Below are positions 1 to 64,000 of a stretch of 64,000 nucleotides of DNA, one piece after another. This DNA is from Bacteroidales bacterium (GTDB lineage Bacteria > Bacteroidota > Bacteroidia > Bacteroidales > UBA932): contig JAFQGK010000031.1 of NCBI GenBank assembly GCA_017398335.1, forward strand, positions 28,312 through 92,311. The letters are read 5' to 3'. How positions within the stretch are numbered: position 1 is the stretch's first letter; each line of letters opens with the position of its first letter. Made by a program: the position numbers and the translations under genes. A model generated the notes under the pieces. That model searched no databases and had not been told where the DNA came from. It worked only from the letters and a program-made list of their open reading frames with translations.

Positions 1-26
1 TATAATCAAATTGTGTCCACCCCCAT

Positions 27-1064
27 CTACACAAGATCTATTCCCGCATCATGGCACTTTTCACGCATATCGTCCGGCCATATGCTGGACTGAATTTCAC
101 CTATATGCGCCTTACGCAGAAGGAACATACACAGACGTGACTGTCCTAAACCTCCTCCGATCGTATAAGGAAGACGGCCTTCAAGCAGCATCTTATGGTA
201 AAGCAGATCCGATTTATGCACCTCTCCCCTAAGTTCGAGCTGCCGTTTCAAGGCTTCCTCATCGACCCTGATACCCATGCTGGATATTTCAAAGGCGCTT
301 TCCAGGACCGGATTCCAAAAAAGCAGATCTCCGTTCAATCCATAATAACCATCATCATTGCGCGTGGTCCAGTCATCGTAGTCGGCAGCGCGTCCGTCAT
401 GAGGCAATCCATCGCTCAAGGCTCCACCGATTCCAATGATGAACACCGCTTTATGTTCCTTCACGACGGCGTTTTCCCTTTCCTTGGGAGACATGTCAGG
501 ATACATCTGAAGCAACTGCTCGGAATGAATGAAATACACATCTTCCGGAAGCATCGGCTCTATCTGAGGGAATTCCACATAAAGTTTGTTCTCTGTAACC
601 TTTATTGCTTCATAGATCCTCCTGACGGTCTTCTTCAGATAGTCGAGATTACGCTGATCGCAGCTTATGACCTTCTCCCAGTCCCACTGGTCAACATATA
701 TCGAATGGATGTTGTCCAGTTCCTCGTCAGGACGCAACGCGTTCATATCCGTATATATTCCCCTTCCCGGCTGGACATTCATCTGCGCCAGCTTTATCCT
801 TTTCCATTTTGCAAGAGAATGTACAACCTCCGCCTTCTGTTCTCCCATATCCCTGATAGGAAACGAGACAGGCCGCTCAACACCATTCAGATCGTCATTA
901 AGACCTGTTCCGCTGAGTACAACCATAGGTGCCGTGACCCTGAGAAGAGCAAGCTGGGCAGAAAGATTATCCTGAAACATATCCTTCACATCCTTGATTG
1001 CCTTTTCAGTATTTTCAATACTGCCTAGCAGATTCCGATATTCCTTTGGGATCAATAAAGACAT
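27..1064 (-). CDS. asnA: Aspartate-ammonia ligase (asparagine synthetase A)
   Basis: Makes asparagine from aspartate, ammonia and ATP in the cytoplasm. The 345-residue product matches the family length. It shows the family blocks SGTGLNDDLNG (about residues 51-61), DQWDWEKV (about 126), GIGGALSDGLPHDGRAADYDDW-type glycine-rich block (about 212-233, quoted in part), NGDLLFWNP (about 246) and the C-terminal GGGLGQSRLCMFLL. AsnA is a class II aminoacyl-tRNA-synthetase-like fold that uses ammonia, not glutamine. It is transcribed divergently from murI from a TATCTTTG box just upstream. Complete gene: the stop lies 27 bases from the window edge. Confidence 0.97.
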   Translation of the reverse strand: MSLLIPKEYRNLLGSIENTEKAIKDVKDMFQDNLSAQLALLRVTAPMVVLSGTGLNDDLNGVERPVSFPIRDMGEQKAEVVHSLAKWKRIKLAQMNVQPGRGIYTDMNALRPDEELDNIHSIYVDQWDWEKVISCDQRNLDYLKKTVRRIYEAIKVTENKLYVEFPQIEPMLPEDVYFIHSEQLLQMYPDMSPKERENAVVKEHKAVFIIGIGGALSDGLPHDGRAADYDDWTTRNDDGYYGLNGDLLFWNPVLESAFEISSMGIRVDEEALKRQLELRGEVHKSDLLYHKMLLEGRLPYTIGGGLGQSRLCMFLLRKAHIGEIQSSIWPDDMREKCHDAGIDLV

Positions 1065-1086
1065 CTTGTTCTGTTTTTGTAATTGA

Positions 1087-1094
1087 CAAAGATA
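1087..1094 (-). promoter_or_regulatory. Bacteroidota -7 box (TATCTTTG) for asnA
   Basis: On the minus strand this reads TATCTTTG, a perfect TAnnTTTG box. It lies 23 bases from the asnA ATG, predicting a leader of roughly 15 bases. It faces away from the murI box. Confidence 0.65.
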
Positions 1095-1117
1095 GTAAAG
1101 ATTTCGTAGGGAATTTA

Positions 1118-1125
1118 TATCTTTG
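1118..1125 (+). promoter_or_regulatory. Bacteroidota -7 box (TATCTTTG) for murI
   Basis: A perfect TAnnTTTG box 10 bases before the murI ATG at 1136. The predicted transcript start is within a few bases of the ATG, so the murI leader is very short. This also rules out the longer reading frame that begins upstream inside asnA. Confidence 0.65.
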
Positions 1126-1135
1126 TAGATTAGTT

Positions 1136-1894
1136 ATGGCAAAGATCGGAATATTTGATTCAGGAGTCGGAGGGCTGTCAGTCTTCAGAGAGATCCGCAA
1201 GGTTCTTCCTGAAGAGGAGTATATTTATTATTCAGACAGTGCCAATTGCCCATATGGAGAGAAACCTGTGGAATTCATCATAGATAGATGCAGGAAAATC
1301 ACCGAATTCCTTCTTGAAAATGGTGCGGAGATAATAGTAGTCGCATGCAATACAGCTACTGCCGCGGCAATCAAGACCCTCAGAGAAGAATACCCGATCA
1401 GGTTCATCGGAATGGAACCGGCAATCAAGCCTGCCGCACAGATGACCAGAACAGGAGTTGTAGGAGTACTAGCGACAGCAGGAACTCTTAAATCAGATAA
1501 ATATCTGAGACACAAGGAGAAATATGCTTCTGACATCAGAATTGCCGAACATGTCGGTGAAGGATTTGTGGAGCTTGTGGAAAACGGGAAGACATCAGGC
1601 CCGGAAGCCGAATCAACAGTTCAGCGCAGCCTGGAACCACTACTCGCAGCTGGAGCCGACACAATCGTGCTTGGCTGCACCCACTACCCTTTCCTTATTG
1701 ATACCATCCGCAAAGCCGCTCAAGGCAGAGATATCACCATCATCGATCCCGCTCCTGCAATTGCAAAGCACCTTGTAGAAGTAATGGATGAAGAAGGCAT
1801 AGCTTATGGCCCGGACTCCGGAAAGTCATTTCATATCAGTCTCCATTCTTCAGGCAATCAGGAGCTGCTGGAATCCATATTCGGCAAACTATAA
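1136..1894 (+). CDS. murI: Glutamate racemase
   Basis: Interconverts L- and D-glutamate, supplying D-Glu for the peptidoglycan stem peptide. The product has 252 residues with both catalytic cysteines of the cofactor-independent racemase: Cys71 in VVACNTATAAA and Cys181 in VLGCTHYPF. The N-terminal FDSGVGGLSV contains the conserved Asp. The open frame runs upstream to 998, but that part overlaps asnA on the other strand and contains the promoter. The start is therefore placed at MAKIGIF. A 17-bp hairpin follows the stop. Confidence 0.97.
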   Translation: MAKIGIFDSGVGGLSVFREIRKVLPEEEYIYYSDSANCPYGEKPVEFIIDRCRKITEFLLENGAEIIVVACNTATAAAIKTLREEYPIRFIGMEPAIKPAAQMTRTGVVGVLATAGTLKSDKYLRHKEKYASDIRIAEHVGEGFVELVENGKTSGPEAESTVQRSLEPLLAAGADTIVLGCTHYPFLIDTIRKAAQGRDITIIDPAPAIAKHLVEVMDEEGIAYGPDSGKSFHISLHSSGNQELLESIFGKL

Positions 1895-1898
1895 GACA

Positions 1899-1935
1899 AG
1901 ATGTGGAAAGAGCCGTTTCGGCTCTTTCCACATCT
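1899..1935. terminator. Perfect 17-bp hairpin between convergent murI and DUF6515 genes
   Basis: Left arm 1899-1915 pairs with 1919-1935 without a mismatch around a TTT loop; the centre reads GGAAAGAGCCG/CGGCTCTTTCC. It starts 5 bases after the murI stop and lies 30 bases beyond the stop of the converging gene, so it can serve both. There is no clear U-tract on either side. Confidence 0.7.
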
Positions 1936-1965
1936 GCCATCATATCCGGTAATTCTTCCGGTAGA

Positions 1966-3165
1966 TTATTTATAGAGCTGTCCCAGAACCTCGTAGTAGA
2001 GATTTCCATCGACATTCACTGCCTGATAGATAGTATCGTCCACCTGATAGTAAACCTCACCTCTGAGCTTCACAGTCTTTCTGTCGCTTGGCAGACTCTC
2101 TACGAGTGCTCCTGCAGGAGGAACTATCACTTTATAATCGCCATCCGAATCAAGAACGTAGAAGACGCCGTTCTGGTAGTAATACTCCATATCTGCTGCG
2201 GCATAGCTCTGAACCAATCCGAGGCTGTTGGCTTTGTCATAAGCTGACTGTGCAAGTGCATCAGCCTGAGCTATAGCCTGATTCTGGGCGGCTATTATTG
2301 CATTGTTCTGAGCTATGACAGCATTCTGTTCAGCTATATAAGCATAATTATCATTGATCTTGTTGTAAGTCCTTGCAACTGATGAGAAGTATGCCAGCCT
2401 TACTGCTGTCCAAGCCATTCCTGCAGCTATATTATGAGCTATGACTGTTCCATAATATGGTCTGATTACAACACCTGGTCTTGGCCTTGGATGTCTGTGA
2501 CCGTAATATGGTCTGTGCACATGTGCAGGATAAACATATATTGCCGGTCTCATAGGTGGCTTGACTCCCACATGGTGCGACGGTTTGTGTGGTCTTGCGA
2601 CATTTCCTGGCTCATGAGGATACACAACAGGCTTATTATGAGAAGGTCTGTTATGCGAAGGGCCATTCTGAGGACGGTCTGAAGGTCTGCTTACAGGACG
2701 AGTCACACCTATAGGTCTGTTCTGATTTCCTGGTTTGAATCCATTGTCAGGTCTCGATGACGGCTGACCGGCAGGACGTCCGACAGCAGACGGTTTGTTA
2801 TCGTTTGAAGGTCTGCCTGAATTTCCTACAGACGGTCTTGAACCTGATGGCGCAGCAGATGGTCTGTTACTGCCGTTTGAAGGCTTTACAGCTCCTGAAG
2901 GATTTGACGGTCTTGAAGCCGACGACCTTGATGTCTGTCCCGAAGGTCTTGCTGTCTGCCTTGAAGCAGAAGAAGCTCCGTTTGAAACGGCAGGAGACTT
3001 ACGGGTAGAGGTATTTGATGAAGATCTCTGTACTGATGTTGAACGTGACGAACCAGATGATGAGCGTGATCCCCCACTGCGCGACTGAGCGTATGCGTCA
3101 GTCTGAAATGCCATCAACGCTGAACCTACCAGCATTGCAGCCATTATCTTTCTTATTGCTCCCAT
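1966..3165 (-). CDS. Secreted low-complexity protein with C-terminal DUF6515-like domain
   Basis: A 399-residue exported protein. It has a signal peptide of about 26 residues ending in DAYAQ. A long disordered stretch (about 27-210) is rich in Ser, Arg, Pro, Asn and Gly with repeated RPS/NRPS motifs, then His/Pro/Tyr-rich sequence (about 165-235). An Ala/Gln/Asn-rich helical segment (about 270-305) follows. The C-terminal part has VPPAGALVESLP, VKLRGEVYYQVDDTIYQ and YYEVLGQLY, repeated Tyr-rich strands typical of the DUF6515 family. Function is unknown; a cell-surface or envelope role is inferred. It lies 40 bases after the NamZ-like gene but has a small hairpin in front, so it may be a separate unit. 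Confidence 0.7.
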   Translation of the reverse strand: MGAIRKIMAAMLVGSALMAFQTDAYAQSRSGGSRSSSGSSRSTSVQRSSSNTSTRKSPAVSNGASSASRQTARPSGQTSRSSASRPSNPSGAVKPSNGSNRPSAAPSGSRPSVGNSGRPSNDNKPSAVGRPAGQPSSRPDNGFKPGNQNRPIGVTRPVSRPSDRPQNGPSHNRPSHNKPVVYPHEPGNVARPHKPSHHVGVKPPMRPAIYVYPAHVHRPYYGHRHPRPRPGVVIRPYYGTVIAHNIAAGMAWTAVRLAYFSSVARTYNKINDNYAYIAEQNAVIAQNNAIIAAQNQAIAQADALAQSAYDKANSLGLVQSYAAADMEYYYQNGVFYVLDSDGDYKVIVPPAGALVESLPSDRKTVKLRGEVYYQVDDTIYQAVNVDGNLYYEVLGQLYK

Positions 3166-3205
3166 AGTGATTGTGTTTTAGGAAACTGCTGAAGCAGTAA
3201 CGTGG

Positions 3206-4483
3206 TTAATATAAGTAATACGTCTGCGATAATTCCCGGAAAGCAGCCTCGTCTTTCCTCCAATATTCAATGATGTCGCTGACTTTATAATTCTTTATGA
3301 ATTCCCTCCTAACATAATCCGTGCCACAAACTTTATCGAACAGTCCGACACCATTGGCTACCTGGAATGCTTTCTTATCCGGATAAAGCTCCGCAACTGC
3401 CTGCATGACATAGAATTGCGTGTCTGTAAGACGTGCTTTTTCATAGTCTGTAAAAAAATATTGAAGGCCCTTCACAAGTTTGCCTGCAAGGCTTCCGAAA
3501 TATGGTTTATACCATATGGTGCGAAATGATATACCTGGAAGATCGTAACTTTCAAGTCTTTCCTTCAGCTTTTCCGGATCAAGCCACAAAGCTCCGAACA
3601 CCTGGAACGGAAGCGTATATCCTATTCCGATATTCATAAAGCCATATAATTCGCCGCAGATGCCCGATGAAGCATAATACATCGGAGAATCCTTGAACGG
3701 AATGTTTGGAGATGGCAAAACCCAAGGAAGACCTGTATCTTCATATACCATATCTCTTGTCCATCCTTCCATAGGAATAACAGTGAGCTTGCATTTCGCA
3801 GGTTCCTGATCACCTTTCTGACCTCGGTTCAGACCTTCGGAATTGATCATCTGCGCCAATTCACCGACAGTCAGCCCATATACATAAGGTATCTTATACT
3901 GACTTACAAAAGAGTTGAAAGGCTGCTCCACGTAGCACCCCTCTATCTTATTGCCTCCCAGAGGATTAGGACGATCAAGAACCATTACCTCAATATCTTT
4001 TGCGGCACATGCTTCCATTACAAGGCCCAGAGTGCTGATGAACGTATATGAACGGACTCCGACATCCTGAATGTCATATACCATCACATCAATTCCCTCC
4101 AGCATTTCCGGAGTAGGCTTTCTGGTAGATCCATAAAGAGAATACACCGGAAGTCCGGTCACTTCATCCTTTGAGTCCTCTATCTTGCCACCGGCGTAGA
4201 CATCACCTCTTACTCCATGCTCCGGGCCGTACAGAGCGACAAGATTTACCTCCGGAGCCTTGAACAGGATATCTATGGTAGAATTCAGATGTCTGTCCAC
4301 ACCGCTCGGATTGGTAACAAGACCTACCCTGCGGCCTTCAAGCCCCGCAAAGTTCCTCTCACGAAGTACCTCTATTCCGGTCTTTATATTAACCTCGGTC
4401 CCAACCTCGGTCCGGCATTGCGAAGAGACGCTGACGGAGACAAGAAAAATTGAAGCTAAAAGCAATATGAATCGTTTTCTCAT
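3206..4483 (-). CDS. NamZ-like exo-beta-N-acetylmuramidase (DUF1343)
   Basis: The 425-residue exported protein has a signal peptide of about 21 residues. DUF1343 landmarks in order are VGLVTNPSGVD, LVALYGPEHGVRG, YDIQDVGVRSYTF, VMVLDRPNPLGG and PSPNIPF. The family type is NamZ, which removes non-reducing-end N-acetylmuramic acid from peptidoglycan fragments. Assignment to this family is firm; the substrate is inferred from it. The gene is the last but one in a minus-strand run with an AmpG-like permease and a SpoIID-domain protein, which supports a role in wall turnover and recycling. The gap to the upstream serpin gene is 16 bases. Confidence 0.88.
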   Translation of the reverse strand: MRKRFILLLASIFLVSVSVSSQCRTEVGTEVNIKTGIEVLRERNFAGLEGRRVGLVTNPSGVDRHLNSTIDILFKAPEVNLVALYGPEHGVRGDVYAGGKIEDSKDEVTGLPVYSLYGSTRKPTPEMLEGIDVMVYDIQDVGVRSYTFISTLGLVMEACAAKDIEVMVLDRPNPLGGNKIEGCYVEQPFNSFVSQYKIPYVYGLTVGELAQMINSEGLNRGQKGDQEPAKCKLTVIPMEGWTRDMVYEDTGLPWVLPSPNIPFKDSPMYYASSGICGELYGFMNIGIGYTLPFQVFGALWLDPEKLKERLESYDLPGISFRTIWYKPYFGSLAGKLVKGLQYFFTDYEKARLTDTQFYVMQAVAELYPDKKAFQVANGVGLFDKVCGTDYVRREFIKNYKVSDIIEYWRKDEAAFRELSQTYYLY

Positions 4484-4499
4484 AAGTCTTTTCTATATT

Positions 4500-5648
4500 C
4501 TACAGATTCATTATCCTGCCGGCAAACATAATGTTATCCTTCTGAGTGTCAGCGATAAAGAACACAAATGGTCTGTCCACAGTCATTTTTTCGTATGAAG
4601 ACGGACGTGCGGAAGTCAATCGTATCTGAGCACTTGTCACTGCAGCTGCCTCAGTACCCTTTTCAGAAATTTCAACATAGCATTTCTGCCTTACCTGATC
4701 GAGGACAAGAGGTCCCATCTCCGCGATACCACTGAAATCAGCTGCTGCTGAAAATGCCGTCCTGATGCCCATCTTCTGCAGAGAATCATTCAGGAGCAGT
4801 GAGGATTCAGCCTTTACCTTAGGCATCCTGAGCTGCACTTCCGTAGGCTGGAGTGACGCCAGAGCAGTCTTATATGCATCTTCTGACAGATAGCCTATGA
4901 CCTCGTTCATATCGAGATCCTTAGGAGGGAGAAGGACATACATTGTATAACGTCCGCCCTCATATGGAAGTTCAACCAGCTGGCATCCCATATACTCGGC
5001 ATAATTCATATATGCCTTGCGGGACATCATCTTTACCTTCGATTCCGTCACAGAGCCATAGAACGGAGCGTCGAATGTCATGTGTTCATCAAACGGGTTG
5101 AGCCAAGGAGCATTGAAATACAATGCATTGACCAGAACCATCACGACATTACGTCCAAGTTCATCGATTATCTCGGTAATCTTACCGTTAGTATGCTCCG
5201 AGCACCAGTTGTTTATCGCCTTGACTGTTGCGGGATCTCCGAAATTGAGAGTAGTGACAAGAGCATCGAAGTCCTTCTGCATCAGGTTCACATATCTGTT
5301 TCTGACACTGAAGTTATCATCTACCCACAAAGAGTTGACTGAATTGACCGTAACCGTATCGTTACCTCCAAGATCCTCTGCCTTGAAAATGCAATCATTC
5401 AAAGCCCTGCTGAACTCTGCCTTTGTTTCTCCCTCTGCACCCTCAGCCAGCATGGACAGGGCAACTCCAGCGCTATATGGAGAAATAACAAGATTCTCAT
5501 CTGCATTCACCGTAGAAGCTACGCTTCTGATGAAAGACATAGAATAAGCTATTTCCGAACCAGGTTCTGCCGTAGGTGCAACATATTTGGGTCCACAAGA
5601 AATCATTGCGGCCGCTCCTGCAATTGCCATAATTAAAGTCTTTTTCAT
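4500..5648 (-). CDS. Serpin-type protease inhibitor lipoprotein
   Basis: A 382-residue serpin with a lipoprotein signal (MISC, Cys about residue 18), so it is probably anchored in the envelope and exposed outside the cytoplasm. Visible family blocks are NLVISPYSAGVALSMLAEGAEGET near the N-terminus (quoted in part: ISPYSAGVALSMLAEGA), LVNALYFNAPW, and DRPFVFFIAD near the C-terminus. The hinge EKGTEAAAV (329-337) has the small residues needed for loop insertion, so it looks inhibitory. Counting from Gly331 as P15 gives P1-P1' as Thr345-Ser346. The target protease is unknown. It sits between the NamZ-like and permease genes with gaps of 16 and 6 bases. Confidence 0.93.
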   Translation of the reverse strand: MKKTLIMAIAGAAAMISCGPKYVAPTAEPGSEIAYSMSFIRSVASTVNADENLVISPYSAGVALSMLAEGAEGETKAEFSRALNDCIFKAEDLGGNDTVTVNSVNSLWVDDNFSVRNRYVNLMQKDFDALVTTLNFGDPATVKAINNWCSEHTNGKITEIIDELGRNVVMVLVNALYFNAPWLNPFDEHMTFDAPFYGSVTESKVKMMSRKAYMNYAEYMGCQLVELPYEGGRYTMYVLLPPKDLDMNEVIGYLSEDAYKTALASLQPTEVQLRMPKVKAESSLLLNDSLQKMGIRTAFSAAADFSGIAEMGPLVLDQVRQKCYVEISEKGTEAAAVTSAQIRLTSARPSSYEKMTVDRPFVFFIADTQKDNIMFAGRIMNL

Positions 5649-5654
5649 AACTGA

Positions 5655-6974
5655 TTATTTTTTACCATATTCCGGATCCACCTTCACAAGCATCGTAACA
5701 GCTACCGTCACAAGACAGCAGACCATAACGAAACCGAAGAAGAGAGTGTATCCGAACCATTCCTGAATATATCCTGCCACCATTCCTGGCAGCATCATGC
5801 TTAAAGCCATGAAAGCAGTACACAACGAATAGTGTGCCGTTTTGAATTCTCCCTCTGAGAAATATATCAGATACAGCATATATGCCGTAAATCCAAAGCC
5901 GTATCCGAACTGGTCCAATGCCACACAAAAGCCTGGAATCCAGAGACTTTCCGGCTGAAAAGCACTAAGGAAGACAAATGACAGGCATGGAAGTGTAAGA
6001 GCCGCCGCCATCGGCCACATTGATTTCTTGAGTCCCCATCTGGAGGCAGCTATTCCACCGAGAATACCTCCGACTGTCAACGCTGCTATTCCGATCGTTC
6101 CATAGATCAGACCGACCGACTGGGTTGTCAGTCCCAGACCACCTTTGTCCAGCGGGTCCAGAAGGAAAGGGTTCATCATCTTGACGAGAAAAGCCTCCGG
6201 GAGACGATACAGCAGCATGAACAGCATAGCTATGAAAACACCTTTCTTGCTGAAGAAAGTCACGAAGGTACGTCCGAAATCCTTGATTATATCTGCCGCA
6301 CAGGTGGTATTTCTTGAAGAGTCCGATGCAGGATGCGGTAGGCGGAATGTATGCCATAACGTAATGAGAGCGAACAGCACCGCCCCTGAAACCAATGTGA
6401 CAGACCAAGCCTTCGGCACATCACCGAACTTCTGCTCCAGCATGCCGGCTATGACAACAAGGACTCCCTGTCCGAATATGGATGAAAGACGATAGAAAGT
6501 GCTTCTGATGCCCACGAATAAAGACTGGTCCTTGGTATCGAGCGCAAGCATATAGAAGCCGTCTGCCGCAATATCATGGGTTGCTGAGGCAAATGCCGTA
6601 ATCCAGAACAGGGCCAGAGTCAATGCAAATAAAGATACCGGGGTATTGCCTGATGCTATGACTTCCGCTGACGGGTGAGGCAGTGAAAAAGCGGTCAGAG
6701 CAAAAGCTGTGGACATTATTACCTGCATGGAAAGAACCCACCATCTTTTTGTCCTGATGATATCCACGAAAGGGCTCCACAGAGGCTTTATCACCCAAGG
6801 CAGATACAGAAGGCTGGTATACATAGCCATATCACCTTTCGACATACCCATGTTCGTGAACATTATCACAGATATAGTGTTCACAATGAAATATGGAATA
6901 CCCTCGGCGAAATATAATGTCGGAATCCACAACCAGGGATTATTTCTCTTGTCCATAAATATACGTTTTATCAT
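5655..6974 (-). CDS. MFS permease, AmpG-like
   Basis: A 439-residue polytopic protein with about 12 membrane segments. The N-terminal NPWLWIPTLYFAEGIPYF is characteristic of the AmpG/PAT branch of the major facilitator superfamily, as is the YLPWVIKPLWSPFVD segment. AmpG proteins import anhydro-muropeptides into the cytoplasm; that substrate is inferred here from the branch and from the neighbours NamZ-like and SpoIID. The start codon overlaps the stop of the upstream gene as ATGA, so translation is probably coupled. Confidence 0.85.
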   Translation of the reverse strand: MIKRIFMDKRNNPWLWIPTLYFAEGIPYFIVNTISVIMFTNMGMSKGDMAMYTSLLYLPWVIKPLWSPFVDIIRTKRWWVLSMQVIMSTAFALTAFSLPHPSAEVIASGNTPVSLFALTLALFWITAFASATHDIAADGFYMLALDTKDQSLFVGIRSTFYRLSSIFGQGVLVVIAGMLEQKFGDVPKAWSVTLVSGAVLFALITLWHTFRLPHPASDSSRNTTCAADIIKDFGRTFVTFFSKKGVFIAMLFMLLYRLPEAFLVKMMNPFLLDPLDKGGLGLTTQSVGLIYGTIGIAALTVGGILGGIAASRWGLKKSMWPMAAALTLPCLSFVFLSAFQPESLWIPGFCVALDQFGYGFGFTAYMLYLIYFSEGEFKTAHYSLCTAFMALSMMLPGMVAGYIQEWFGYTLFFGFVMVCCLVTVAVTMLVKVDPEYGKK

Positions 6975-9262
6975 TCATCTATTGGGGCTGAACGGGCTCC
7001 CGGATAATAATGCTGGAGTATCTGCGTGTAGGTATGGCCTTCCGCTGCCATCACTGCCGCTCCGATCTGACACAGTCCCACTCCGTGACCCCATCCAGAA
7101 CCAAGAAGCCTTACAGTAGACCACTCATCTTCAGCCTTTACCATGACACCTTCAGCAGAGAGATATTCAATTTCAAAAGCAGAGCTCTTCAGGTGAGATT
7201 CAGACAATATCCTTCTGATTTCCAGCTCTTTACCAACAATCAAAGTACGGTCAGAGCCTGAAATCTTCAATCTGTATATCCTTCCTGAATCACCCCGTTC
7301 CAACGCTTCGAGAGAATTGAGTCTGCCGATCGCAATCCCGCTTCTACGCTCTATCAGTGAGGAGAGTTCATCCCTGTCATATTCCTGGATCCATCTGTAA
7401 AAATCGACAGTCTCCTGATCATAGTTGTTCAGCACCTTGCCCAGGATTGATTTATCCTCTGTGTCACAGAAACATTTTCCGTCCCCTGCATGTCCCGGAG
7501 TGTCTGCAAGAGGCTGAAGGTAAGGATAATCCTTGTTCTCCCAGCAGACTGAGAAACGCTCCATACGCCCTCCGCAGCATTTCGAGAAACGGGCATCACA
7601 AAGCTCCCCTTCATACGTAAGCACCTGCCCCCAAGTGGCGTCAATGACCTTTCTGACTTTTTCCCCGACAGCTCTGGTAAGTCCCTGATATCTCTGGCAA
7701 TGGTCATCAGCACACACATCATAGAGCACATGATCTTCCTTATCATACCATTTTTCGTATTCGAGGACATCCTCTTCCGCGGTCTCACCTGAAGTATTGA
7801 ATCTTGCATCAAGTTCCGATATCAGCGAAGGCAGATTGCAGATGCCGTCCGGGACCTTGGCCGTATGCATGCACCTGAAAGACCCAAGCTGAGCCATTAC
7901 CCACGAACGTGAAATGACGGCATGGGCCTTAAGAAACTCTTCATCAGCCGTAGCACTCATCTCAGAAGATATGACGCTCAACAGATAATCCTCGACACCT
8001 ATTATATTAATAGCCACAAGCTTACCCTTGGACACAATGATTTTCAACGCCCCGGCAAACATCTGGTTCTCTTTCCTCTGCCAATGAAAACCTAGGCCTA
8101 TGGTCACATCATGAAGCACGAATGCAGGCTCGGCAAACATCGTAGAAAGAGTAGGGGAACCGAAATACAGTTCATCGTACAGGGCTCCGTCATATTCAAT
8201 CTTACCTTCACGCATGACTGCCTTTCTTACGCCTGCTCCATCCGATAGGATTTCGAAGATGATCTCTTCTGCCGACATGATTCCCACATTTATGGTTTTC
8301 TGCCCACGGGTAAGTCTTTTCAGTAAGACAGCCTCATCTTCCTTGGAAACGGATACCTCCTCAACCATCTCGGAGAGCAGTTCCTGAGTTATCTTATCAT
8401 ATTCCTCTGGCACCGGAACTATGAACACGCCGGCCATATCCGCACACCCCGGACTCATCGTAAGATGGTCGGGACCTTCCGAATAATAATGATGAGACCT
8501 GTGAGAACGTCTGAAGACGATTATCGACCGGTATTCACCGTCTGCCCACCAGCTGAAAAGATTGAACAAAGGCTCCGGCTCCCCTTCCGGTGTCACAGCA
8601 CAATCCAGCAGTCTGTAAAACATCTTCGCCGCAGACTTGGCCGTCTCCGACCTTAGCACGAACACTCCGGTAGTAAACTTCTGATAATGATATAATTCCG
8701 CATCCTGAACAGAAGTAACGAACTTGAGTACCGGGGTTCCGGACATTATACATTCGTTTACATCATTTTCAAGAGGAGTCAGTCCCTTGGGAGCTCCTTG
8801 GAAATGATGATGGTCAGGAGCAGAAGCTCCGCTTTTCGGGCCGTTATAGAAGAAGGTATACCCGTCATATTTTCTTGCAAGATCGAGCATATCCACATAC
8901 CGATGCCATATGGACTGGTCGGTATGCCTCGATTTGGCTATGACCAGATGATCCGGGAATATAGGATATGGATTGACGAGTATGTCATATTTCTTTCCCT
9001 TACGGCCTTCAAACTTCAGCATGATCTGCTCTGCCGGACGGTTTTCACGGCACAGGAAGCAAGGTCTCTTTGCAAGGTCCTTCTTATCAAGCTTTGCGGC
9101 AGATGAAATCATCCTGGCCGGATTGAACTGAAGCTTTACAGTCAGCCCTCCGACCTCCACCTCCCTCACCTTGACTTCCTTGAGTGCGCGGAAATTATCA
9201 CAAGCAAGCGGCCAGCGGGAAAGCTGGTCGCCTACAAATTTATGTATCCTGTCCTGACTCAT
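6971..9262 (-). CDS. DUF4922 - SpoIID/LytB fusion protein
   Basis: A 763-residue two-part protein. Residues about 1-310 are DUF4922, related to nucleotidyltransferases of the HIT/GalT fold: it has a CFLCRENRP cysteine pair and a [14 protein letters not shown] motif resembling the HIT active site. Residues about 360-760 form a SpoIID/LytB module with [29 protein letters not shown] and the C-terminal [15 protein letters not shown]. SpoIID domains are lytic transglycosylases acting on peptide-free glycan. No signal peptide is visible, which is odd for a wall enzyme. The gene overlaps both neighbours by 4 bases. The function of the joined protein is unknown. Confidence 0.85.
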
Positions 9263-10707
9263 TTCATTCTTGCTTCAAGTTCCCAGGTACGTATCCTGTC
9301 TTTATACAGATTATTGGCATTGACTTTCTCGATATCAAGAGCTGCATCTGAATTGCCCTCCCATCTGCGGCAGCAATAAAGGACATCATAAATACGTCCG
9401 ATCCTATATTCCCGACTTATCCTGAGACCCAGGGCATAATCCTCACCGTAGCTTGTATTAGGAAGGTTTATGCGACGCAGCAAAGGAGTCCAGAAGGCTC
9501 TCGGTGCGCCCAATCCATTGATTCGCAAGGCATTGTTACGTCCGTTGGTCTCTGTCCATTCCTTATGGTCGATTATTCCCGGAGGAATAGGATTCATATT
9601 GAAATCTGTCATCTGATATGTTCCGACAACCATTGCACATTTCTGCTCGCGGAAAGCCGTCACAATCTTAGAGAGGGTATCCGGACCGCTGTAGACATCG
9701 TCGCTGTCCAGCTGCACAGCATACTCACCGCAATGTCCGCTATGAACTGCCAGATTCCAGCATCCGCCTATGCCCAGATCGTATTTTGCAGGAACAATAT
9801 GCACAAGGCGACTGTCTTCTGACGCTATCTCTTCGAGAAGCTCTGTCGTTCCGTCTGTGGAATGATTATCCACAACGATCACATTGAACGTGAAATCACA
9901 TTTCTGGGCCAGGGCACTTTCAACGGCATCCCTGACTGTCCTTACTCTGTTATATACAGGGATGACCACACTTGCCGTCACCGGACATCCTTCCGGCAGG
10001 CCATCTTCGCCACGTACCACTCCAAGAGCCTCTGCATCAGGCTCCTTGAAGACTGGCTCGAGATATGCTCCGATACGCTTCAGATGTTCCGTACATATCT
10101 TCTCCATCTCTATCTGCACATCCCTGTTGCGCGGATCCACATAATCAAACTGCTTTTCACCGGACTTTCTGTTGTCAGTCTCTATTTCTGTATAGAGATA
10201 TTCATTGACATGTACGATCTTCTTCATTCTGAGACGGAGATCATACAAAGCGCCCCAGCTGTAATCCTCAGTCATAGCCTTGACGGCTCTACGGAAGGCT
10301 GAGCTTCTGAACACGAGGATACTGCCGAAATCAAAATCATCTCTCAGGGCGCCCTTCTGACAATCAATCAACGGATGTTTCTTTCTGACCGGACCGGAAT
10401 CTCCCGTATTGACCATCTGGTAATGATCGGCATACAGCATGTCTGCCTTTGTGTCTTCTGCAATGGCCAGAATCCTGTCAAGAGCGAACATACCCATATC
10501 AAGAGGCTGATCCTTCGTATATAGAAGCAGAAATTTTTCAGAAACGGCCTCTGCTATTGACCTTAATGTCCCGGTAGCTCTCAAGGAAACTCCCGATAGA
10601 ATTGTGACTCCTGTAAATGAATCACTTCTGCTGAAGGACTCCACCGTCACAGATATATCCTCACCGGACATTGACGGTACAAAACATTCGATGCTTGACA
10701 TAATCAT
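9259..10707 (-). CDS. Family 2 glycosyltransferase, two-part
   Basis: The 482-residue protein has a clear GT2 (GT-A) domain at about residues 245-482. It shows [38 protein letters not shown], the DxD-type VQLDSDDV and the late [11 protein letters not shown] acidic motif. Residues 1-240 resemble a second, degenerate GT2-like half ([33 protein letters not shown]). No membrane helix is seen, so it is cytoplasmic or peripheral. Sugar donor and acceptor are unknown. It overlaps the DUF4922-SpoIID gene by 4 bases. Confidence 0.88.
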
Positions 10708-10732
10708 ATTTGCTTTGGCATATCAAAGTAAG

Positions 10733-11320
10733 TTACAGCAGGGCCAGAAGAGAAGCCCTGATCTCCGAATACTCGCTTTCGAAATTAGGAGTGAATACAC
10801 TGCATCCGATATTTGCATCAATCTCGGCTATATCCCACCATCGTCCTTCATCCACCTCATGGAGATCAGGACGGAGATCATAGCTGCCTACTGCGGCAAA
10901 GACATTGACCAATTCACGTTCTATCTCTGATTCAAACACATAGGTATCAAGATATATCGGATTGAAAGCTGTCAGCCCCAACTCCTCAGATGCCTCCCTG
11001 TAGACAGTCTCAATCAAGGTCTCTCCATAAGAGACATGACCCCCGACAGCAGTATCCCACTTTCCTGGCTGTATATCCTTATCCATCGACCGCTTCTGAA
11101 GATAGATCTGCCCCTGACGATTGATTATATGTATATGGATGACCGGATGAAGAGGCTTCGCGCCGCTATGACAATACTGTCTGACGGCACGCCCGGTCAC
11201 AATGCCGCTCGGTTCCACTATAGGGAACCATTCCGAAGCGGCAGGGCGCAACATGGAAGTCTCTGCTGTAGGAGCAGGGACCATAGGAGCTATATCATAT
11301 GGATATATAAGTTCTATCAT
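10733..11320 (-). CDS. Nudix hydrolase
   Basis: A 195-residue protein with an intact Nudix box: GHVSYGETLIETVYREASEE-type sequence with the Glu residues of REASEELGL in place. The upstream VIHIHIINRQGQIYLQKRS and GKWDTAVGGH resemble the isopentenyl-diphosphate isomerase-like branch. The substrate cannot be read from sequence. Its ATG overlaps the thioesterase stop as TGATG. Confidence 0.92.
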   Translation of the reverse strand: MIELIYPYDIAPMVPAPTAETSMLRPAASEWFPIVEPSGIVTGRAVRQYCHSGAKPLHPVIHIHIINRQGQIYLQKRSMDKDIQPGKWDTAVGGHVSYGETLIETVYREASEELGLTAFNPIYLDTYVFESEIERELVNVFAAVGSYDLRPDLHEVDEGRWWDIAEIDANIGCSVFTPNFESEYSEIRASLLALL

Positions 11321-12054
11321 CAGAATAAAATTTCCACACAGAACGAAGACACATCTCCGACCTTACCCTCCACAAAGACGTGAAGCCCGTCTTCCTTTTC
11401 GAGACTTGCCCTATATATCCTGACAGTCTCTCCAGCCTTTGTCTCATGGTTGAAGTTTATCGTAACCTCCTTCACCGGCCTGACAGATGCCACAGCATAA
11501 TCCACAGCATCCATTGCCCAGTGCATATACATAGCGTTATTGGTGTGACCGTTGAGATCGACATCAGAATATGACACGACATGCTCCATGACAAACTCCG
11601 GTTCCGTATCTTTCGGCATCTGAACCTTCTCTGCCGGGGTCTCGATGACATTATCGCTGCAGGTCGTGCCTTCGTCCATCAGATGGGGATCACGGACAAG
11701 CCTGCGGGTCTCCAGATTCAGCACCAGCCATGAAGTGGTAGCCTTCACACAATCATTCCCATCCTTATCTTTCATTATGAAGTCTCTCAGGAAGAACAGG
11801 CGATTGAGCCCCTTATGCCAGGTAGTGAGAGATACTTCATCCCTCCACAGAGGTGCATTTACAAACTTTATGTTCATTCTGGACAATATCCATGCAGTCT
11901 TGGAGGTAATCAGGTCATCGTAGCCGAATCCAAGCACAGTTGCATGCCTGTTTGCCATTTCCTGAGCCAGATCCATAAAGGAGGCCGGCTTAAGTCTCCA
12001 CGATGCATCAGTCTGATAGCATGGTATTGTAAGGTTTTGCGTCAATCTGTTCAT
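11320..12054 (-). CDS. Acyl-ACP thioesterase (FatA/FatB type)
   Basis: The 244-residue protein hydrolyses acyl-ACP to release free fatty acid. It has two hot-dog repeats. The N-terminal one starts with [23 protein letters not shown] and continues with [10 protein letters not shown] and [21 protein letters not shown]; only short parts are quoted here. The second repeat has [20 protein letters not shown], which carries the Asp/Asn/His catalytic network of this family. The gene overlaps the HU-CCDC81 gene by 4 bases. Confidence 0.93.
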
Positions 12055-12920
12055 AATGTGCGGTTAAGAATCTCCAGTTCTTCCGGAGTATATAATATCG
12101 AATCCATGAAATCCGGCGCCAAATGTGCCAGAACAACATATGCGACGAGCAGGACAAGCAATGCCGCCATGACTATACCGGCGATGAGAAGGAAACGCTT
12201 CCAGAACGGCTTCTTTCCTTCTGTTTCAGGGTCGCTCTTGACTTCCGGAAGAAGTTCGATTTCAGGTACTACCTGTATCTCCATTTCCGGTTCGGCTATT
12301 GGAGCAGGGTCCGCTTCTGGCTCTGGTTCATGCACTGGCTCAGGTTCAAGCACTGGCTCAGGTTCAAGCACTGGCTCAGGTTCCGGTGCAATTACGGGTT
12401 CTGGTTTAGTTTCCGGTTCAGTCTGAACTGCTGCGGGAGCCTCATCAAGGATAGAGCGAAGCCCTACTACAGCCTCACTCACCTCCTGTTCTGTCTCCTG
12501 ATGTGTCTTGAGTGAAATAGGTTCAAGGCCGATTCCTGCAGGATAAATATCCAGATCTTCATCTGCTATAAAGAACAGATTATTCTCCTTTGTCGCCCTG
12601 AGACGGCCAAGTCCGGGAAAGACGATTACCTTCTTAGTATGAATGACCGTCCTAAGTTCTGAGATGAAATCGCCCAGAATCCTGCACGCCACATCCCTTT
12701 CAAGCGCATTGGTAGAAGCATAGAAATCCACCAGCATCTCATCCATGTCCGGTTTTGACCTGAAATACAGCTTTCTGTACGGAGGATTGATGGTATAGCC
12801 CTTATCAGAAAAAGTAGCCGGCACCATCTCGGCAACAAAGCAACCGAGCCCCGGAAGGACTACCTTATCATTGTCAAGAATCAGCTCCTTGACCATTTTT
12901 GACAAAAGATCTATATCCAT
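12051..12920 (-). CDS. HU-CCDC81 domain membrane protein with Glu-Pro repeat
   Basis: A 289-residue protein. The N-terminal 130 residues match the paired CCDC81-like prokaryotic HU domains ([25 protein letters not shown] and [10 protein letters not shown]). A low-complexity stretch (about 160-230) with repeated [10 protein letters not shown] units follows, then a membrane segment at about 243-266 and a short tail. Many Bacteroidota homologues carry a C-terminal SPOR domain; none is visible here. The HU-like domain is probably cytoplasmic. Function is not established. It is the first gene of the long minus-strand run. Confidence 0.82.
12333..12388. repeat. 18-bp coding tandem repeat in the HU-CCDC81 gene
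   Basis: Three near-identical copies of an 18-base unit (GGCTCAGGTTCAAGCACT on the plus strand) encode EPEPVL on the minus strand. The unit is in frame, so copy number can change without a frameshift. Confidence 0.8.
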
Positions 12921-12968
12921 AATTTTGAGTGCTGGGACCTGCGGTCAGTTAATTTTCAGAAAACATTA

Positions 12969-12976
12969 CAAATATA
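12969..12976 (-). promoter_or_regulatory. TAnnTTTG box for the HU-CCDC81 to NamZ run
   Basis: It reads TATATTTG on the minus strand, 49 bases before the HU-CCDC81 ATG. No other box of this type or terminator was noticed between the genes down to 3206, so this could be the main promoter of the run. Confidence 0.55.
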
Positions 12977-13034
12977 GTGAAATTTAGTGATTATTCTGTT
13001 TTTGTCACTTTTTTCAAAAAAAATGTCGAAAAAA

Positions 13035-13065
13035 TTTGCAAGTATCGAAATTGTTCGTACCTTTG
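13035..13065 (+). promoter_or_regulatory. Full Bacteroidota promoter of tRNA-Asn
   Basis: TTTG at 13035-13038 (-33 element), a 19-base spacer and TACCTTTG at 13058-13065 (-7 box). This is the clearest complete promoter in the window. The tRNA begins 36 bases after the -7 box. Confidence 0.8.
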
Positions 13066-13101
13066 CAATCCCAAACGAAAAGAAACCGTTTGAGACGACA
13101 T

Positions 13102-13175
13102 TCCCGAATAGCTCAGTTGGTTAGAGCATCTGACTGTTAATCAGAGGGTCCTTGGTTCAAGTCCAAGTTCGGGAG
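13102..13175 (+). tRNA. tRNA-Asn (GTT)
   Basis: Acceptor TCCCGAA pairs with TTCGGGA. The D arm is GCTC/GAGC and the anticodon stem CTGAC-type with loop CTGTTAA giving anticodon GTT. The T arm is CTTGG/CCAAG with TTCAAGT. The discriminator is G13175. CCA follows at 13176-13178, but the tRNAs at the window end lack an encoded CCA and here the last base abuts a terminator stem, so its presence may be chance. Confidence 0.97.
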
Positions 13176-13178
13176 CCA

Positions 13179-13208
13179 AAAGACTGACATTCCTGTCAGT
13201 CTTTTTTT
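13179..13208 (+). terminator. Rho-independent terminator of tRNA-Asn
   Basis: An 11-bp stem (AAAGACTGACA with TGTCAGTCTTT) with loop TTCC merges into a run of seven T at 13202-13208. It starts directly after the tRNA. Confidence 0.9.
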
Positions 13209-13498
13209 GCATACGGAGGTACTAATCTAATGTGAATACAATCTTGAATTTCCGTTATACCTGTTTGGAATCAGAGTAGAATAGATATATATGTGCATTC
13301 GAGGGCAAAAATCAAGTTGTATCATTCAATAATAAAAAATCAAGATAGCACACAGAACGCCCTGTGTGCTATTTTATGGAGGTGAACATTCTTTCTGGAT
13401 CGTTGGAGATTTGGTATTCCAACCGAGGAGATGTACTGCCAAGATATAATCCATGAAAAAGCGAATCGCATTTCCGATTGTCAAGGTGACTACGAAAG
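13209..13498. other. Intergenic region without a recognisable gene
   Basis: About 290 bases between the tRNA-Asn terminator and the metallo-hydrolase stop. It holds one hairpin terminator (listed separately) and otherwise AT-rich sequence. A 79-codon minus-strand frame extends into it from 13608 but is a shadow of the hydrolase. No integrase or direct repeat of the tRNA end was seen. Confidence 0.6.
13345..13372 (-). terminator. Terminator of the metallo-hydrolase gene
   Basis: An 11-bp perfect stem (ATAGCACACAG with CTGTGTGCTAT) with a 6-base loop. Read on the minus strand it is followed by CTTGATTTTTTATT, a good U-tract after a short gap. Confidence 0.75.
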
Positions 13499-14431
13499 TC
13501 ATGGGTAATTGCTGAGCTGTTTCGGCGATTTGAATACGACCTCGAGACCATCATAGGCAGCACACAATGGAGCAGGGAGAGCAGCATCAAGTTCCGCCTG
13601 CGTTCCATTCAGGGTTCGGGCAAGATGAGTCAGATAGATTGGTTGTCCATCCTGCGGAGCATAACGTCCGGTCTTTTGAAGAACCTTTGCAGTCCTTTCC
13701 ACATCGCCGACACTGGAATGTGTGTATATACGGAAATCAACATGGTGCTCAAGTCCCATCGTCGCTTCCATTATCAGACCGGTTATCGGTTTTCCTGACG
13801 GATCGTGTGCATCAATTCCGGCGAGTCTGGCAGCAACAGCAGGTATGCCGGCTGTATCGGTTGCATACAGTACTCTTGCACCATTCTTCTCGATCAGATA
13901 AATAAGAGTCTGCTCGAACGTATTGGAAGTTGCATGATTAGCTGGCAATGGCGTAATCTTCAGATCATCTACCTGCAATGGCTGTCCTACGAATACCGGC
14001 ACCATCTCAGGTATAGCCACGCCGAGTTCCTTTGATGCCGTCTTGAAGTCACGTTGTGCCACATCAAACCAGGTATGGCTCAGATATACTTTTCTGACAC
14101 CGGATTTAAGAGCCGCAAAAGGATCGTAATGGTCTCTGTGCGAATGTGTATAGAAGATCACCTCCGGTTTGATTCCAGGAGGTATTATTTCGATGTTTCC
14201 AGCAGTCAGGTCCACAAAGACTTTGCGATCCACCAATATACTGGATAACCGGCGAAGTTCTCCCCGGCTGTCCCTCCCCTTCCAGTCAGCAGCTCCTGTT
14301 CCCAGAAAAATCACCGTCATGTCTTCCGTAGCCGATTCCGGAGACTTCGCAAAGACATTGACGGCTGCAGATTCAACGCCGACAGCAGCAAGAGATGCAG
14401 CAGACACTTTAAGAAATGATCTTCTATCCAT
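13499..14431 (-). CDS. Exported metallo-beta-lactamase-fold hydrolase
   Basis: A 310-residue protein with a twin-arginine-like leader (RRSFLKVSAASLAAVG). The mature part is an MBL fold with HSHRDHYD (the HxHxDH metal site, about residues 96-103), LPANHATSN, and YATDTAG carrying the metal-bridging Asp. The overall pattern is close to the PhnP/RNase Z-like group of small MBL phosphodiesterases, but the substrate is not evident. The leader is inferred to be Tat-type; whether this organism has a Tat system is not visible here. It is monocistronic with its own terminator. Confidence 0.85.
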   Translation of the reverse strand: MDRRSFLKVSAASLAAVGVESAAVNVFAKSPESATEDMTVIFLGTGAADWKGRDSRGELRRLSSILVDRKVFVDLTAGNIEIIPPGIKPEVIFYTHSHRDHYDPFAALKSGVRKVYLSHTWFDVAQRDFKTASKELGVAIPEMVPVFVGQPLQVDDLKITPLPANHATSNTFEQTLIYLIEKNGARVLYATDTAGIPAVAARLAGIDAHDPSGKPITGLIMEATMGLEHHVDFRIYTHSSVGDVERTAKVLQKTGRYAPQDGQPIYLTHLARTLNGTQAELDAALPAPLCAAYDGLEVVFKSPKQLSNYP

Positions 14432-14671
14432 ATGGTCGAATTTTAGATTTTTGAATTAAACCCTATAAAGATACTCGTTTTATTAAAAATATCATATAAC
14501 TTGCCTGTTTCAAGATTAGTTTCCCATGACTGCTATGCATACAAGAAAGAAAGGAGCCGCTGCAATCACTGCATTACGACTCCTAAACGTGTACTAAAAC
14601 CTAAACCTGCACTAAAGATGCAAGGTCATTCGGTTTCGTTGCATCAAATATGAATTTTTTTTGAAATATTT
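14432..14671. other. Intergenic region between groEL and the hydrolase
   Basis: About 240 bases. It contains the probable groEL terminator hairpin at 14552-14584 and an AT-rich stretch after the groEL stop. No gene or RNA was recognised. Confidence 0.5.
14552..14584 (-). terminator. Probable terminator of groES-groEL
   Basis: On the minus strand an 8-bp stem (AGGAGTCG with CGGCTCCT, one G-T pair) closes an inner TGCA/TGCA pair and runs into TTCTTTCTTG. It lies about 90 bases after the groEL stop. Confidence 0.55.
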
Positions 14672-16306
<1,635 letters not shown>

Positions 16307-16314
16307 TTACTCCT

Positions 16315-16581
16315 TTAAAGTATTGCCAATATATCCGACTGTTTCATTATAAGATAGTCCTTGCCATCTACTGCCACGTCAGTGCCTGCGTATTTGCCGT
16401 AGATCACGACATCGCCGACCTTTACTTCCATAGGTTCATCTTTCTTTCCAGGGCCGGCCGCCACAACGGTTCCCTGCTGAGGTTTTTCCTTTGCTGTGTC
16501 AGGAATATAAAGTCCTGATGCTGTCTGAGTCTCCGCAGCCTTTGGCTCGATTACGACTCTGTCTGCTAATGGTCTGATCAT
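16315..16581 (-). CDS. groES: Co-chaperonin GroES
   Basis: An 88-residue co-chaperonin with the usual layout: [12 protein letters not shown] at the N-terminus, the mobile loop [17 protein letters not shown] that contacts GroEL, and [11 protein letters not shown]. It forms the two-gene operon groES-groL. No clear heat-shock operator (CIRCE-type inverted repeat) was found upstream. Confidence 0.98.
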
Positions 16582-16661
16582 TTCTATATATTTTAATTGT
16601 TTTTACGATATGAATCTGACAGATCCGGTCCGTCATATACCGTCAGCGGGAACGGACAAAG

Positions 16662-16691
16662 AAAATGCCAGTCCTTCAAGACTGACATTTT
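16662..16691 (-). terminator. Terminator of galM
   Basis: On the minus strand AAAATG-CAGTC pairs with GACTG-CATTTT around a 6-base loop with one internal mismatch, then TTTTCTTTG. It lies between the galM stop and groES. Confidence 0.7.
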
Positions 16692-16710
16692 GTCACATCC
16701 CTGTCTGAAA

Positions 16711-17835
16711 TCACTTCACTCCAAACCTGTAGATGCAGGTATGGATATATTTCTCACCAGGATTCAACAGAGTTGAAGGAAAGTGAGGGTTGTTAGGCGT
16801 GTCAGGATATTTCTGAGTCTCCAGCGCAATGGACTCACGATAATCGAGGGTCCTTCCATATTTTCCGGTGGTCTTGCCATCGAAGAAATTGCCGCCGTAG
16901 AACTGCATGGCAGGCTGATCCGTCCACACTTCCATATAACGTCCTGATGCCGGCTCATATACAGATGCCGCAAGTTCCACATCATAGTCTGTCTTCCTGT
17001 CCAGCACCCAGTTATGGTCATATCCTGCTCCATTCTTGAGCTGCTCATCATCTGCATCGACATCCCTTCCGATTGCCTTAGGCTCGCGGAAATCGAAAGG
17101 CGTCCCCGTCACATCCGCTATTTCTCCTGTAGGAATCAGGACTTCATTGACAGGTGTCGTCCTTGATGCATTTATATACAGCACATGGTCATTGACCGTG
17201 CCGTTTCCCTCACCCTTGAGATTAAAGAACGAGTGATGAGAGATATTCACATGAGTAGCTTTGTCTGTCTCGGCAAGATAATCCACCCTGAATTCGTCAT
17301 CTTCGGTAAGGGTATATGTCATTATTATCTTGAGATTACCCGGCATGCCGTCCTGACCGTCCGGACGCATATAGGAAAATACTATGGAACTGCCAGTGAG
17401 TTCCACCACATCCCACACAACCATATCCAGTCCCTTCAGACCTCCATGCAATGTCTGTCCGTTATTGTTCTGAGGGAAACTATATGTCTGGTCACCAATC
17501 GTATATGTACCGTTTGCGATTCTGTTTGCATATGGCCCGACAACAGCTCCGAGGAAGCGTTCTCCCGAATTATTGATATATCTGTCAATGTTATTATATC
17601 CCAAGACTATATCTTCACACTCACCGTTCCTGTCAGGAGCCCAAAGGGCAACAACCCTGGCACCGAAATTGGTCACCTGCATTGTAAGGCCTCCGGCTTT
17701 AAGAGTATACAGAGACACCTGCTTTCCCTCAACTTCAGTTTGAAAATCAGACACCGGGAACAGTTCCACGGCCTTTTTCTGAGTACAGGATGCCATTACT
17801 GCAAGAGTTGCAATAGAAAATGCAAACTTTTTCAT
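16711..17835 (-). CDS. galM: Aldose 1-epimerase lipoprotein
   Basis: Interconverts alpha and beta anomers of hexoses such as galactose. The 374-residue protein begins with a lipoprotein signal (AVMASC, Cys about 17), so it acts outside the cytoplasm, unlike the soluble enterobacterial enzyme. Family motifs are VVGPYANRI, NGQTLHGG, NISHHSFFNL (catalytic His), GAGYDHNWVLD and SIALETQKYPDTPN with the catalytic Glu. It is divergent from the DUF819 gene. The gene symbol follows the family. Confidence 0.95.
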   Translation of the reverse strand: MKKFAFSIATLAVMASCTQKKAVELFPVSDFQTEVEGKQVSLYTLKAGGLTMQVTNFGARVVALWAPDRNGECEDIVLGYNNIDRYINNSGERFLGAVVGPYANRIANGTYTIGDQTYSFPQNNNGQTLHGGLKGLDMVVWDVVELTGSSIVFSYMRPDGQDGMPGNLKIIMTYTLTEDDEFRVDYLAETDKATHVNISHHSFFNLKGEGNGTVNDHVLYINASRTTPVNEVLIPTGEIADVTGTPFDFREPKAIGRDVDADDEQLKNGAGYDHNWVLDRKTDYDVELAASVYEPASGRYMEVWTDQPAMQFYGGNFFDGKTTGKYGRTLDYRESIALETQKYPDTPNNPHFPSTLLNPGEKYIHTCIYRFGVK

Positions 17836-17861
17836 ATCCGTAAAAAATTATCGATTATATG

Positions 17862-17869
17862 CAAAGATA
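17862..17869 (-). promoter_or_regulatory. TAnnTTTG box for galM
   Basis: It reads TATCTTTG on the minus strand, 27 bases before the galM ATG. Confidence 0.65.
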
Positions 17870-17901
17870 AGAACACATACGTCAGATTCAAATATATTTT
17901 G

Positions 17902-17909
17902 TAAGTTTG
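17902..17909 (+). promoter_or_regulatory. TAnnTTTG box for the DUF819 gene
   Basis: It reads TAAGTTTG, 20 bases before the ATG at 17930, back to back with the galM box. Confidence 0.6.
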
Positions 17910-17929
17910 CGATACTAAAACGTAGTACT

Positions 17930-19093
17930 ATGACAATATTCAACTGTATCCTCCTTTGCCTGATCTTCTGTCTGGCCCCGGCCGGCGTTCTTTGGATATG
18001 CAGAAAAGTTACATTACTAGGCAAGATAGGCCCCGTTCTACTACTGTACATACTTGGAGTGATTCTAGGAAATATCGGAATCCGCCCCGAAGGCATGGGC
18101 ACCATACAGGATGTATTGTCAAGCGCTATGGTGCCTCTTGCCATCCCGATGATGCTTTTCGGGTGCACATTCAGACTGCGAGAGACACGCCAGCAGCTCA
18201 AGGCATTGCTGACAGGAATTACCGCTGTGGCCTTTGCTGTAGTCATAGGCTACCTGATCTTCGGCAGAAACATTGAAGAAGGCACCAAGATTGGAGGCAT
18301 GCTGACAGGCGTCTACACGGGTGGTACGATCAATCTTGCAGCCCTCAAGACAATGCTGGGAGTCAGAAACGAGACATATATCCTGCTTAACTCTTATGAT
18401 ATGCTCGTAAGCTTCCTGTATCTGACTTTCCTTCTTACCATAGGCGTCAGACTTTTCAGGAAATTCCTTCCTTTCAAAGGTGACTACGAAATATCTGAAA
18501 CTGCTGAATCTGAATTAAATGCAGAATCCGGACAGGAAGGCGACTACCGCAAGATATTCACTCGCGAAGGTTTGAAGAATGCAGGCAAACTGCTGGGAGT
18601 CACTCTCGGCATATGCGCTGTATCCGGCGGAGTTGCCCTACTGTGCCCAGAAAGTGCCTTCATGGTGGTGTTCATCCTGATGCTCACGACATTAGGAATT
18701 GGCTGTTCGTTCATAAAGCCGATCCACAATCTGCCTCACAGTTATGACATCGGCATGTATTTCATATATATATTCTGCATAGTTGTGGCATCAATGGCTG
18801 ACCTGACAAGCCTTGACCTTGCAGGAGGACTCAATCTTATGGGATATCTTCTTTTCGCAGTATTCGGTTCTCTCTGCATCCAGGCGCTGCTCGCAAGAAT
18901 ATTCAAAATCGATGCAGACACTATGATCATAGCATCGGTAACATTCATCAACTCACCGCCTTTCGTACCGATGATGGCTGCGGCGATGAAAAACAGGAAT
19001 GTACTCGTGACCGGACTGACGCTGGGAATAATTGGATATGCTGTCGGTAACTACCTCGGCTTCCTTATGAGCGAATTCCTCAAACTGCTATAA
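17930..19093 (+). CDS. DUF819 family integral membrane protein
   Basis: A 387-residue protein with about 10-11 membrane segments. The TGVYTGGTINLAALKTML motif (about 124-141), VPLAIPMMLFGCTF and the late NSPPFVPMMAAAMKNR are hallmarks of DUF819 (YjcL-like). A charged loop (about 185-210) separates the two halves, which suggests an inverted-repeat transporter fold. The substrate is unknown. Its stop overlaps the converging TrmH-type gene by 6 bases. Confidence 0.88.
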   Translation: MTIFNCILLCLIFCLAPAGVLWICRKVTLLGKIGPVLLLYILGVILGNIGIRPEGMGTIQDVLSSAMVPLAIPMMLFGCTFRLRETRQQLKALLTGITAVAFAVVIGYLIFGRNIEEGTKIGGMLTGVYTGGTINLAALKTMLGVRNETYILLNSYDMLVSFLYLTFLLTIGVRLFRKFLPFKGDYEISETAESELNAESGQEGDYRKIFTREGLKNAGKLLGVTLGICAVSGGVALLCPESAFMVVFILMLTTLGIGCSFIKPIHNLPHSYDIGMYFIYIFCIVVASMADLTSLDLAGGLNLMGYLLFAVFGSLCIQALLARIFKIDADTMIIASVTFINSPPFVPMMAAAMKNRNVLVTGLTLGIIGYAVGNYLGFLMSEFLKLL

Positions 19094-19618
19094 ATGCAAA
19101 CGGAAGTGCCAGAGAATCACCCCCATGCTCACTGAGACATTCAGAGAATGCTTGGTACCGTATTGTGGGATTTCCAAAGCAAAATCCGAGGCATCAACCA
19201 CTTCCTGAGACACTCCGGCGACTTCATTGCCGAAGACAACGGCATATTTTCGTCCTTTCTCCGGAACGAAAGTGTCCAGCATCACTGAATCCATAGTCTG
19301 CTCGGCACTTACGATAGTATAGCCGTCCTCCTTCAGACGACGCACAGCATCCATCGTATCACCCACATGTTCCCAGTCCACACTATCCTCTGCACCCAAA
19401 GCTGATTTATGGATTTCTGCTGACGGAGGCACTGCGCATATACCGCACAGCCAGACCTTGTCTATCTTGAAGGAATCGGCCGTTCTGAAAGCAGAGCCCA
19501 CATTGTGGGCACTTCGGATATTATCCAGAACTATGACTATTCCCGAGTCGGGAAGTTCCTTGTATTCCGCCGCAGAGACACGGCCGAGCTCTATATTCAG
19601 TAGTTTTCTGTTGTGCAT
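19088..19618 (-). CDS. TrmH/SpoU family RNA 2'-O-methyltransferase
   Basis: A 176-residue SPOUT methylase with all three SpoU motifs: [18 protein letters not shown] (motif 1), [15 protein letters not shown] (motif 2) and [18 protein letters not shown] (motif 3, the knot). It probably methylates a tRNA or rRNA ribose using SAM; the target is not decided by sequence. The frame could begin at 19639, but that codon lies inside the TACCTTTG promoter box, so MHNRKLL at 19618 is chosen. Confidence 0.92.
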
Positions 19619-19636
19619 GACGATTTTTTTGAAATA

Positions 19637-19644
19637 CAAAGGTA
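19637..19644 (-). promoter_or_regulatory. TAnnTTTG box for the TrmH-type gene
   Basis: It reads TACCTTTG on the minus strand, 18 bases before the preferred ATG. It decides the start codon of this gene. Confidence 0.65.
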
Positions 19645-19673
19645 AGTCATTTCCTAAAAAAGAAAAAATTGAG

Positions 19674-19681
19674 TACTTTTG
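19674..19681 (+). promoter_or_regulatory. TAnnTTTG box for glyA
   Basis: It reads TACTTTTG, 22 bases before the glyA ATG. It excludes the long upstream extension of the open frame. Confidence 0.65.
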
Positions 19682-19703
19682 CCGTTTTGTTAAACATCAA
19701 TCT

Positions 19704-21032
19704 ATGAAACAAGACCTTCAAATTTTCAATCTGATCAAAAAAGAAGAGGAAAGACAGACAGCCGGAATCGAGCTGATTGCCTCTGAGAACTATGTGAGCA
19801 ACCAGGTATTGGAGGCTCTCGGTTCGGTATGCACAAACAAATATGCAGAAGGATATCCTGGAGCAAGATATTACGGCGGATGTGAAGTGGTTGACCAGAT
19901 TGAGCAGTTGGCAATAGACAGACTTTGTGAATTGTTTGAAGCAGAATATGCAAATGTGCAGCCTCATTCAGGAGCGCAGGCAAACATGGCTGTTGTCATG
20001 GCATGCCTGAAGCCTGGCGACACATTCATGGGACTTGATCTGGCCCATGGAGGTCACCTGACACATGGTTCTCCTGTAAACATGTCCGGCATCCTTTACA
20101 ATGCTGTAGCTTATGGCCTTAACGAACAGTCAGGAATGGTCGATTACGAGCAGATGGAGCAAAGAGCTCTTGAATTCAAGCCGAAGCTCATCATCGGAGG
20201 TGCATCAGCGTACTCAAGGGAATGGGACTACGCAAGAATGCGCGAAATCGCTGACAAGGTAGGAGCTCTGCTTATGATCGACATGGCCCATACAGCCGGA
20301 CTGATTGCAGCCGGTCTTCTCAGCAATCCGGTTAAATATGCCCATATAGTGACGTCCACGACCCACAAGACCCTTCGCGGTCCTCGCGGAGGTATCATCC
20401 TGATGGGCAAGGACTTCGACAATCCGTGGGGGCTCACCACGCCTAAGGGTGTCGTAAAGAAGATGTCCCAGATCCTGAACTCAAGCGTATTCCCGGGTGT
20501 TCAGGGCGGTCCGCTCGAACACTGCATCGCAGCCAAGGCCGTTTCATTCTACGAGGCTCTCCAGCCTGAGTACAAGGAATATCAGAAGCAGGTCATCTCT
20601 AACGCTACAGCTATGGCGGAGGCATTTGCATCAAGAGGTTACAAGATCGTTTCCGGTGGCACAGACAACCATCTCATGCTGATCGACCTTCGTACAAAAT
20701 TCCCTGAACTGACTGGAAAGGTTGCAGAAAAGGAACTTGTCAAAGCAGACATTACAGTCAACAAGAATATGGTTCCTTTCGATTCACGCTCTCCATTCCA
20801 GACTTCAGGAATCCGCGTCGGAACGCCTGCAATCACTTCCCGCGGCTTTGTCGAGAAGGACATGGAGTTCATCGTAAACCTTATTGACCAGGTTCTCAGC
20901 AATGCCGCATCCAACCTTGATATCATCACTGGCAAGAGTGAAGAAGGACGAGAGGCATATGAAGAGGTTCTTGCAAACGTCAGAAAACAGGTCCGCATGA
21001 AGACCAACGGAATGCCTTTGAACAGATATTGA
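19704..21032 (+). CDS. glyA: Serine hydroxymethyltransferase
   Basis: Converts serine and tetrahydrofolate to glycine and 5,10-methylene-tetrahydrofolate, using pyridoxal phosphate. The 442-residue protein shows [53 protein letters not shown] and the cofactor lysine in [13 protein letters not shown]. The frame is open back to 19458, but that part overlaps the TrmH-type gene and its promoter. The start [10 protein letters not shown] fits the family and the promoter. Confidence 0.98.
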
Positions 21033-21053
21033 TAACTACAAGCTATAACTGCT

Positions 21054-21092
21054 GAGGTGGAATGGCCGGAAGGCCTTCCACCTCTTATTTTT
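21054..21092 (+). terminator. Terminator of glyA
   Basis: GAGGTGGAA pairs with TTCCACCTC. The stem continues through one bulge into GGCC/GGCC with a GGAA tetraloop, and is followed by TTATTTTTA. It starts about 20 bases after the glyA stop. Confidence 0.9.
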
Positions 21093-21169
21093 AGTCCGCT
21101 ATCATACGGAACGGTCGGGAAGATGCGAGACGAGCACTTCCAGACCGTTCCGGGTCAAAGAGAATCTGA

Positions 21170-24340
<3,171 letters not shown>

Positions 24341-26935
24341 TTATATAATCTCAATATCAGAAGACGGTATCCATCCTTGACGTCCATCTGCAAGCTCAAT
24401 ATTGTTCCAAGAACCGACACTGTCAATAACCTTCACCTTCGTTCCTTCATGAAGGACAAACAAGTCTTTAGCAGCCTCATATGAAGGCGAGCTCTTGACC
24501 GAAGACACCGGCCTCATAACAATCGCCGCGTCCGCCTTTGTGTATTCGCTCTTCTGCCAGATAGAGAAGGAAAGCGCACCGATTGAAAGCAGCAATGTTG
24601 CCAAAGCGGTAAAGAAACCTGTCCTCCTTCCAGACAATGACGGTGCCAGCAGGAACAGAAGTACCATTGCAAGAGTCAGACCGAAAAGCACCAGAAAACA
24701 TACCGCCCATGCATCTGAATCAAGCATATAGCTTATTTTCCTCATCCAGGTCTTGAGAATGAGCTCCGGAACAGGCTCTATCCTGTCCTGAATCTGAGAA
24801 TTGAGGAAATCGAGGTTGAATCTGGCATCTCCATAAGAAGGGTCCACTTTCAGCGCCCTTTCGTAACACAATATCGCTTTAGGTATATTGCCGTCCTTAT
24901 ACCACGCATCGCCAAGATTACACCATAGTGCGGCTGATTCCAAAGACGCATCTGATATCATAGCATAACCCGCTGCTGCGTCAGCCCAACGTCCCTCGGA
25001 ATAAGCCTGATTGGCTGAATTCCATAATGAGTCCACGTAAGCGTCCTGGGCCTCTGCAAATGTAGGAAGCGCCATGAGCACAGCCAGCATCAGAACGGTA
25101 TTTCCTGAAGATTTTTTCGTTGTCTTCATATTTGAACCTATTGAAGAAATAACATCCACAGCCGCATTATAATGAGCGGACATCGCATCATAACCAGCTG
25201 AAGGTGAATACCTTGCGAATTCACAAGCATCAAGCAGGCTAATAAATGCATCGATATGTCTTTCCTCGACTCCGCCCTTTTTCATCGCCTCGGCAATATT
25301 CTCCTTTGAAAGCTCGGCCATAGGGAAATTGAGCTTATCGGAAATGAATCCGAGAAGAGCCTTATGAAGTTCCTCATAGAAGGCTGTATAAAGATTCTGC
25401 TTCAGGAAAGTCCCTGCCAGATGTAGCCTCTTCATAGCCATTTTAACAGCCTTACGGTTCTTTGTTCCAACAACGTCTGCCCTGCGAGCCGAGAGTTTAC
25501 GCAAGCCGACCCAGCAAGCAACAGCTGCAATAAGCAGCACTGCTGCAATTATCCAGAACAATGCGGATCCGACAAAGAAATATCCCTTTGCCGCCAGCTC
25601 AGGAGCCTTTGTGTTAATGAACCGGATATCACTGCCAAGACTTCTGACGTCCTTCTGATTGATGCTGCTCACAACAGTACCGACATTTTCCGCATCTTTC
25701 CCCTTTGCTATATGAAGAGATATCGGCGGCGTTTCAAGTGTCACATATTTACCGGCATCTATATCATAATAAGAATACTTGACCGGATCTATAGTAAAGT
25801 CACCATAGCTTCGTGGTATGAACGGATACTCATACGTCTTGCTGCCGCTGCGTCCGCCCTTGTCGATCTTCTCAGAAACTTTTGTATCATAAAGTTCCAT
25901 ATCAGGAGGAAGAACTACCTTAGGAGCATCCAAAAGAGATATGTTGCCTGTTCCGGAAACAGTTACAATAAAAGACGCAGCTTCATGGGTCTTGAGAGAA
26001 TCTTTGCTGATTCTGGCTGACATAGAGAATTTGCCGACCCCACCTCCAAAAGAAGCCGGAGCCCCCGCTGGAAGAGGAGATACCCTGACAGTAACCGGTT
26101 TGGAAACTACTTTCTTTCTTATAGTAGTGTAATCGTCAAAAAATCCGTCAAAAATACTATTGCCGCCAGAAGACACTCTGACGTTCACAAGACACACCAG
26201 TTCTGCCGGTGATATGGTCACAGAGCCCTGCTGCTGAGGAATAAGGACAAACTTGCGTAGCAGAGCCGAATTGTAAATCTGTCCTTCGTAGGCTTCTCTG
26301 GTAAACTCTATATTGTTCGGAGCCTCGATCTCCTGACTCCAGAAACCGTCAAAATCGGGAAATTCCGCACTTTCAAACCCGGCGATATTCACCCTCTGCC
26401 ACAACTTTATTGTAGCTGTTATCGGCTCCCCGACAACAACATTTGTCCGGCTCAGATTCAGTGTAAGGAATATATCATTATCCCCTACAGCGGCGTTCTG
26501 CCTTGGTTTCGACTGCTGCGACTGCTGCTGGGCAGGCTGCTGAGATGAAGCTCCGGAAGCCACGACCTCAATAGTGACAGGACGCGAAGTGATTTCATTA
26601 CCCTTGACCTTTGCTGTGGCCGTCGGGATAGTGAACTTACCTGGCTTCTGCGGACGGAGAAGATATGAATATGTTGTCTGGACTGACTTGGTAGTCTTTC
26701 CATTGATAATCTGCACACTTGACGAACGTCCCTGCTGAGGTCCCCATAGCAGCTGGAAATCCTCCCCCGGAGCCCAGTTGAAATCTGTTATCTTTCCTTC
26801 TCCTTCAATGATGAATGTGACATTGAAATGCTCGTCAGCCGCAACAACATTATGTGTCTGCACCTGAATAGATGTCTGTGCCTGAAGAACTACGGCCGAA
26901 ACCGCAAGCAATACTGTCAAAAACAGTTTTCTCAT
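24341..26935 (-). CDS. BatD-BatE fusion protein
   Basis: An 864-residue protein joining two Bat (Bacteroides aerotolerance) proteins normally made separately. Residues 1-602 are BatD: signal peptide, beta-rich exported domains (VVGEPITATIKLW, PGKFTIPTA), membrane helix about 452-476 and a cytoplasmic tail. Residues 603-864 are BatE, starting with its own Met603 and signal-like helix (TVLMLAVLMALPTFAEA), then TPRs (ALWCNLGDAWYKDGNIPKAI), two helices (about 741-765, 771-793) and a bacterial SH3 domain. There is no stop between them. Used as a membrane helix, the inner signal returns the TPRs to the outside, so the topology is consistent. Preceded by AGGAGG. Confidence 0.88.
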   Translation of the reverse strand: MRKLFLTVLLAVSAVVLQAQTSIQVQTHNVVAADEHFNVTFIIEGEGKITDFNWAPGEDFQLLWGPQQGRSSSVQIINGKTTKSVQTTYSYLLRPQKPGKFTIPTATAKVKGNEITSRPVTIEVVASGASSQQPAQQQSQQSKPRQNAAVGDNDIFLTLNLSRTNVVVGEPITATIKLWQRVNIAGFESAEFPDFDGFWSQEIEAPNNIEFTREAYEGQIYNSALLRKFVLIPQQQGSVTISPAELVCLVNVRVSSGGNSIFDGFFDDYTTIRKKVVSKPVTVRVSPLPAGAPASFGGGVGKFSMSARISKDSLKTHEAASFIVTVSGTGNISLLDAPKVVLPPDMELYDTKVSEKIDKGGRSGSKTYEYPFIPRSYGDFTIDPVKYSYYDIDAGKYVTLETPPISLHIAKGKDAENVGTVVSSINQKDVRSLGSDIRFINTKAPELAAKGYFFVGSALFWIIAAVLLIAAVACWVGLRKLSARRADVVGTKNRKAVKMAMKRLHLAGTFLKQNLYTAFYEELHKALLGFISDKLNFPMAELSKENIAEAMKKGGVEERHIDAFISLLDACEFARYSPSAGYDAMSAHYNAAVDVISSIGSNMKTTKKSSGNTVLMLAVLMALPTFAEAQDAYVDSLWNSANQAYSEGRWADAAAGYAMISDASLESAALWCNLGDAWYKDGNIPKAILCYERALKVDPSYGDARFNLDFLNSQIQDRIEPVPELILKTWMRKISYMLDSDAWAVCFLVLFGLTLAMVLLFLLAPSLSGRRTGFFTALATLLLSIGALSFSIWQKSEYTKADAAIVMRPVSSVKSSPSYEAAKDLFVLHEGTKVKVIDSVGSWNNIELADGRQGWIPSSDIEII

Positions 26936-26948
26936 ATACTGCCTCCTG

Positions 26949-27686
26949 TTACCAATTCTTTTCCTTCTGTCTTGAGTTCAAGGCCTTTGCCTTTTCCTTC
27001 TTGACCTTTTCCTGAGTTTCCTTTTCCTTAGCCTGAATAGCCTGGAGCATCTGCTGAGCCGCCTGAGGAGTTATCTTCGGCTGCTGCCCGCTCTGCTGGT
27101 CATTCTGCTGATCCTGATTCTGATCCTGCTGATCTTCGTTCTGATCGTTCTGCTGATCCTGGTTATCCTGCTGATCTTCGTTCTGATTATTCTGGTCGTT
27201 CTGCTGGTTCTGATCGTTCTGCTGGTTCTGATCGTTCTGCTGCTGTTGCTGCTGATTTTCAAGCATCTTCTTTGCGTAGATATAGTTTTCCTTCGCATTG
27301 AGATCACCAGGATTCCTCAGCAAAGACTGCTTGAAGGCATCCACCGCAGCCTGCCAGTTCTTCGCTGCTATGGCGACATCACCCATATTATAATAATAAT
27401 CCGCAGCATACTCCGATACCGGAGCCACTTCCTTTATCCTTTCCAAAGTCTTGGCCGCCTGCTCATAATCATTCTGCCTGTATAATGTGTTGGCCAGATT
27501 ATAGTTAGCCGCCATGGAAAGTGAATCCTTCACAAGGGCTTTCCTGTACTCGATGTCCGCCTCCTTGTAATTCTCTTTCTTGAAATCCCTGTTTCCCTTA
27601 CGAACCTCACGACGGTCCACCTGGGCCACCGCATCCACAGACAGGATCGCTGCAAGAAAAGTCAATATATATATCAATCCTTTCAT
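26949..27686 (-). CDS. batC: BatC, TPR protein of the Bat operon
   Basis: A 245-residue exported protein with a signal peptide of about 21 residues (VDAVAQ). TPR repeats at about 25-140 (ANYNLANTLYRQNDYEQAAK, YYYNMGDVAIAAKNW) are followed by a Gln/Asn/Asp-rich stretch (about 144-200) built of QNDQNQ and NEDQQ units, then a Lys/Glu-rich tail. BatC proteins act with the von Willebrand proteins BatA and BatB in the envelope; the molecular role is not known. The gap to batB is 2 bases. Confidence 0.92.
   Translation of the reverse strand: MKGLIYILTFLAAILSVDAVAQVDRREVRKGNRDFKKENYKEADIEYRKALVKDSLSMAANYNLANTLYRQNDYEQAAKTLERIKEVAPVSEYAADYYYNMGDVAIAAKNWQAAVDAFKQSLLRNPGDLNAKENYIYAKKMLENQQQQQQNDQNQQNDQNQQNDQNNQNEDQQDNQDQQNDQNEDQQDQNQDQQNDQQSGQQPKITPQAAQQMLQAIQAKEKETQEKVKKEKAKALNSRQKEKNW
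27090..27250. repeat. Coding low-complexity repeat in batC
   Basis: Repeated 18-base units (for example TTCTGATCGTTCTGCTGG on the plus strand) encode the Gln/Asn/Asp-rich linker. All are multiples of three, so length variation keeps the frame. Confidence 0.75.
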
Positions 27687-27688
27687 AA

Positions 27689-28693
27689 CTACCTTTTAAA
27701 CAGATGACGTTTCGAACGACGGTCGCCTACAAGCATCTCCACAACCAGGAAGAACAAGGCTATCGCCATGAAATACATGAACTGCTCATCAAATTCCTCA
27801 AAGACAATGGAACTGTACTTCTCGTCCTCCATCTTCCTTATATCCTCGATTATCGGATTCAGTCCGAACTCGCTGTTGCCAGCCCTGACATATGCTCCGT
27901 TTCCTGCCGACGCAACTTCCTGAAGAACAGCCTCATCAAGCCTTGTCACCACGATATTTCCCTCCTTGTCCTTCAATAGTTCGCCATTCATCGGTATAGG
28001 CTTTCCTTCCGGCGAACCGACACCGATCGTAAAGACGCGTATTCCCATCTCTGCAGCCTGCTTCGCTGCCGCCACAGGATCATCCTCATGGTTTTCACCA
28101 TCAGTGATGATGATTATGGCGCGACTCTTTTCGCTCTGTGCGCTGAAGCTGCGGATAGCTGTATTGACAGCCTCACCGATCGCTGTTCCCTGAATAGGGA
28201 CAGAATCCGTAGATATGGAATTGAGGAACATCTTGGCAGAGACATAGTCTGTCGTTATCGGCAGCTGTACAAATGAATTTCCGGCAAAGACGATAAGCCC
28301 GATGCGGTCATCCCTCAATTTGTCCACAAGTCTGGATATCGCCAGCTTTGCACGGTCGAGTCTGTTCGGCGAATAATCCTCTGCAAGCATCGAATTCGAA
28401 ACGTCGAGGACGATCATGATCTCGGCACCTTTTGTTTCATGTTCCTTGATCTTAGCTCCTATCTGAGGTCTTGACAGTCCTATGACAAAGAACAGGAATG
28501 CTATGGAAAAAAGCGACAGCCTTACCCACACCTTGCTTCCTGAATAAGAAGGCATAAGCTGCCTGACAAGATTCTCGTCCCCGAACTTCCTTATCCTGGC
28601 GCGACGCATTCTGAGCACGACCGCCTGAATGATAAAGAAGAACGGAATAAGCAGAAGCAGCAGCAGATACTGAGCCTGAGCAAAATTTATCAT
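27689..28693 (-). CDS. batB: BatB, von Willebrand factor A membrane protein
   Basis: A 334-residue protein with two N-terminal membrane segments, a VWA domain (about 85-290) and a C-terminal helix (MYFMAIALFFLVVEML). The metal-ion site is intact: DVSNS (DxSxS), the Thr in LPITTDY and the Asp in IIITDGENHED. VWA domains bind protein partners through a metal ion; the partners are presumably other Bat proteins. A strong AAGGAGG lies 7 bases before the ATG, and its start overlaps the batA stop by 4 bases. Confidence 0.93.
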   Translation of the reverse strand: MINFAQAQYLLLLLLIPFFFIIQAVVLRMRRARIRKFGDENLVRQLMPSYSGSKVWVRLSLFSIAFLFFVIGLSRPQIGAKIKEHETKGAEIMIVLDVSNSMLAEDYSPNRLDRAKLAISRLVDKLRDDRIGLIVFAGNSFVQLPITTDYVSAKMFLNSISTDSVPIQGTAIGEAVNTAIRSFSAQSEKSRAIIIITDGENHEDDPVAAAKQAAEMGIRVFTIGVGSPEGKPIPMNGELLKDKEGNIVVTRLDEAVLQEVASAGNGAYVRAGNSEFGLNPIIEDIRKMEDEKYSSIVFEEFDEQFMYFMAIALFFLVVEMLVGDRRSKRHLFKR

Positions 28694-29676
28694 ACAAACC
28701 TCCTTATTACAAACCAGTTAAAAACAAGTTCCAAAATCAGAGCCAGGAGAGCGAGAAGAGCATATTTGCCGAAAAGTTCCTTGTAGACCGGAAAACTGTC
28801 CACCGTGGTCTTAGCCTTCTCCATCTTATTGATTTCCGAATAAATCTCAGCAAGCTTTGTATTGTCTGTTGCCCTGAAATAACGTCCTCCTGTAGCCTCC
28901 GCCATTTCAGCAAGCAGCTTCTCGTCTATCTCTACCTGCACATTCCTTACTTCGACACCCCATGGAGTCATGACTGGATACGGAGCCATTCCTTCCTTGC
29001 CGACACCTATCGTATAGACCCTGACGCCATAAGTCTTGGCTATCTCTGCCGCCATCTGAGGCGAGACCTCTCCCCTGTTGTTCACACCATCGGTCAGGAG
29101 AATCACCACACGGCTCTTGGCATCGGAATCCTTCATTCTGGCCACTGCAGTAGCAAGACCGTTTCCGATTGCAGTACCATCCTCGATAAGGTCGGTCTGC
29201 ACTTCCTTCATAAGATTTATAAGGGTCGCACGGTCTGTCGTAAGAGGACACTGGGTGAAGCTTTCTCCGGCAAAGACCACAATTCCCATCCTGTCGGATG
29301 GGCGCTGCGATATGAACTCAATGGCGATATCCTTTGATGCACTGATACGGTCAGGAGTCAAGTCGCGGGCAAGCATACTTGTCGACACGTCCATTGCCAA
29401 CACTATATCAATTCCCTCCGTATCGATCCTTTCCATATCCTCAGATGATCTTGGCCTGGCTATGGCCACAACGATAAGGCATAGAGCGGCAATCCTCAAT
29501 ACAAACGGGACATGACGCATGGCACTTGCAACCGTAGTCTTTCTTGTCATCCATGGCACAGCTGTCGAGACTCTAAGATGAGGATGCCTCTCCGCTAGCT
29601 CAAGATATATGTAATGAAGCACCAGCAGAGCCGGCACCAGCATAAGCCATAATAGTTCAGGATACTCAAAGAACAT
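28690..29676 (-). CDS. batA: BatA, von Willebrand factor A membrane protein
   Basis: A 328-residue paralogue of BatB: N-terminal helix (WLMLVPALLVLHYIYL), a second helix, a VWA domain with DVSTS, CPLTTDR and ILLTDGVNNRG (complete metal site), and a C-terminal helix. Its start lies within the last codons of the upstream gene (11-base overlap). It is preceded by AAAGGAGGTGAACG, so translation is probably both Shine-Dalgarno driven and coupled. Confidence 0.93.
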   Translation of the reverse strand: MFFEYPELLWLMLVPALLVLHYIYLELAERHPHLRVSTAVPWMTRKTTVASAMRHVPFVLRIAALCLIVVAIARPRSSEDMERIDTEGIDIVLAMDVSTSMLARDLTPDRISASKDIAIEFISQRPSDRMGIVVFAGESFTQCPLTTDRATLINLMKEVQTDLIEDGTAIGNGLATAVARMKDSDAKSRVVILLTDGVNNRGEVSPQMAAEIAKTYGVRVYTIGVGKEGMAPYPVMTPWGVEVRNVQVEIDEKLLAEMAEATGGRYFRATDNTKLAEIYSEINKMEKAKTTVDSFPVYKELFGKYALLALLALILELVFNWFVIRRFV

Positions 29677-30715
29677 CGTTCACCTCCTTTTTCTCTTCAA
29701 CTTCCGGAATCTTTGCTTCTGACTCATCCTCGACTTCAGCCTGATAGGTTGATGTGACAAAGCGTACAGCAACCGGCAATGCCGAAGCATTCTCATCGTC
29801 CGAAGCCGTAAACTTCGCGAACTTCACGAAATCAGCCCTTTCAAAAAGTTCCTTGAGTTCCGCCTGGAGATCCTCAGGAGCATCTGTTCCCTTCATATCC
29901 TTGAAGATTTCCGCTGTGGTCATCTCCATCGCACTTATATCATATCTTGCAGCAATATATTCTCTGAGCGCATCAGTAATGCCGGAATAGAAGGCCTTCT
30001 GCTTCTCCGGAACCCACATTTTGTTACCACGATACTTGTCCAGCTTCCTCAACGCAATGATGTGCGGAGGATCCCTCCTGATATATTCAGGATTATGCGT
30101 TCTGCGATAACGTATGATAAGCCATACCACAAGAGCGATCAGTCCAGCCAACACCAAAGCTCCTGCAAACCAAGGAAGGAGTTCCTTGAAAGTTACCGGA
30201 TAACGTATCTGTCCCTTGATGTCGTGAGGTTTGAAAGTAGCGGTATCCACAGGCATTGTCTTGATTTCAAGTCTCTGAGGTTCAAAGACCAGCGTATCAA
30301 GCACACCGTCTGATGACATTCTCTGCACGGCAAGAGGAGGAAGTATATAGATACCTTCTTCGAACGAGGTAACCGTGATTCCTCCGCGGAGATCAAGTTT
30401 GCCGGCACCGCCCTTTTTCCCTTTTACGACATTAACCGTATCAAGCTGCCAAGGCGAGACGATTTCGATATTCGTCATCAGAGTGTCCTTGACAGTAGGA
30501 AAGGCAAAACGGGTTCCCTCCTCAACCCCTGTCAGATTGAACCCATAAAATATCTGATCTGCGATCAGCACGGAATCACGCTCCTGCAACGGCTGCAGGA
30601 ATGAACCTTCCATCTGCACCATCTTTCCCGGAACCTGACCGGAAGATCCGGCATCCTGCGCTGAAAGAGATACGGCAAGCAATATAAAAACAAAATATGC
30701 AAATGCCTTACGCAT
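29666..30715 (-). CDS. Bat-operon membrane protein, DUF4381-like
   Basis: A 349-residue protein with a signal peptide (about 20 residues ending SLSAQ), an exported beta-rich domain (about 50-185), one membrane helix (about 193-217, GALVLAGLIALVVWLIIRY) and a cytoplasmic helical domain. The latter has ALRKLDKYRGNKMWVPEKQ and FYSGITDALREYIAARYDI, similar to the C-terminal part of BatD/DUF4381 proteins. Position between the DUF58 gene and batA is the usual one in Bacteroidota. No enzymatic motif is seen. Confidence 0.8.
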   Translation of the reverse strand: MRKAFAYFVFILLAVSLSAQDAGSSGQVPGKMVQMEGSFLQPLQERDSVLIADQIFYGFNLTGVEEGTRFAFPTVKDTLMTNIEIVSPWQLDTVNVVKGKKGGAGKLDLRGGITVTSFEEGIYILPPLAVQRMSSDGVLDTLVFEPQRLEIKTMPVDTATFKPHDIKGQIRYPVTFKELLPWFAGALVLAGLIALVVWLIIRYRRTHNPEYIRRDPPHIIALRKLDKYRGNKMWVPEKQKAFYSGITDALREYIAARYDISAMEMTTAEIFKDMKGTDAPEDLQAELKELFERADFVKFAKFTASDDENASALPVAVRFVTSTYQAEVEDESEAKIPEVEEKKEVNDVL

Positions 30716-30720
30716 AAATT

Positions 30721-31611
30721 CTATCTGTTTTTGAACAGGGTCATCAGTCCCTTGACATAATCGTCATCTACGGCTATGCTGACCTTGTCTATGTTATATT
30801 TGAGGAAGAGTCTTGAAGATGACTGTTCCACATTACGGAACCAATCTTCGTAGGCCCTTCTCATCTTCTTGTCCGATGTATTCACCCAAGCGGATTGTCC
30901 TGATTCTGAATCCTTTATATGAACAAGACCGACATCAGGGATGCTCCTTTCACGAGGGTCATACACTTCGATAACCGAGAGGTCATGCCTGTTTACAGCC
31001 ACTTTCAAGGCCTCTTCGTAACGAGGGCTGCCATCATGAGCGACATCCAGCATATCCGACAAAAGGAATGCTGTACATTTCTTCTTGATGGCATTTGTCA
31101 GATAACGCAATGCCTCCGAGATATCTGTTCCGTCCGTTGTCGGTTCAAACTCGATTATTTCACGTATGATATGCAGGAGATGGCTCCTGCCTTTTTTAGG
31201 AGGTATGAATTTCTCCACCTTGTCGCTGAAGAACAGAGCACCTACCTTATCGTTGTTGATTATGGCCGAAAATGAAAGGACAGCAGCAATTTCCGCCAGG
31301 ACATCCTTCCTGCTGGCACCGGCAGTACCGAAAAGACGAGAACGGCTGACATCGACCAGCAGAACGACAGTCAGTTCCCTCTCCTCTTCAAAGACCTTGA
31401 CATACGGAGAGCGCAGACGCGCGGTGACATTCCAGTCCATATTACGCACGTCGTCGCCATACTGATATTCACGCACTTCGCTGAATGCCATTCCACGTCC
31501 TTTGAAGGCCGAATGGTATTCACCGGCAAATATCTGGTGCGAAAGCGCTCTGGTCTTTATTTCTATCTTTCTGACCTTCTTCAGAAGGTCGTTTGCTGAT
31601 AAATTATTCAT
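30721..31611 (-). CDS. DUF58 domain protein (VWA-like) of the Bat operon
   Basis: A 296-residue cytoplasmic protein with the DUF58 signature YQYGDDVRNMDWNVTARL (about 48-65) followed by a VWA-like domain: VVLLVDVSRS, then FLLSDMLDV. DUF58 proteins regularly pair with MoxR ATPases and are thought to be their adaptor or substrate. It ends 5 bases before the DUF4381-like gene. Upstream, a 218-base repeat region separates it from moxR. Confidence 0.93.
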   Translation of the reverse strand: MNNLSANDLLKKVRKIEIKTRALSHQIFAGEYHSAFKGRGMAFSEVREYQYGDDVRNMDWNVTARLRSPYVKVFEEERELTVVLLVDVSRSRLFGTAGASRKDVLAEIAAVLSFSAIINNDKVGALFFSDKVEKFIPPKKGRSHLLHIIREIIEFEPTTDGTDISEALRYLTNAIKKKCTAFLLSDMLDVAHDGSPRYEEALKVAVNRHDLSVIEVYDPRERSIPDVGLVHIKDSESGQSAWVNTSDKKMRRAYEDWFRNVEQSSSRLFLKYNIDKVSIAVDDDYVKGLMTLFKNR

Positions 31612-31625
31612 AATTCTGACTATAG

Positions 31626-31646
31626 ATCCCCGATCAGGTCGGGGAT
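31626..31646. repeat. Hairpin flanking the 21-bp array, left
   Basis: An 8-bp perfect stem (ATCCCCGA with TCGGGGAT) and a 5-base loop. It has the same stem and loop size as the hairpin at the other end of the array. Confidence 0.85.
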
Positions 31647-31650
31647 GACG

Positions 31651-31818
31651 GACGTCATTGCCGGGACACCGGACGTCATTGCCAGGACAAGCGACGTCAT
31701 TGCCAGGACAAGCGACGTCATTGCCGGGACAAGCGACGTCATTGCCGGGACAAGCGACGCCATTGCCGGGACAAGCGACGCCATTGCCGGGACAAGCGAC
31801 GTCATTGCCGGCTTGACC
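31651..31818. repeat. 21-bp tandem repeat array, 8 units
   Basis: Eight contiguous units of 21 bases start at 31651, 31672, 31693, 31714, 31735, 31756, 31777 and 31798; typical unit GACGTCATTGCCGGGACAAG plus C. Units differ at one to three positions (GTC/GCC, GGG/AGG), and the last one turns into the right hairpin. It fills the gap between moxR and the DUF58 gene. The unit length keeps reading frames open on both strands (67 and 75 codons), but neither product looks like a real protein. Confidence 0.95.
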
Positions 31819-31824
31819 GGCAAT
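31804..31824. repeat. Hairpin flanking the 21-bp array, right
   Basis: ATTGCCGG pairs with CCGGCAAT around a 5-base loop. The left arm is the ATTGCCGG of the last repeat unit, which suggests the array grew from the arm of a palindromic element. Confidence 0.85.
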
Positions 31825-31829
31825 CCCTA

Positions 31830-32822
31830 CTATGGAACCTCTACTGCATTGATTATTTCAGATATGATCTGATCGGTCGTCATATTTTCTGCCTCCGCTT
31901 CATATGTAAGACCGATACGGTGGCGGAGCACCTCATAGCATACTGCGCGCACATCCTCCGGAATTACATATCCTCTTCTCTTGATGAATGCATATGCCTT
32001 TGAAGCCATTGCAAGCGAGATGCTGGCACGAGGAGAAGCACCGTAAGAAATGAAATTGGCAATCTTCTCAAGCCCGTATTCCTTCGGAGTACGTGTAGCA
32101 TACACGATATCCACGATATATCTCTCGATCTTCTCATCCATATAAACATCCCTGACAACCTCACGAGCCCTGACGATATCCTCTGGTTTGAGAACTGGCT
32201 GAGCCTTAGGGAACTCACCGGAATTGTTCATCCTGATGATATGACGCTCCTCCTCCTTCTTAGGATAGGTCACTACCACCTTGAGCATGAATCGGTCGAG
32301 CTGTGCTTCAGGGAGCGGATATGTGCCCTCCTGCTCGATAGGGTTCTGGGTAGCCATCACAAGGAAAGGCTCCGGAAGCTTGAAGGTCTCGTCTCCGATT
32401 GTCACCTGGCGTTCCTGCATGGCCTCAAGAAGGGCTGACTGCACCTTTGCCGGAGATCGGTTGATCTCATCAGCAAGTACGAAATTCGCGAACACCGGAC
32501 CTTTCTTTATCTGGAACTGCTCTGTCTTCTGCGAATAGATCAGCGTACCGAGGACATCGGCAGGAAGGAGATCCGGAGTAAACTGTATACGGCTGAACTT
32601 CGAATCCACAGCCTGAGACAAAGTATTGATTGCCAAGGTCTTAGCCAAACCAGGTACACCTTCAAGAAGGATATGTCCGTTTGCAAGCAGACCTATGAGA
32701 AGATTCTCGACAAGCTGTTTCTGTCCGACGATGACCTTGTTCATCTCCATGGTCAGGATGTCCACAAAAGAACTTTCCCTTTGGATACGGTCATTCAATT
32801 CTTTGATGTTTATGCTCTCCAT
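31830..32822 (-). CDS. MoxR-type AAA ATPase
   Basis: A 330-residue cytoplasmic AAA+ ATPase of the MoxR family, first gene of the Bat operon. Walker A is LLEGVPGLAKTL (about 53-64), Walker B is FVLADEINRSPAKVQSALLEAM (sensor region, quoted in part: LADEINRSPAK), then VTIGDETF, ATQNPIEQEGTYPLPEAQLDRF (sensor 1 at ATQNP). MoxR ATPases are thought to act as chaperones for VWA-protein partners, here DUF58, BatA and BatB. Confidence 0.95.
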   Translation of the reverse strand: MESINIKELNDRIQRESSFVDILTMEMNKVIVGQKQLVENLLIGLLANGHILLEGVPGLAKTLAINTLSQAVDSKFSRIQFTPDLLPADVLGTLIYSQKTEQFQIKKGPVFANFVLADEINRSPAKVQSALLEAMQERQVTIGDETFKLPEPFLVMATQNPIEQEGTYPLPEAQLDRFMLKVVVTYPKKEEERHIIRMNNSGEFPKAQPVLKPEDIVRAREVVRDVYMDEKIERYIVDIVYATRTPKEYGLEKIANFISYGASPRASISLAMASKAYAFIKRRGYVIPEDVRAVCYEVLRHRIGLTYEAEAENMTTDQIISEIINAVEVP

Positions 32823-32837
32823 AAATATGTTTTTTGA

Positions 32838-32845
32838 TATTTTTG
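32838..32845 (+). promoter_or_regulatory. TAnnTTTG box for truA
   Basis: It reads TATTTTTG, 37 bases before the truA ATG. Confidence 0.5.
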
Positions 32846-32859
32846 CATTTTAAAACTTA

Positions 32860-32867
32860 CAAAGTTA
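32860..32867 (-). promoter_or_regulatory. TAnnTTTG box for the Bat operon
   Basis: It reads TAACTTTG on the minus strand, 37 bases before the moxR ATG. Its downstream side faces the truA box, so the two promoters overlap. Confidence 0.55.
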
Positions 32868-32882
32868 CTCATTTTTTTGAAT

Positions 32883-33683
32883 ATGCGATATCTCATAAGG
32901 CTCTCATATAACGGCGGAAAGCTATGTGGCTGGCAGATACAGCCAAACGGAACAACAGTACAAGGCGAGATCGAGAAAGCTCTTGAAACCCTTCTCGGAA
33001 TGCCAGTAACCGTTACAGGCGCCGGCCGCACGGATTCCGGTGTGAATGCCGTCAATTATATCGCGCACTTCGAACTGCCAGATGAAAGGACATTCGATGC
33101 GGCGCAGTTTCGCTACAAATTAAATGCCATCCTGCCTCACGAAATCGTCATTCACGAAATTACGGAAACATCTGTCGACTTTCACGCAAGATTTGATGCC
33201 CGGTCACGTGAATATCACTATTTCATACATTTCTGCAAAGACCCTTTCTGCGAAAGCTTTTCATACAGGATGAGGAATCGGCTCGATGTAGAGAAAATGA
33301 ACAAAGCCGCAGCACTGCTTCTGGGAGAACACGACTTCAGCTGCTTCGAGAAGGTAGGAGGCAACAATGCGACATCCATCTGTACCGTTACTGAAGCCAG
33401 CTGGCTCACATATAGGCCTACACATGTCGAAATGATGGACTTTCCATACAGGGAAGGCGATTATATCGTATTCCGCATAAAAGCAAACAGGTTCCTCAGG
33501 AATATGGTCAGGGCCGTTGTCGGCTCACTCATCGAGGTCGGAAGCGGCAAGAAAGAACCTGAATGGTTCAAGAGTCTCATTGCCTCCGGAAACCGCTCTG
33601 ACGCAGGAGCTTCGGTACCAGGAAAAGCCTTGTTTTTCAGCGGAGCGGAATATGCTTCCGAATGCCAAGAAAGGGCGAAATAA
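32883..33683 (+). CDS. truA: tRNA pseudouridine synthase A
   Basis: Converts U38-U40 of the tRNA anticodon stem to pseudouridine. The 266-residue protein has RLSYNGGKLCGWQIQPN near the N-terminus, the catalytic Asp in GAGRTDSGVNA (about residue 51), DARFDARSREYHYFI-type sequence and FRIKANRFLRNMVRAVVGSL at the C-terminal half. A TTG two codons upstream is not needed; the ATG at 32883 is chosen. Confidence 0.96.
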   Translation: MRYLIRLSYNGGKLCGWQIQPNGTTVQGEIEKALETLLGMPVTVTGAGRTDSGVNAVNYIAHFELPDERTFDAAQFRYKLNAILPHEIVIHEITETSVDFHARFDARSREYHYFIHFCKDPFCESFSYRMRNRLDVEKMNKAAALLLGEHDFSCFEKVGGNNATSICTVTEASWLTYRPTHVEMMDFPYREGDYIVFRIKANRFLRNMVRAVVGSLIEVGSGKKEPEWFKSLIASGNRSDAGASVPGKALFFSGAEYASECQERAK

Positions 33684-33708
33684 ATTTTATAATTAGCGAT
33701 TTTTTGAC

Positions 33709-33716
33709 TACTTTTG
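33709..33716 (+). promoter_or_regulatory. TAnnTTTG box for the exbB run
   Basis: It reads TACTTTTG and ends 7 bases before the first possible exbB ATG at 33724. The transcript start should fall near that ATG, so initiation is either leaderless or at the ATG at 33745. Confidence 0.65.
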
Positions 33717-33723
33717 CACGATT

Positions 33724-34446
33724 ATGCAATTTAATATTACGACTATGCTTTTTAACCTACTTCAAGCAGCAATAGACACTACTGCAATCGCACCTGCGAC
33801 ACCAGTTGCACAGGAGCACACTTTTTCTCTGATTGAAATGGCAATCAAGGGAGGATGGCTTATGCTCGTACTTCTGCTTCTTTCAATCACCGCCATCTAC
33901 ATCTTCGGAAACAAATGGTGGATGATCCGCAAGGCAGGACAGATCGACAAGAACTTCATGAAAGACATCCATGATCTGATCCATGACGGCAAGATCAAGT
34001 CGGCAATCGCTCTTTGCCAGAGATATGACTCTCCAGTGGCAAGGCTGGTGGAGAAAGGTATCGAAAGAATCGGAAGGCCTCTTCAGGACATCCAGACTGC
34101 TGTAGAGAACATGGGTAACGTAGAAGTCGGAAGACTTGAGAAGGGACTCCCGATGCTTGCGACCATCGCCGGAGGCGCTCCAATGATCGGATTCCTTGGA
34201 ACAGTAACTGGTATGATCCGCGCATTCTTTGAAATGGCGAATGCCGGCAACAATATAGACATCACACTGCTTTCCGGCGGTATATATGAAGCAATGGTAA
34301 CAACCGTGGGAGGTCTCTTCGTAGGTATCATAGCATACTTCGGTTACAACTATCTTACTTCACAGATATCGAATCTCGTGTTCAAGATGGAAAGCACGAC
34401 CATCGAATTCATCGACATGCTTCACGAACCTGCAACAATAGAGTAA
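33724..34446 (+). CDS. exbB: ExbB/TolQ/MotA family proton channel protein
   Basis: A 240-residue inner-membrane protein with three membrane segments. The first (about 40-60) is MLVLLLLSITAIYIFG; the conserved MotA/TolQ block GLPMLATIAGGAPMIGFLGTVTGMI is partly quoted as LATIAGGAPMIGFLGTVTG, and GGIYEAMVTTVGGLFVGIIAY follows. With ExbD it converts proton flow into force for TonB-dependent outer-membrane uptake. The promoter is so close that Met8 (33745) may be the real start. First gene of exbB-exbD-tonB. Confidence 0.93.
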   Translation: MQFNITTMLFNLLQAAIDTTAIAPATPVAQEHTFSLIEMAIKGGWLMLVLLLLSITAIYIFGNKWWMIRKAGQIDKNFMKDIHDLIHDGKIKSAIALCQRYDSPVARLVEKGIERIGRPLQDIQTAVENMGNVEVGRLEKGLPMLATIAGGAPMIGFLGTVTGMIRAFFEMANAGNNIDITLLSGGIYEAMVTTVGGLFVGIIAYFGYNYLTSQISNLVFKMESTTIEFIDMLHEPATIE

Positions 34447-34449
34447 CAT

Positions 34450-34863
34450 ATGGCCATCAAGAGAACAACCAAAGTGGATTCAGGATTCTCGATGTCGTCA
34501 ATGACCGACATCGTGTTTCTGCTTCTCATCTTCTTTCTGGTGACCTCGACGCTCATCAACCCTAACGCCCTTAAGCTTCTTCTTCCGAAAAGCACAGGGC
34601 AGGTGTCGGCAAAGGCTACAGTCAGCGTATCAATCAAGCATTGGCACGAAGATGACACATTCTCTTACCACATCAACGGCGAAGAGACACCGATAAGGTT
34701 TGACGAAATCGAGGACGGTCTGATAGAGCTCCTCCAGAATGAAGAAGATCCGACATTCTCGATATATGCTGACGAGACTGTTCCGATCAAAGAAGTTGTG
34801 GCAGTAATGAATATTGCCAAAAGGAATCATTATAAGGTGATAATGGCGACTTCGCCGGAATAA
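34450..34863 (+). CDS. exbD: ExbD/TolR family protein
   Basis: A 137-residue protein with one N-terminal membrane helix containing the proton-relay Asp: SSMTDIVFLLLIFFLVTST. A periplasmic domain of about 95 residues follows. It begins 3 bases after the exbB stop, and the spacing indicates co-translation. It partners ExbB and TonB. Confidence 0.93.
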   Translation: MAIKRTTKVDSGFSMSSMTDIVFLLLIFFLVTSTLINPNALKLLLPKSTGQVSAKATVSVSIKHWHEDDTFSYHINGEETPIRFDEIEDGLIELLQNEEDPTFSIYADETVPIKEVVAVMNIAKRNHYKVIMATSPE

Positions 34864-34878
34864 GCCAGAAAAAGACAT

Positions 34879-35667
34879 ATGGCAGACAGACAGTACATAT
34901 ATGAGCGCAACAGACAGAACGCAGTATCCAGGACGACAGGTGTCGTTCTTACTGTAGCCGTGCATGCATGCCTGATTGCCTGCTGCTTCATAACCGGATT
35001 CACATATCTTGATCCTCCACCGCCAGAAAAGGAACAGATATTGATTGAATTCGAAGAAGACGAGATCAGGAAGCCGAAGCAGACATGGAACGGCAGCAGG
35101 CCTCGTGCTGAAGTGCCAAGCAAGGATATAAATCTTATACAGGAGTCCGAGGCCATGTACAAAGGCTCGAAAGCCAACGAGGCTCCGGAAGCTACAGTAG
35201 GTGACCAGGGAGACGTCGAGGTACCGGAGCCGCCAAGGGAAAAGCCTATTGACAGAAGGGCTCTGTTCTCTGCGGCAAACAACAAGACTGAGAAAGACAC
35301 TCTGGCTGCACAGACGGCACGCGAAGTGACTGATGCTCTGAAGGCAGGACATGCCCTTGGAAATACCAGGACAGGAGAGACTCAGGGCGAGCCTAAGGCA
35401 AAACTGGCGGGCAGAACGGTTAACGGAACACTTCCGAAGCCAAGCTACCCAATTCAGAGTGAAGGAACTGTTGTAGTAGATATATGGGTAGACAACTACG
35501 GACAGGTACAGAAGGCGGTAGCAGGTGCAGAAGGCACCAATGTAACAGACAAGACACTCTGGCAGGCTGCAAGAAAAGCTGCACTGGGAGCGCACTTCAA
35601 CATGAGTGCAGATGCCCCTGCTATGCAGAAAGGAACGATAACATACAAATTCAGAATAACAGATTAA
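34879..35667 (+). CDS. TonB-like energy transducer
   Basis: A 262-residue protein with a short cytoplasmic N-terminus and one membrane anchor (GVVLTVAVHACLIACCFITG, about residues 21-40, carrying the His seen in TonB anchors). A proline- and charge-rich periplasmic linker (PPPPEKEQILIEFEEDE) leads to a C-terminal TonB fold of about 80 residues (PSYPIQSEGTVVVDIWVDN, GTITYKFRITD). It transmits energy from ExbB-ExbD to outer-membrane receptors. Many Bacteroidota have several such sets; the receptor served is unknown. Confidence 0.88.
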   Translation: MADRQYIYERNRQNAVSRTTGVVLTVAVHACLIACCFITGFTYLDPPPPEKEQILIEFEEDEIRKPKQTWNGSRPRAEVPSKDINLIQESEAMYKGSKANEAPEATVGDQGDVEVPEPPREKPIDRRALFSAANNKTEKDTLAAQTAREVTDALKAGHALGNTRTGETQGEPKAKLAGRTVNGTLPKPSYPIQSEGTVVVDIWVDNYGQVQKAVAGAEGTNVTDKTLWQAARKAALGAHFNMSADAPAMQKGTITYKFRITD

Positions 35668-35725
35668 GTACAGTTGGCGTGAGCCAAGAATATTAACACT
35701 TTAAATGCCGAGAAGGCACAATACA

Positions 35726-37066
35726 ATGGAAGACAACAGAAGAGGCGGCAACGGCCGCAAGAGACCAAGAATCTCACGCACGTCAAACGGCGAGACAAGG
35801 TCATCAGGTAGCTTCGGTGGCGAGAGAAAGTCATTCGGAGGAGAGAGGAGATCATTCAGCAACGACAGACCACGCAGGTCATACGGAGAAAGTTCTGAAA
35901 GAAGAAGCTACGGGGAGAACTCCGAGAGAAGGAGCTACGACGAAGGATCTAGAAACTTCGGTGGCGAGAGGAGATCATTCGGAGGAGAGAAGAGATCATT
36001 CGGAAGCGACAGACCACGCAGGTCATATGGCGAAGGTTCCGAAAGAAGAAGTTACGGAGATAACTCTGAAAGAAGGAGCTATGGCGAAGGATCTAGAAGC
36101 TTCAAGGGGGAAAGGAAATCATTCGGCGGCGACAGAAAGCCGTTCGGAGGTGATAGAAAACCATTCGGAAGGAAGCCTGCTGCAGGCGGAAGAGGCGGAT
36201 TCAATTCAGCAAAGAAGAGTTTCAACAAGAAGGACCTCAACTACTTCCGTAATGAGGAGGAAAGCGGAATCAACAGAATGATTGAGAGAAGGCCACAGCT
36301 TAACGCGGACCTTTACTCTGATAACGATATGGTGAACATCCCTGTAAAGGAAGAGGTTCGTCTCAACAAGTACATCGCCAACTCAGGTGTCTGCTCCAGA
36401 AGAGAGGCTGACAATTTCATTATGGCCGGTGTGGTTACCGTGAACGGAGAAGTAGTGACTGAGCTTGGAACAAAGATCAACATCAACACAGACGACGTCA
36501 GGTTCAACGGTGAAAGACTCAAGGGCGAGGCTAAGATATACATCGTTATGAACAAGCCTAAGGGATATGTAACCACTGCAAGCGATCCACATGCCGACAA
36601 GACTGTCATGGACCTCCTCAAGAGCTGCCCTACAAGGGTATTCCCTGTGGGAAGACTTGACAAGAACACTACAGGAGTGCTCATGTTTACAAACGACGGT
36701 GAGATTGCAGAGAAACTGACTCACCCGTCATATGACAAGAAGAAGATCTATCAGGTGTCTCTTGACAACAAGCTGAAAAGAGAGGACTTCGACAAGATCA
36801 TGAGCGGCATCGAACTGTCGGACGGAGTGATAGCTGCTGACGAACTCGAATACATCGAGGAGGACGATCACCGCAAGCTCGGTATCGAGATCCATTCGGG
36901 AAAGAACCGTATCGTAAGAAGGATTTTCGAATCTCTCGGCTATGAGGTAAAGGCTCTTGACAGAGTTTACTTCGCAGGCCTGACCAAGAAGGGAATCAAG
37001 AGAGGAGAATGGAGATACCTTACAGAAGGTGAGATCAACCTTCTCAGAATGGGTGCATACCTTTAA
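35726..37066 (+). CDS. rluB: Pseudouridine synthase, RluB/RsuA family, with long basic repeat tail
   Basis: A 446-residue protein. Residues 1-165 are a disordered, Arg/Ser/Gly/Glu-rich tail with repeats such as ERRSYGE, GGERRSFGG and GSDRPRRSYGEG. An S4 RNA-binding domain follows (VRLNKYIANSGVCSRREADNF, quoted in part: RLNKYIANSGVCSRREA), then the synthase domain with FPVGRLDKNTTGVLMFTNDG containing the catalytic Asp. It isomerises a uridine in 23S rRNA (the RluB type is inferred). The frame starts 21 bases earlier, but MEDNRRGG is the more usual start. It follows tonB by 58 bases. Confidence 0.92.
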   Translation: MEDNRRGGNGRKRPRISRTSNGETRSSGSFGGERKSFGGERRSFSNDRPRRSYGESSERRSYGENSERRSYDEGSRNFGGERRSFGGEKRSFGSDRPRRSYGEGSERRSYGDNSERRSYGEGSRSFKGERKSFGGDRKPFGGDRKPFGRKPAAGGRGGFNSAKKSFNKKDLNYFRNEEESGINRMIERRPQLNADLYSDNDMVNIPVKEEVRLNKYIANSGVCSRREADNFIMAGVVTVNGEVVTELGTKININTDDVRFNGERLKGEAKIYIVMNKPKGYVTTASDPHADKTVMDLLKSCPTRVFPVGRLDKNTTGVLMFTNDGEIAEKLTHPSYDKKKIYQVSLDNKLKREDFDKIMSGIELSDGVIAADELEYIEEDDHRKLGIEIHSGKNRIVRRIFESLGYEVKALDRVYFAGLTKKGIKRGEWRYLTEGEINLLRMGAYL

Positions 37067-37095
37067 TATATAAGAGGCAACACCTTATTATACAT

Positions 37096-37992
37096 ATGAA
37101 CGATACCAAGAAGAAACACCGCGCAGGATTTGTCAACATTATCGGTAATCCGAATGTAGGCAAATCCACGCTTATGAATGCCCTCGTCGGAGAAAAGCTT
37201 TCCATCGTCACTGCAAAGGCACAGACGACAAGGCACAGAATCATGGGTATTGTGAACGGAGACGACTATCAAATCGTGTATTCCGACACTCCCGGCATCC
37301 TGAAGCCTAACTACAGACTGCAGAAGAGCATGATGAACTTCGTAGACACCGCCATCGGCGATGCCGACATCATACTTTATGTAACCGACACAGTGGAAAA
37401 AGGCGACAAGAACGACGAATATATATCCAAACTTCAGAAGATTGACTGTCCTGTCATATTGGTAATCAACAAGATAGACATAAGTTCACAGGAACAGGTC
37501 CTTGAACTTATGAACTGGTGGAAGGAGCAGCTACCGAAAGCTGTCATATTCCCTGCATCGGCTCAGGAGAAGTTCAATCTTGACAATATCTTCGATGCAA
37601 TAGTCGCTAATCTTCCGGAAGCACCGGCATGGTATGACAAGGACGTATTCACCGACAAGAATCTTCGTTTCTTCGCTTCTGAAATTGTCAGAGAGAAGAT
37701 TTTCCTCAACTACAAGGAGGAGATTCCATACTGCTGCGAAGTAGCTATCGAGGAGTTCAAGGAAGGAGCTGAAAGATACGACATAAGCGGTGTCATATAT
37801 GTGATGCGGGACACGCAGAAGGGTATAATCATCGGCAAAGGAGGACAGTCCCTCAAGAAAGTCGGTACCCAGGCGCGCATCGATATGGAAGACTTCTTCC
37901 AGAAGAAGGTATTCCTTTCACTATATGTGAAGGTCGACCCGGACTGGAGGGAAAGCAAGAAGGAATTGAGAAAGTTCGGTTACGAATATTAA
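37096..37992 (+). CDS. era: GTPase Era
   Basis: A 298-residue GTPase needed for 16S rRNA maturation and 30S assembly. It has G1 GNPNVGKST, G3 DTPG, G4 NKID and G5 SAQ. The C-terminal KH domain has GVIYVMRDTQKGIIIGKGG-type sequence (GIIIGKGGQSLKKVG) that binds the 3' end of 16S rRNA. It is 29 bases after rluB. Confidence 0.98.
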   Translation: MNDTKKKHRAGFVNIIGNPNVGKSTLMNALVGEKLSIVTAKAQTTRHRIMGIVNGDDYQIVYSDTPGILKPNYRLQKSMMNFVDTAIGDADIILYVTDTVEKGDKNDEYISKLQKIDCPVILVINKIDISSQEQVLELMNWWKEQLPKAVIFPASAQEKFNLDNIFDAIVANLPEAPAWYDKDVFTDKNLRFFASEIVREKIFLNYKEEIPYCCEVAIEEFKEGAERYDISGVIYVMRDTQKGIIIGKGGQSLKKVGTQARIDMEDFFQKKVFLSLYVKVDPDWRESKKELRKFGYEY

Positions 37993-38030
37993 CAGGCGGA
38001 GTCGCCGAGTTGAAACAAGTGAGGTAATTT

Positions 38031-40718
38031 ATGAGTATTGAAGAAATCGATCTCCCTGAAGAGGGTAAGAACGAGGAGGAAATTGTAGAAACTACGCCAG
38101 GCAAGTTTGACAGGCTGCTGGGAGAACACAGCAGGAAGTTCAAGCTTTCCGGAATGTTCAAGGACTGGTTCCTTGACTATTCTTCATATGTGATTCTGTA
38201 CAGAGCCGTTCCGCACATTGTGGATGGTATGAAACCTGTGCAGAGGCGTGTGCTTCATGCAATGTGGCGTATCGACGACGGCAGATATACCAAGGTTGCA
38301 AATATCGTGGGACAGGCGATGCAGTTCCATCCTCACGGCGACCAGTCGATCCTGGGTGCTCTCGTGCAGCTGGGACAGAAGAATTATCTGGTAGACTGCC
38401 AGGGTAACTGGGGTAACATCCTCACAGGCGATTCTAACGCGGCACCTCGATATATCGAGGCCCGTCTGAGCAAATTCGCAAAGGAGGTTGTCTTCAATCC
38501 GAAGACAACCAACTGGATGACTTCATACGACGGTCGTAACCAGGAGCCTGTAGAGCTTCCTATCAAATTCCCGCTCCTGCTAGCCCAAGGTACGGAAGGT
38601 ATTGCAGTCGGTCTTGCTTCAAAGATTCTTCCTCACAACTTCAATGAGCTGATCGATGCATCGATCGCCATTCTTCAGGGCAAGGATTTCGAGATATATC
38701 CGGACTTCCCTACCGGCGGTTATGCAGACTGCACGAAATATATGAAGGGTCAGAGAGGCGGAGTTGTCAAGGTGCGTGCAAAGATCGACAAGATCGACAA
38801 GAATACATTGGCTATCACCGAGATACCATATGGCAAGACGACTCATGTCATCATTGATTCCATCCTGAAGGCAAAGGATAAGGGCAAGATCAAGATCAAG
38901 AAGATCGAAGACCTAACAACCAAGACAGCCAATATCCTCATCCATCTTCCTAATGACGTATCTCCGGACAAGACAATAGATGCACTCTACGCATTCACTG
39001 ACTGCGAGGTGTCGATATCTCCGAACACATGTGTGATTGTGGATCACAAGCCTCAGTTCCTCAGTGTCGATGATGTTCTCCGCTACAGTACGGAGCACAC
39101 TAAGTCACTGCTGGGGCAGGAACTTCAGATAAGGCTGGACGAATTGGAGAACGAGTGGCACTACAGCTCGCTCGAGAAGATTTTCTTTGAGAACAAGGTA
39201 TATAAGATTCTCGAGAAAGATGCAGAAAGCTGGGAAGAACAGTTGAAGGCCGTTTTCGAGAAAATGTTGACATACCAGAAGCTCCTCAAGAGGCCTATCG
39301 TGATGGAAGACATCAACAAGCTTGTTGAGAAGCCGGTGAGGAAGATTTCCAAGTTTGATGTGAAGGCTGTCGAGGAGAAGCTCCGCGGCATAGAGGATGA
39401 GATGGACGAGGTACAGAATCATCTCGATCATCTCACTGACTTCACTATCAATTATTTCAAGAACCTCAAGAAGAAATACGGCAAGGACTATCCGCGTCTT
39501 ACAGAGTTGACAGGATTCGAATCAATCGCTGTCACCAGAGTCGTGAACAACAATGCGAAACTTTATGCGAACAAGGCTGAGGGTTTTGTAGGCATCAACC
39601 TGAAGAAGGAAGACAATGCTGAACTCATCTGCGAGTGTTCCGACCTTTCCGAGATAATCGTTATCCGTAAGGATGGAAAATATGTGGTGACCAAGGTTTC
39701 GGAGAAGGCCTTCTTCGGCAAGGATATCCTTTATGTGGGTGTATTCGACAGAAATGACCAGAGGACTATCTACAATGTGATCTATCGTGAAGGAAAGACT
39801 TCTGTCAGCTATGCGAAGAGGTTTGCCGTTACCAGTGTCACTCGCGACAAGGAATATGATATAACTCAGGGTACTCCAGGCTCGGTAATCCTTTGGTTCA
39901 CAGTCAATCACAACGCCGAGGCAGAGACTGTCAAGATATATTACAGGCAGCGTCCGAAGCTGAAGAAGCTTATTGATGAATATGATTTCTCTCAACTTCT
40001 GATCAAGGGACGTGCGTCGAGAGGTAATCTCGTATCCAAGAATTCCATACAGAAAATCCTTCTGAAGTCGAAGGGTGTTTCAACTATGGGCGGCAAGGAC
40101 ATCTGGTTTGACGAGGATATCCAGAGACTCAACGAAGACGAGCGTGGTCTGCATCTGGGTCAGTTCAATACCGGAGACCATATTCTGGCAATATTCAAGG
40201 ACGGAACATATTATACGACTTCATTCGACCTGAGCAACAGATATCAGGGTGAGCTGCTGAAGATCGAGAAGCTTGATGTCAACAAGGTATATACAGCGCT
40301 TTACTATGACAAGGGTGTGGGGGCTTTCTATGTGAAGAGGTTCTCATTCGATGTAAGCGACAACACACCGGTAAATTTCATCTCCGAATCAAAGGGGTCA
40401 TATCTTGTGGCTTTGAGCGACGACAAGCATCCTCAGTTCGAAATCACATTCGGTGGCAAGCATGAACACAGAGAGGCTGAAAATGTCGATGCGGAGGAGT
40501 TCATTGCAAAGAAGGGTCTTCAGGCTAAGGGTAAGAAAGTCAGCGCCATGGATGTCAAGTCGGTGAAGTTCATCGAACCTATTCACAGGCCGGAAGATGA
40601 TGTAAGGCAGGAAGAGTCTGAGGCTGAGAATCAGGCAGGTGAGATTGATAATTCTGATGTTGAGGAGGTTATCGACCTAGATGTTGCCGGAGAAGACGGA
40701 CAGCTTAGTTTATTCTGA
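38031..40718 (+). CDS. parC: DNA topoisomerase IV subunit A (ParC/GyrA family)
   Basis: An 895-residue type IIA topoisomerase A subunit that cuts and passes DNA to decatenate daughter chromosomes. It has the winged-helix region (KPVQRRVLHAMWRIDDGR, VGQAMQFHPHGDQSI) and the catalytic Tyr in SNAAPRYIEARL (about residue 141). A long coiled coil (about 400-480) and a C-terminal beta-propeller-like part follow, then an acidic tail. The GyrA-box motif was not seen and the N-terminus is shorter than typical GyrA, so ParC is preferred. No parE is next to it. Its stop overlaps aroK by one base. Confidence 0.9.
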   Translation: MSIEEIDLPEEGKNEEEIVETTPGKFDRLLGEHSRKFKLSGMFKDWFLDYSSYVILYRAVPHIVDGMKPVQRRVLHAMWRIDDGRYTKVANIVGQAMQFHPHGDQSILGALVQLGQKNYLVDCQGNWGNILTGDSNAAPRYIEARLSKFAKEVVFNPKTTNWMTSYDGRNQEPVELPIKFPLLLAQGTEGIAVGLASKILPHNFNELIDASIAILQGKDFEIYPDFPTGGYADCTKYMKGQRGGVVKVRAKIDKIDKNTLAITEIPYGKTTHVIIDSILKAKDKGKIKIKKIEDLTTKTANILIHLPNDVSPDKTIDALYAFTDCEVSISPNTCVIVDHKPQFLSVDDVLRYSTEHTKSLLGQELQIRLDELENEWHYSSLEKIFFENKVYKILEKDAESWEEQLKAVFEKMLTYQKLLKRPIVMEDINKLVEKPVRKISKFDVKAVEEKLRGIEDEMDEVQNHLDHLTDFTINYFKNLKKKYGKDYPRLTELTGFESIAVTRVVNNNAKLYANKAEGFVGINLKKEDNAELICECSDLSEIIVIRKDGKYVVTKVSEKAFFGKDILYVGVFDRNDQRTIYNVIYREGKTSVSYAKRFAVTSVTRDKEYDITQGTPGSVILWFTVNHNAEAETVKIYYRQRPKLKKLIDEYDFSQLLIKGRASRGNLVSKNSIQKILLKSKGVSTMGGKDIWFDEDIQRLNEDERGLHLGQFNTGDHILAIFKDGTYYTTSFDLSNRYQGELLKIEKLDVNKVYTALYYDKGVGAFYVKRFSFDVSDNTPVNFISESKGSYLVALSDDKHPQFEITFGGKHEHREAENVDAEEFIAKKGLQAKGKKVSAMDVKSVKFIEPIHRPEDDVRQEESEAENQAGEIDNSDVEEVIDLDVAGEDGQLSLF

Positions 40719-41347
40719 TGATAATAACATTGACAGGATTTATGGGATGCGGCAAGAGCAGTGTCGGGAGGAGACTCTCGGAGCTGCTCTGCTGTCCTTT
40801 TATGGACCTGGATTCTATCATTGAAGAGTACGCGGGAAAAAGTATTCCGGAGATTTTCGCCACAGAAGGAGAAGCGGCGTTCCGACAGATGGAACTGGAA
40901 GCACTACGTACTATTATCGGTCATTCCGATAGCCTGAGTGCTCCATTGGCCCCCTCCCACAGCATAGCTGCGGGCCCCTCCCCCTACCCGGGGGTGGGAA
41001 AATGCCAATTCCGCACATCAGACTACCGGAATGACAGCAAAAGGCACCTGGTCATTGCACTGGGAGGAGGGACAGTGATGACGCCTGAATGTGCAGAACT
41101 GGTGCAGAACAACACACGCTGCATATATCTGAAGGCTTCGGTGGAGACTCTGGTAGAGCATCTTGATAATGAAGCAGATAAAAGGCCTCTGCTCTCCGGA
41201 GGCGATCTGCGCACCCGGATTGAGAATCTGATGTCCCGGCGTTCGGCAACATACGAAAGGACAGCCCATATGATCATAGATACAGACGGAAAGACTGTGG
41301 ATGAGATCGCCTCAGCCATCTCATATGCGTGGAGCACAAAGCACTAA
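40718..41347 (+). CDS. aroK: Shikimate kinase with in-frame palindromic insertion
   Basis: Phosphorylates shikimate at the 3-hydroxyl in chorismate synthesis. It has Walker A GFMGCGKSS (7-15), DLDSIIEEYAG (shikimate-binding Asp), the ATEGEAAFRQME segment and LVIALGGGTV (Walker B, from about 111). The protein has 209 residues while the family has about 170-175. The excess is residues 68-107 (from GHSDSL to RNDS), encoded by a nested palindrome (40920-41035). The insertion falls in the loop between the helix ALRTII and the strand LVIALGGG, so activity may be kept. The start overlaps the parC stop as TGATG. Confidence 0.93.
   Translation: MIITLTGFMGCGKSSVGRRLSELLCCPFMDLDSIIEEYAGKSIPEIFATEGEAAFRQMELEALRTIIGHSDSLSAPLAPSHSIAAGPSPYPGVGKCQFRTSDYRNDSKRHLVIALGGGTVMTPECAELVQNNTRCIYLKASVETLVEHLDNEADKRPLLSGGDLRTRIENLMSRRSATYERTAHMIIDTDGKTVDEIASAISYAWSTKH
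40920..41035. repeat. Nested palindromic element inside aroK
   Basis: A 116-base imperfect palindrome. The outer arms are TCATTCCG (40921-40928) with CGGAATGA (41027-41034); inside them AG-CTGA pairs with TCAG-CT, and ATTGGC pairs with GCCAAT. The core holds two smaller hairpins: CCCACAGC/GCTGCGGG and CCC-CCCCC/GGGGG-GGG, each with one mismatch. The core (TCCCAC, then GGGCCCCT, then AATGCCA) resembles the palindrome after lysS. The frame stays open through it. Confidence 0.9.
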
Positions 41348-41502
41348 GCATCAGCAACTTACGCAAACCACGTACCACCAAAGGGGAGCACGTAAATCCT
41401 GGAAAGCACTGACTGACAGGGTGTTACATTCCACGACCGTGTATCGGGAATTAATGCACGATAACCTCAGAGAGATGATCGTTTGAAAAAGTCGGGCTGG
41501 AT
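41348..41502. other. Convergent gap between aroK and recJ
   Basis: About 155 bases between two converging stops. I see no strong hairpin with a T-run, no gene and no recognisable repeat in it. Confidence 0.4.
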
Positions 41503-43239
41503 TCAGAGGATTTCTTCGCGTTCGCGGAGGTCCTTGATACGGAGCTGGGTATTTGCTGTGCCGCGATAGTAGTTTTCCACGATCGAATAGCATACGTCAA
41601 TAGGATTTCCAGCCTTTATATGATCGAAGAAGTCAGCCATGTTGAAGGCTATGGCAGATATATGATGGTATGGATGCGATTCCTGTATCAGTTCGAGTTT
41701 CAGATGTCCGCCTTCCGCTCCGACCTTGCGTCCCATTCCGTTGTCATACACATTATCTGTGCGGAACACAGGGGCACTGTTTCCTGGACCGAACGGCTGG
41801 AACTGCTTAAGGATACGAAGGAATTTCGGAGTTATCTGAGAGAAATTAAGCTTTGCATCGATATCCACGACAGGGGTCTGCATTTCAGGGATTATCTTTC
41901 CTGAAATGAAGGTTTCTATCCTCTGGCAGAATTCCTGCAGATTTTCTTCCTTCAAGGTAAGTCCTGCCGCATATAGGTGGCCTCCGAAATTTTCCAGAAG
42001 GTCAGCACAGCTTTCGATGGCATCATAAAGGTCGAAGCCATGCACACTGCGTGCAGAACCGGTAACCAGACCTTCCTGAGACATCGTAAAGACTATGGTA
42101 GGCTTGTAGAAGGCCTCCACGAGGCGAGAAGCCACGATTCCGACAACTCCCTTATGCCATTCAGGATTATATACGATTGTAGCTTTGCCGCTTGAAAGGC
42201 AGTTGCCTGACTCTACCATTTCCAGTGCTTCCTGGGTTATGCGGCGGTCTATATTCTTTCTCTCGTTGTTATGCTCGTTGATTTCCGTTCCGATGCGTAT
42301 GGCCTCACGCGAATTGGATGCAGTAAGCAGTTCCACAGCAATCCGTCCCGATTCCATACGTCCGGCGGCATTGATTCTCGGACCGATCTTGAAGACGATA
42401 TCGTCTATAGTCAGGTGTCCGGGCTCAAGTCCAGAAAGCTGGATCATTGCAGACAGTCCCTCCCTCGGAGACGAATTGAGCTGCTTGAGACCGAAATGCG
42501 CAAGTATCCTGTTCTCGTCTGTGACGGCGACAAGATCTGAAGCGATGCTGACCACGAGAAGGTCGAGCAGAGGGATAAGGGAGTCAAACGGGATGTCATA
42601 CCTCTGCGAATATGCCTGTACAAGCTTGAATCCCACTCCGCAACCGGACAGATCATCGAAAGGATAGAAACAGTCCTCCCTCTTGGGATCAAGGACGGCA
42701 ACAGCCTTAGGCAGATCGTTTTCGGGAAGATGATGGTCACAGATGATCATGTCTATGCCTCTCTCGCGGGCATATTCAACCTTCTCGTTTGCCTTGATGC
42801 CGCAGTCAAGGGTGATGATCAGACGGAAATCGTTTTCAGACGCCCAGTCAATACCTTTGTACGACACGCCGTAGCCTTCGTCATATCTTTCAGGAATATA
42901 GAAATCAACCGCACGGGTCAGACGCCTGAGAAATGAATATACAAGCGATACTGCTGTCGTACCGTCAACATCGTAATCTCCATAGACAAGGATCTTTTCG
43001 CCGGAAACGACTGCCTGACGAACCCTTTCCACCGCCTTGTCCATATCCGTCATAAGAAACGGATCATAAAGATCATCCAGATTCGGGCGGAAGAATGAAC
43101 GCGCCTGCTCAAAGGTATATACGCCCCTCTGGACAAGGAGTTCCGCGAGTACCGGATCGACTCCAAGTTCAGATGACAACTGCCTTACATTGTCCTGATC
43201 AGCGCCTTCACGCAATTTCCATATCTTTTCTACCGCCAT
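41503..43239 (-). CDS. recJ: Single-stranded-DNA exonuclease RecJ
   Basis: A 578-residue 5'-3' exonuclease of the DHH superfamily, used in recombination and mismatch repair. Motifs are VYGDYDVDGTTAVS (about 72-85), ICDHHLPEND (DHH, about 157), SGCGVGFKL, and the DHHA1 part with KGVVGIVASRL and GGHLYAAGLT. The frame could start at a TTG three codons upstream, but that codon is part of the TATCTTTG box. ATG 43239 is used and leaves almost no leader. Confidence 0.96.
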   Translation of the reverse strand: MAVEKIWKLREGADQDNVRQLSSELGVDPVLAELLVQRGVYTFEQARSFFRPNLDDLYDPFLMTDMDKAVERVRQAVVSGEKILVYGDYDVDGTTAVSLVYSFLRRLTRAVDFYIPERYDEGYGVSYKGIDWASENDFRLIITLDCGIKANEKVEYARERGIDMIICDHHLPENDLPKAVAVLDPKREDCFYPFDDLSGCGVGFKLVQAYSQRYDIPFDSLIPLLDLLVVSIASDLVAVTDENRILAHFGLKQLNSSPREGLSAMIQLSGLEPGHLTIDDIVFKIGPRINAAGRMESGRIAVELLTASNSREAIRIGTEINEHNNERKNIDRRITQEALEMVESGNCLSSGKATIVYNPEWHKGVVGIVASRLVEAFYKPTIVFTMSQEGLVTGSARSVHGFDLYDAIESCADLLENFGGHLYAAGLTLKEENLQEFCQRIETFISGKIIPEMQTPVVDIDAKLNFSQITPKFLRILKQFQPFGPGNSAPVFRTDNVYDNGMGRKVGAEGGHLKLELIQESHPYHHISAIAFNMADFFDHIKAGNPIDVCYSIVENYYRGTANTQLRIKDLREREEIL

Positions 43240-43245
43240 AGCATA

Positions 43246-43253
43246 CAAAGATA
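43246..43253 (-). promoter_or_regulatory. TAnnTTTG box for recJ
   Basis: It reads TATCTTTG on the minus strand and ends 6 bases before the recJ ATG. Confidence 0.65.
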
Positions 43254-43265
43254 TGGATTTTTTGT

Positions 43266-43273
43266 TAATTTTG
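43266..43273 (+). promoter_or_regulatory. TAnnTTTG box for lysS
   Basis: It reads TAATTTTG, 36 bases before the lysS ATG, back to back with the recJ box. Confidence 0.5.
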
Positions 43274-43309
43274 TGGGATTTTTGGAATAAACTATAAAAA
43301 TATCATATT

Positions 43310-44824
43310 ATGAGCATAATGGACCTCAACGAGCAGGAGCAGTTCAGAAGAGAATCGCTTGCAAAGCTCAGAGAACTTGGAATCGAGCCTTATCCGGCTG
43401 CCCTCTACCCTATCAACACATCTGCAGCACAGGTGAAGGCGGAGTACGACGAGGAGAAAGGTAATTTCCAGGACGTAGTGATCGCCGGACGTATCATGTC
43501 AAGACGTATCATGGGCGCCGCTTCGTTCGGAGAACTTCAGGACGAGACAGGACGTATACAGATCTATGTAAACCGTGACGAGATCTGCTCTGGTGAAGAC
43601 AAGACAATGTACAATACAGTATGGAAGAAACTTCTTGACATCGGAGACATCGTGGGAATCAAGGGATTCGCTTTCATCACCAAGACAGGACAGCTTTCAA
43701 TCCACGCAAAGGAGCTGACTCTCCTCAGCAAGTCTCTCCGTGTCCTTCCTATCGTGAAGGAGAAGGACGGCGAGGTGTTCGATGCTTTCTCGGATCCTGA
43801 GCTCAAGTACAGACAGAGATATGTGGACCTGATCGTAAACCCTCAGGTACGCGACACATTCATCAAGAGAAGCCAGATCGTGGCTACAATGCGTGAGTAC
43901 TTCAACGAGGCAGGCTGCCTTGAGGTGGAGACTCCTATCCTCCAGAGCATCCCTGGCGGTGCTACAGCGCGTCCGTTCATCACTCACCACAACGCCCTCG
44001 ACATTCCTCTCTACCTCCGTATCGCAAACGAGCTCTACCTCAAGAGACTCATCGTCGGTGGATACCACGGAGTGTACGAGTTCGCAAAAGACTTCCGCAA
44101 CGAGGGTATGGACAAGACCCACAACCCTGAGTTCACATGCATGGAGATATACGTGGCATACAAGGACTATATCTGGATGATGGAGTTCGTGGAGAAGCTT
44201 CTCGAGAAGATCGCCCTCAAGCTCCACGGCAAGACAGAGGTCACAATCGGAGAGAACCAGGTGGACTTCAAGCCGCCGTTCCGCCGCCTCCCTATCCTCG
44301 AGGCCATCAAGGAATATGCAGGCGTTGACGTTGCAGGCATGAACGAGGATGAGCTCCGCGAGACCTGCAAGAAACTCCATGTGGAGACAGATCCATCATT
44401 CGGAAAGGGCAAGCTCATCGATGCAATCTTCGGCGAGTACTGCGAGAAGCACCTCACCCAGCCTACATTCATCACAGACTATCCTGTGGAGATGTCACCG
44501 CTTACAAAGCGCCACCGTACAAATCCTGAGCTTACAGAGCGTTTCGAACTCTTCGTATGCGGCAAGGAGCTTGCTAACGCATACAGCGAGCTGAACGACC
44601 CTATCGACCAGTACGAGCGTTTCCAGGATCAGCTCAAGCTCAAGGACAAGGGAGATGACGAGGCTATGTTCATCGATATGGACTTCGTACGCGCACTCGA
44701 GTACGGTATGCCTCCAACATCAGGACTCGGTATGGGAATAGACCGTCTGACCATGTTCATGACCAACTCCCCTACTATCCAGGATGTGCTCTTCTTCCCT
44801 CAGATGAGGCCTAAGAGTCTGTAA
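43310..44824 (+). CDS. lysS: Lysyl-tRNA synthetase, class II
   Basis: A 504-residue class II synthetase. It has an OB-fold anticodon domain (about 60-150, [30 protein letters not shown]), motif 1 around [17 protein letters not shown], motif 2 [21 protein letters not shown] (quoted in part: [15 protein letters not shown]), and motif 3 [15 protein letters not shown] near the end. It is monocistronic and followed by a large palindrome. Confidence 0.98.
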
Positions 44825-44834
44825 TAGATATCCT

Positions 44835-44943
44835 TAAATAAAATTCCAAGGCTGTACAGCCGGTGGTCCTTCCCACTACCGTGGGCCCCTTCCCTTTTCG
44901 GGAGCCAATGCCACCTTGCCGTACAGCCTTGGAATTTTATTTA
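44835..44943. repeat. Nested palindrome after lysS, 23-bp perfect arms
   Basis: Left arm 44835-44857 and right arm 44921-44943 are perfect inverted repeats of 23 bases (AATTCCAAGGCTGTAC and its complement within them). Inside, GGTGG (44862-44866) pairs with CCACC (44911-44915). The core has CCCAC/GTGGG and CCC/GGG hairpins and shares TTCCCAC, GTGGGCCCCT and AATGCCA with the element inside aroK. Ending in TTTTATTT, it probably also terminates lysS; read on the other strand it follows the DUF1232 gene. Confidence 0.9.
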
Positions 44944-44973
44944 CATTACCTGAAGGAATGATACATATATGGA

Positions 44974-45330
44974 TCAGAACCAGGTTTCAAGCTTGCGGTT
45001 GGCCTTTTCCTTGATTTCAGGAGTGACGTTATCAATAATGGCCTTGACACAGGCCACCAGAGCAGCCAGGTCGTCCGAGAAGCCGAGGAGGGGAACCAGA
45101 TCCGGAATCAGGTCAAGGGGCAGGATGAAATAGCCCAGGGCTCCTACGATGACAGCCTTGTGTTTCAACGGGGTGTTCTTGTCCTGAAGCACATAATACA
45201 GAAGAAGTACTGGATATATGACCTTAGAGCCTGCACGCTTTGCGACAGCTCCTATCTTCTTCCAGAGACCGGCCTCATCATAATGCTTGCCGTATTTCTC
45301 AATATTTTCCGGTTCAATTCTTTTAAGCAT
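44974..45330 (-). CDS. DUF1232 (YkvA-like) small membrane protein
   Basis: A 118-residue protein with the DUF1232 core KHKAVIVGALGYFILPLDLIPDLVPLLGFSDDL, seen as GALGYFILPLDLIPD and LLGFSDDLAAL (about 64-93). A preceding hydrophobic stretch (VIYPVLLLYYVL) suggests membrane association. Function unknown. A TAnnTTTG box ends 7 bases before the ATG. Confidence 0.9.
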   Translation of the reverse strand: MLKRIEPENIEKYGKHYDEAGLWKKIGAVAKRAGSKVIYPVLLLYYVLQDKNTPLKHKAVIVGALGYFILPLDLIPDLVPLLGFSDDLAALVACVKAIIDNVTPEIKEKANRKLETWF

Positions 45331-45337
45331 ACCGATG

Positions 45338-45345
45338 CAAATTTA
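45338..45345 (-). promoter_or_regulatory. TAnnTTTG box for the DUF1232 gene
   Basis: It reads TAAATTTG on the minus strand, immediately in front of the ATG at 45330, giving a leaderless or near-leaderless transcript. Confidence 0.5.
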
Positions 45346-45403
45346 TAAAATCAGACCAAAGATTCACAATTTTTGAGTAATTTAGAGCTTTAAATATATT
45401 GCA

Positions 45404-45910
45404 ATGGCTATAATCAGGGAACTCAACGGATATAAACCGTCTGTCGGGAAAAGGGCATTCATCGCGGAAACTGCTGTCATGATCGGCGATGTGAACATCG
45501 GAAACGACTGCAGCATATGGTATGGTGCGGTACTTCGCGGGGATGTAGGACCGATCCGCATCGGAGACAGGGTAAACATTCAGGACAATGCCGTCCTTCA
45601 CGCCACATACGGTCAGTCGGAGTGCATTATCGGCAATGACGTATCTGTCGGCCATGGGGCAAATGTACACGGATGTACCATCGGGAATGATGTCATTATC
45701 GGAATGGGAGCGATTGTGATGGACAACACCCACGTTCCGGACGGGACCATCATAGCAGCCGGAGCTGTAGTGCCGGCCAATCAGAAGCTCGAACCGGGGA
45801 TATGGGCAGGTGTGCCGGCACGCAGAATCAAGGACGGCTCGGTAGAAATCACAGCCAAAGCCCACGACAACGCCGCTCACTACCTTACATATAAGGAGTG
45901 GTACGGATAA
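45404..45910 (+). CDS. Gamma-carbonic-anhydrase-like hexapeptide protein
   Basis: A 168-residue left-handed beta-helix protein. Hexapeptide repeats run from about residue 20 to 130. The three zinc-site histidines of the gamma-class are visible: one in AVLHATYG and two in GHGANVHGC. The N-terminal WYGAVLRGD motif is typical. It could be an active carbonic anhydrase or a PaaY/CaiE-like relative with another role. Confidence 0.93.
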   Translation: MAIIRELNGYKPSVGKRAFIAETAVMIGDVNIGNDCSIWYGAVLRGDVGPIRIGDRVNIQDNAVLHATYGQSECIIGNDVSVGHGANVHGCTIGNDVIIGMGAIVMDNTHVPDGTIIAAGAVVPANQKLEPGIWAGVPARRIKDGSVEITAKAHDNAAHYLTYKEWYG

Positions 45911-45916
45911 TCATCA

Positions 45917-47080
45917 TTAAAGCAATTCAAGGCCGATACCAGGAAGGTCTGAGAGTGTGATCTTTCCATCCACGACCTGCATTCCCCGGAATATATCATT
46001 GGTAATCAAGAGATTGCCATCAAGGTCCGCAAAATCCACAGCAGGAGAGAGCTGTGCAGCGGCAGAAACGGCGCAGGATGTCTCTGTCATACATCCGATC
46101 ATGACCTTCATGCCCTCCACACGGGCATAATTGAGCATTTTCCAGGCCTCCCTCATGCCTGTACACTTCATCAGCTTGATGTTTATTCCGTGATATGCTC
46201 CTTTGACAGAAGGGACGTCAGCAAGCCTTTGGATGGCCTCATCCGCAAAGATCGGAAGAGGGCTGCGCTCCGTTATCCACGCATTGTCATCCGGACGGTC
46301 TACAGCCATAGGCTGCTCAACCATCACGACCCCGTTTTCCTTGAGCCAGAATATCTCATCAAGGGCCTTCTCGCGGTCCTTCCAGCCCTGATTGGCATCG
46401 ACTGCCAGAGGAAGATCAGTAATCTCACGGATTGTTCTTATCATCTCCTTGTCATTGTCCAGACCGACTTTCACTTTCAGAATATTGAATCTGTCCGCAC
46501 ACTCGCGCGTCTTTTCACGCACGACTTCCGGAGTATCGATGCCGATTGTAAATGTTGTGGAAGGGGCTTTCGATGCATCCAGTCCCCAGATTCTCCACCA
46601 AGGCATGTCCATGAGTTTGCCGACAAGATCGTGCAGGGCAATGTCAATGGCAGCCTTAGCGGCACTGTCGAAAGGAGAAAGACTATCCACATAGGCAAGG
46701 ATAGCATCCATCTGGAACGGATCATGGAACTGCTCCAGATCCACACGGCTGAGAAATGCGCAGACGCTCTCCACGCTTTGACCGAGATACGGAGGCATCG
46801 AGGCCTCGCCATAACCAGTACCCCCCTCATAATCAATACGGACCTGAACACCCGGCGTTGTCTTTCTTGAATATGAAGATACAGTGAAGGTATGCCTTAG
46901 TTGAAGTTCGTATGGCTGGTAAGTAAGCTTCATGCCACCTGCGGTCGGAATACGGTTCAGATTGAATCGCTGCGGTCCTTTACGGACATCCGTACAACTT
47001 TCTGCAACTGACGCAAGCCCGACTAGGCTTCCTGATGCCACAACCGCACCTGCCGCCTTCATAAAATCTCTTCTCTTCAT
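45917..47080 (-). CDS. Dipeptide epimerase (L-Ala-D/L-Glu epimerase), exported
   Basis: A 387-residue enolase-superfamily enzyme. It has the KxK base motif in ILKVKVGLD, metal ligands in LAVDANQGW, VMVEQPM and FADEAI, the second Lys in NIKLMKC, and the late DLDGNLL typical of dipeptide epimerases. It would epimerise L-Ala-D-Glu from peptidoglycan. The leader RRDFMKAAGAVVASGSLVGL is twin-arginine-like, with a Cys (AESC) not in a strict lipobox. The open frame extends to 47500, but that overlaps the rRNA methylase; MKRRDFM at 47080 is chosen. Confidence 0.9.
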   Translation of the reverse strand: MKRRDFMKAAGAVVASGSLVGLASVAESCTDVRKGPQRFNLNRIPTAGGMKLTYQPYELQLRHTFTVSSYSRKTTPGVQVRIDYEGGTGYGEASMPPYLGQSVESVCAFLSRVDLEQFHDPFQMDAILAYVDSLSPFDSAAKAAIDIALHDLVGKLMDMPWWRIWGLDASKAPSTTFTIGIDTPEVVREKTRECADRFNILKVKVGLDNDKEMIRTIREITDLPLAVDANQGWKDREKALDEIFWLKENGVVMVEQPMAVDRPDDNAWITERSPLPIFADEAIQRLADVPSVKGAYHGINIKLMKCTGMREAWKMLNYARVEGMKVMIGCMTETSCAVSAAAQLSPAVDFADLDGNLLITNDIFRGMQVVDGKITLSDLPGIGLELL

Positions 47081-47104
47081 ATGATATCTGAAATTTAAGC
47101 CATA

Positions 47105-47112
47105 CAAATATA
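47105..47112 (-). promoter_or_regulatory. TAnnTTTG box for the dipeptide epimerase
   Basis: It reads TATATTTG on the minus strand, 24 bases before the ATG at 47080. Confidence 0.6.
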
Positions 47113-47131
47113 GTGATAATAACTTATTTGC

Positions 47132-47139
47132 TATCTTTG
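47132..47139 (+). promoter_or_regulatory. TAnnTTTG box for the rRNA methylase-aroE pair
   Basis: It reads TATCTTTG, 22 bases before the ATG at 47162. A nearer ATG at 47149 is out of frame. Confidence 0.65.
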
Positions 47140-47161
47140 TGATATCTAATGAAAACGATCC

Positions 47162-47980
47162 ATGAGGACTGAGACCATCACATCTGCACAGAATCCCAAG
47201 ATAAAGACTCTGCTTGAGCTTCAGGAAAAATCTAAGGCACGCCGGCGCGAAGGCCTGTTCGTCGTGGAAGGACAGAGAGAGCTGGAACACTGCATATCCG
47301 TCGGATATGAGGCACATACCGTATTCATCTGCAGGGAAATAACCGGAGAAAGAGGTTTCAATGAGATATGCAGGGCCATCGAGAGCGGGAACTCCCGAAC
47401 CTCCTGCACTGTCATTGAGATTCCGAAAGTACTTTATGAAAAGGTCGCATACAGAGGCAGCACAGAAGGTGTGATTGCCGAGCTGCGCTGCAAGGAACAC
47501 AATCTTGAGAATCTGAAGCTGAAGGTCAATCCGGTGGTAATAGTACTGGAGTCAGTCGAGAAACCTGGAAATCTGGGTGCGGTACTCAGAAGTGCCGATG
47601 CCGCCGGCGTCGATGCCGTCATCGTCTGCGATCCGCTCACAGACCTGTATAATCCTAATCTGATACGCTCAAGCATCGGAGGCATCTTCACCGTTCCGAC
47701 TGTGGCAGCAACATCGGCAGAAACAATCAAATGGCTGAAAGCCAACAACATAAAGATATACACAGCTCAACTGCAGGACTCTGAATGGTACTACGACACT
47801 GATATGACAGGAGGTACGGCAATAGTCATGGGCACTGAGGCTACAGGACTCACCGAGATCTGGAGAGAGGCCGCAGACGCCCATATAAAGATTCCGATGC
47901 TGGGCAGGCTTGATTCACTGAATGTATCGGTTTCTGCTGCAATCCTGATGTATGAGGCCGTAAGACAGCGCAATATATGA
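47162..47980 (+). CDS. SpoU-family 23S rRNA methyltransferase (RlmB-like)
   Basis: A 272-residue protein. It has an N-terminal L30e-like substrate-binding domain (FVVEGQRELEHCISVG) and a SPOUT domain with VLESVEKPGNLGAVLRSADA (motif 1), VMGTEATGLTEIW (motif 2) and IPMLGRLDSLNVSVSAAI (motif 3, the knot). It methylates a ribose 2'-OH; RlmB-like is inferred from the domain layout. The stop overlaps aroE by 4 bases. Confidence 0.93.
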   Translation: MRTETITSAQNPKIKTLLELQEKSKARRREGLFVVEGQRELEHCISVGYEAHTVFICREITGERGFNEICRAIESGNSRTSCTVIEIPKVLYEKVAYRGSTEGVIAELRCKEHNLENLKLKVNPVVIVLESVEKPGNLGAVLRSADAAGVDAVIVCDPLTDLYNPNLIRSSIGGIFTVPTVAATSAETIKWLKANNIKIYTAQLQDSEWYYDTDMTGGTAIVMGTEATGLTEIWREAADAHIKIPMLGRLDSLNVSVSAAILMYEAVRQRNI

Positions 47981-48756
47981 AGAAGTTCGGTCTCATAGGG
48001 CACCCTATCGCCCATTCCCTCTCCCCTGCCCTGTTCAAGGCTGGATACGATGGCAGATATCCATACGAACTGATAGAAACAGATGATTTTGAAGAGGCGT
48101 ACTCTCGTTTTCTCAATGAATATGACGGAATCAATGTCACGGCTCCGTTCAAGGAACTGGCATATGCAAAGGCAGATATCCTCTCAGAAGAATGCCGCAA
48201 TACAGGTGCGGCAAACCTTCTGATAAAGACTTCCGAAGGGACAAAGGCATTTAATTCGGACTATCTGGGAGTCCGTATGTGGTTGTCCGGTGTGCGGGAG
48301 AAGATGAAAAGCCCCCATTCCATAGACCAGCCAGTCATGGTACTGGTCGTCGGGCTGGGTGGAGCAGGCAAAGCTGCGGCAGCTGCAGCAGAGTCTCTCG
48401 GGATGGAAGTGATCAGAATGAACAGGACCATAAAGGATTCAGGCACCAGTCCCCTGTCTGATTTCAGGGAATATTTCCGCAACGCTGACATCATCATATA
48501 CAACATTCCAACAGTCATTGAAGAACTTAAAGAACTCACAGACAGCGACTTTACTCCCGGAAGACAGAAATTCATCCTGGAAGCCAATTATAGGAATCCG
48601 TCATTTGACCAGACATTCACAAACAGGATGAAAACTGTGAATCCTTCTGCGGAATATACCGGTGGAAAAACGTGGCTTCTGTATCAGGCTGTGACAGGTT
48701 ATGAAATTTTCACTGGAGAAAAGCCTGATTTAAGTAAAATGTCCTCTGTTTTATAA
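47977..48756 (+). CDS. aroE: Shikimate dehydrogenase
   Basis: Reduces 3-dehydroshikimate with NADPH. The 259-residue protein shows IGHPIAHSLSP (shikimate-binding serines), NVTAPFKE with the catalytic Lys, AFNSDYLG with the catalytic Asp, the Rossmann loop VVGLGGAGKAAAAA and GGKTWLLYQA at the end. It is translationally coupled to the upstream rRNA methylase (ATGA). The pathway kinase aroK lies about 7 kb upstream. Confidence 0.96.
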   Translation: MKKFGLIGHPIAHSLSPALFKAGYDGRYPYELIETDDFEEAYSRFLNEYDGINVTAPFKELAYAKADILSEECRNTGAANLLIKTSEGTKAFNSDYLGVRMWLSGVREKMKSPHSIDQPVMVLVVGLGGAGKAAAAAAESLGMEVIRMNRTIKDSGTSPLSDFREYFRNADIIIYNIPTVIEELKELTDSDFTPGRQKFILEANYRNPSFDQTFTNRMKTVNPSAEYTGGKTWLLYQAVTGYEIFTGEKPDLSKMSSVL

Positions 48757-48782
48757 GAAAAATCACTATCTTGCAGAGTTTT

Positions 48783-48796
48783 TGGGCGACGCCCAT
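48783..48796 (+). promoter_or_regulatory. Small GC hairpin in the ssb leader
   Basis: TGGGC-GAC-GCCCA, a 5-bp stem with a 3-base loop, lies 25 bases before the ssb ATG. A weak -7-like TATCTTGC is at 48767-48774. Function is not evident; it may protect the leader. Confidence 0.35.
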
Positions 48797-48820
48797 CATA
48801 AAACTTTTAATACTACTATT

Positions 48821-49321
48821 ATGTCATTGAACAAAGCAATGCTGATCGGTAACGTTGGTAGAGACCCTGAAGTACGTTACCTTGACGGAAACAACGGACA
48901 GGCAAAAGTGGCGACATTCACATTGGCCACAACCGAGAGGTACAGGGACCGCAACGGTGAAACTCGTGAAAACACCGAATGGCACAATATCGTAGCATGG
49001 AGAAGCACTGCTGATGTTGTGGAGAAATTTGTAAAGAAAGGAACCCAGGTGTATATCGAGGGACGTATACGCACAAGAAGCTGGGATGACCAGACCGGAA
49101 ACAAGAGGTATACGACTGAGATCATCGCAGATAATCTCCAGCTTCTCGGAAAGCGCCAGGACAATCCGGCAGGACAGCAGGGTGGCTACAGCCAGCCTGT
49201 ACAGCAGCCGGGATATGCACAGCCACAGCAGGCACAGCCTGTTTACCAGCAGGCTCCTGTTCAGCAGGCTGCACCACAGAATATAGCTAATGACGGTCCG
49301 GACGACGACCTTCCATTCTAA
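48821..49321 (+). CDS. ssb: Single-stranded DNA-binding protein
   Basis: A 166-residue protein with the OB fold (MSLNKAMLIGNVGRDPEVRY, then VATFTLATTE, EWHNIVAW and VYIEGRIRTRSW). A Gln/Pro/Gly-rich linker of about 40 residues precedes the acidic tip DGPDDDLPF that recruits repair and replication proteins. The frame opens at 48782, but MSLNKAM is the family start. purA follows 28 bases downstream. Confidence 0.98.
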   Translation: MSLNKAMLIGNVGRDPEVRYLDGNNGQAKVATFTLATTERYRDRNGETRENTEWHNIVAWRSTADVVEKFVKKGTQVYIEGRIRTRSWDDQTGNKRYTTEIIADNLQLLGKRQDNPAGQQGGYSQPVQQPGYAQPQQAQPVYQQAPVQQAAPQNIANDGPDDDLPF

Positions 49322-49349
49322 TCAGACAGAAACAAAACACAAAACAGAT

Positions 49350-50609
49350 ATGAAACTTGACGTAGTTCTCGGCCTCCAGTGGGGCGACGAAGGTAAAGGT
49401 AAGATCGTAGATGTCCTTGCTGGCAACTATCCTGTAGTTGCACGTTTCCAGGGCGGTCCTAATGCAGGACACTCACTCCATTTCGAAGGTAAAAGCTTTG
49501 TACTCAGGTCAGTACCTTCAGGAATATTCAGAAAGGACGCAAAGAACATTGTTGGTAACGGTGTTGTGCTTGACCCTATCACATTCAAGGGAGAGTGCGA
49601 CAACATCGCCAGGACCGGCATTCCTGTTACTGAAAGAATCGTTATTGCCAAAAAGGCACATCTGATTCTTCCTACCCACAGACTTCTCGATGCCGCCAAC
49701 GAAGCTGCCATGGGCAAAAGCAAGATCGGCTCGACCCTCAAAGGTATAGGTCCGACTTACACCGACAAGATAGGACGTTACGGTCTTCGCGTAGGCGACA
49801 TCCTTGCTCCTGATTTTGCCGACAGATATGCAAAGCTTCAGAACAGGCATATAACTCTTCTCAAGCAGATGGGATTCGAATGCGACCCTCATGCCGAGGA
49901 TGAAGCATTCATGGAAGCCATTGAATTCCTGAAGAAATTCGAACTTGTTGACTGTGAATATTATATCAATAACCTTCTCAAGGATCATGAAATTCTGGCA
50001 GAGGGCGCACAGGGTTCAATGCTTGACATCGATTATGGCTCTTATCCATTCGTGACATCATCATCGACAGCATGCGCAGGTGCCTGCATCGGTCTTGGCG
50101 TAAATCCACATATGATCGGCCATGTATACGGCATTTTCAAGGCATACTGCACCAGAGTCGGAAGCGGTCCGTTCCCTACAGAACTCTTTGACGAGACCGG
50201 AGAAAAGATCCGCAAGATCGGAAATGAGTTCGGCGCCGTTACAGGACGTCCTCGCCGTTGCGGATGGCTTGATCTCGTTGCTCTCAAGTATGCAGTTATG
50301 ATCAGTGGAGTGACCGATCTCATCATGATGAAGTCAGACTGCCTCGATTCATTCGAGACAATCAAGGTCTGCACATCATATATCGTAGACGGAAAGCCTT
50401 CGGATCAGTGGCCATTCGACACATATGCCGACATAGAGCCTGTCTACACTGAGTTCAAGGGCTGGAATACAGACCTGACTCATTGCCGTACAGAGGAAGA
50501 CCTTCCTGTAGAATTCCGCGAATATATCGCATTCATGGAGAACTTCCTTGGGGTACCGATCAAGATCATTTCCGTAGGTCCTGACCGCGAGGCTACAATC
50601 ATGAGATAG
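49350..50609 (+). CDS. purA: Adenylosuccinate synthetase
   Basis: Joins IMP and aspartate using GTP, the first step from IMP to AMP. The 419-residue protein has the GTP loop GLQWGDEGKGKIVD (about 8-21), GGPNAGHSL, GPTYTDKIGR, and RRCGWLDLVALKYA near the C-terminal half. The upstream extension of the frame overlaps ssb, so the start is MKLDVVLG. It ends overlapping the converging RidA-like gene by 11 bases. Confidence 0.98.
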   Translation: MKLDVVLGLQWGDEGKGKIVDVLAGNYPVVARFQGGPNAGHSLHFEGKSFVLRSVPSGIFRKDAKNIVGNGVVLDPITFKGECDNIARTGIPVTERIVIAKKAHLILPTHRLLDAANEAAMGKSKIGSTLKGIGPTYTDKIGRYGLRVGDILAPDFADRYAKLQNRHITLLKQMGFECDPHAEDEAFMEAIEFLKKFELVDCEYYINNLLKDHEILAEGAQGSMLDIDYGSYPFVTSSSTACAGACIGLGVNPHMIGHVYGIFKAYCTRVGSGPFPTELFDETGEKIRKIGNEFGAVTGRPRRCGWLDLVALKYAVMISGVTDLIMMKSDCLDSFETIKVCTSYIVDGKPSDQWPFDTYADIEPVYTEFKGWNTDLTHCRTEEDLPVEFREYIAFMENFLGVPIKIISVGPDREATIMR

Positions 50610-51705
50610 GGCTTGCAGCCATACACTCCATTTCTACCAGCCAGCCAGGACGGCAGACTGGAGCCCATAGAAAAACAATCGGATGTTCAGGAAAACGTTC
50701 CTTCACAAGTTTGGACACGGTTCCGTAATCTGAGATATCTCTGAGATAAACGAGCATCTGCATGACATCATCATACGAGCACTCCGCTTCCTGCAGGAGT
50801 GCTTTTATGTTTTCAATCATACGGATACACTGCCTGCCCACATCTCCCGGATGTACGACTTCACCTTTATTGTTTATGCTGGCTGTGCCGGAAAGGAACA
50901 CATGCTTTCTGTCTGAATAATTGACAGCAGTACCACGTTCAAAGGTCACACCATATTCATGGGTCGGATTCATATGTGACGGTGCCTTGAGAAAACGGAT
51001 ACTTTCCTCAGACACTCCATTTACCGAATATGCATCCATCACTACGCGTACTGCAGGATCAGCAACCCGCCCGGCGATACCAGTACTTGCAATATAATGA
51101 CTATCCGCCGTAAGTCCCTCATTCTCAAAGCATTCCCTGCGACCCTTGACCACTCCGGCATAATTCACATCGATATTATGGACAAACAGCCATGTTCTCA
51201 AACAGTTATCCTTCAATGACATACCACGACTGTTCAGCTTCTCCGAGTATGAATTGAATATCTCACGCATCTGGGATTCAGAATCACCGTCACTACTGCA
51301 ATTCCCGGATGTCCATATATGTTGAACGCCACAGAAATCAGCTGTCCACATTCCATCTTTATCGAGTTCCGGAAATACATCTTCTGCCAGCCATACCCAT
51401 AATGCGACTTTGGTTCCATCAAGAGGAGGCTGCTCTATGACAGAGACAGCACAATCTTCATCCTCGACAAGAGCCAGCTGATTGGATGCGTCGCTCAAGA
51501 ACCAACGCATGAATATAGGGCGTACACTTCCTTCACCTTCGATAAATTCACCTAGCGTCTTTCGAAGAGCAGAGTACTGCTCGGGAAAACCACCTCCGCA
51601 ATCTGGTCTCATGATCAGATGATATTCCTTCTGACCGGTACCAGAGATGAAAAGCGAGGACCAGACAGTACATGAAGATGATTCATATGTGGAAAACTCT
51701 ACCAT
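50599..51705 (-). CDS. RidA/chorismatase-like two-domain protein
   Basis: A 368-residue protein with two YjgF/RidA-type halves. The first has RWFLSDASNQLALVEDE, like FkbO/XanB2-type chorismatases; the second has VFLSGTASINNKGEVVHPGD, VYLRDISDY and CRPGWLVEMEC, where Arg and Glu match the active-site region. Whether it acts on chorismate or as an imine deaminase cannot be decided. ATG 51705 is preferred over the TTG at 51711, which directly follows the upstream stop. It is the last gene of a five-gene run. Confidence 0.8.
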   Translation of the reverse strand: MVEFSTYESSSCTVWSSLFISGTGQKEYHLIMRPDCGGGFPEQYSALRKTLGEFIEGEGSVRPIFMRWFLSDASNQLALVEDEDCAVSVIEQPPLDGTKVALWVWLAEDVFPELDKDGMWTADFCGVQHIWTSGNCSSDGDSESQMREIFNSYSEKLNSRGMSLKDNCLRTWLFVHNIDVNYAGVVKGRRECFENEGLTADSHYIASTGIAGRVADPAVRVVMDAYSVNGVSEESIRFLKAPSHMNPTHEYGVTFERGTAVNYSDRKHVFLSGTASINNKGEVVHPGDVGRQCIRMIENIKALLQEAECSYDDVMQMLVYLRDISDYGTVSKLVKERFPEHPIVFLWAPVCRPGWLVEMECMAASPIS

Positions 51706-51711
51706 AACCAA

Positions 51712-53103
51712 TTATGGATGCTTATGATTCTGAAAATACAGATAAGCCCAATAAGTACCGGAATACCTCTTTCTCGCGACTTTTTCCCTACCTGAACTTA
51801 CAAGATATACAAAATTCTTATACTGGTCACGGACTTCCTCAGAAATCTCATATCTGCTGGCGGCTTCCGGTTCTTCCTGAGCAATCAGCAGCAGAATCTC
51901 CTGATATAATCGCGGAATGGAAGACTGATAATGTTCTGCAGCAACATCCTGAAAATACTTGTAGAAAAGGTCCTTGTTTCTATCGGCTAGAAGGGCGCAC
52001 AAAAGGAAATCAGCAAAGCGACGATCCTCAGGACACCTTTCATGCATGAGGGACATGTCATATACGAAATTCCCCCAGATATGTTTTTCATCAACCCGAT
52101 ACTCCGGAACAGCATCCCTGATCGATTCGAGCTTATCCAGACGGTCACGGACCCATTTTCCATGACACGACGAATGACTGAGAATATCCAGATATTTCTT
52201 TGCCAAAGCATAGTCACCTACCTTGAGATACGTATCGGCAAGACACCTTGCTGAATCAAAGTTCATTCCCAACACAAACTGGGTCGCTTGCTGGAATGCA
52301 TAATATACGGTAGGATTGACCAGACCCGACGTACTGTAGAAATTCATATTGAAGTTTCTGGACATGACATTCTCAGTATTGCCGAACACAAAGTCAGACG
52401 AACCGGACAATCCATACAGGAATGCATCATCCGCAAGCCTGCCCGTCTCAGAAAGAGCCAGCAGCACACATTTGCGTCTGTAGTCATCATATCCGGCCTC
52501 TTGAGGAGAAACAGAATCGATTACTTCATTCCACATTCTGTTCTCTACAAGATAATCAAGACGGGCAATCTTCTCATAGCCATTGCGCACATATCCGTTC
52601 CATATGACAAATAAAGACATCAATACAGAGACCGAAACCATTGATATTCCAAGCCACTTTGAGTTCAGAATCTTAGGCTGCGGAAACGAAACCCTGACAA
52701 AAGATGCAAATATATGATAAACGACTGCTGCAAGTGCTGAAACAGCCACACCTGTAAGATATGGGACAAGCGACAGATCACCGGTCTGATACCATAGCAG
52801 GAGGGGCAGGGGCAGAAGGGCGATCCATACATTCTTGAATATGAGCCAGATACAGAACACCGACAGCATAGGGAGGAGTGTATGGATCACGGCAGCCAAA
52901 GCCGGATGGGCATAGAACTGCAGCAGGAATGCCGAAATATATTTCAATGGTGCGCCAGGAATATCCAGATTCAGAAAAGTAAAATCCGGGAGTGCAGCAA
53001 AGAAATCGAACCCCTCCAGCAGAACCAGAGAATACGGGCATAGGAAAAACCACATTGCCCATAAAAGAACAGATATCAATATGAACACAAAAAATCTTTT
53101 CAT
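51712..53103 (-). CDS. DUF6057-like membrane protein
   Basis: A 463-residue protein. The first 190 residues contain about five membrane helices (FFVFILISVLLWAMWFFLC; AVIHTLLPMLSVFCIWLIF; IALLPLPLLLWY). The remaining 270 residues are helical and TPR-like (CLADTYLKVGDYALAKKYLD) on one side of the membrane. Homologues are known mainly from Bacteroidales and lack a function. It overlaps the CxxCH protein gene by 4 bases and is followed almost at once by the RidA-like gene. Confidence 0.75.
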   Translation of the reverse strand: MKRFFVFILISVLLWAMWFFLCPYSLVLLEGFDFFAALPDFTFLNLDIPGAPLKYISAFLLQFYAHPALAAVIHTLLPMLSVFCIWLIFKNVWIALLPLPLLLWYQTGDLSLVPYLTGVAVSALAAVVYHIFASFVRVSFPQPKILNSKWLGISMVSVSVLMSLFVIWNGYVRNGYEKIARLDYLVENRMWNEVIDSVSPQEAGYDDYRRKCVLLALSETGRLADDAFLYGLSGSSDFVFGNTENVMSRNFNMNFYSTSGLVNPTVYYAFQQATQFVLGMNFDSARCLADTYLKVGDYALAKKYLDILSHSSCHGKWVRDRLDKLESIRDAVPEYRVDEKHIWGNFVYDMSLMHERCPEDRRFADFLLCALLADRNKDLFYKYFQDVAAEHYQSSIPRLYQEILLLIAQEEPEAASRYEISEEVRDQYKNFVYLVSSGREKVARKRYSGTYWAYLYFQNHKHP

Positions 53104-54518
53104 AGCGGAAGGTCGATCTTATTCTTGATGAATTCCGGAGCATTATATGATTTCAGACGCCACATATTCTGTCTGGGATCTTCCTGAGGCAGGAGGAAAG
53201 GCTTATGCGGCTTTCCGTCTTCGTCTATATACGCCAGAAAGAGACGTGTATAACGTCCGTCGAGCCTGCGGCTTCCAAAAACCACCCATCTGCTACCTGA
53301 GGCCCACGAATGATAGCTGTCTGACTCTTGACAGTCATTCCAGACCGACACATCCACATCCGCCATCGTTTCAAGGTCCATCATGCGCAGATCCGCTTCC
53401 CTGTGCCATACAGGGAAGGTGCCATAATCTGCAAGAGTATACAGGAGATGCCTTCCGTCCGGAGATATTCTCGGATGAGAAACACTACCTCCGCTGATAC
53501 GGCTGTTGTATAACGTATCTACTTTCTCACCAAAAGTTCTGGTCTTACTATCAAAAGCCACTCTCACCAGATCGTAATGCATGTCAGGTGTAAACAGCAC
53601 AGGAAGAGAAGCTGACTTATGAGATGCAAAATACAGATATTTTCCATCATGGGACCATGCCGGGAAGGTCTCCAGAACATCTTCTGTCATAAAACGGGAA
53701 TCTGTAATCACATCTCCCCTGTGAATATCGTACACAAGAAGGTCCGAAGCCGTATCGAAGACCTCGACCTGCTGTTTTCCTTCCGTATAGAATATCTGGC
53801 GTGTAGTATTTGAGGAGAAGGCTATCATTCCCCCGTCAGGATGCCATGCCGGATAGGTGACATTCTTCTTCGGGCCGATCTTGGTGAAGTCAATCTTATT
53901 AAGAACGCCCTTGTCATAAAGGAATGTTCCTCCACCTGCACCTCTCATATGATACATCATGCTTTCGGAAGAATGTGAAGGGAAATGATGACAATTCACA
54001 CAGTTCGTGCTTGACTCACGGTTAGTGACTACAGGAATCTCCTCAAATGTAGACAGGTTTCTCTGATAGATTCCCATCTGTCTCCATTCTACATATCCCG
54101 GTTCGATCAGACGATACGTCAGCCACCCGTCTATCAGGTCGTCCGAGACCTTTATATCAAACGACCTGTACATGATTCCTTCTGGATTTTCCTCATTCCA
54201 TGCGGAAACCTGTACGGAAATCACACCGTTTTTCACCTTATCAAGAAGAGAGCGCCATTCAGACTGAGGGAATTCAATAATCCCGTCCCGTCCGCTGACC
54301 CTGAGGATTTCCTTGACATCCGACGACAAGGTCGCCTGAACATAATCGGCTCCTTCCAGCATAAAGTTTAAAGGAGCTATATTTCCAGGAACTGTAACAT
54401 CCTTATAATCAGGAAATATCACAGGATACTCATCTGAATGGGCAGACGGTTCTTTCCAGGAAGAACACCCGGAGAAAACCGCCAATGCACATATCAATGA
54501 AAGATGGAAATTTCTCAT
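53100..54518 (-). CDS. Beta-propeller lipoprotein with CxxCH haem-type motif (PD40)
   Basis: A 472-residue lipoprotein (lipobox FSGC, Cys about 18). A beta-rich N-terminal domain leads to a CVNCH motif (about 173-177), the signature for covalent c-type haem attachment, followed by HFPSHSS. The C-terminal half has TolB/PD40-type propeller blades (PAWHPDGGMIAFSSN, PAWSHDGKYLYFAS, PRISPDGRHLLYT). Single haem attachment is inferred, not shown; the cysteines might bind something else. It sits with DUF6057 and the RidA-like gene downstream of a symporter. Confidence 0.8.
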   Translation of the reverse strand: MRNFHLSLICALAVFSGCSSWKEPSAHSDEYPVIFPDYKDVTVPGNIAPLNFMLEGADYVQATLSSDVKEILRVSGRDGIIEFPQSEWRSLLDKVKNGVISVQVSAWNEENPEGIMYRSFDIKVSDDLIDGWLTYRLIEPGYVEWRQMGIYQRNLSTFEEIPVVTNRESSTNCVNCHHFPSHSSESMMYHMRGAGGGTFLYDKGVLNKIDFTKIGPKKNVTYPAWHPDGGMIAFSSNTTRQIFYTEGKQQVEVFDTASDLLVYDIHRGDVITDSRFMTEDVLETFPAWSHDGKYLYFASHKSASLPVLFTPDMHYDLVRVAFDSKTRTFGEKVDTLYNSRISGGSVSHPRISPDGRHLLYTLADYGTFPVWHREADLRMMDLETMADVDVSVWNDCQESDSYHSWASGSRWVVFGSRRLDGRYTRLFLAYIDEDGKPHKPFLLPQEDPRQNMWRLKSYNAPEFIKNKIDLPL

Positions 54519-54536
54519 AGCAAGGCCATAATAGAT

Positions 54537-56105
54537 CTATTTGTCTGACGGTTTTCCGGCAAGACATATCAGAGTGCTGACAATACCACCGATAGGGCAC
54601 CACCAGCACCATGCGATATATGTCTGTCCGAAGAACTGCTTCTGGAACATAAGAGGTATGATGATGAGAGCTCCTGCTATCAGGGCGGCAAGTACACTCT
54701 TCGTATTGCCGCGTCTGGTAAAGATTGCTGTAAGGAAGACACCTATCATTCCTGCATATGCAAAGCACATTATACCTGTCGCAAAGTCCACCAGGTTCAG
54801 TCCGCTGCTCTGCTGCATCACCGCAGTGATGATTGCGAAACCAGTAAGGATCGCTCCCATAAGGATCACCATCCTGCGCGATGATGTGAGCTGGTCGGCG
54901 TTTCCTTCGACAGAATGGCCGCGTTCCTTGCGGATAGGCAGATAAAGGTCGCTGACAAAGCTGGAGGCCATTGCGTTTATCGCAGAATTGAAGCTTGACA
55001 ATGCCGCTGCCAGGAGTCCGACGATCATAAGTCCGCGTATTCCCGCAGGAATGTGGTTCTTTATGAACTGAGGGAAAATGTCACGTGCGTCAGTAAAGAA
55101 CGAAGCTCCGAGAGCATCATACTCAGGATTAGTCTTATAAAGGACGAAAAGGAGAAGGCCTATTCCCAGGAATAACATCACCGTAGGAAGACAGATAAGC
55201 TGAGAATATATGAGAGATGTTCCCGCCTTCCTTACATCCTTTGCAGTCAGCTGACGCTGTACGAATTCATGGTCAGTAGTATACTGGGCGATTCTGAAGA
55301 ACGATATACCGATTACGCCGCCTACTATAGTATAAGGAAGCTTCGGGTCAAGAGACGTATCGAACATCTTCACCTTGCTTCCTGCACTCCATCCGAAGAG
55401 GGTGCCGTCCGGATTCATTCCTGCAGCAACACCAGGGTCCTTGACCATACCTCCGGATGTCAATGTCGCCCATATTTCCGAAAGCGGCATATCTATCGCC
55501 AGATATATGATTATAAACGCCACAATTGCTGTAAATATGATAAGTATGGTCTGGAATGCGTCTATGTAGAGAAGGCCCTTGATACCTCCGAGCATCGTAT
55601 ATATCGTACTTATAAAGCCAAGTATGATGATTGACCATATCATGAATTCAAAGTGGATGCTGCCGAAAAGAATGACAGATACAGCAATTGCAGCAATGAA
55701 AAGTCTTGATCCAGAGGTAAAAAGCTGACCGATCAGAAACATTATGCTGTTTGCCCTTTTGGAAGTCTCGCCAAAACGGTCGCCGATGAATCCGTATATC
55801 GTTATGGTTTTTGCATTATACAGTTTCGGCAGTATGACCGCCGCAACCAATGAGCCACCGATAATTGCAGCTATGAGATTCATCATATATGTAAGATTGG
55901 TGTTGAATCCCAGCTCAGGAGAACCTACAAACGTACCGGCACTGATTGATGTTCCTGTGGCAGCCAGGGCTACAAGCCATCCAGGCATAGCCCTGCCCGC
56001 AACAAAATAGTCATCGATATTATTGTTCTTTCTGGAAAATATATAACCGATAGCCACCAGTGTTCCCAGGAACATGGCCACGATTATCCAGTCAATTATT
56101 GTCAT
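54537..56105 (-). CDS. Sodium:solute symporter (SSS family)
   Basis: A 522-residue transporter with about 13 membrane segments. The family features are DYFVAGRAMPGWLVALAATGTSISAGTFVG at the first helices (quoted in part: AGRAMPGWLVALAATGTS), and GGIKGLLYIDAFQ with the adjoining sodium-site region. The substrate is unknown. A hydrophilic loop around 240-260 is longer than in some relatives. It lies 31 bases after the FAD oxidoreductase gene, so it may import the substrate of that enzyme. Confidence 0.92.
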   Translation of the reverse strand: MTIIDWIIVAMFLGTLVAIGYIFSRKNNNIDDYFVAGRAMPGWLVALAATGTSISAGTFVGSPELGFNTNLTYMMNLIAAIIGGSLVAAVILPKLYNAKTITIYGFIGDRFGETSKRANSIMFLIGQLFTSGSRLFIAAIAVSVILFGSIHFEFMIWSIIILGFISTIYTMLGGIKGLLYIDAFQTILIIFTAIVAFIIIYLAIDMPLSEIWATLTSGGMVKDPGVAAGMNPDGTLFGWSAGSKVKMFDTSLDPKLPYTIVGGVIGISFFRIAQYTTDHEFVQRQLTAKDVRKAGTSLIYSQLICLPTVMLFLGIGLLLFVLYKTNPEYDALGASFFTDARDIFPQFIKNHIPAGIRGLMIVGLLAAALSSFNSAINAMASSFVSDLYLPIRKERGHSVEGNADQLTSSRRMVILMGAILTGFAIITAVMQQSSGLNLVDFATGIMCFAYAGMIGVFLTAIFTRRGNTKSVLAALIAGALIIIPLMFQKQFFGQTYIAWCWWCPIGGIVSTLICLAGKPSDK

Positions 56106-56136
56106 CTGATATTGGTTATTAGTTAGTGTCGTATTA

Positions 56137-57984
56137 TTACCTGTCTTCTGCCTGATGTCCTGTGCGGTCTACCTGATGATAGAACTGTGTGTACGGTACG
56201 TCAGTCCTTCCGGTTCCCTTGCGCATCAGTTCCTTCAGGTCCTCAAAATAAGTGGTATATATGTCACGAGGATTCACCTTACGCTTCGCACAGATTGAAG
56301 CTGCCATTCCGACCACCTCACCTATCAGTCCGCAGGTACGCATCACTCGTGTCGAGCCGAGAGCGATATGGGTCACGGATATGTTACGCCCTGCCATGAA
56401 CATATTAGGAATGTCCTTCGAATAGAAGCAGCGGTATGGAAGAGGATAGAAGTCGATAGGTGTAAGGACTCCTATTGACATCCATTCTTCTCCCGGATAC
56501 TTGTGGGCGTTGCGTGGATCCGGATAATGCTGGTCTATACGCCATGTTGTCGTACATGTCGCGTCTTCGTGCAGGATCGGGCGTGTAAGATCCTGTTCGC
56601 GGAGGATATAGTCTCCGACCACGCGACGGCTCTCGCGTTTTCCGCTCACATGGCTCACCCAGGTAAGATGAGTGCACTCCCAGTCTTCTTTCTTGGCAAG
56701 ACGGTTCTTGCAATATGAGAATGTGCTGTACGCAACATACATTCCGTAGTCGCGAATCTTCTCGGCGTCCGCCACCTGATCATCGCGCATGCCCACTTCC
56801 CAATACCAGTTGGCCCTATGCACAGGCTCTACCGTATATTCATCAAGTTCAAGTCCCCAGTCAAGAGAATCAGGGAAGGTGCATGGAGTGTTCCAGTCCT
56901 CGCAATACCACTCGATGGATACTCCCATCGTGAAGCCGTCAGCCTTCTGTGGAGCCAGCTTCTCATTGAACTCAGCCTGCGCCTCACGTCCCATACGGCA
57001 CTCTGCTCCTGCCATTGCCGCAAGATGAGCGTCACCTGTGCAGTCAGAGAACAGGTCACCGCTGATACGGATCTTGTCCTGTCTTGTAGCCTCGACAGCT
57101 GTCACAGCCTTGATTCTGTCTCCATCCTTCTCTACCTCAGAAACAGTATATCCCATGAAAAGAGTGATATTCTTCTCTGCAAGGATAACCCTCATCTTCT
57201 TGTCATCCTGATAATGGTGTGCTCCACGGGCATTGCCGATCCTGTCCGGACCGATCTCGTTCAAAAGATATCCCAAAGATGGATATGGGTCTATGTTGAT
57301 CTGACCTCCAAGACCTACGCGTACCTCAGAAGAGTTGTTTCCTCCAAGTACATAACGGTCCTGAATCAAAGCGACCTTGCATCCCAGACGGGCAGCGGCA
57401 AGAGCCGCACACATACCGGAGATTCCGCCTCCGACAACGACAAAGTCATAATGGCCCTTCTCGACCACAGGAGTCGGAAGAAGTTCTGCGCGAAGCTTTA
57501 CATAATCTTCGAGACTGCTGCCGGGAACCTCATCCGATGTTGTAAGAAGAACCGCATCGCAACGGCCGTCAAGACCCATGACGTCATGGAGAGCGATTTC
57601 GTGCTCTCCTTCTGAAAGTTCATACTCACCACCCTTCTGCCAGTACCACACCGCACGCTCCGCACGGGTTTCACCAGGACATCCGAGTCCGAATTCTGCT
57701 GCGTCGGCGACACCGTCCACCTTCACTTGGAAGATTCCCGGAGTCTTACCCTCTGACCAGAAGGCTGTCCAATTCTTCGTCCTCACCCAAAGTCTGTATT
57801 TACCAGCCTTCTCCACCTTGACCTTTGTCGTCGGATCATCAGTGATCGGGGTTCCTATTCCATGAGCCAGAAGATAGCTTGATCCCATCTGCAGCACGAA
57901 CTGCTGCTCAACTGTCCATCCTCCAAGATTGTCGAATCTGGTAGCGAGGAGCATGATTGAATTTGATGAATTGATGTTTTCCAT
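56137..57984 (-). CDS. FAD-dependent oxidoreductase with N-terminal beta-domain
   Basis: A 615-residue protein. Residues about 1-150 form a beta-rich, golvesin/Xly-CBD-like domain (KAGKYRLWVRTKNW). From about 175 there is an FAD-binding Rossmann fold (FVVVGGGISGMCAALAAARLG, with the dinucleotide glycines) and the FAD_oxidored signature GGNNSSEVRVGLGGQ. Further on, DCTGDAHLAAMAGAE and FMAGRNISVTHIALGSTRVMR (quoted in part) bind FAD. The frame opens at 58026, but ATG 57984 follows the promoter box. No signal peptide. Substrate unknown; a sugar or sugar acid is plausible. Confidence 0.87.
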   Translation of the reverse strand: MENINSSNSIMLLATRFDNLGGWTVEQQFVLQMGSSYLLAHGIGTPITDDPTTKVKVEKAGKYRLWVRTKNWTAFWSEGKTPGIFQVKVDGVADAAEFGLGCPGETRAERAVWYWQKGGEYELSEGEHEIALHDVMGLDGRCDAVLLTTSDEVPGSSLEDYVKLRAELLPTPVVEKGHYDFVVVGGGISGMCAALAAARLGCKVALIQDRYVLGGNNSSEVRVGLGGQINIDPYPSLGYLLNEIGPDRIGNARGAHHYQDDKKMRVILAEKNITLFMGYTVSEVEKDGDRIKAVTAVEATRQDKIRISGDLFSDCTGDAHLAAMAGAECRMGREAQAEFNEKLAPQKADGFTMGVSIEWYCEDWNTPCTFPDSLDWGLELDEYTVEPVHRANWYWEVGMRDDQVADAEKIRDYGMYVAYSTFSYCKNRLAKKEDWECTHLTWVSHVSGKRESRRVVGDYILREQDLTRPILHEDATCTTTWRIDQHYPDPRNAHKYPGEEWMSIGVLTPIDFYPLPYRCFYSKDIPNMFMAGRNISVTHIALGSTRVMRTCGLIGEVVGMAASICAKRKVNPRDIYTTYFEDLKELMRKGTGRTDVPYTQFYHQVDRTGHQAEDR

Positions 57985-58037
57985 TGTATATGATGATATT
58001 TGAAATTCAGATGACGTCTTTATCAATTATAACGATT

Positions 58038-58045
58038 CAAAGATA
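58038..58045 (-). promoter_or_regulatory. TAnnTTTG box for the FAD oxidoreductase run
   Basis: It reads TATCTTTG on the minus strand, 53 bases before the ATG at 57984. Confidence 0.6.
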
Positions 58046-58066
58046 ATGATTAAACGATAATTTTCC

Positions 58067-58074
58067 TATCTTTG
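58067..58074 (+). promoter_or_regulatory. TAnnTTTG box for the BadF/NagK-type kinase
   Basis: It reads TATCTTTG, 32 bases before the kinase ATG, back to back with the FAD oxidoreductase box. Confidence 0.6.
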
Positions 58075-58106
58075 ATTTTGGAAATTGCGTCTTTAAACAT
58101 ATCTAT

Positions 58107-58958
58107 ATGAAGATAATAGCAGACAGCGGGGCGACCAAAGGAGATTGGAGACTCGTCACTGACAAAGGAGAATGTTCAGGAGCATACCTTTCAGCAGGAA
58201 CAAACGTTTCCGCAATGCAGTTGGATGTCGTGTGCGGTATCATTTCTGAGGCCTGCCGGAAGCTTGTCCACGAAAAAGGACCCGAAGTCGTGGAAATATG
58301 GTTATATACAGCCGGCATCGTCACTGAGGATATCAGGCATGCAATACAAAAGGGACTCGGGCTGATCTGCCCTAATGCCATGATACAGGTTGAAGACGAT
58401 ATGACAGGTGCGGCAAGAGCTGCATGCGGCAAGAGACCGGGGATTGTAGCTATTGTCGGCACGGGCTCAAACGCCTGCCTGTTCGATGGTGACAGGATAG
58501 TCCGGAAAATATATTCCGGTGGCTACATCCTCGGTGATGAAGGAAGTGCTTCTGCTCTTGGAAAACTGTTTCTGTCCGACTATATCAAGGGTCTTATCCC
58601 TCAGGATGTCGCTGATGATTTCGCCTCCAGATACCCGGCTGATTATAATACAATTGTGGCAAACATCTACAGGTCAGAGGGATCTCCTTCCGGATATCTG
58701 GGAAGCCTGGCTCCTTTCATCACGGAGCATTACGGCAACTCTTACATCAAGGAACTTGTCGACAGCAACTTCAGAGCCTTCATACGCAGGTCTCTGAAAC
58801 AGTTGTATACAGAAAATCTCCCCGTTGGCGTAATAGGTGGATTCGGATACGCCCTCAGGGAGATATTGACTGGAATTGCAAATGAAGAAGGGATAAGAAT
58901 ATCAAATATACTCCCCGCCCCTATCGACGGACTTATCGCCTGCCACTGCTCAGAATAA
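58107..58958 (+). CDS. BadF/BadG/NagK-type sugar kinase
   Basis: A 283-residue ASKHA ATPase. The phosphate-1 loop is ADSGATKGDWRLV (about 5-17), phosphate-2 is IVAIVGTGSNACLFDG (about 112-127), and GYILGDEGSASALGKL follows. In Bacteroidota such kinases phosphorylate N-acetylglucosamine or N-acetylmuramic acid (MurK-like); the exact sugar is not readable. It faces the FAD oxidoreductase run across shared promoters and converges on the MFS genes with no gap. Confidence 0.88.
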   Translation: MKIIADSGATKGDWRLVTDKGECSGAYLSAGTNVSAMQLDVVCGIISEACRKLVHEKGPEVVEIWLYTAGIVTEDIRHAIQKGLGLICPNAMIQVEDDMTGAARAACGKRPGIVAIVGTGSNACLFDGDRIVRKIYSGGYILGDEGSASALGKLFLSDYIKGLIPQDVADDFASRYPADYNTIVANIYRSEGSPSGYLGSLAPFITEHYGNSYIKELVDSNFRAFIRRSLKQLYTENLPVGVIGGFGYALREILTGIANEEGIRISNILPAPIDGLIACHCSE

Positions 58959-60332
58959 TTAACTTGCCGGCTTGTCAAGCTCGAGTTCAGGATGACGTCT
59001 TGACGAGAAGAAAAGCATCAGTGCCACTGCTATCGCCACGACTCCGAGAAGTATGAATATATACTCAGCATGTATGGCGGCGGCCACCTCCTGCGCCTTG
59101 TTCCCCACCTCGGTGATTTCATTCCTGAATATTCTTCCTACATATATAGGCACGGCCCACATGCCCAGATTCTGCACCCAATATATAAGCGAATATGCCG
59201 TACCGAGATTCTTTTCCGGTATGATCTTCGGCACAGACGGCCACATGGCCGACGGCACGAGAGAGTATCCTATACCCAGCAAGGCAATCGCCACATATGC
59301 ATAGACAGGAATGCCCTGAGGTGCAAAAGTGATTATCAGATGCGAGACAAGCACCAATGCTGAGCCGACTATCATCCAGACAGTAGCCTTACCCACCTTA
59401 TCCACCAGAGCCCCGAAAAGAGGGGTGAACAATATTGTAAAGAACGGGATCATTGCAAGAAGGACTGTGGCGATATCAAGATTTACTCCGAACAGAGGAA
59501 GAAGAATGGACACGCCGAACTTCTTGAATCTGATGACACAGCAGTAAAAGGTCACGCACAGAAGAGCAATCATAAGGAAACGCGGATTGCTCAACACCTT
59601 CCATATGTCTGAAATACGGAATTTGTCCTCTTCCGCTGTCTCCACTTTGTCCGTCTCGCCTGTTTCCTTGTCAAAACGGGCATCCATGGCGACGAATACC
59701 GCCCATAGTATTGCTCCGACAGCAAGTACAGCCAGTCCGATGAGTGCCGGACGGTTTGTCTCAGACAGCATATACATTTCACCTGCAGCCTTCTGCTTCA
59801 CTATCATAGGAGCTATAAGGATTGCCGTAGCCGTACCGAATCTGGCTATGGCAAGCTGCAGACCCATAGCCAGAGCCATATTCCTGCCCTTGAACCATTT
59901 TGCGATCGACCGTGTGACAGACACGCCGGCGATCTCGCTGCCAAGACCGAAAAGCATGCAGCCTATGTATGCTATAGTCAGCGATATCTTAGGATCAAAT
60001 CCCGCAGAGATTGCAAAAGTCACTAGAGCCGCACCTCCTACCATCATGCCGACGAAGATCGAGCCCACCAGGCGCACACCGAACTTGTCCAGAAGTGCTC
60101 CGCAAACGATAAGCCCTCCCCATATGCACAGGAAAGAATATCCGCTGGCATAAAAGCCGTAGTCCGCCATGTTCCAACCCAGCTCAAGCTTCTCGGGATT
60201 CTTGAACAGTTCCGAAAGCGAGGAGAACATGTCGTCGAAGAAGTATGAAGCGAACATAGGAACAACAAGGCATGCCAGCGCCAGCCAGCATGCCCACCTG
60301 TTGTCCCTGATTGTATTTTTCAGAGTTGACAT
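58959..60332 (-). CDS. MFS transporter, paralogue A
   Basis: A 457-residue major facilitator with 12 membrane segments and a charged central loop (about 210-235, DKETGETDKVETAEED). Key segments are GGLIVCGALLDKFGVRLVG (loop 2-3 motif) and SIAKWFKGRNMALAMGLQLAIARFG. The family is like the MFSD1 branch found in Bacteroidota and animals; a dipeptide or sugar-acid substrate is only a guess. It overlaps the upstream paralogue by one base. Confidence 0.88.
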   Translation of the reverse strand: MSTLKNTIRDNRWACWLALACLVVPMFASYFFDDMFSSLSELFKNPEKLELGWNMADYGFYASGYSFLCIWGGLIVCGALLDKFGVRLVGSIFVGMMVGGAALVTFAISAGFDPKISLTIAYIGCMLFGLGSEIAGVSVTRSIAKWFKGRNMALAMGLQLAIARFGTATAILIAPMIVKQKAAGEMYMLSETNRPALIGLAVLAVGAILWAVFVAMDARFDKETGETDKVETAEEDKFRISDIWKVLSNPRFLMIALLCVTFYCCVIRFKKFGVSILLPLFGVNLDIATVLLAMIPFFTILFTPLFGALVDKVGKATVWMIVGSALVLVSHLIITFAPQGIPVYAYVAIALLGIGYSLVPSAMWPSVPKIIPEKNLGTAYSLIYWVQNLGMWAVPIYVGRIFRNEITEVGNKAQEVAAAIHAEYIFILLGVVAIAVALMLFFSSRRHPELELDKPAS

Positions 60333-61684
60333 TATTTCTTTATGTTAGGTAATTCAAGACCGTAACCTTTCTTCTTGTCCTCAAGCTTCAGGAAGAATGA
60401 CATCACGAAGGCAAGGACACCGAATGATGCAAATATCATCATCGGAACCATATATCCTCCGGTCTTCTCAAGAGCAACTCCTATGATGAGCGGCACGAAG
60501 CAGAGACCTACGTTCTGAATCCAGAAAATCAATGAATATGCACTTCCCAGGATGACAGGATCAATGATCTTTGGAACCGAAGGCCAGAGTGCTGCAGGTA
60601 CGAGAGAGAATGATACTCCAAGCACGACAACAAGAAGAAGTGCAAACCACTTGTACGGGAACAGAGGAAGAAGGAAAGCAAAGCTGAGATGGCACACAAT
60701 CATGATAGTCGCACCAAGCATAAGCATAGTAGCACCTTTTCCCTTAGTATCAAGAAAGCCTCCGAGGAACGGCGTAAGTACCATTGCAAGAATAGGGAAC
60801 CATCTGAAGAGGTCTGCAGCCTCGGAAGCAGGAATCTGAAGAGTAACCTCAAGGAAGTTTGTCGCATATCTCTGGAACGGGAAAATCGCAGAATAATAAA
60901 GAACGCAGAGAAGGGCAACAAGCCAGAACATCTTGCTGCTGAAGATTCTTCCGAGATCGCTCACCTTGAACTCCTCGCTCGCCTCGCCTCCATCAGTAAG
61001 ACCTTTCTGCCTGTCAAGTTTCGAATCCATCACAGAGAAGACGATGAAATTGATGAGACCGATAAGGAGGAGGATGACACAGAAAAGGATCGGTGCCTCG
61101 ATATTGCCGAACTTATCGGCAAGACGTGGAGATGCAGATAGTACCGCAAAGACTCCGAGACGCGCGATAGCCATTTCAAGTCCCATTGCAAGAGCCATTT
61201 CCTTGCCGTCAAACCACTTTGCAATAGCCTTTGACACAGTGATACCGGCCATTTCGCAACCACAGCCGAAGATCATGAATCCAAGCGAAGCCATCTTTGC
61301 GCTTCCAGGAAGAGCCACCCACCAGGAGTTGAGCCACTGGCAAAGTTCGGTAGCCTGGAACCACTCTGTTATGCCGACATATTTGATCGAAGCTCCGATA
61401 ACCATCAGTGAAGTTGAAAGGATACCGGTAAAACGTACTCCCATCTTATCGAGGATGATTCCGGCCAGGATAAGGAAACCGCAGACATTGAGTATATACT
61501 CAGAGGCAGCATAAGTTCCGAATACCGAACTGTTCCAGCCTCTTGAAGACTCGACAAGGGACTGGAGCGGCGACATTACGTCAACGAACATATATGCAAA
61601 GAACATTGCAAGAGCAATGAGAATGAGCGCAGCCCACCTTGCGGCAAAGCTGTCATTTAGATACTTTTTGATTGTTTCTGCCAT
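60332..61684 (-). CDS. MFS transporter, paralogue B
   Basis: A 450-residue relative of the next gene: it has AKWFDGKEMALAMGLEMAIARLG in the same place as the paralogue and the same central charged loop (DRQKGLTDGGEASEE). It differs by an insert after the third helix (WLNSWWVALPGSAK). The frame extends to 62128, but that part overlaps dxs; MAETIKKYL is taken as start. Tandem duplication is inferred from sequence similarity and adjacency. Confidence 0.9.
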   Translation of the reverse strand: MAETIKKYLNDSFAARWAALILIALAMFFAYMFVDVMSPLQSLVESSRGWNSSVFGTYAASEYILNVCGFLILAGIILDKMGVRFTGILSTSLMVIGASIKYVGITEWFQATELCQWLNSWWVALPGSAKMASLGFMIFGCGCEMAGITVSKAIAKWFDGKEMALAMGLEMAIARLGVFAVLSASPRLADKFGNIEAPILFCVILLLIGLINFIVFSVMDSKLDRQKGLTDGGEASEEFKVSDLGRIFSSKMFWLVALLCVLYYSAIFPFQRYATNFLEVTLQIPASEAADLFRWFPILAMVLTPFLGGFLDTKGKGATMLMLGATIMIVCHLSFAFLLPLFPYKWFALLLVVVLGVSFSLVPAALWPSVPKIIDPVILGSAYSLIFWIQNVGLCFVPLIIGVALEKTGGYMVPMMIFASFGVLAFVMSFFLKLEDKKKGYGLELPNIKK

Positions 61685-61718
61685 AGTATTTGTTATTTGA
61701 TTATTCCTGTTTGGATTT

Positions 61719-61748
61719 GCGAAGGTAACGTTTTTTTCGTACCTTCGC
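61719..61748. promoter_or_regulatory. Inverted-repeat divergent promoter of MFS B and dxs
   Basis: GCGAAGGTA (61719-61727) and TACCTTCGC (61740-61748) are a perfect 9-bp inverted repeat with a 12-base spacer. Each half reads TACCTTCG outward, a TAnnTTTG box with one T changed to C. It could be two promoters or an operator of a regulator with two-fold symmetry. Confidence 0.55.
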
Positions 61749-61765
61749 AAGTCTGTAAATATTGA

Positions 61766-63697
61766 ATGATGGAAGACAGAACATATAAGATACTTGACCG
61801 CATCGACTCTCCTCAGGACATCAAGACCCTGAATATTGAGGAGTTGAGAGAGCTCTGTGCTGAAATCCGTCAGTATATGATAGAATGCTGCGCTGTCAAT
61901 CCCGGCCATCTCGGTCCCAGCCTCGGAGCTGTCGAGCTGATAGCAGGCTTGCATTACGTTTATAACGCCCCGGAAGATAAGATAGTCTTCGACGTAGGAC
62001 ATCAGGCATATGCGCATAAAATCATCACAGGCAGACGCGAGGCTTTCCGTCATAACCGGACAAAAGACGGCATAAGCGGATTCCCCAAACGTTCGGAAAG
62101 CATATACGACGCATTCGGCGCAGGACATTCGTCGACTTCGATATCAGCGGCTCTAGGATTTGCGGAAGCTGCAAAGCTGCAGGGTCTCAATCAGAAATCA
62201 ATAGCCCTCATCGGGGACGGCTCCCTCACCGGAGGACTGGCCTTCGAAGGCCTTAACAACGCCGGAGCCAGCAAGGCTGACATTCTTGTCATTCTCAACG
62301 ACAACAACATCTCCATCGACCGCAATGTCGGTGCATTGCACGACTACCTGCTTAAGATAACCACCGACCCGAGATACAATAAAGCAAAAAAGCAGATATG
62401 GGACTGCCTTGGTGACGGATGGACAAGAAAGACCCTTCAGAAGGTGGTTACCACCACGAAATCCCATCTGGTAAGCGATAGCGGCGGTGCCCTCTTCCAG
62501 GCTATGGGCTTCAGATATTTCGGTCCTATAGACGGAAACGACATTTCACAGGTCATAGAGACACTCGACAGACTCAAGGAAATCAAAGGTCCGCTGCTCC
62601 TGCATGCAATAACCAAGAAAGGAAAGGGCTATGCACCAGCTGAGCAGAACCAGACCATCTGGCACGCTCCCGGTCCATTCGACCCTGAAACCGGAGAGAG
62701 GATAAAGAATGACACCGGCGTCAGCAGATATCAGGATGTTTTCGGAGAAGTTCTGCTGGATCTGGCCCGCAGGAATCCGTCCGTAGTAGGCATAACACCG
62801 GCAATGGCTTCCGGATGCGGAATGAACAGGCTTTCCAAGGAAATGCCGGACAGATTCTTTGATGTTGGAATTGAAGAAGAGCACGCCGTCACATTTGCAG
62901 CAGGACTTGCGGCAGGAGGACTGAAACCATTCTGCAACATATACTCCTCATTTTCTCAAAGAGCATATGATCAGATCCTGCACGATGTCGCACTGCAGGG
63001 ACTCCCTGTAGTGATATGTCTGGACAGAGGCGGCCTGGTCGGCGAAGACGGAGCCACGCACAACGGCTGCTACGACATGTCGGCATACAGGAGCATTCCC
63101 GGTGCAGTCATCGCAGCGCCGAAGGATGAAATCGAGCTGAAGGATATGATGTACTCTGCAATGCTGGCCGATAAAGGACCATATATAATAAGATATCCAA
63201 GAGGCTACGGAGAAGGAAGCGACTGGGAGAATCACGAATATACCGAACTGACGGCTGGCAAAGGCGAACTGATAGCCGATGGCACCGAAATCGCAGTCAT
63301 TTGCGCTGGTCCCACGACAGCGAGAGCGGCAGAAGCAGCGGAAATATGCAGGAAGGAAACGGGATGGGCCCCCGCCATATATAATATAAGGTATATAAAG
63401 CCGCTCGACACCGGACTGTTGGATAAGATATGCAAGGAATTCAAGACGGTCATCACCGTAGAGGACGGCAGCATCATAGGAGGATTGTACGGAGGTGTAT
63501 GTGAATTCACCTCAGCATACGAAAGACCTGTAAAAGTTCGCGGAATAGGAATTCCCGACAGATACATAGGACAGGCGACACAAGAAGAGCAACGTGAAGA
63601 ATGCGGATTGACCAGAGAGCGCCTGACTGATGTTTTCAAGGTCGAATATGAAAAAATATCGAAAAAAGATGAAAAAGTTTTGGAGATAAAAAATTAA
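61766..63697 (+). CDS. dxs: 1-deoxy-D-xylulose-5-phosphate synthase
   Basis: First enzyme of the non-mevalonate isoprenoid pathway, joining pyruvate and glyceraldehyde-3-phosphate with thiamine diphosphate. The 643-residue protein has HLGPSLGAVEL, the ThDP/Mg motif GDGSLTGGLAFEGLNNAG (about 151-168), the DRGGLVGEDGATHNG block (about 418), and SFSQRAYDQILHDV. An ATG one codon later (61769) is equally possible. Confidence 0.97.
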   Translation: MMEDRTYKILDRIDSPQDIKTLNIEELRELCAEIRQYMIECCAVNPGHLGPSLGAVELIAGLHYVYNAPEDKIVFDVGHQAYAHKIITGRREAFRHNRTKDGISGFPKRSESIYDAFGAGHSSTSISAALGFAEAAKLQGLNQKSIALIGDGSLTGGLAFEGLNNAGASKADILVILNDNNISIDRNVGALHDYLLKITTDPRYNKAKKQIWDCLGDGWTRKTLQKVVTTTKSHLVSDSGGALFQAMGFRYFGPIDGNDISQVIETLDRLKEIKGPLLLHAITKKGKGYAPAEQNQTIWHAPGPFDPETGERIKNDTGVSRYQDVFGEVLLDLARRNPSVVGITPAMASGCGMNRLSKEMPDRFFDVGIEEEHAVTFAAGLAAGGLKPFCNIYSSFSQRAYDQILHDVALQGLPVVICLDRGGLVGEDGATHNGCYDMSAYRSIPGAVIAAPKDEIELKDMMYSAMLADKGPYIIRYPRGYGEGSDWENHEYTELTAGKGELIADGTEIAVICAGPTTARAAEAAEICRKETGWAPAIYNIRYIKPLDTGLLDKICKEFKTVITVEDGSIIGGLYGGVCEFTSAYERPVKVRGIGIPDRYIGQATQEEQREECGLTRERLTDVFKVEYEKISKKDEKVLEIKN

Positions 63698-63709
63698 TAT
63701 CTATCTTTG
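63678..63709 (+). promoter_or_regulatory. Promoter of the tRNA-Thr/Tyr/Gly cluster
   Basis: TTTTG at 63678-63682 (-33 element), 19 bases, then TATCTTTG at 63702-63709. It overlaps the end of dxs on the left side, so the tRNAs are transcribed from their own promoter inside the dxs coding end. Confidence 0.8.
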
Positions 63710-63755
63710 CAATCCCTTTCGGAAACGAAGTGACAAAGAAAGCGGAAACAACATT

Positions 63756-63829
63756 GCCGATGTAGCTCAGTTGGCCAGAGCACGTGATTTGTAATCTCGG
63801 GGTCGTGGGTTCGATTCCCTCCATCGGCT
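63756..63829 (+). tRNA. tRNA-Thr (TGT)
   Basis: Acceptor GCCGATG pairs with CATCGGC, discriminator T63829. D arm is GCTC/GAGC; the anticodon loop TTTGTAA gives TGT (Thr). T·T mismatches appear in the anticodon stem (CGTGA/TCTCG) and in the T stem (GTGGG/CCCTC). CCA is not encoded. Confidence 0.93.
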
Positions 63830-63851
63830 CAAAAGTTCTTTTAAGAATTTT

Positions 63852-63934
63852 GGGAGAATACCAGAGTGGCCAAATGGGGCAGACTGTAAATCTGCTGGTT
63901 TATACCTTCGGTGGTTCGAATCCATCTTCTCCCA
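63852..63934 (+). tRNA. tRNA-Tyr (GTA)
   Basis: Acceptor GGGAGAA pairs with TTCTCCC, discriminator A63934. Anticodon stem CAGA/TCTG with loop CTGTAAA gives GTA (Tyr). A long variable arm (class II tRNA) and a T arm GGTTCGAAT follow. CCA is not encoded. Confidence 0.96.
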
Positions 63935-63936
63935 CT

Positions 63937-63969
63937 AAAAGCCCGAAAGGCAAAACCGATCGGGCTTTT
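63937..63969 (+). terminator. Hairpin between tRNA-Tyr and tRNA-Gly
   Basis: A 9-bp stem (AAAAGCCCG with CGGGCTTTT) with a 15-base loop ends 5 bases before tRNA-Gly. It looks like a terminator or attenuator, but a tRNA-processing structure is equally possible because the next tRNA follows at once. Confidence 0.6.
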
Positions 63970-63974
63970 AATTT

Positions 63975-64000
63975 GCGGAAGTAGCTCAGTCGGTAGAGCA
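63975..64000 (+). tRNA. tRNA-Gly, 5' part only (cut by window edge)
   Basis: GCGGAAGTAGCTCAGTCGG, then TAGAGCA: a complete acceptor 5' strand and D arm. The anticodon is outside the window. The sequence resembles Bacteroidota tRNA-Gly, which follows tRNA-Tyr in this conserved cluster; the identity is inferred from order and similarity. Confidence 0.7.

Follow-up and report, generated by a model that had tools for sequence, protein, structure and literature searches.

The shikimate kinase gene (aroK) that we examined contains one copy of a structured core that is dispersed in a genus of Bacteroidales, with copies both in intergenic DNA and, in frame, within genes. Most of the copies that we read lie between two arms that are complementary to each other and specific to the site. 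On balance, we favor the view that these are copies of a non-coding mobile element whose insertion adds the core and an inverted copy of the adjacent target.

The insertion in aroK

We analyzed a window of 64,000 nucleotides from a host genome of 2.21 Mb in 73 contigs. Within the window, aroK is an ORF at 40718..41347 on the + strand that encodes, with its insert, a protein of 209 amino acids, and this protein matches SKI from Pfam in two stretches (2.1e-41). Residues 6-73 and 75-154 of a solved shikimate kinase (1l4u_A) align to residues 4-71 and 112-193 of AroK, while residues 72-111 of AroK (about 40) correspond to a single residue of 1l4u_A, in a loop directly before the ALGGG strand. The first-pass annotation had proposed that a palindrome, inserted in frame, adds about 40 residues to AroK, and that it lies in a tolerant loop. 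The alignment, in which solved homologs lack residues 72-111, supports the extra residues, and the description as a tolerant loop was also right. The palindrome itself is apparent from predicted folds, with a long stem around two GC-rich hairpins: the RNA fold of 40914-41040 has −61.6 kcal/mol (z = −6.2), the corresponding DNA fold has z = −5.1, and in each case 0 of 200 shuffles were as good. An empty aroK site was also found in a relative, G021 (locus L010). The insert in aroK is probably a tolerated extension of the loop.

As delimited by folding and by the match to the core, the whole element spans 40920..41035, and the − strand, which is antisense to aroK, is probably the one that folds. 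The element begins and ends with arms that are specific to this locus: the upstream arm, GTCATTCCGATAGCCTGA (40920..40937), pairs with the downstream arm, TCAGACTACCGGAATGAC (41018..41035). The arms have two mismatches, which are A.C on the + strand and hence G.U on the − strand. Between them, the − strand is predicted to form an inner helix (ATTGGC/GCCAAT; 40945..41009 including the part it encloses). The conserved core matches our covariance model R1 at 40948..40998 on the − strand (67.7 bits, E = 1.1e-14 in the window); this copy is among the 25 used to build the model. Hairpin 2 of the core (40956..40974, − strand) is supported by the fold and by comparison of the cores; that comparison also gives stem 1 (40980-40984 with 40990-40994) and a pseudoknot (40987-40989 with 40996-40998), which together occupy 40980..40998 of the − strand. 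The first-pass annotation had correctly located the outer arms, the two inner hairpins, and the ATTGGC/GCCAAT pair, but, given 25 related cores, the inner part amounts to one hairpin and one stem with an H-type pseudoknot, and it is best read on the antisense strand.

A conserved core with variable arms

BLAST with all 116 bases found a single full copy in the element's own genome. Genomes from the same genus gave many partial matches, often limited to the center. The search finds just one full copy because the copies share only the core, and their arms differ. We found 30 cores and aligned 25 of them (on the strand antisense to aroK) to build model R1. In this alignment, the core is about 50 nt and comprises a 5-bp stem, a hairpin flanked by AGGGGCCC and GGGAGGG, and a 3-bp H-type pseudoknot. 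Overall, 99.2% of cells pair, versus 85.6% in shuffles, and every pseudoknot cell pairs; since we derived the structure manually from the same 25 sequences, the slide control is biased in its favor. The pseudoknot pairs are kept in 25 of 25 copies, and two of the three pairs have changes on both sides.

With up to 28 candidates scored in each genome, the covariance model matched 177 of 200 genomes from the genus at E ≤ 0.01. The element's own genome has 12 places at E ≤ 10, 9 of which are at E ≤ 0.01, so the first-pass expectation of other copies in the genome was correct. Its idea of one conserved palindrome was not, as the core is conserved and the arms vary by site. The window contains a second, more diverged copy just after lysS (43310-44824), at 44835..44943 on the − strand (E = 0.00058 in the window), with perfect 23-bp arms (44835-44857 and 44921-44943) around a core match at 44864-44912. 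In a sample from across the order, just 6 of 393 genomes matched at E ≤ 1e-4: the element's own genome, one other from the genus, and four from outside the genus (G325, G227, G377, and G407). Nine element loci had no match in Rfam at E ≤ 1.

Relatives that were retrieved via lpxB are mostly Bacteroidales, and many are from ruminant hindgut samples. They include Candidatus Cryptobacteroides, at 59-65% identity, and we infer the name of the genus from this. Some copies ride in larger repeats: L308, L315, and L318 in G227, and L128 and L129 in G021, are at contig ends within a longer repeated stretch. Seven viral contigs (L374-L380) also fit a core pattern, with a GC-rich palindromic repeat, but their best arms score just 5-6 and we dropped them. 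By eye, we take the ORFs of these contigs to be alphaproteobacterial.

For 117 distinct copies, we scored the inverted arms on either side of the core. The score was at least 12 for 95 of these, versus 6 of 1,389 random control placements in the same loci, and arms with such scores are 12-41 bp long. The arms have weak sequence preferences: GGGTR is present in 19 of 56 distinct arms (the shuffled mean is 4.1 and the maximum is 11) and begins exactly 19 nt from the inner end in 8 of those 19, and inner ends tend to be AAAAC-like. Otherwise arms can be quite different even if the cores are the same. In G007, four copies (L119-L122) have an identical core of 51 nt and four different arms of 28-32 nt, which are alike solely in the inner AAAC end and in G-rich patches. 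Among nine groups of copies with identical cores (45-51 nt), the arms differ in six, although one of these pairs has weak arm scores (L187/L188) and another is at one orthologous place (L081/L083). In the other three groups the arms are the same or nearly so, and we take these to be orthologous copies. G325, from outside the genus, also has copies with identical cores and different arms. As identical cores have different arms, the arms are not simply carried along with the core.

The arms can also stay complementary, or become so again, after insertion, because orthologous copies show paired changes in their arms. Between G088 and G173, which are about 92% identical and whose cores match fully or nearly so where they share a site, there is one paired change in the ribF copy and two in the copy at C7:232895. 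At one intergenic place that these genomes share (C5:122746 in G088, C38:50811 in G173; L397 and L396), the identical core is inverted and the arms are different. There must also have been repeat insertion at favored sites, inversion, or conversion. We found no clean empty site at the strain level. The element does not account for seven length gaps (66-116 nt) between G088 and G173. Several gaps of 66-94 nt (G088:C7 versus G173:C35) are in apparent genes of G088 and are perhaps assembly errors, and one stretch of 116 nt that is present only in G173 (compared to G088:C7) has two strong hairpins of another kind.

The folded strand is probably the one that is antisense to aroK. On that strand, the non-Watson-Crick pairs that are kept in the core are U.G pairs. 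Furthermore, mismatches in the arms, across 2,227 bp, include 36 G.T, 16 A.C, and 22 others when read on that strand. This bias is modest (P = 0.008, binomial test for 36/52), and some rows are orthologous, which makes it softer than the P value. Together, these sequence features are what point to the antisense strand.

Insertions within conserved genes

We listed 24 ORFs that span a copy of the element and scanned 20 of them. Of these 20, 18 had a hit to a family in NCBIfam at E ≤ 1e-8, although several scored below the curated cut-off; the other two (L053 and L179) had no NCBIfam match. The families are lpxB, a MocR/PdxR-like regulator, trmB (2 ORFs), prmC, metH, mtaB (3), ribF (2), metG, a DsbD-like protein, truB (2), purD, a dihydrolipoyl acyltransferase, and tilS. 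The matching stretch runs across the copy in 8 of the 18 ORFs; in 7, two stretches or two families lie around the copy; and in 3 (L002, L045, and L175), the stretch is on one side of it. Relative to the folded strand, 11 of these genes are antisense and 7 are sense. The in-frame inserts in the ORFs of conserved genes amount to 33-48 residues. Palindromic elements that survive inside coding genes of Bacteroidota, which the first-pass annotation had raised, are thus found in named families well beyond aroK. In a large gut lineage, the presence of the element in frame in the ORFs of conserved enzymes (aroK, lpxB, ribF, mtaB, truB, metG, and others) leads to longer proteins.

A test based on codon scores classified 14 of 103 copies as being within genes and 85 as not or unclear; two were too near an end, and two (in lpxB) scored best on the other strand, with a stop. 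This test is conservative and missed the aroK copy itself. Many of the intergenic copies begin, by eye, beside stop codons.

Is one arm native?

At the junction of rnfC and rnfD, we fetched 30 loci and read 27 rnfC ends: 5 carriers (the element's own genome, G026, G024, G021, and G032), G007, and 21 without the element. In the carriers, one arm coincides with the 3' end of rnfC and takes in the stop codon. The motif [RK]-x-R falls within that arm and is present at this place in all 27 rnfC ends (aligned by eye). The other, copied arm differs alone, by uncompensated drift, in G026, G024, and G021. At the level of sequence, these comparisons establish that an arm at rnfC is of native origin. Among the 21 junctions without the element, 17 were measurable; they are 2-41 nt and have no long palindrome by eye. 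The junction in G007 (L144) has a hairpin without a core, with its own arms and a loop of 16 nt, which is perhaps a decayed copy.

For lpxB, we looked at 41 of 49 loci and read 29 loops, of which 6 have the core between arms, 14 have none, and 9 have apparent remnants or other long loops. The element is antisense in the lpxB of G000 and G026 and is in the opposite orientation in G021; G032, G029, and G020 lack it. Among the six carriers in the 29 loops, L251 (which is the G026 sequence), L258, and L284 are antisense, and L253, L256, and L257 are sense. In the four antisense carriers (G000, L251, L258, and L284), the upstream arm encodes V-[WY]-x-x-x-[QR]. We read 18 distinct non-carriers (the 14 plus G029, G020, G012, and G059), and in 6 of the 18, Q or R follows an aromatic residue or H with the same spacing (G032, G020, L271, L274, L280, and G029). 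The upstream arm at lpxB is probably native, to judge from this similarity.

The length of the lpxB loop does not decide the matter, because the loops of non-carriers vary too widely: eight have 7-13 residues, three have 4, 11, and 16 residues, and the loop is absent from the other seven. In the nearest non-carrier (G032), GLV is preceded by 11 residues. If the core and the downstream arm are discounted (by eye), then G000 and L251 also have 11 and L258 and L284 have 10. The sense copies fit neither length expectation. The longer loops of non-carriers could resemble the arm due to an ancient insertion that later decayed. The hairpins without cores at L252 and L254 can likewise be decayed copies. 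At 12 non-carrier sites, we saw no palindrome by eye. Between G000 and L251, which are orthologous, the arms have paired changes at five positions.

The loop in aroK points the other way. The empty loop has 13 residues in G021 and, by eye, 14-20 in others. For aroK of G007 and G026, 23-24 residues are left when one arm is discounted and 13-16 when both are, so these lengths fit the addition of both arms better than the addition of one.

Candidates for the mobilizing enzyme

Within the genus, Y1 transposases (Y1_Tnp) were found in 20 of 20 element-rich genomes but only 6 of 20 element-less genomes (P = 3e-6, Fisher exact test; 15 versus 4 above Pfam's cut-off). We chose these 40 genomes by how many elements they have, and the Y1 counts carry no correction for kinship. 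However, none of the four carriers from outside the genus (G325, G227, G377, and G407) has a match to Y1_Tnp, even though each is at least 96% complete, while Y1_Tnp is present in 14 of 17 genomes from other families of the order (G037-G053) that lack the element at E ≤ 1e-4. Also, the R1 core had no match at E ≤ 10 in nine Y1 loci that were searched together with flanks of up to about 1.5 kb each. A Y1 transposase as the required mobilizer is therefore supported within the genus and contradicted by the four carriers. In the element's own genome, a different long hairpin (L057:670-860, with perfect arms of 13 bp and 94 nt between them) lies directly after a Y1 transposase gene.

Reverse transcriptase was rejected as a candidate, as RVT_1 shows no association with the element (7 of 20 rich genomes and 7 of 20 lacking genomes). 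Among the neighbors of copies in the four genomes from outside the genus (20 stretches of up to 20 kb), there was no obvious shared mobile gene. We name no enzyme, because Y1 is absent from four carriers and present in element-less genomes, and the Y1 loci have no core.

How the element might insert

In the route that we consider likely, the free 3' end of the target (X) would first be lengthened by a copy of the core. This copy would fold back on itself, and from its 3' end, primed on X, synthesis would copy some 20-30 nt of X before the product is joined to the downstream target (Y). A site X-Y would become X-core-X'-Y, for a net insert of the core and an inverted copy of the target. Inside genes, selection would keep the inserts that leave the reading frame open. 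As to chemistry, we tentatively suggest a new mode of transposition, in which a pseudoknotted core, of RNA or single-stranded DNA, is copied onto the 3' end of the target and folds back to copy it, so that each insertion builds a unique inverted repeat.

Instead, the arms might travel with the element and diverge quickly while staying complementary, through arm conversion or selection on a structured RNA, with gene conversion keeping the cores identical. The paired changes between orthologous copies (five in lpxB of G000 and L251, one in ribF, and two at C7:232895) would be expected, and the loop lengths of aroK in G007 and G026 and the full or near identity of cores where G088 and G173 share a site are also in its favor. 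Nevertheless, we think that travelling arms are unlikely, as identical cores have different arms of 28-32 nt within one genome, an arm matches the native rnfC of non-carriers and resembles that of lpxB, and the copied arm at rnfC drifts without compensation. Another explanation, which we consider quite improbable, is that a Y1 (HUH) tyrosine transposase recognizes and moves the folded single strand, as in REP/RAYT systems, and that the inverted arm is copied before re-ligation. This would account for the strand-specific folding and for the Y1_Tnp association within the genus (20/20 versus 6/20), but that association rests on 40 genomes picked by element count and uncorrected for kinship, G325, G227, G377, and G407 carry the element with no match to Y1_Tnp, nine Y1 loci have no core match, and 14 of 17 genomes from other families have Y1_Tnp and not the element.

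It seems very improbable that the element inserts into the loops of pre-existing palindromes such as terminators. Although many intergenic copies start beside stop codons (by eye) and the rnfC-rnfD junction of G007 has a hairpin without a core, no long palindrome is apparent by eye in the 17 measurable element-less junctions or at the 12 lpxB non-carrier sites, and hairpins without cores can be decayed copies (as for L252 and L254). We give almost no credence to the first-pass proposal of a classical repeat like the Rickettsia palindromic elements (RPE), with one conserved palindrome: it would explain in-frame inserts of 33-48 residues in the ORFs of conserved genes, but the arms are not conserved between copies.

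Comparison with known elements

Mobile elements are known to leave direct duplications of the target, no duplication, or deletions of the target, so inverted copying of the target, if true, would be a different insertion chemistry. The titles and abstract openings that our literature searches gave make no mention of inverted arms that are made at the site. In template switching at quasipalindromes, the nascent strand makes self-templated inverted copies; no mobile core is known to be inserted there, unlike for our element. Classical DNA transposons and MITEs have conserved terminal inverted repeats, while the element's arms are specific to each site.

Some of the double-hairpin or repetitive hairpin-forming elements of mitochondria are inside genes, and those of Allomyces have no flanking duplication and possibly an RNA route, according to the available part of PMC2800124. 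Unlike for our element, that part mentions no pseudoknot or site-specific inverted arms. REP elements with RAYT (TnpA-REP) transposases are, as outlined in PMC6006769, dispersed hairpins. Our element is also a dispersed hairpin, and Y1 proteins are present in the element-rich genomes of the genus that we tested. Compared to that outline, the element differs in having a pseudoknotted core of about 50 nt and arms that are not conserved, with no core beside nine Y1 genes and with four carriers that lack Y1.

RPEs are palindromes of about 150 bp that lie in frame in unrelated genes, and each family has a conserved encoded peptide (PMC10969869, in part). Judging from this description, RPEs and our element are both found in frame inside conserved coding genes (aroK, and 18 of 20 scanned ORFs), but the element has just a core of about 50 nt and site-specific arms in place of a conserved peptide. 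The likeness to RPEs in the first-pass annotation thus stands for in-frame behavior and not for membership, as arms differ between copies with identical cores. Overall, the element offers a natural experiment, outside Rickettsia, on which insertions proteins can tolerate.
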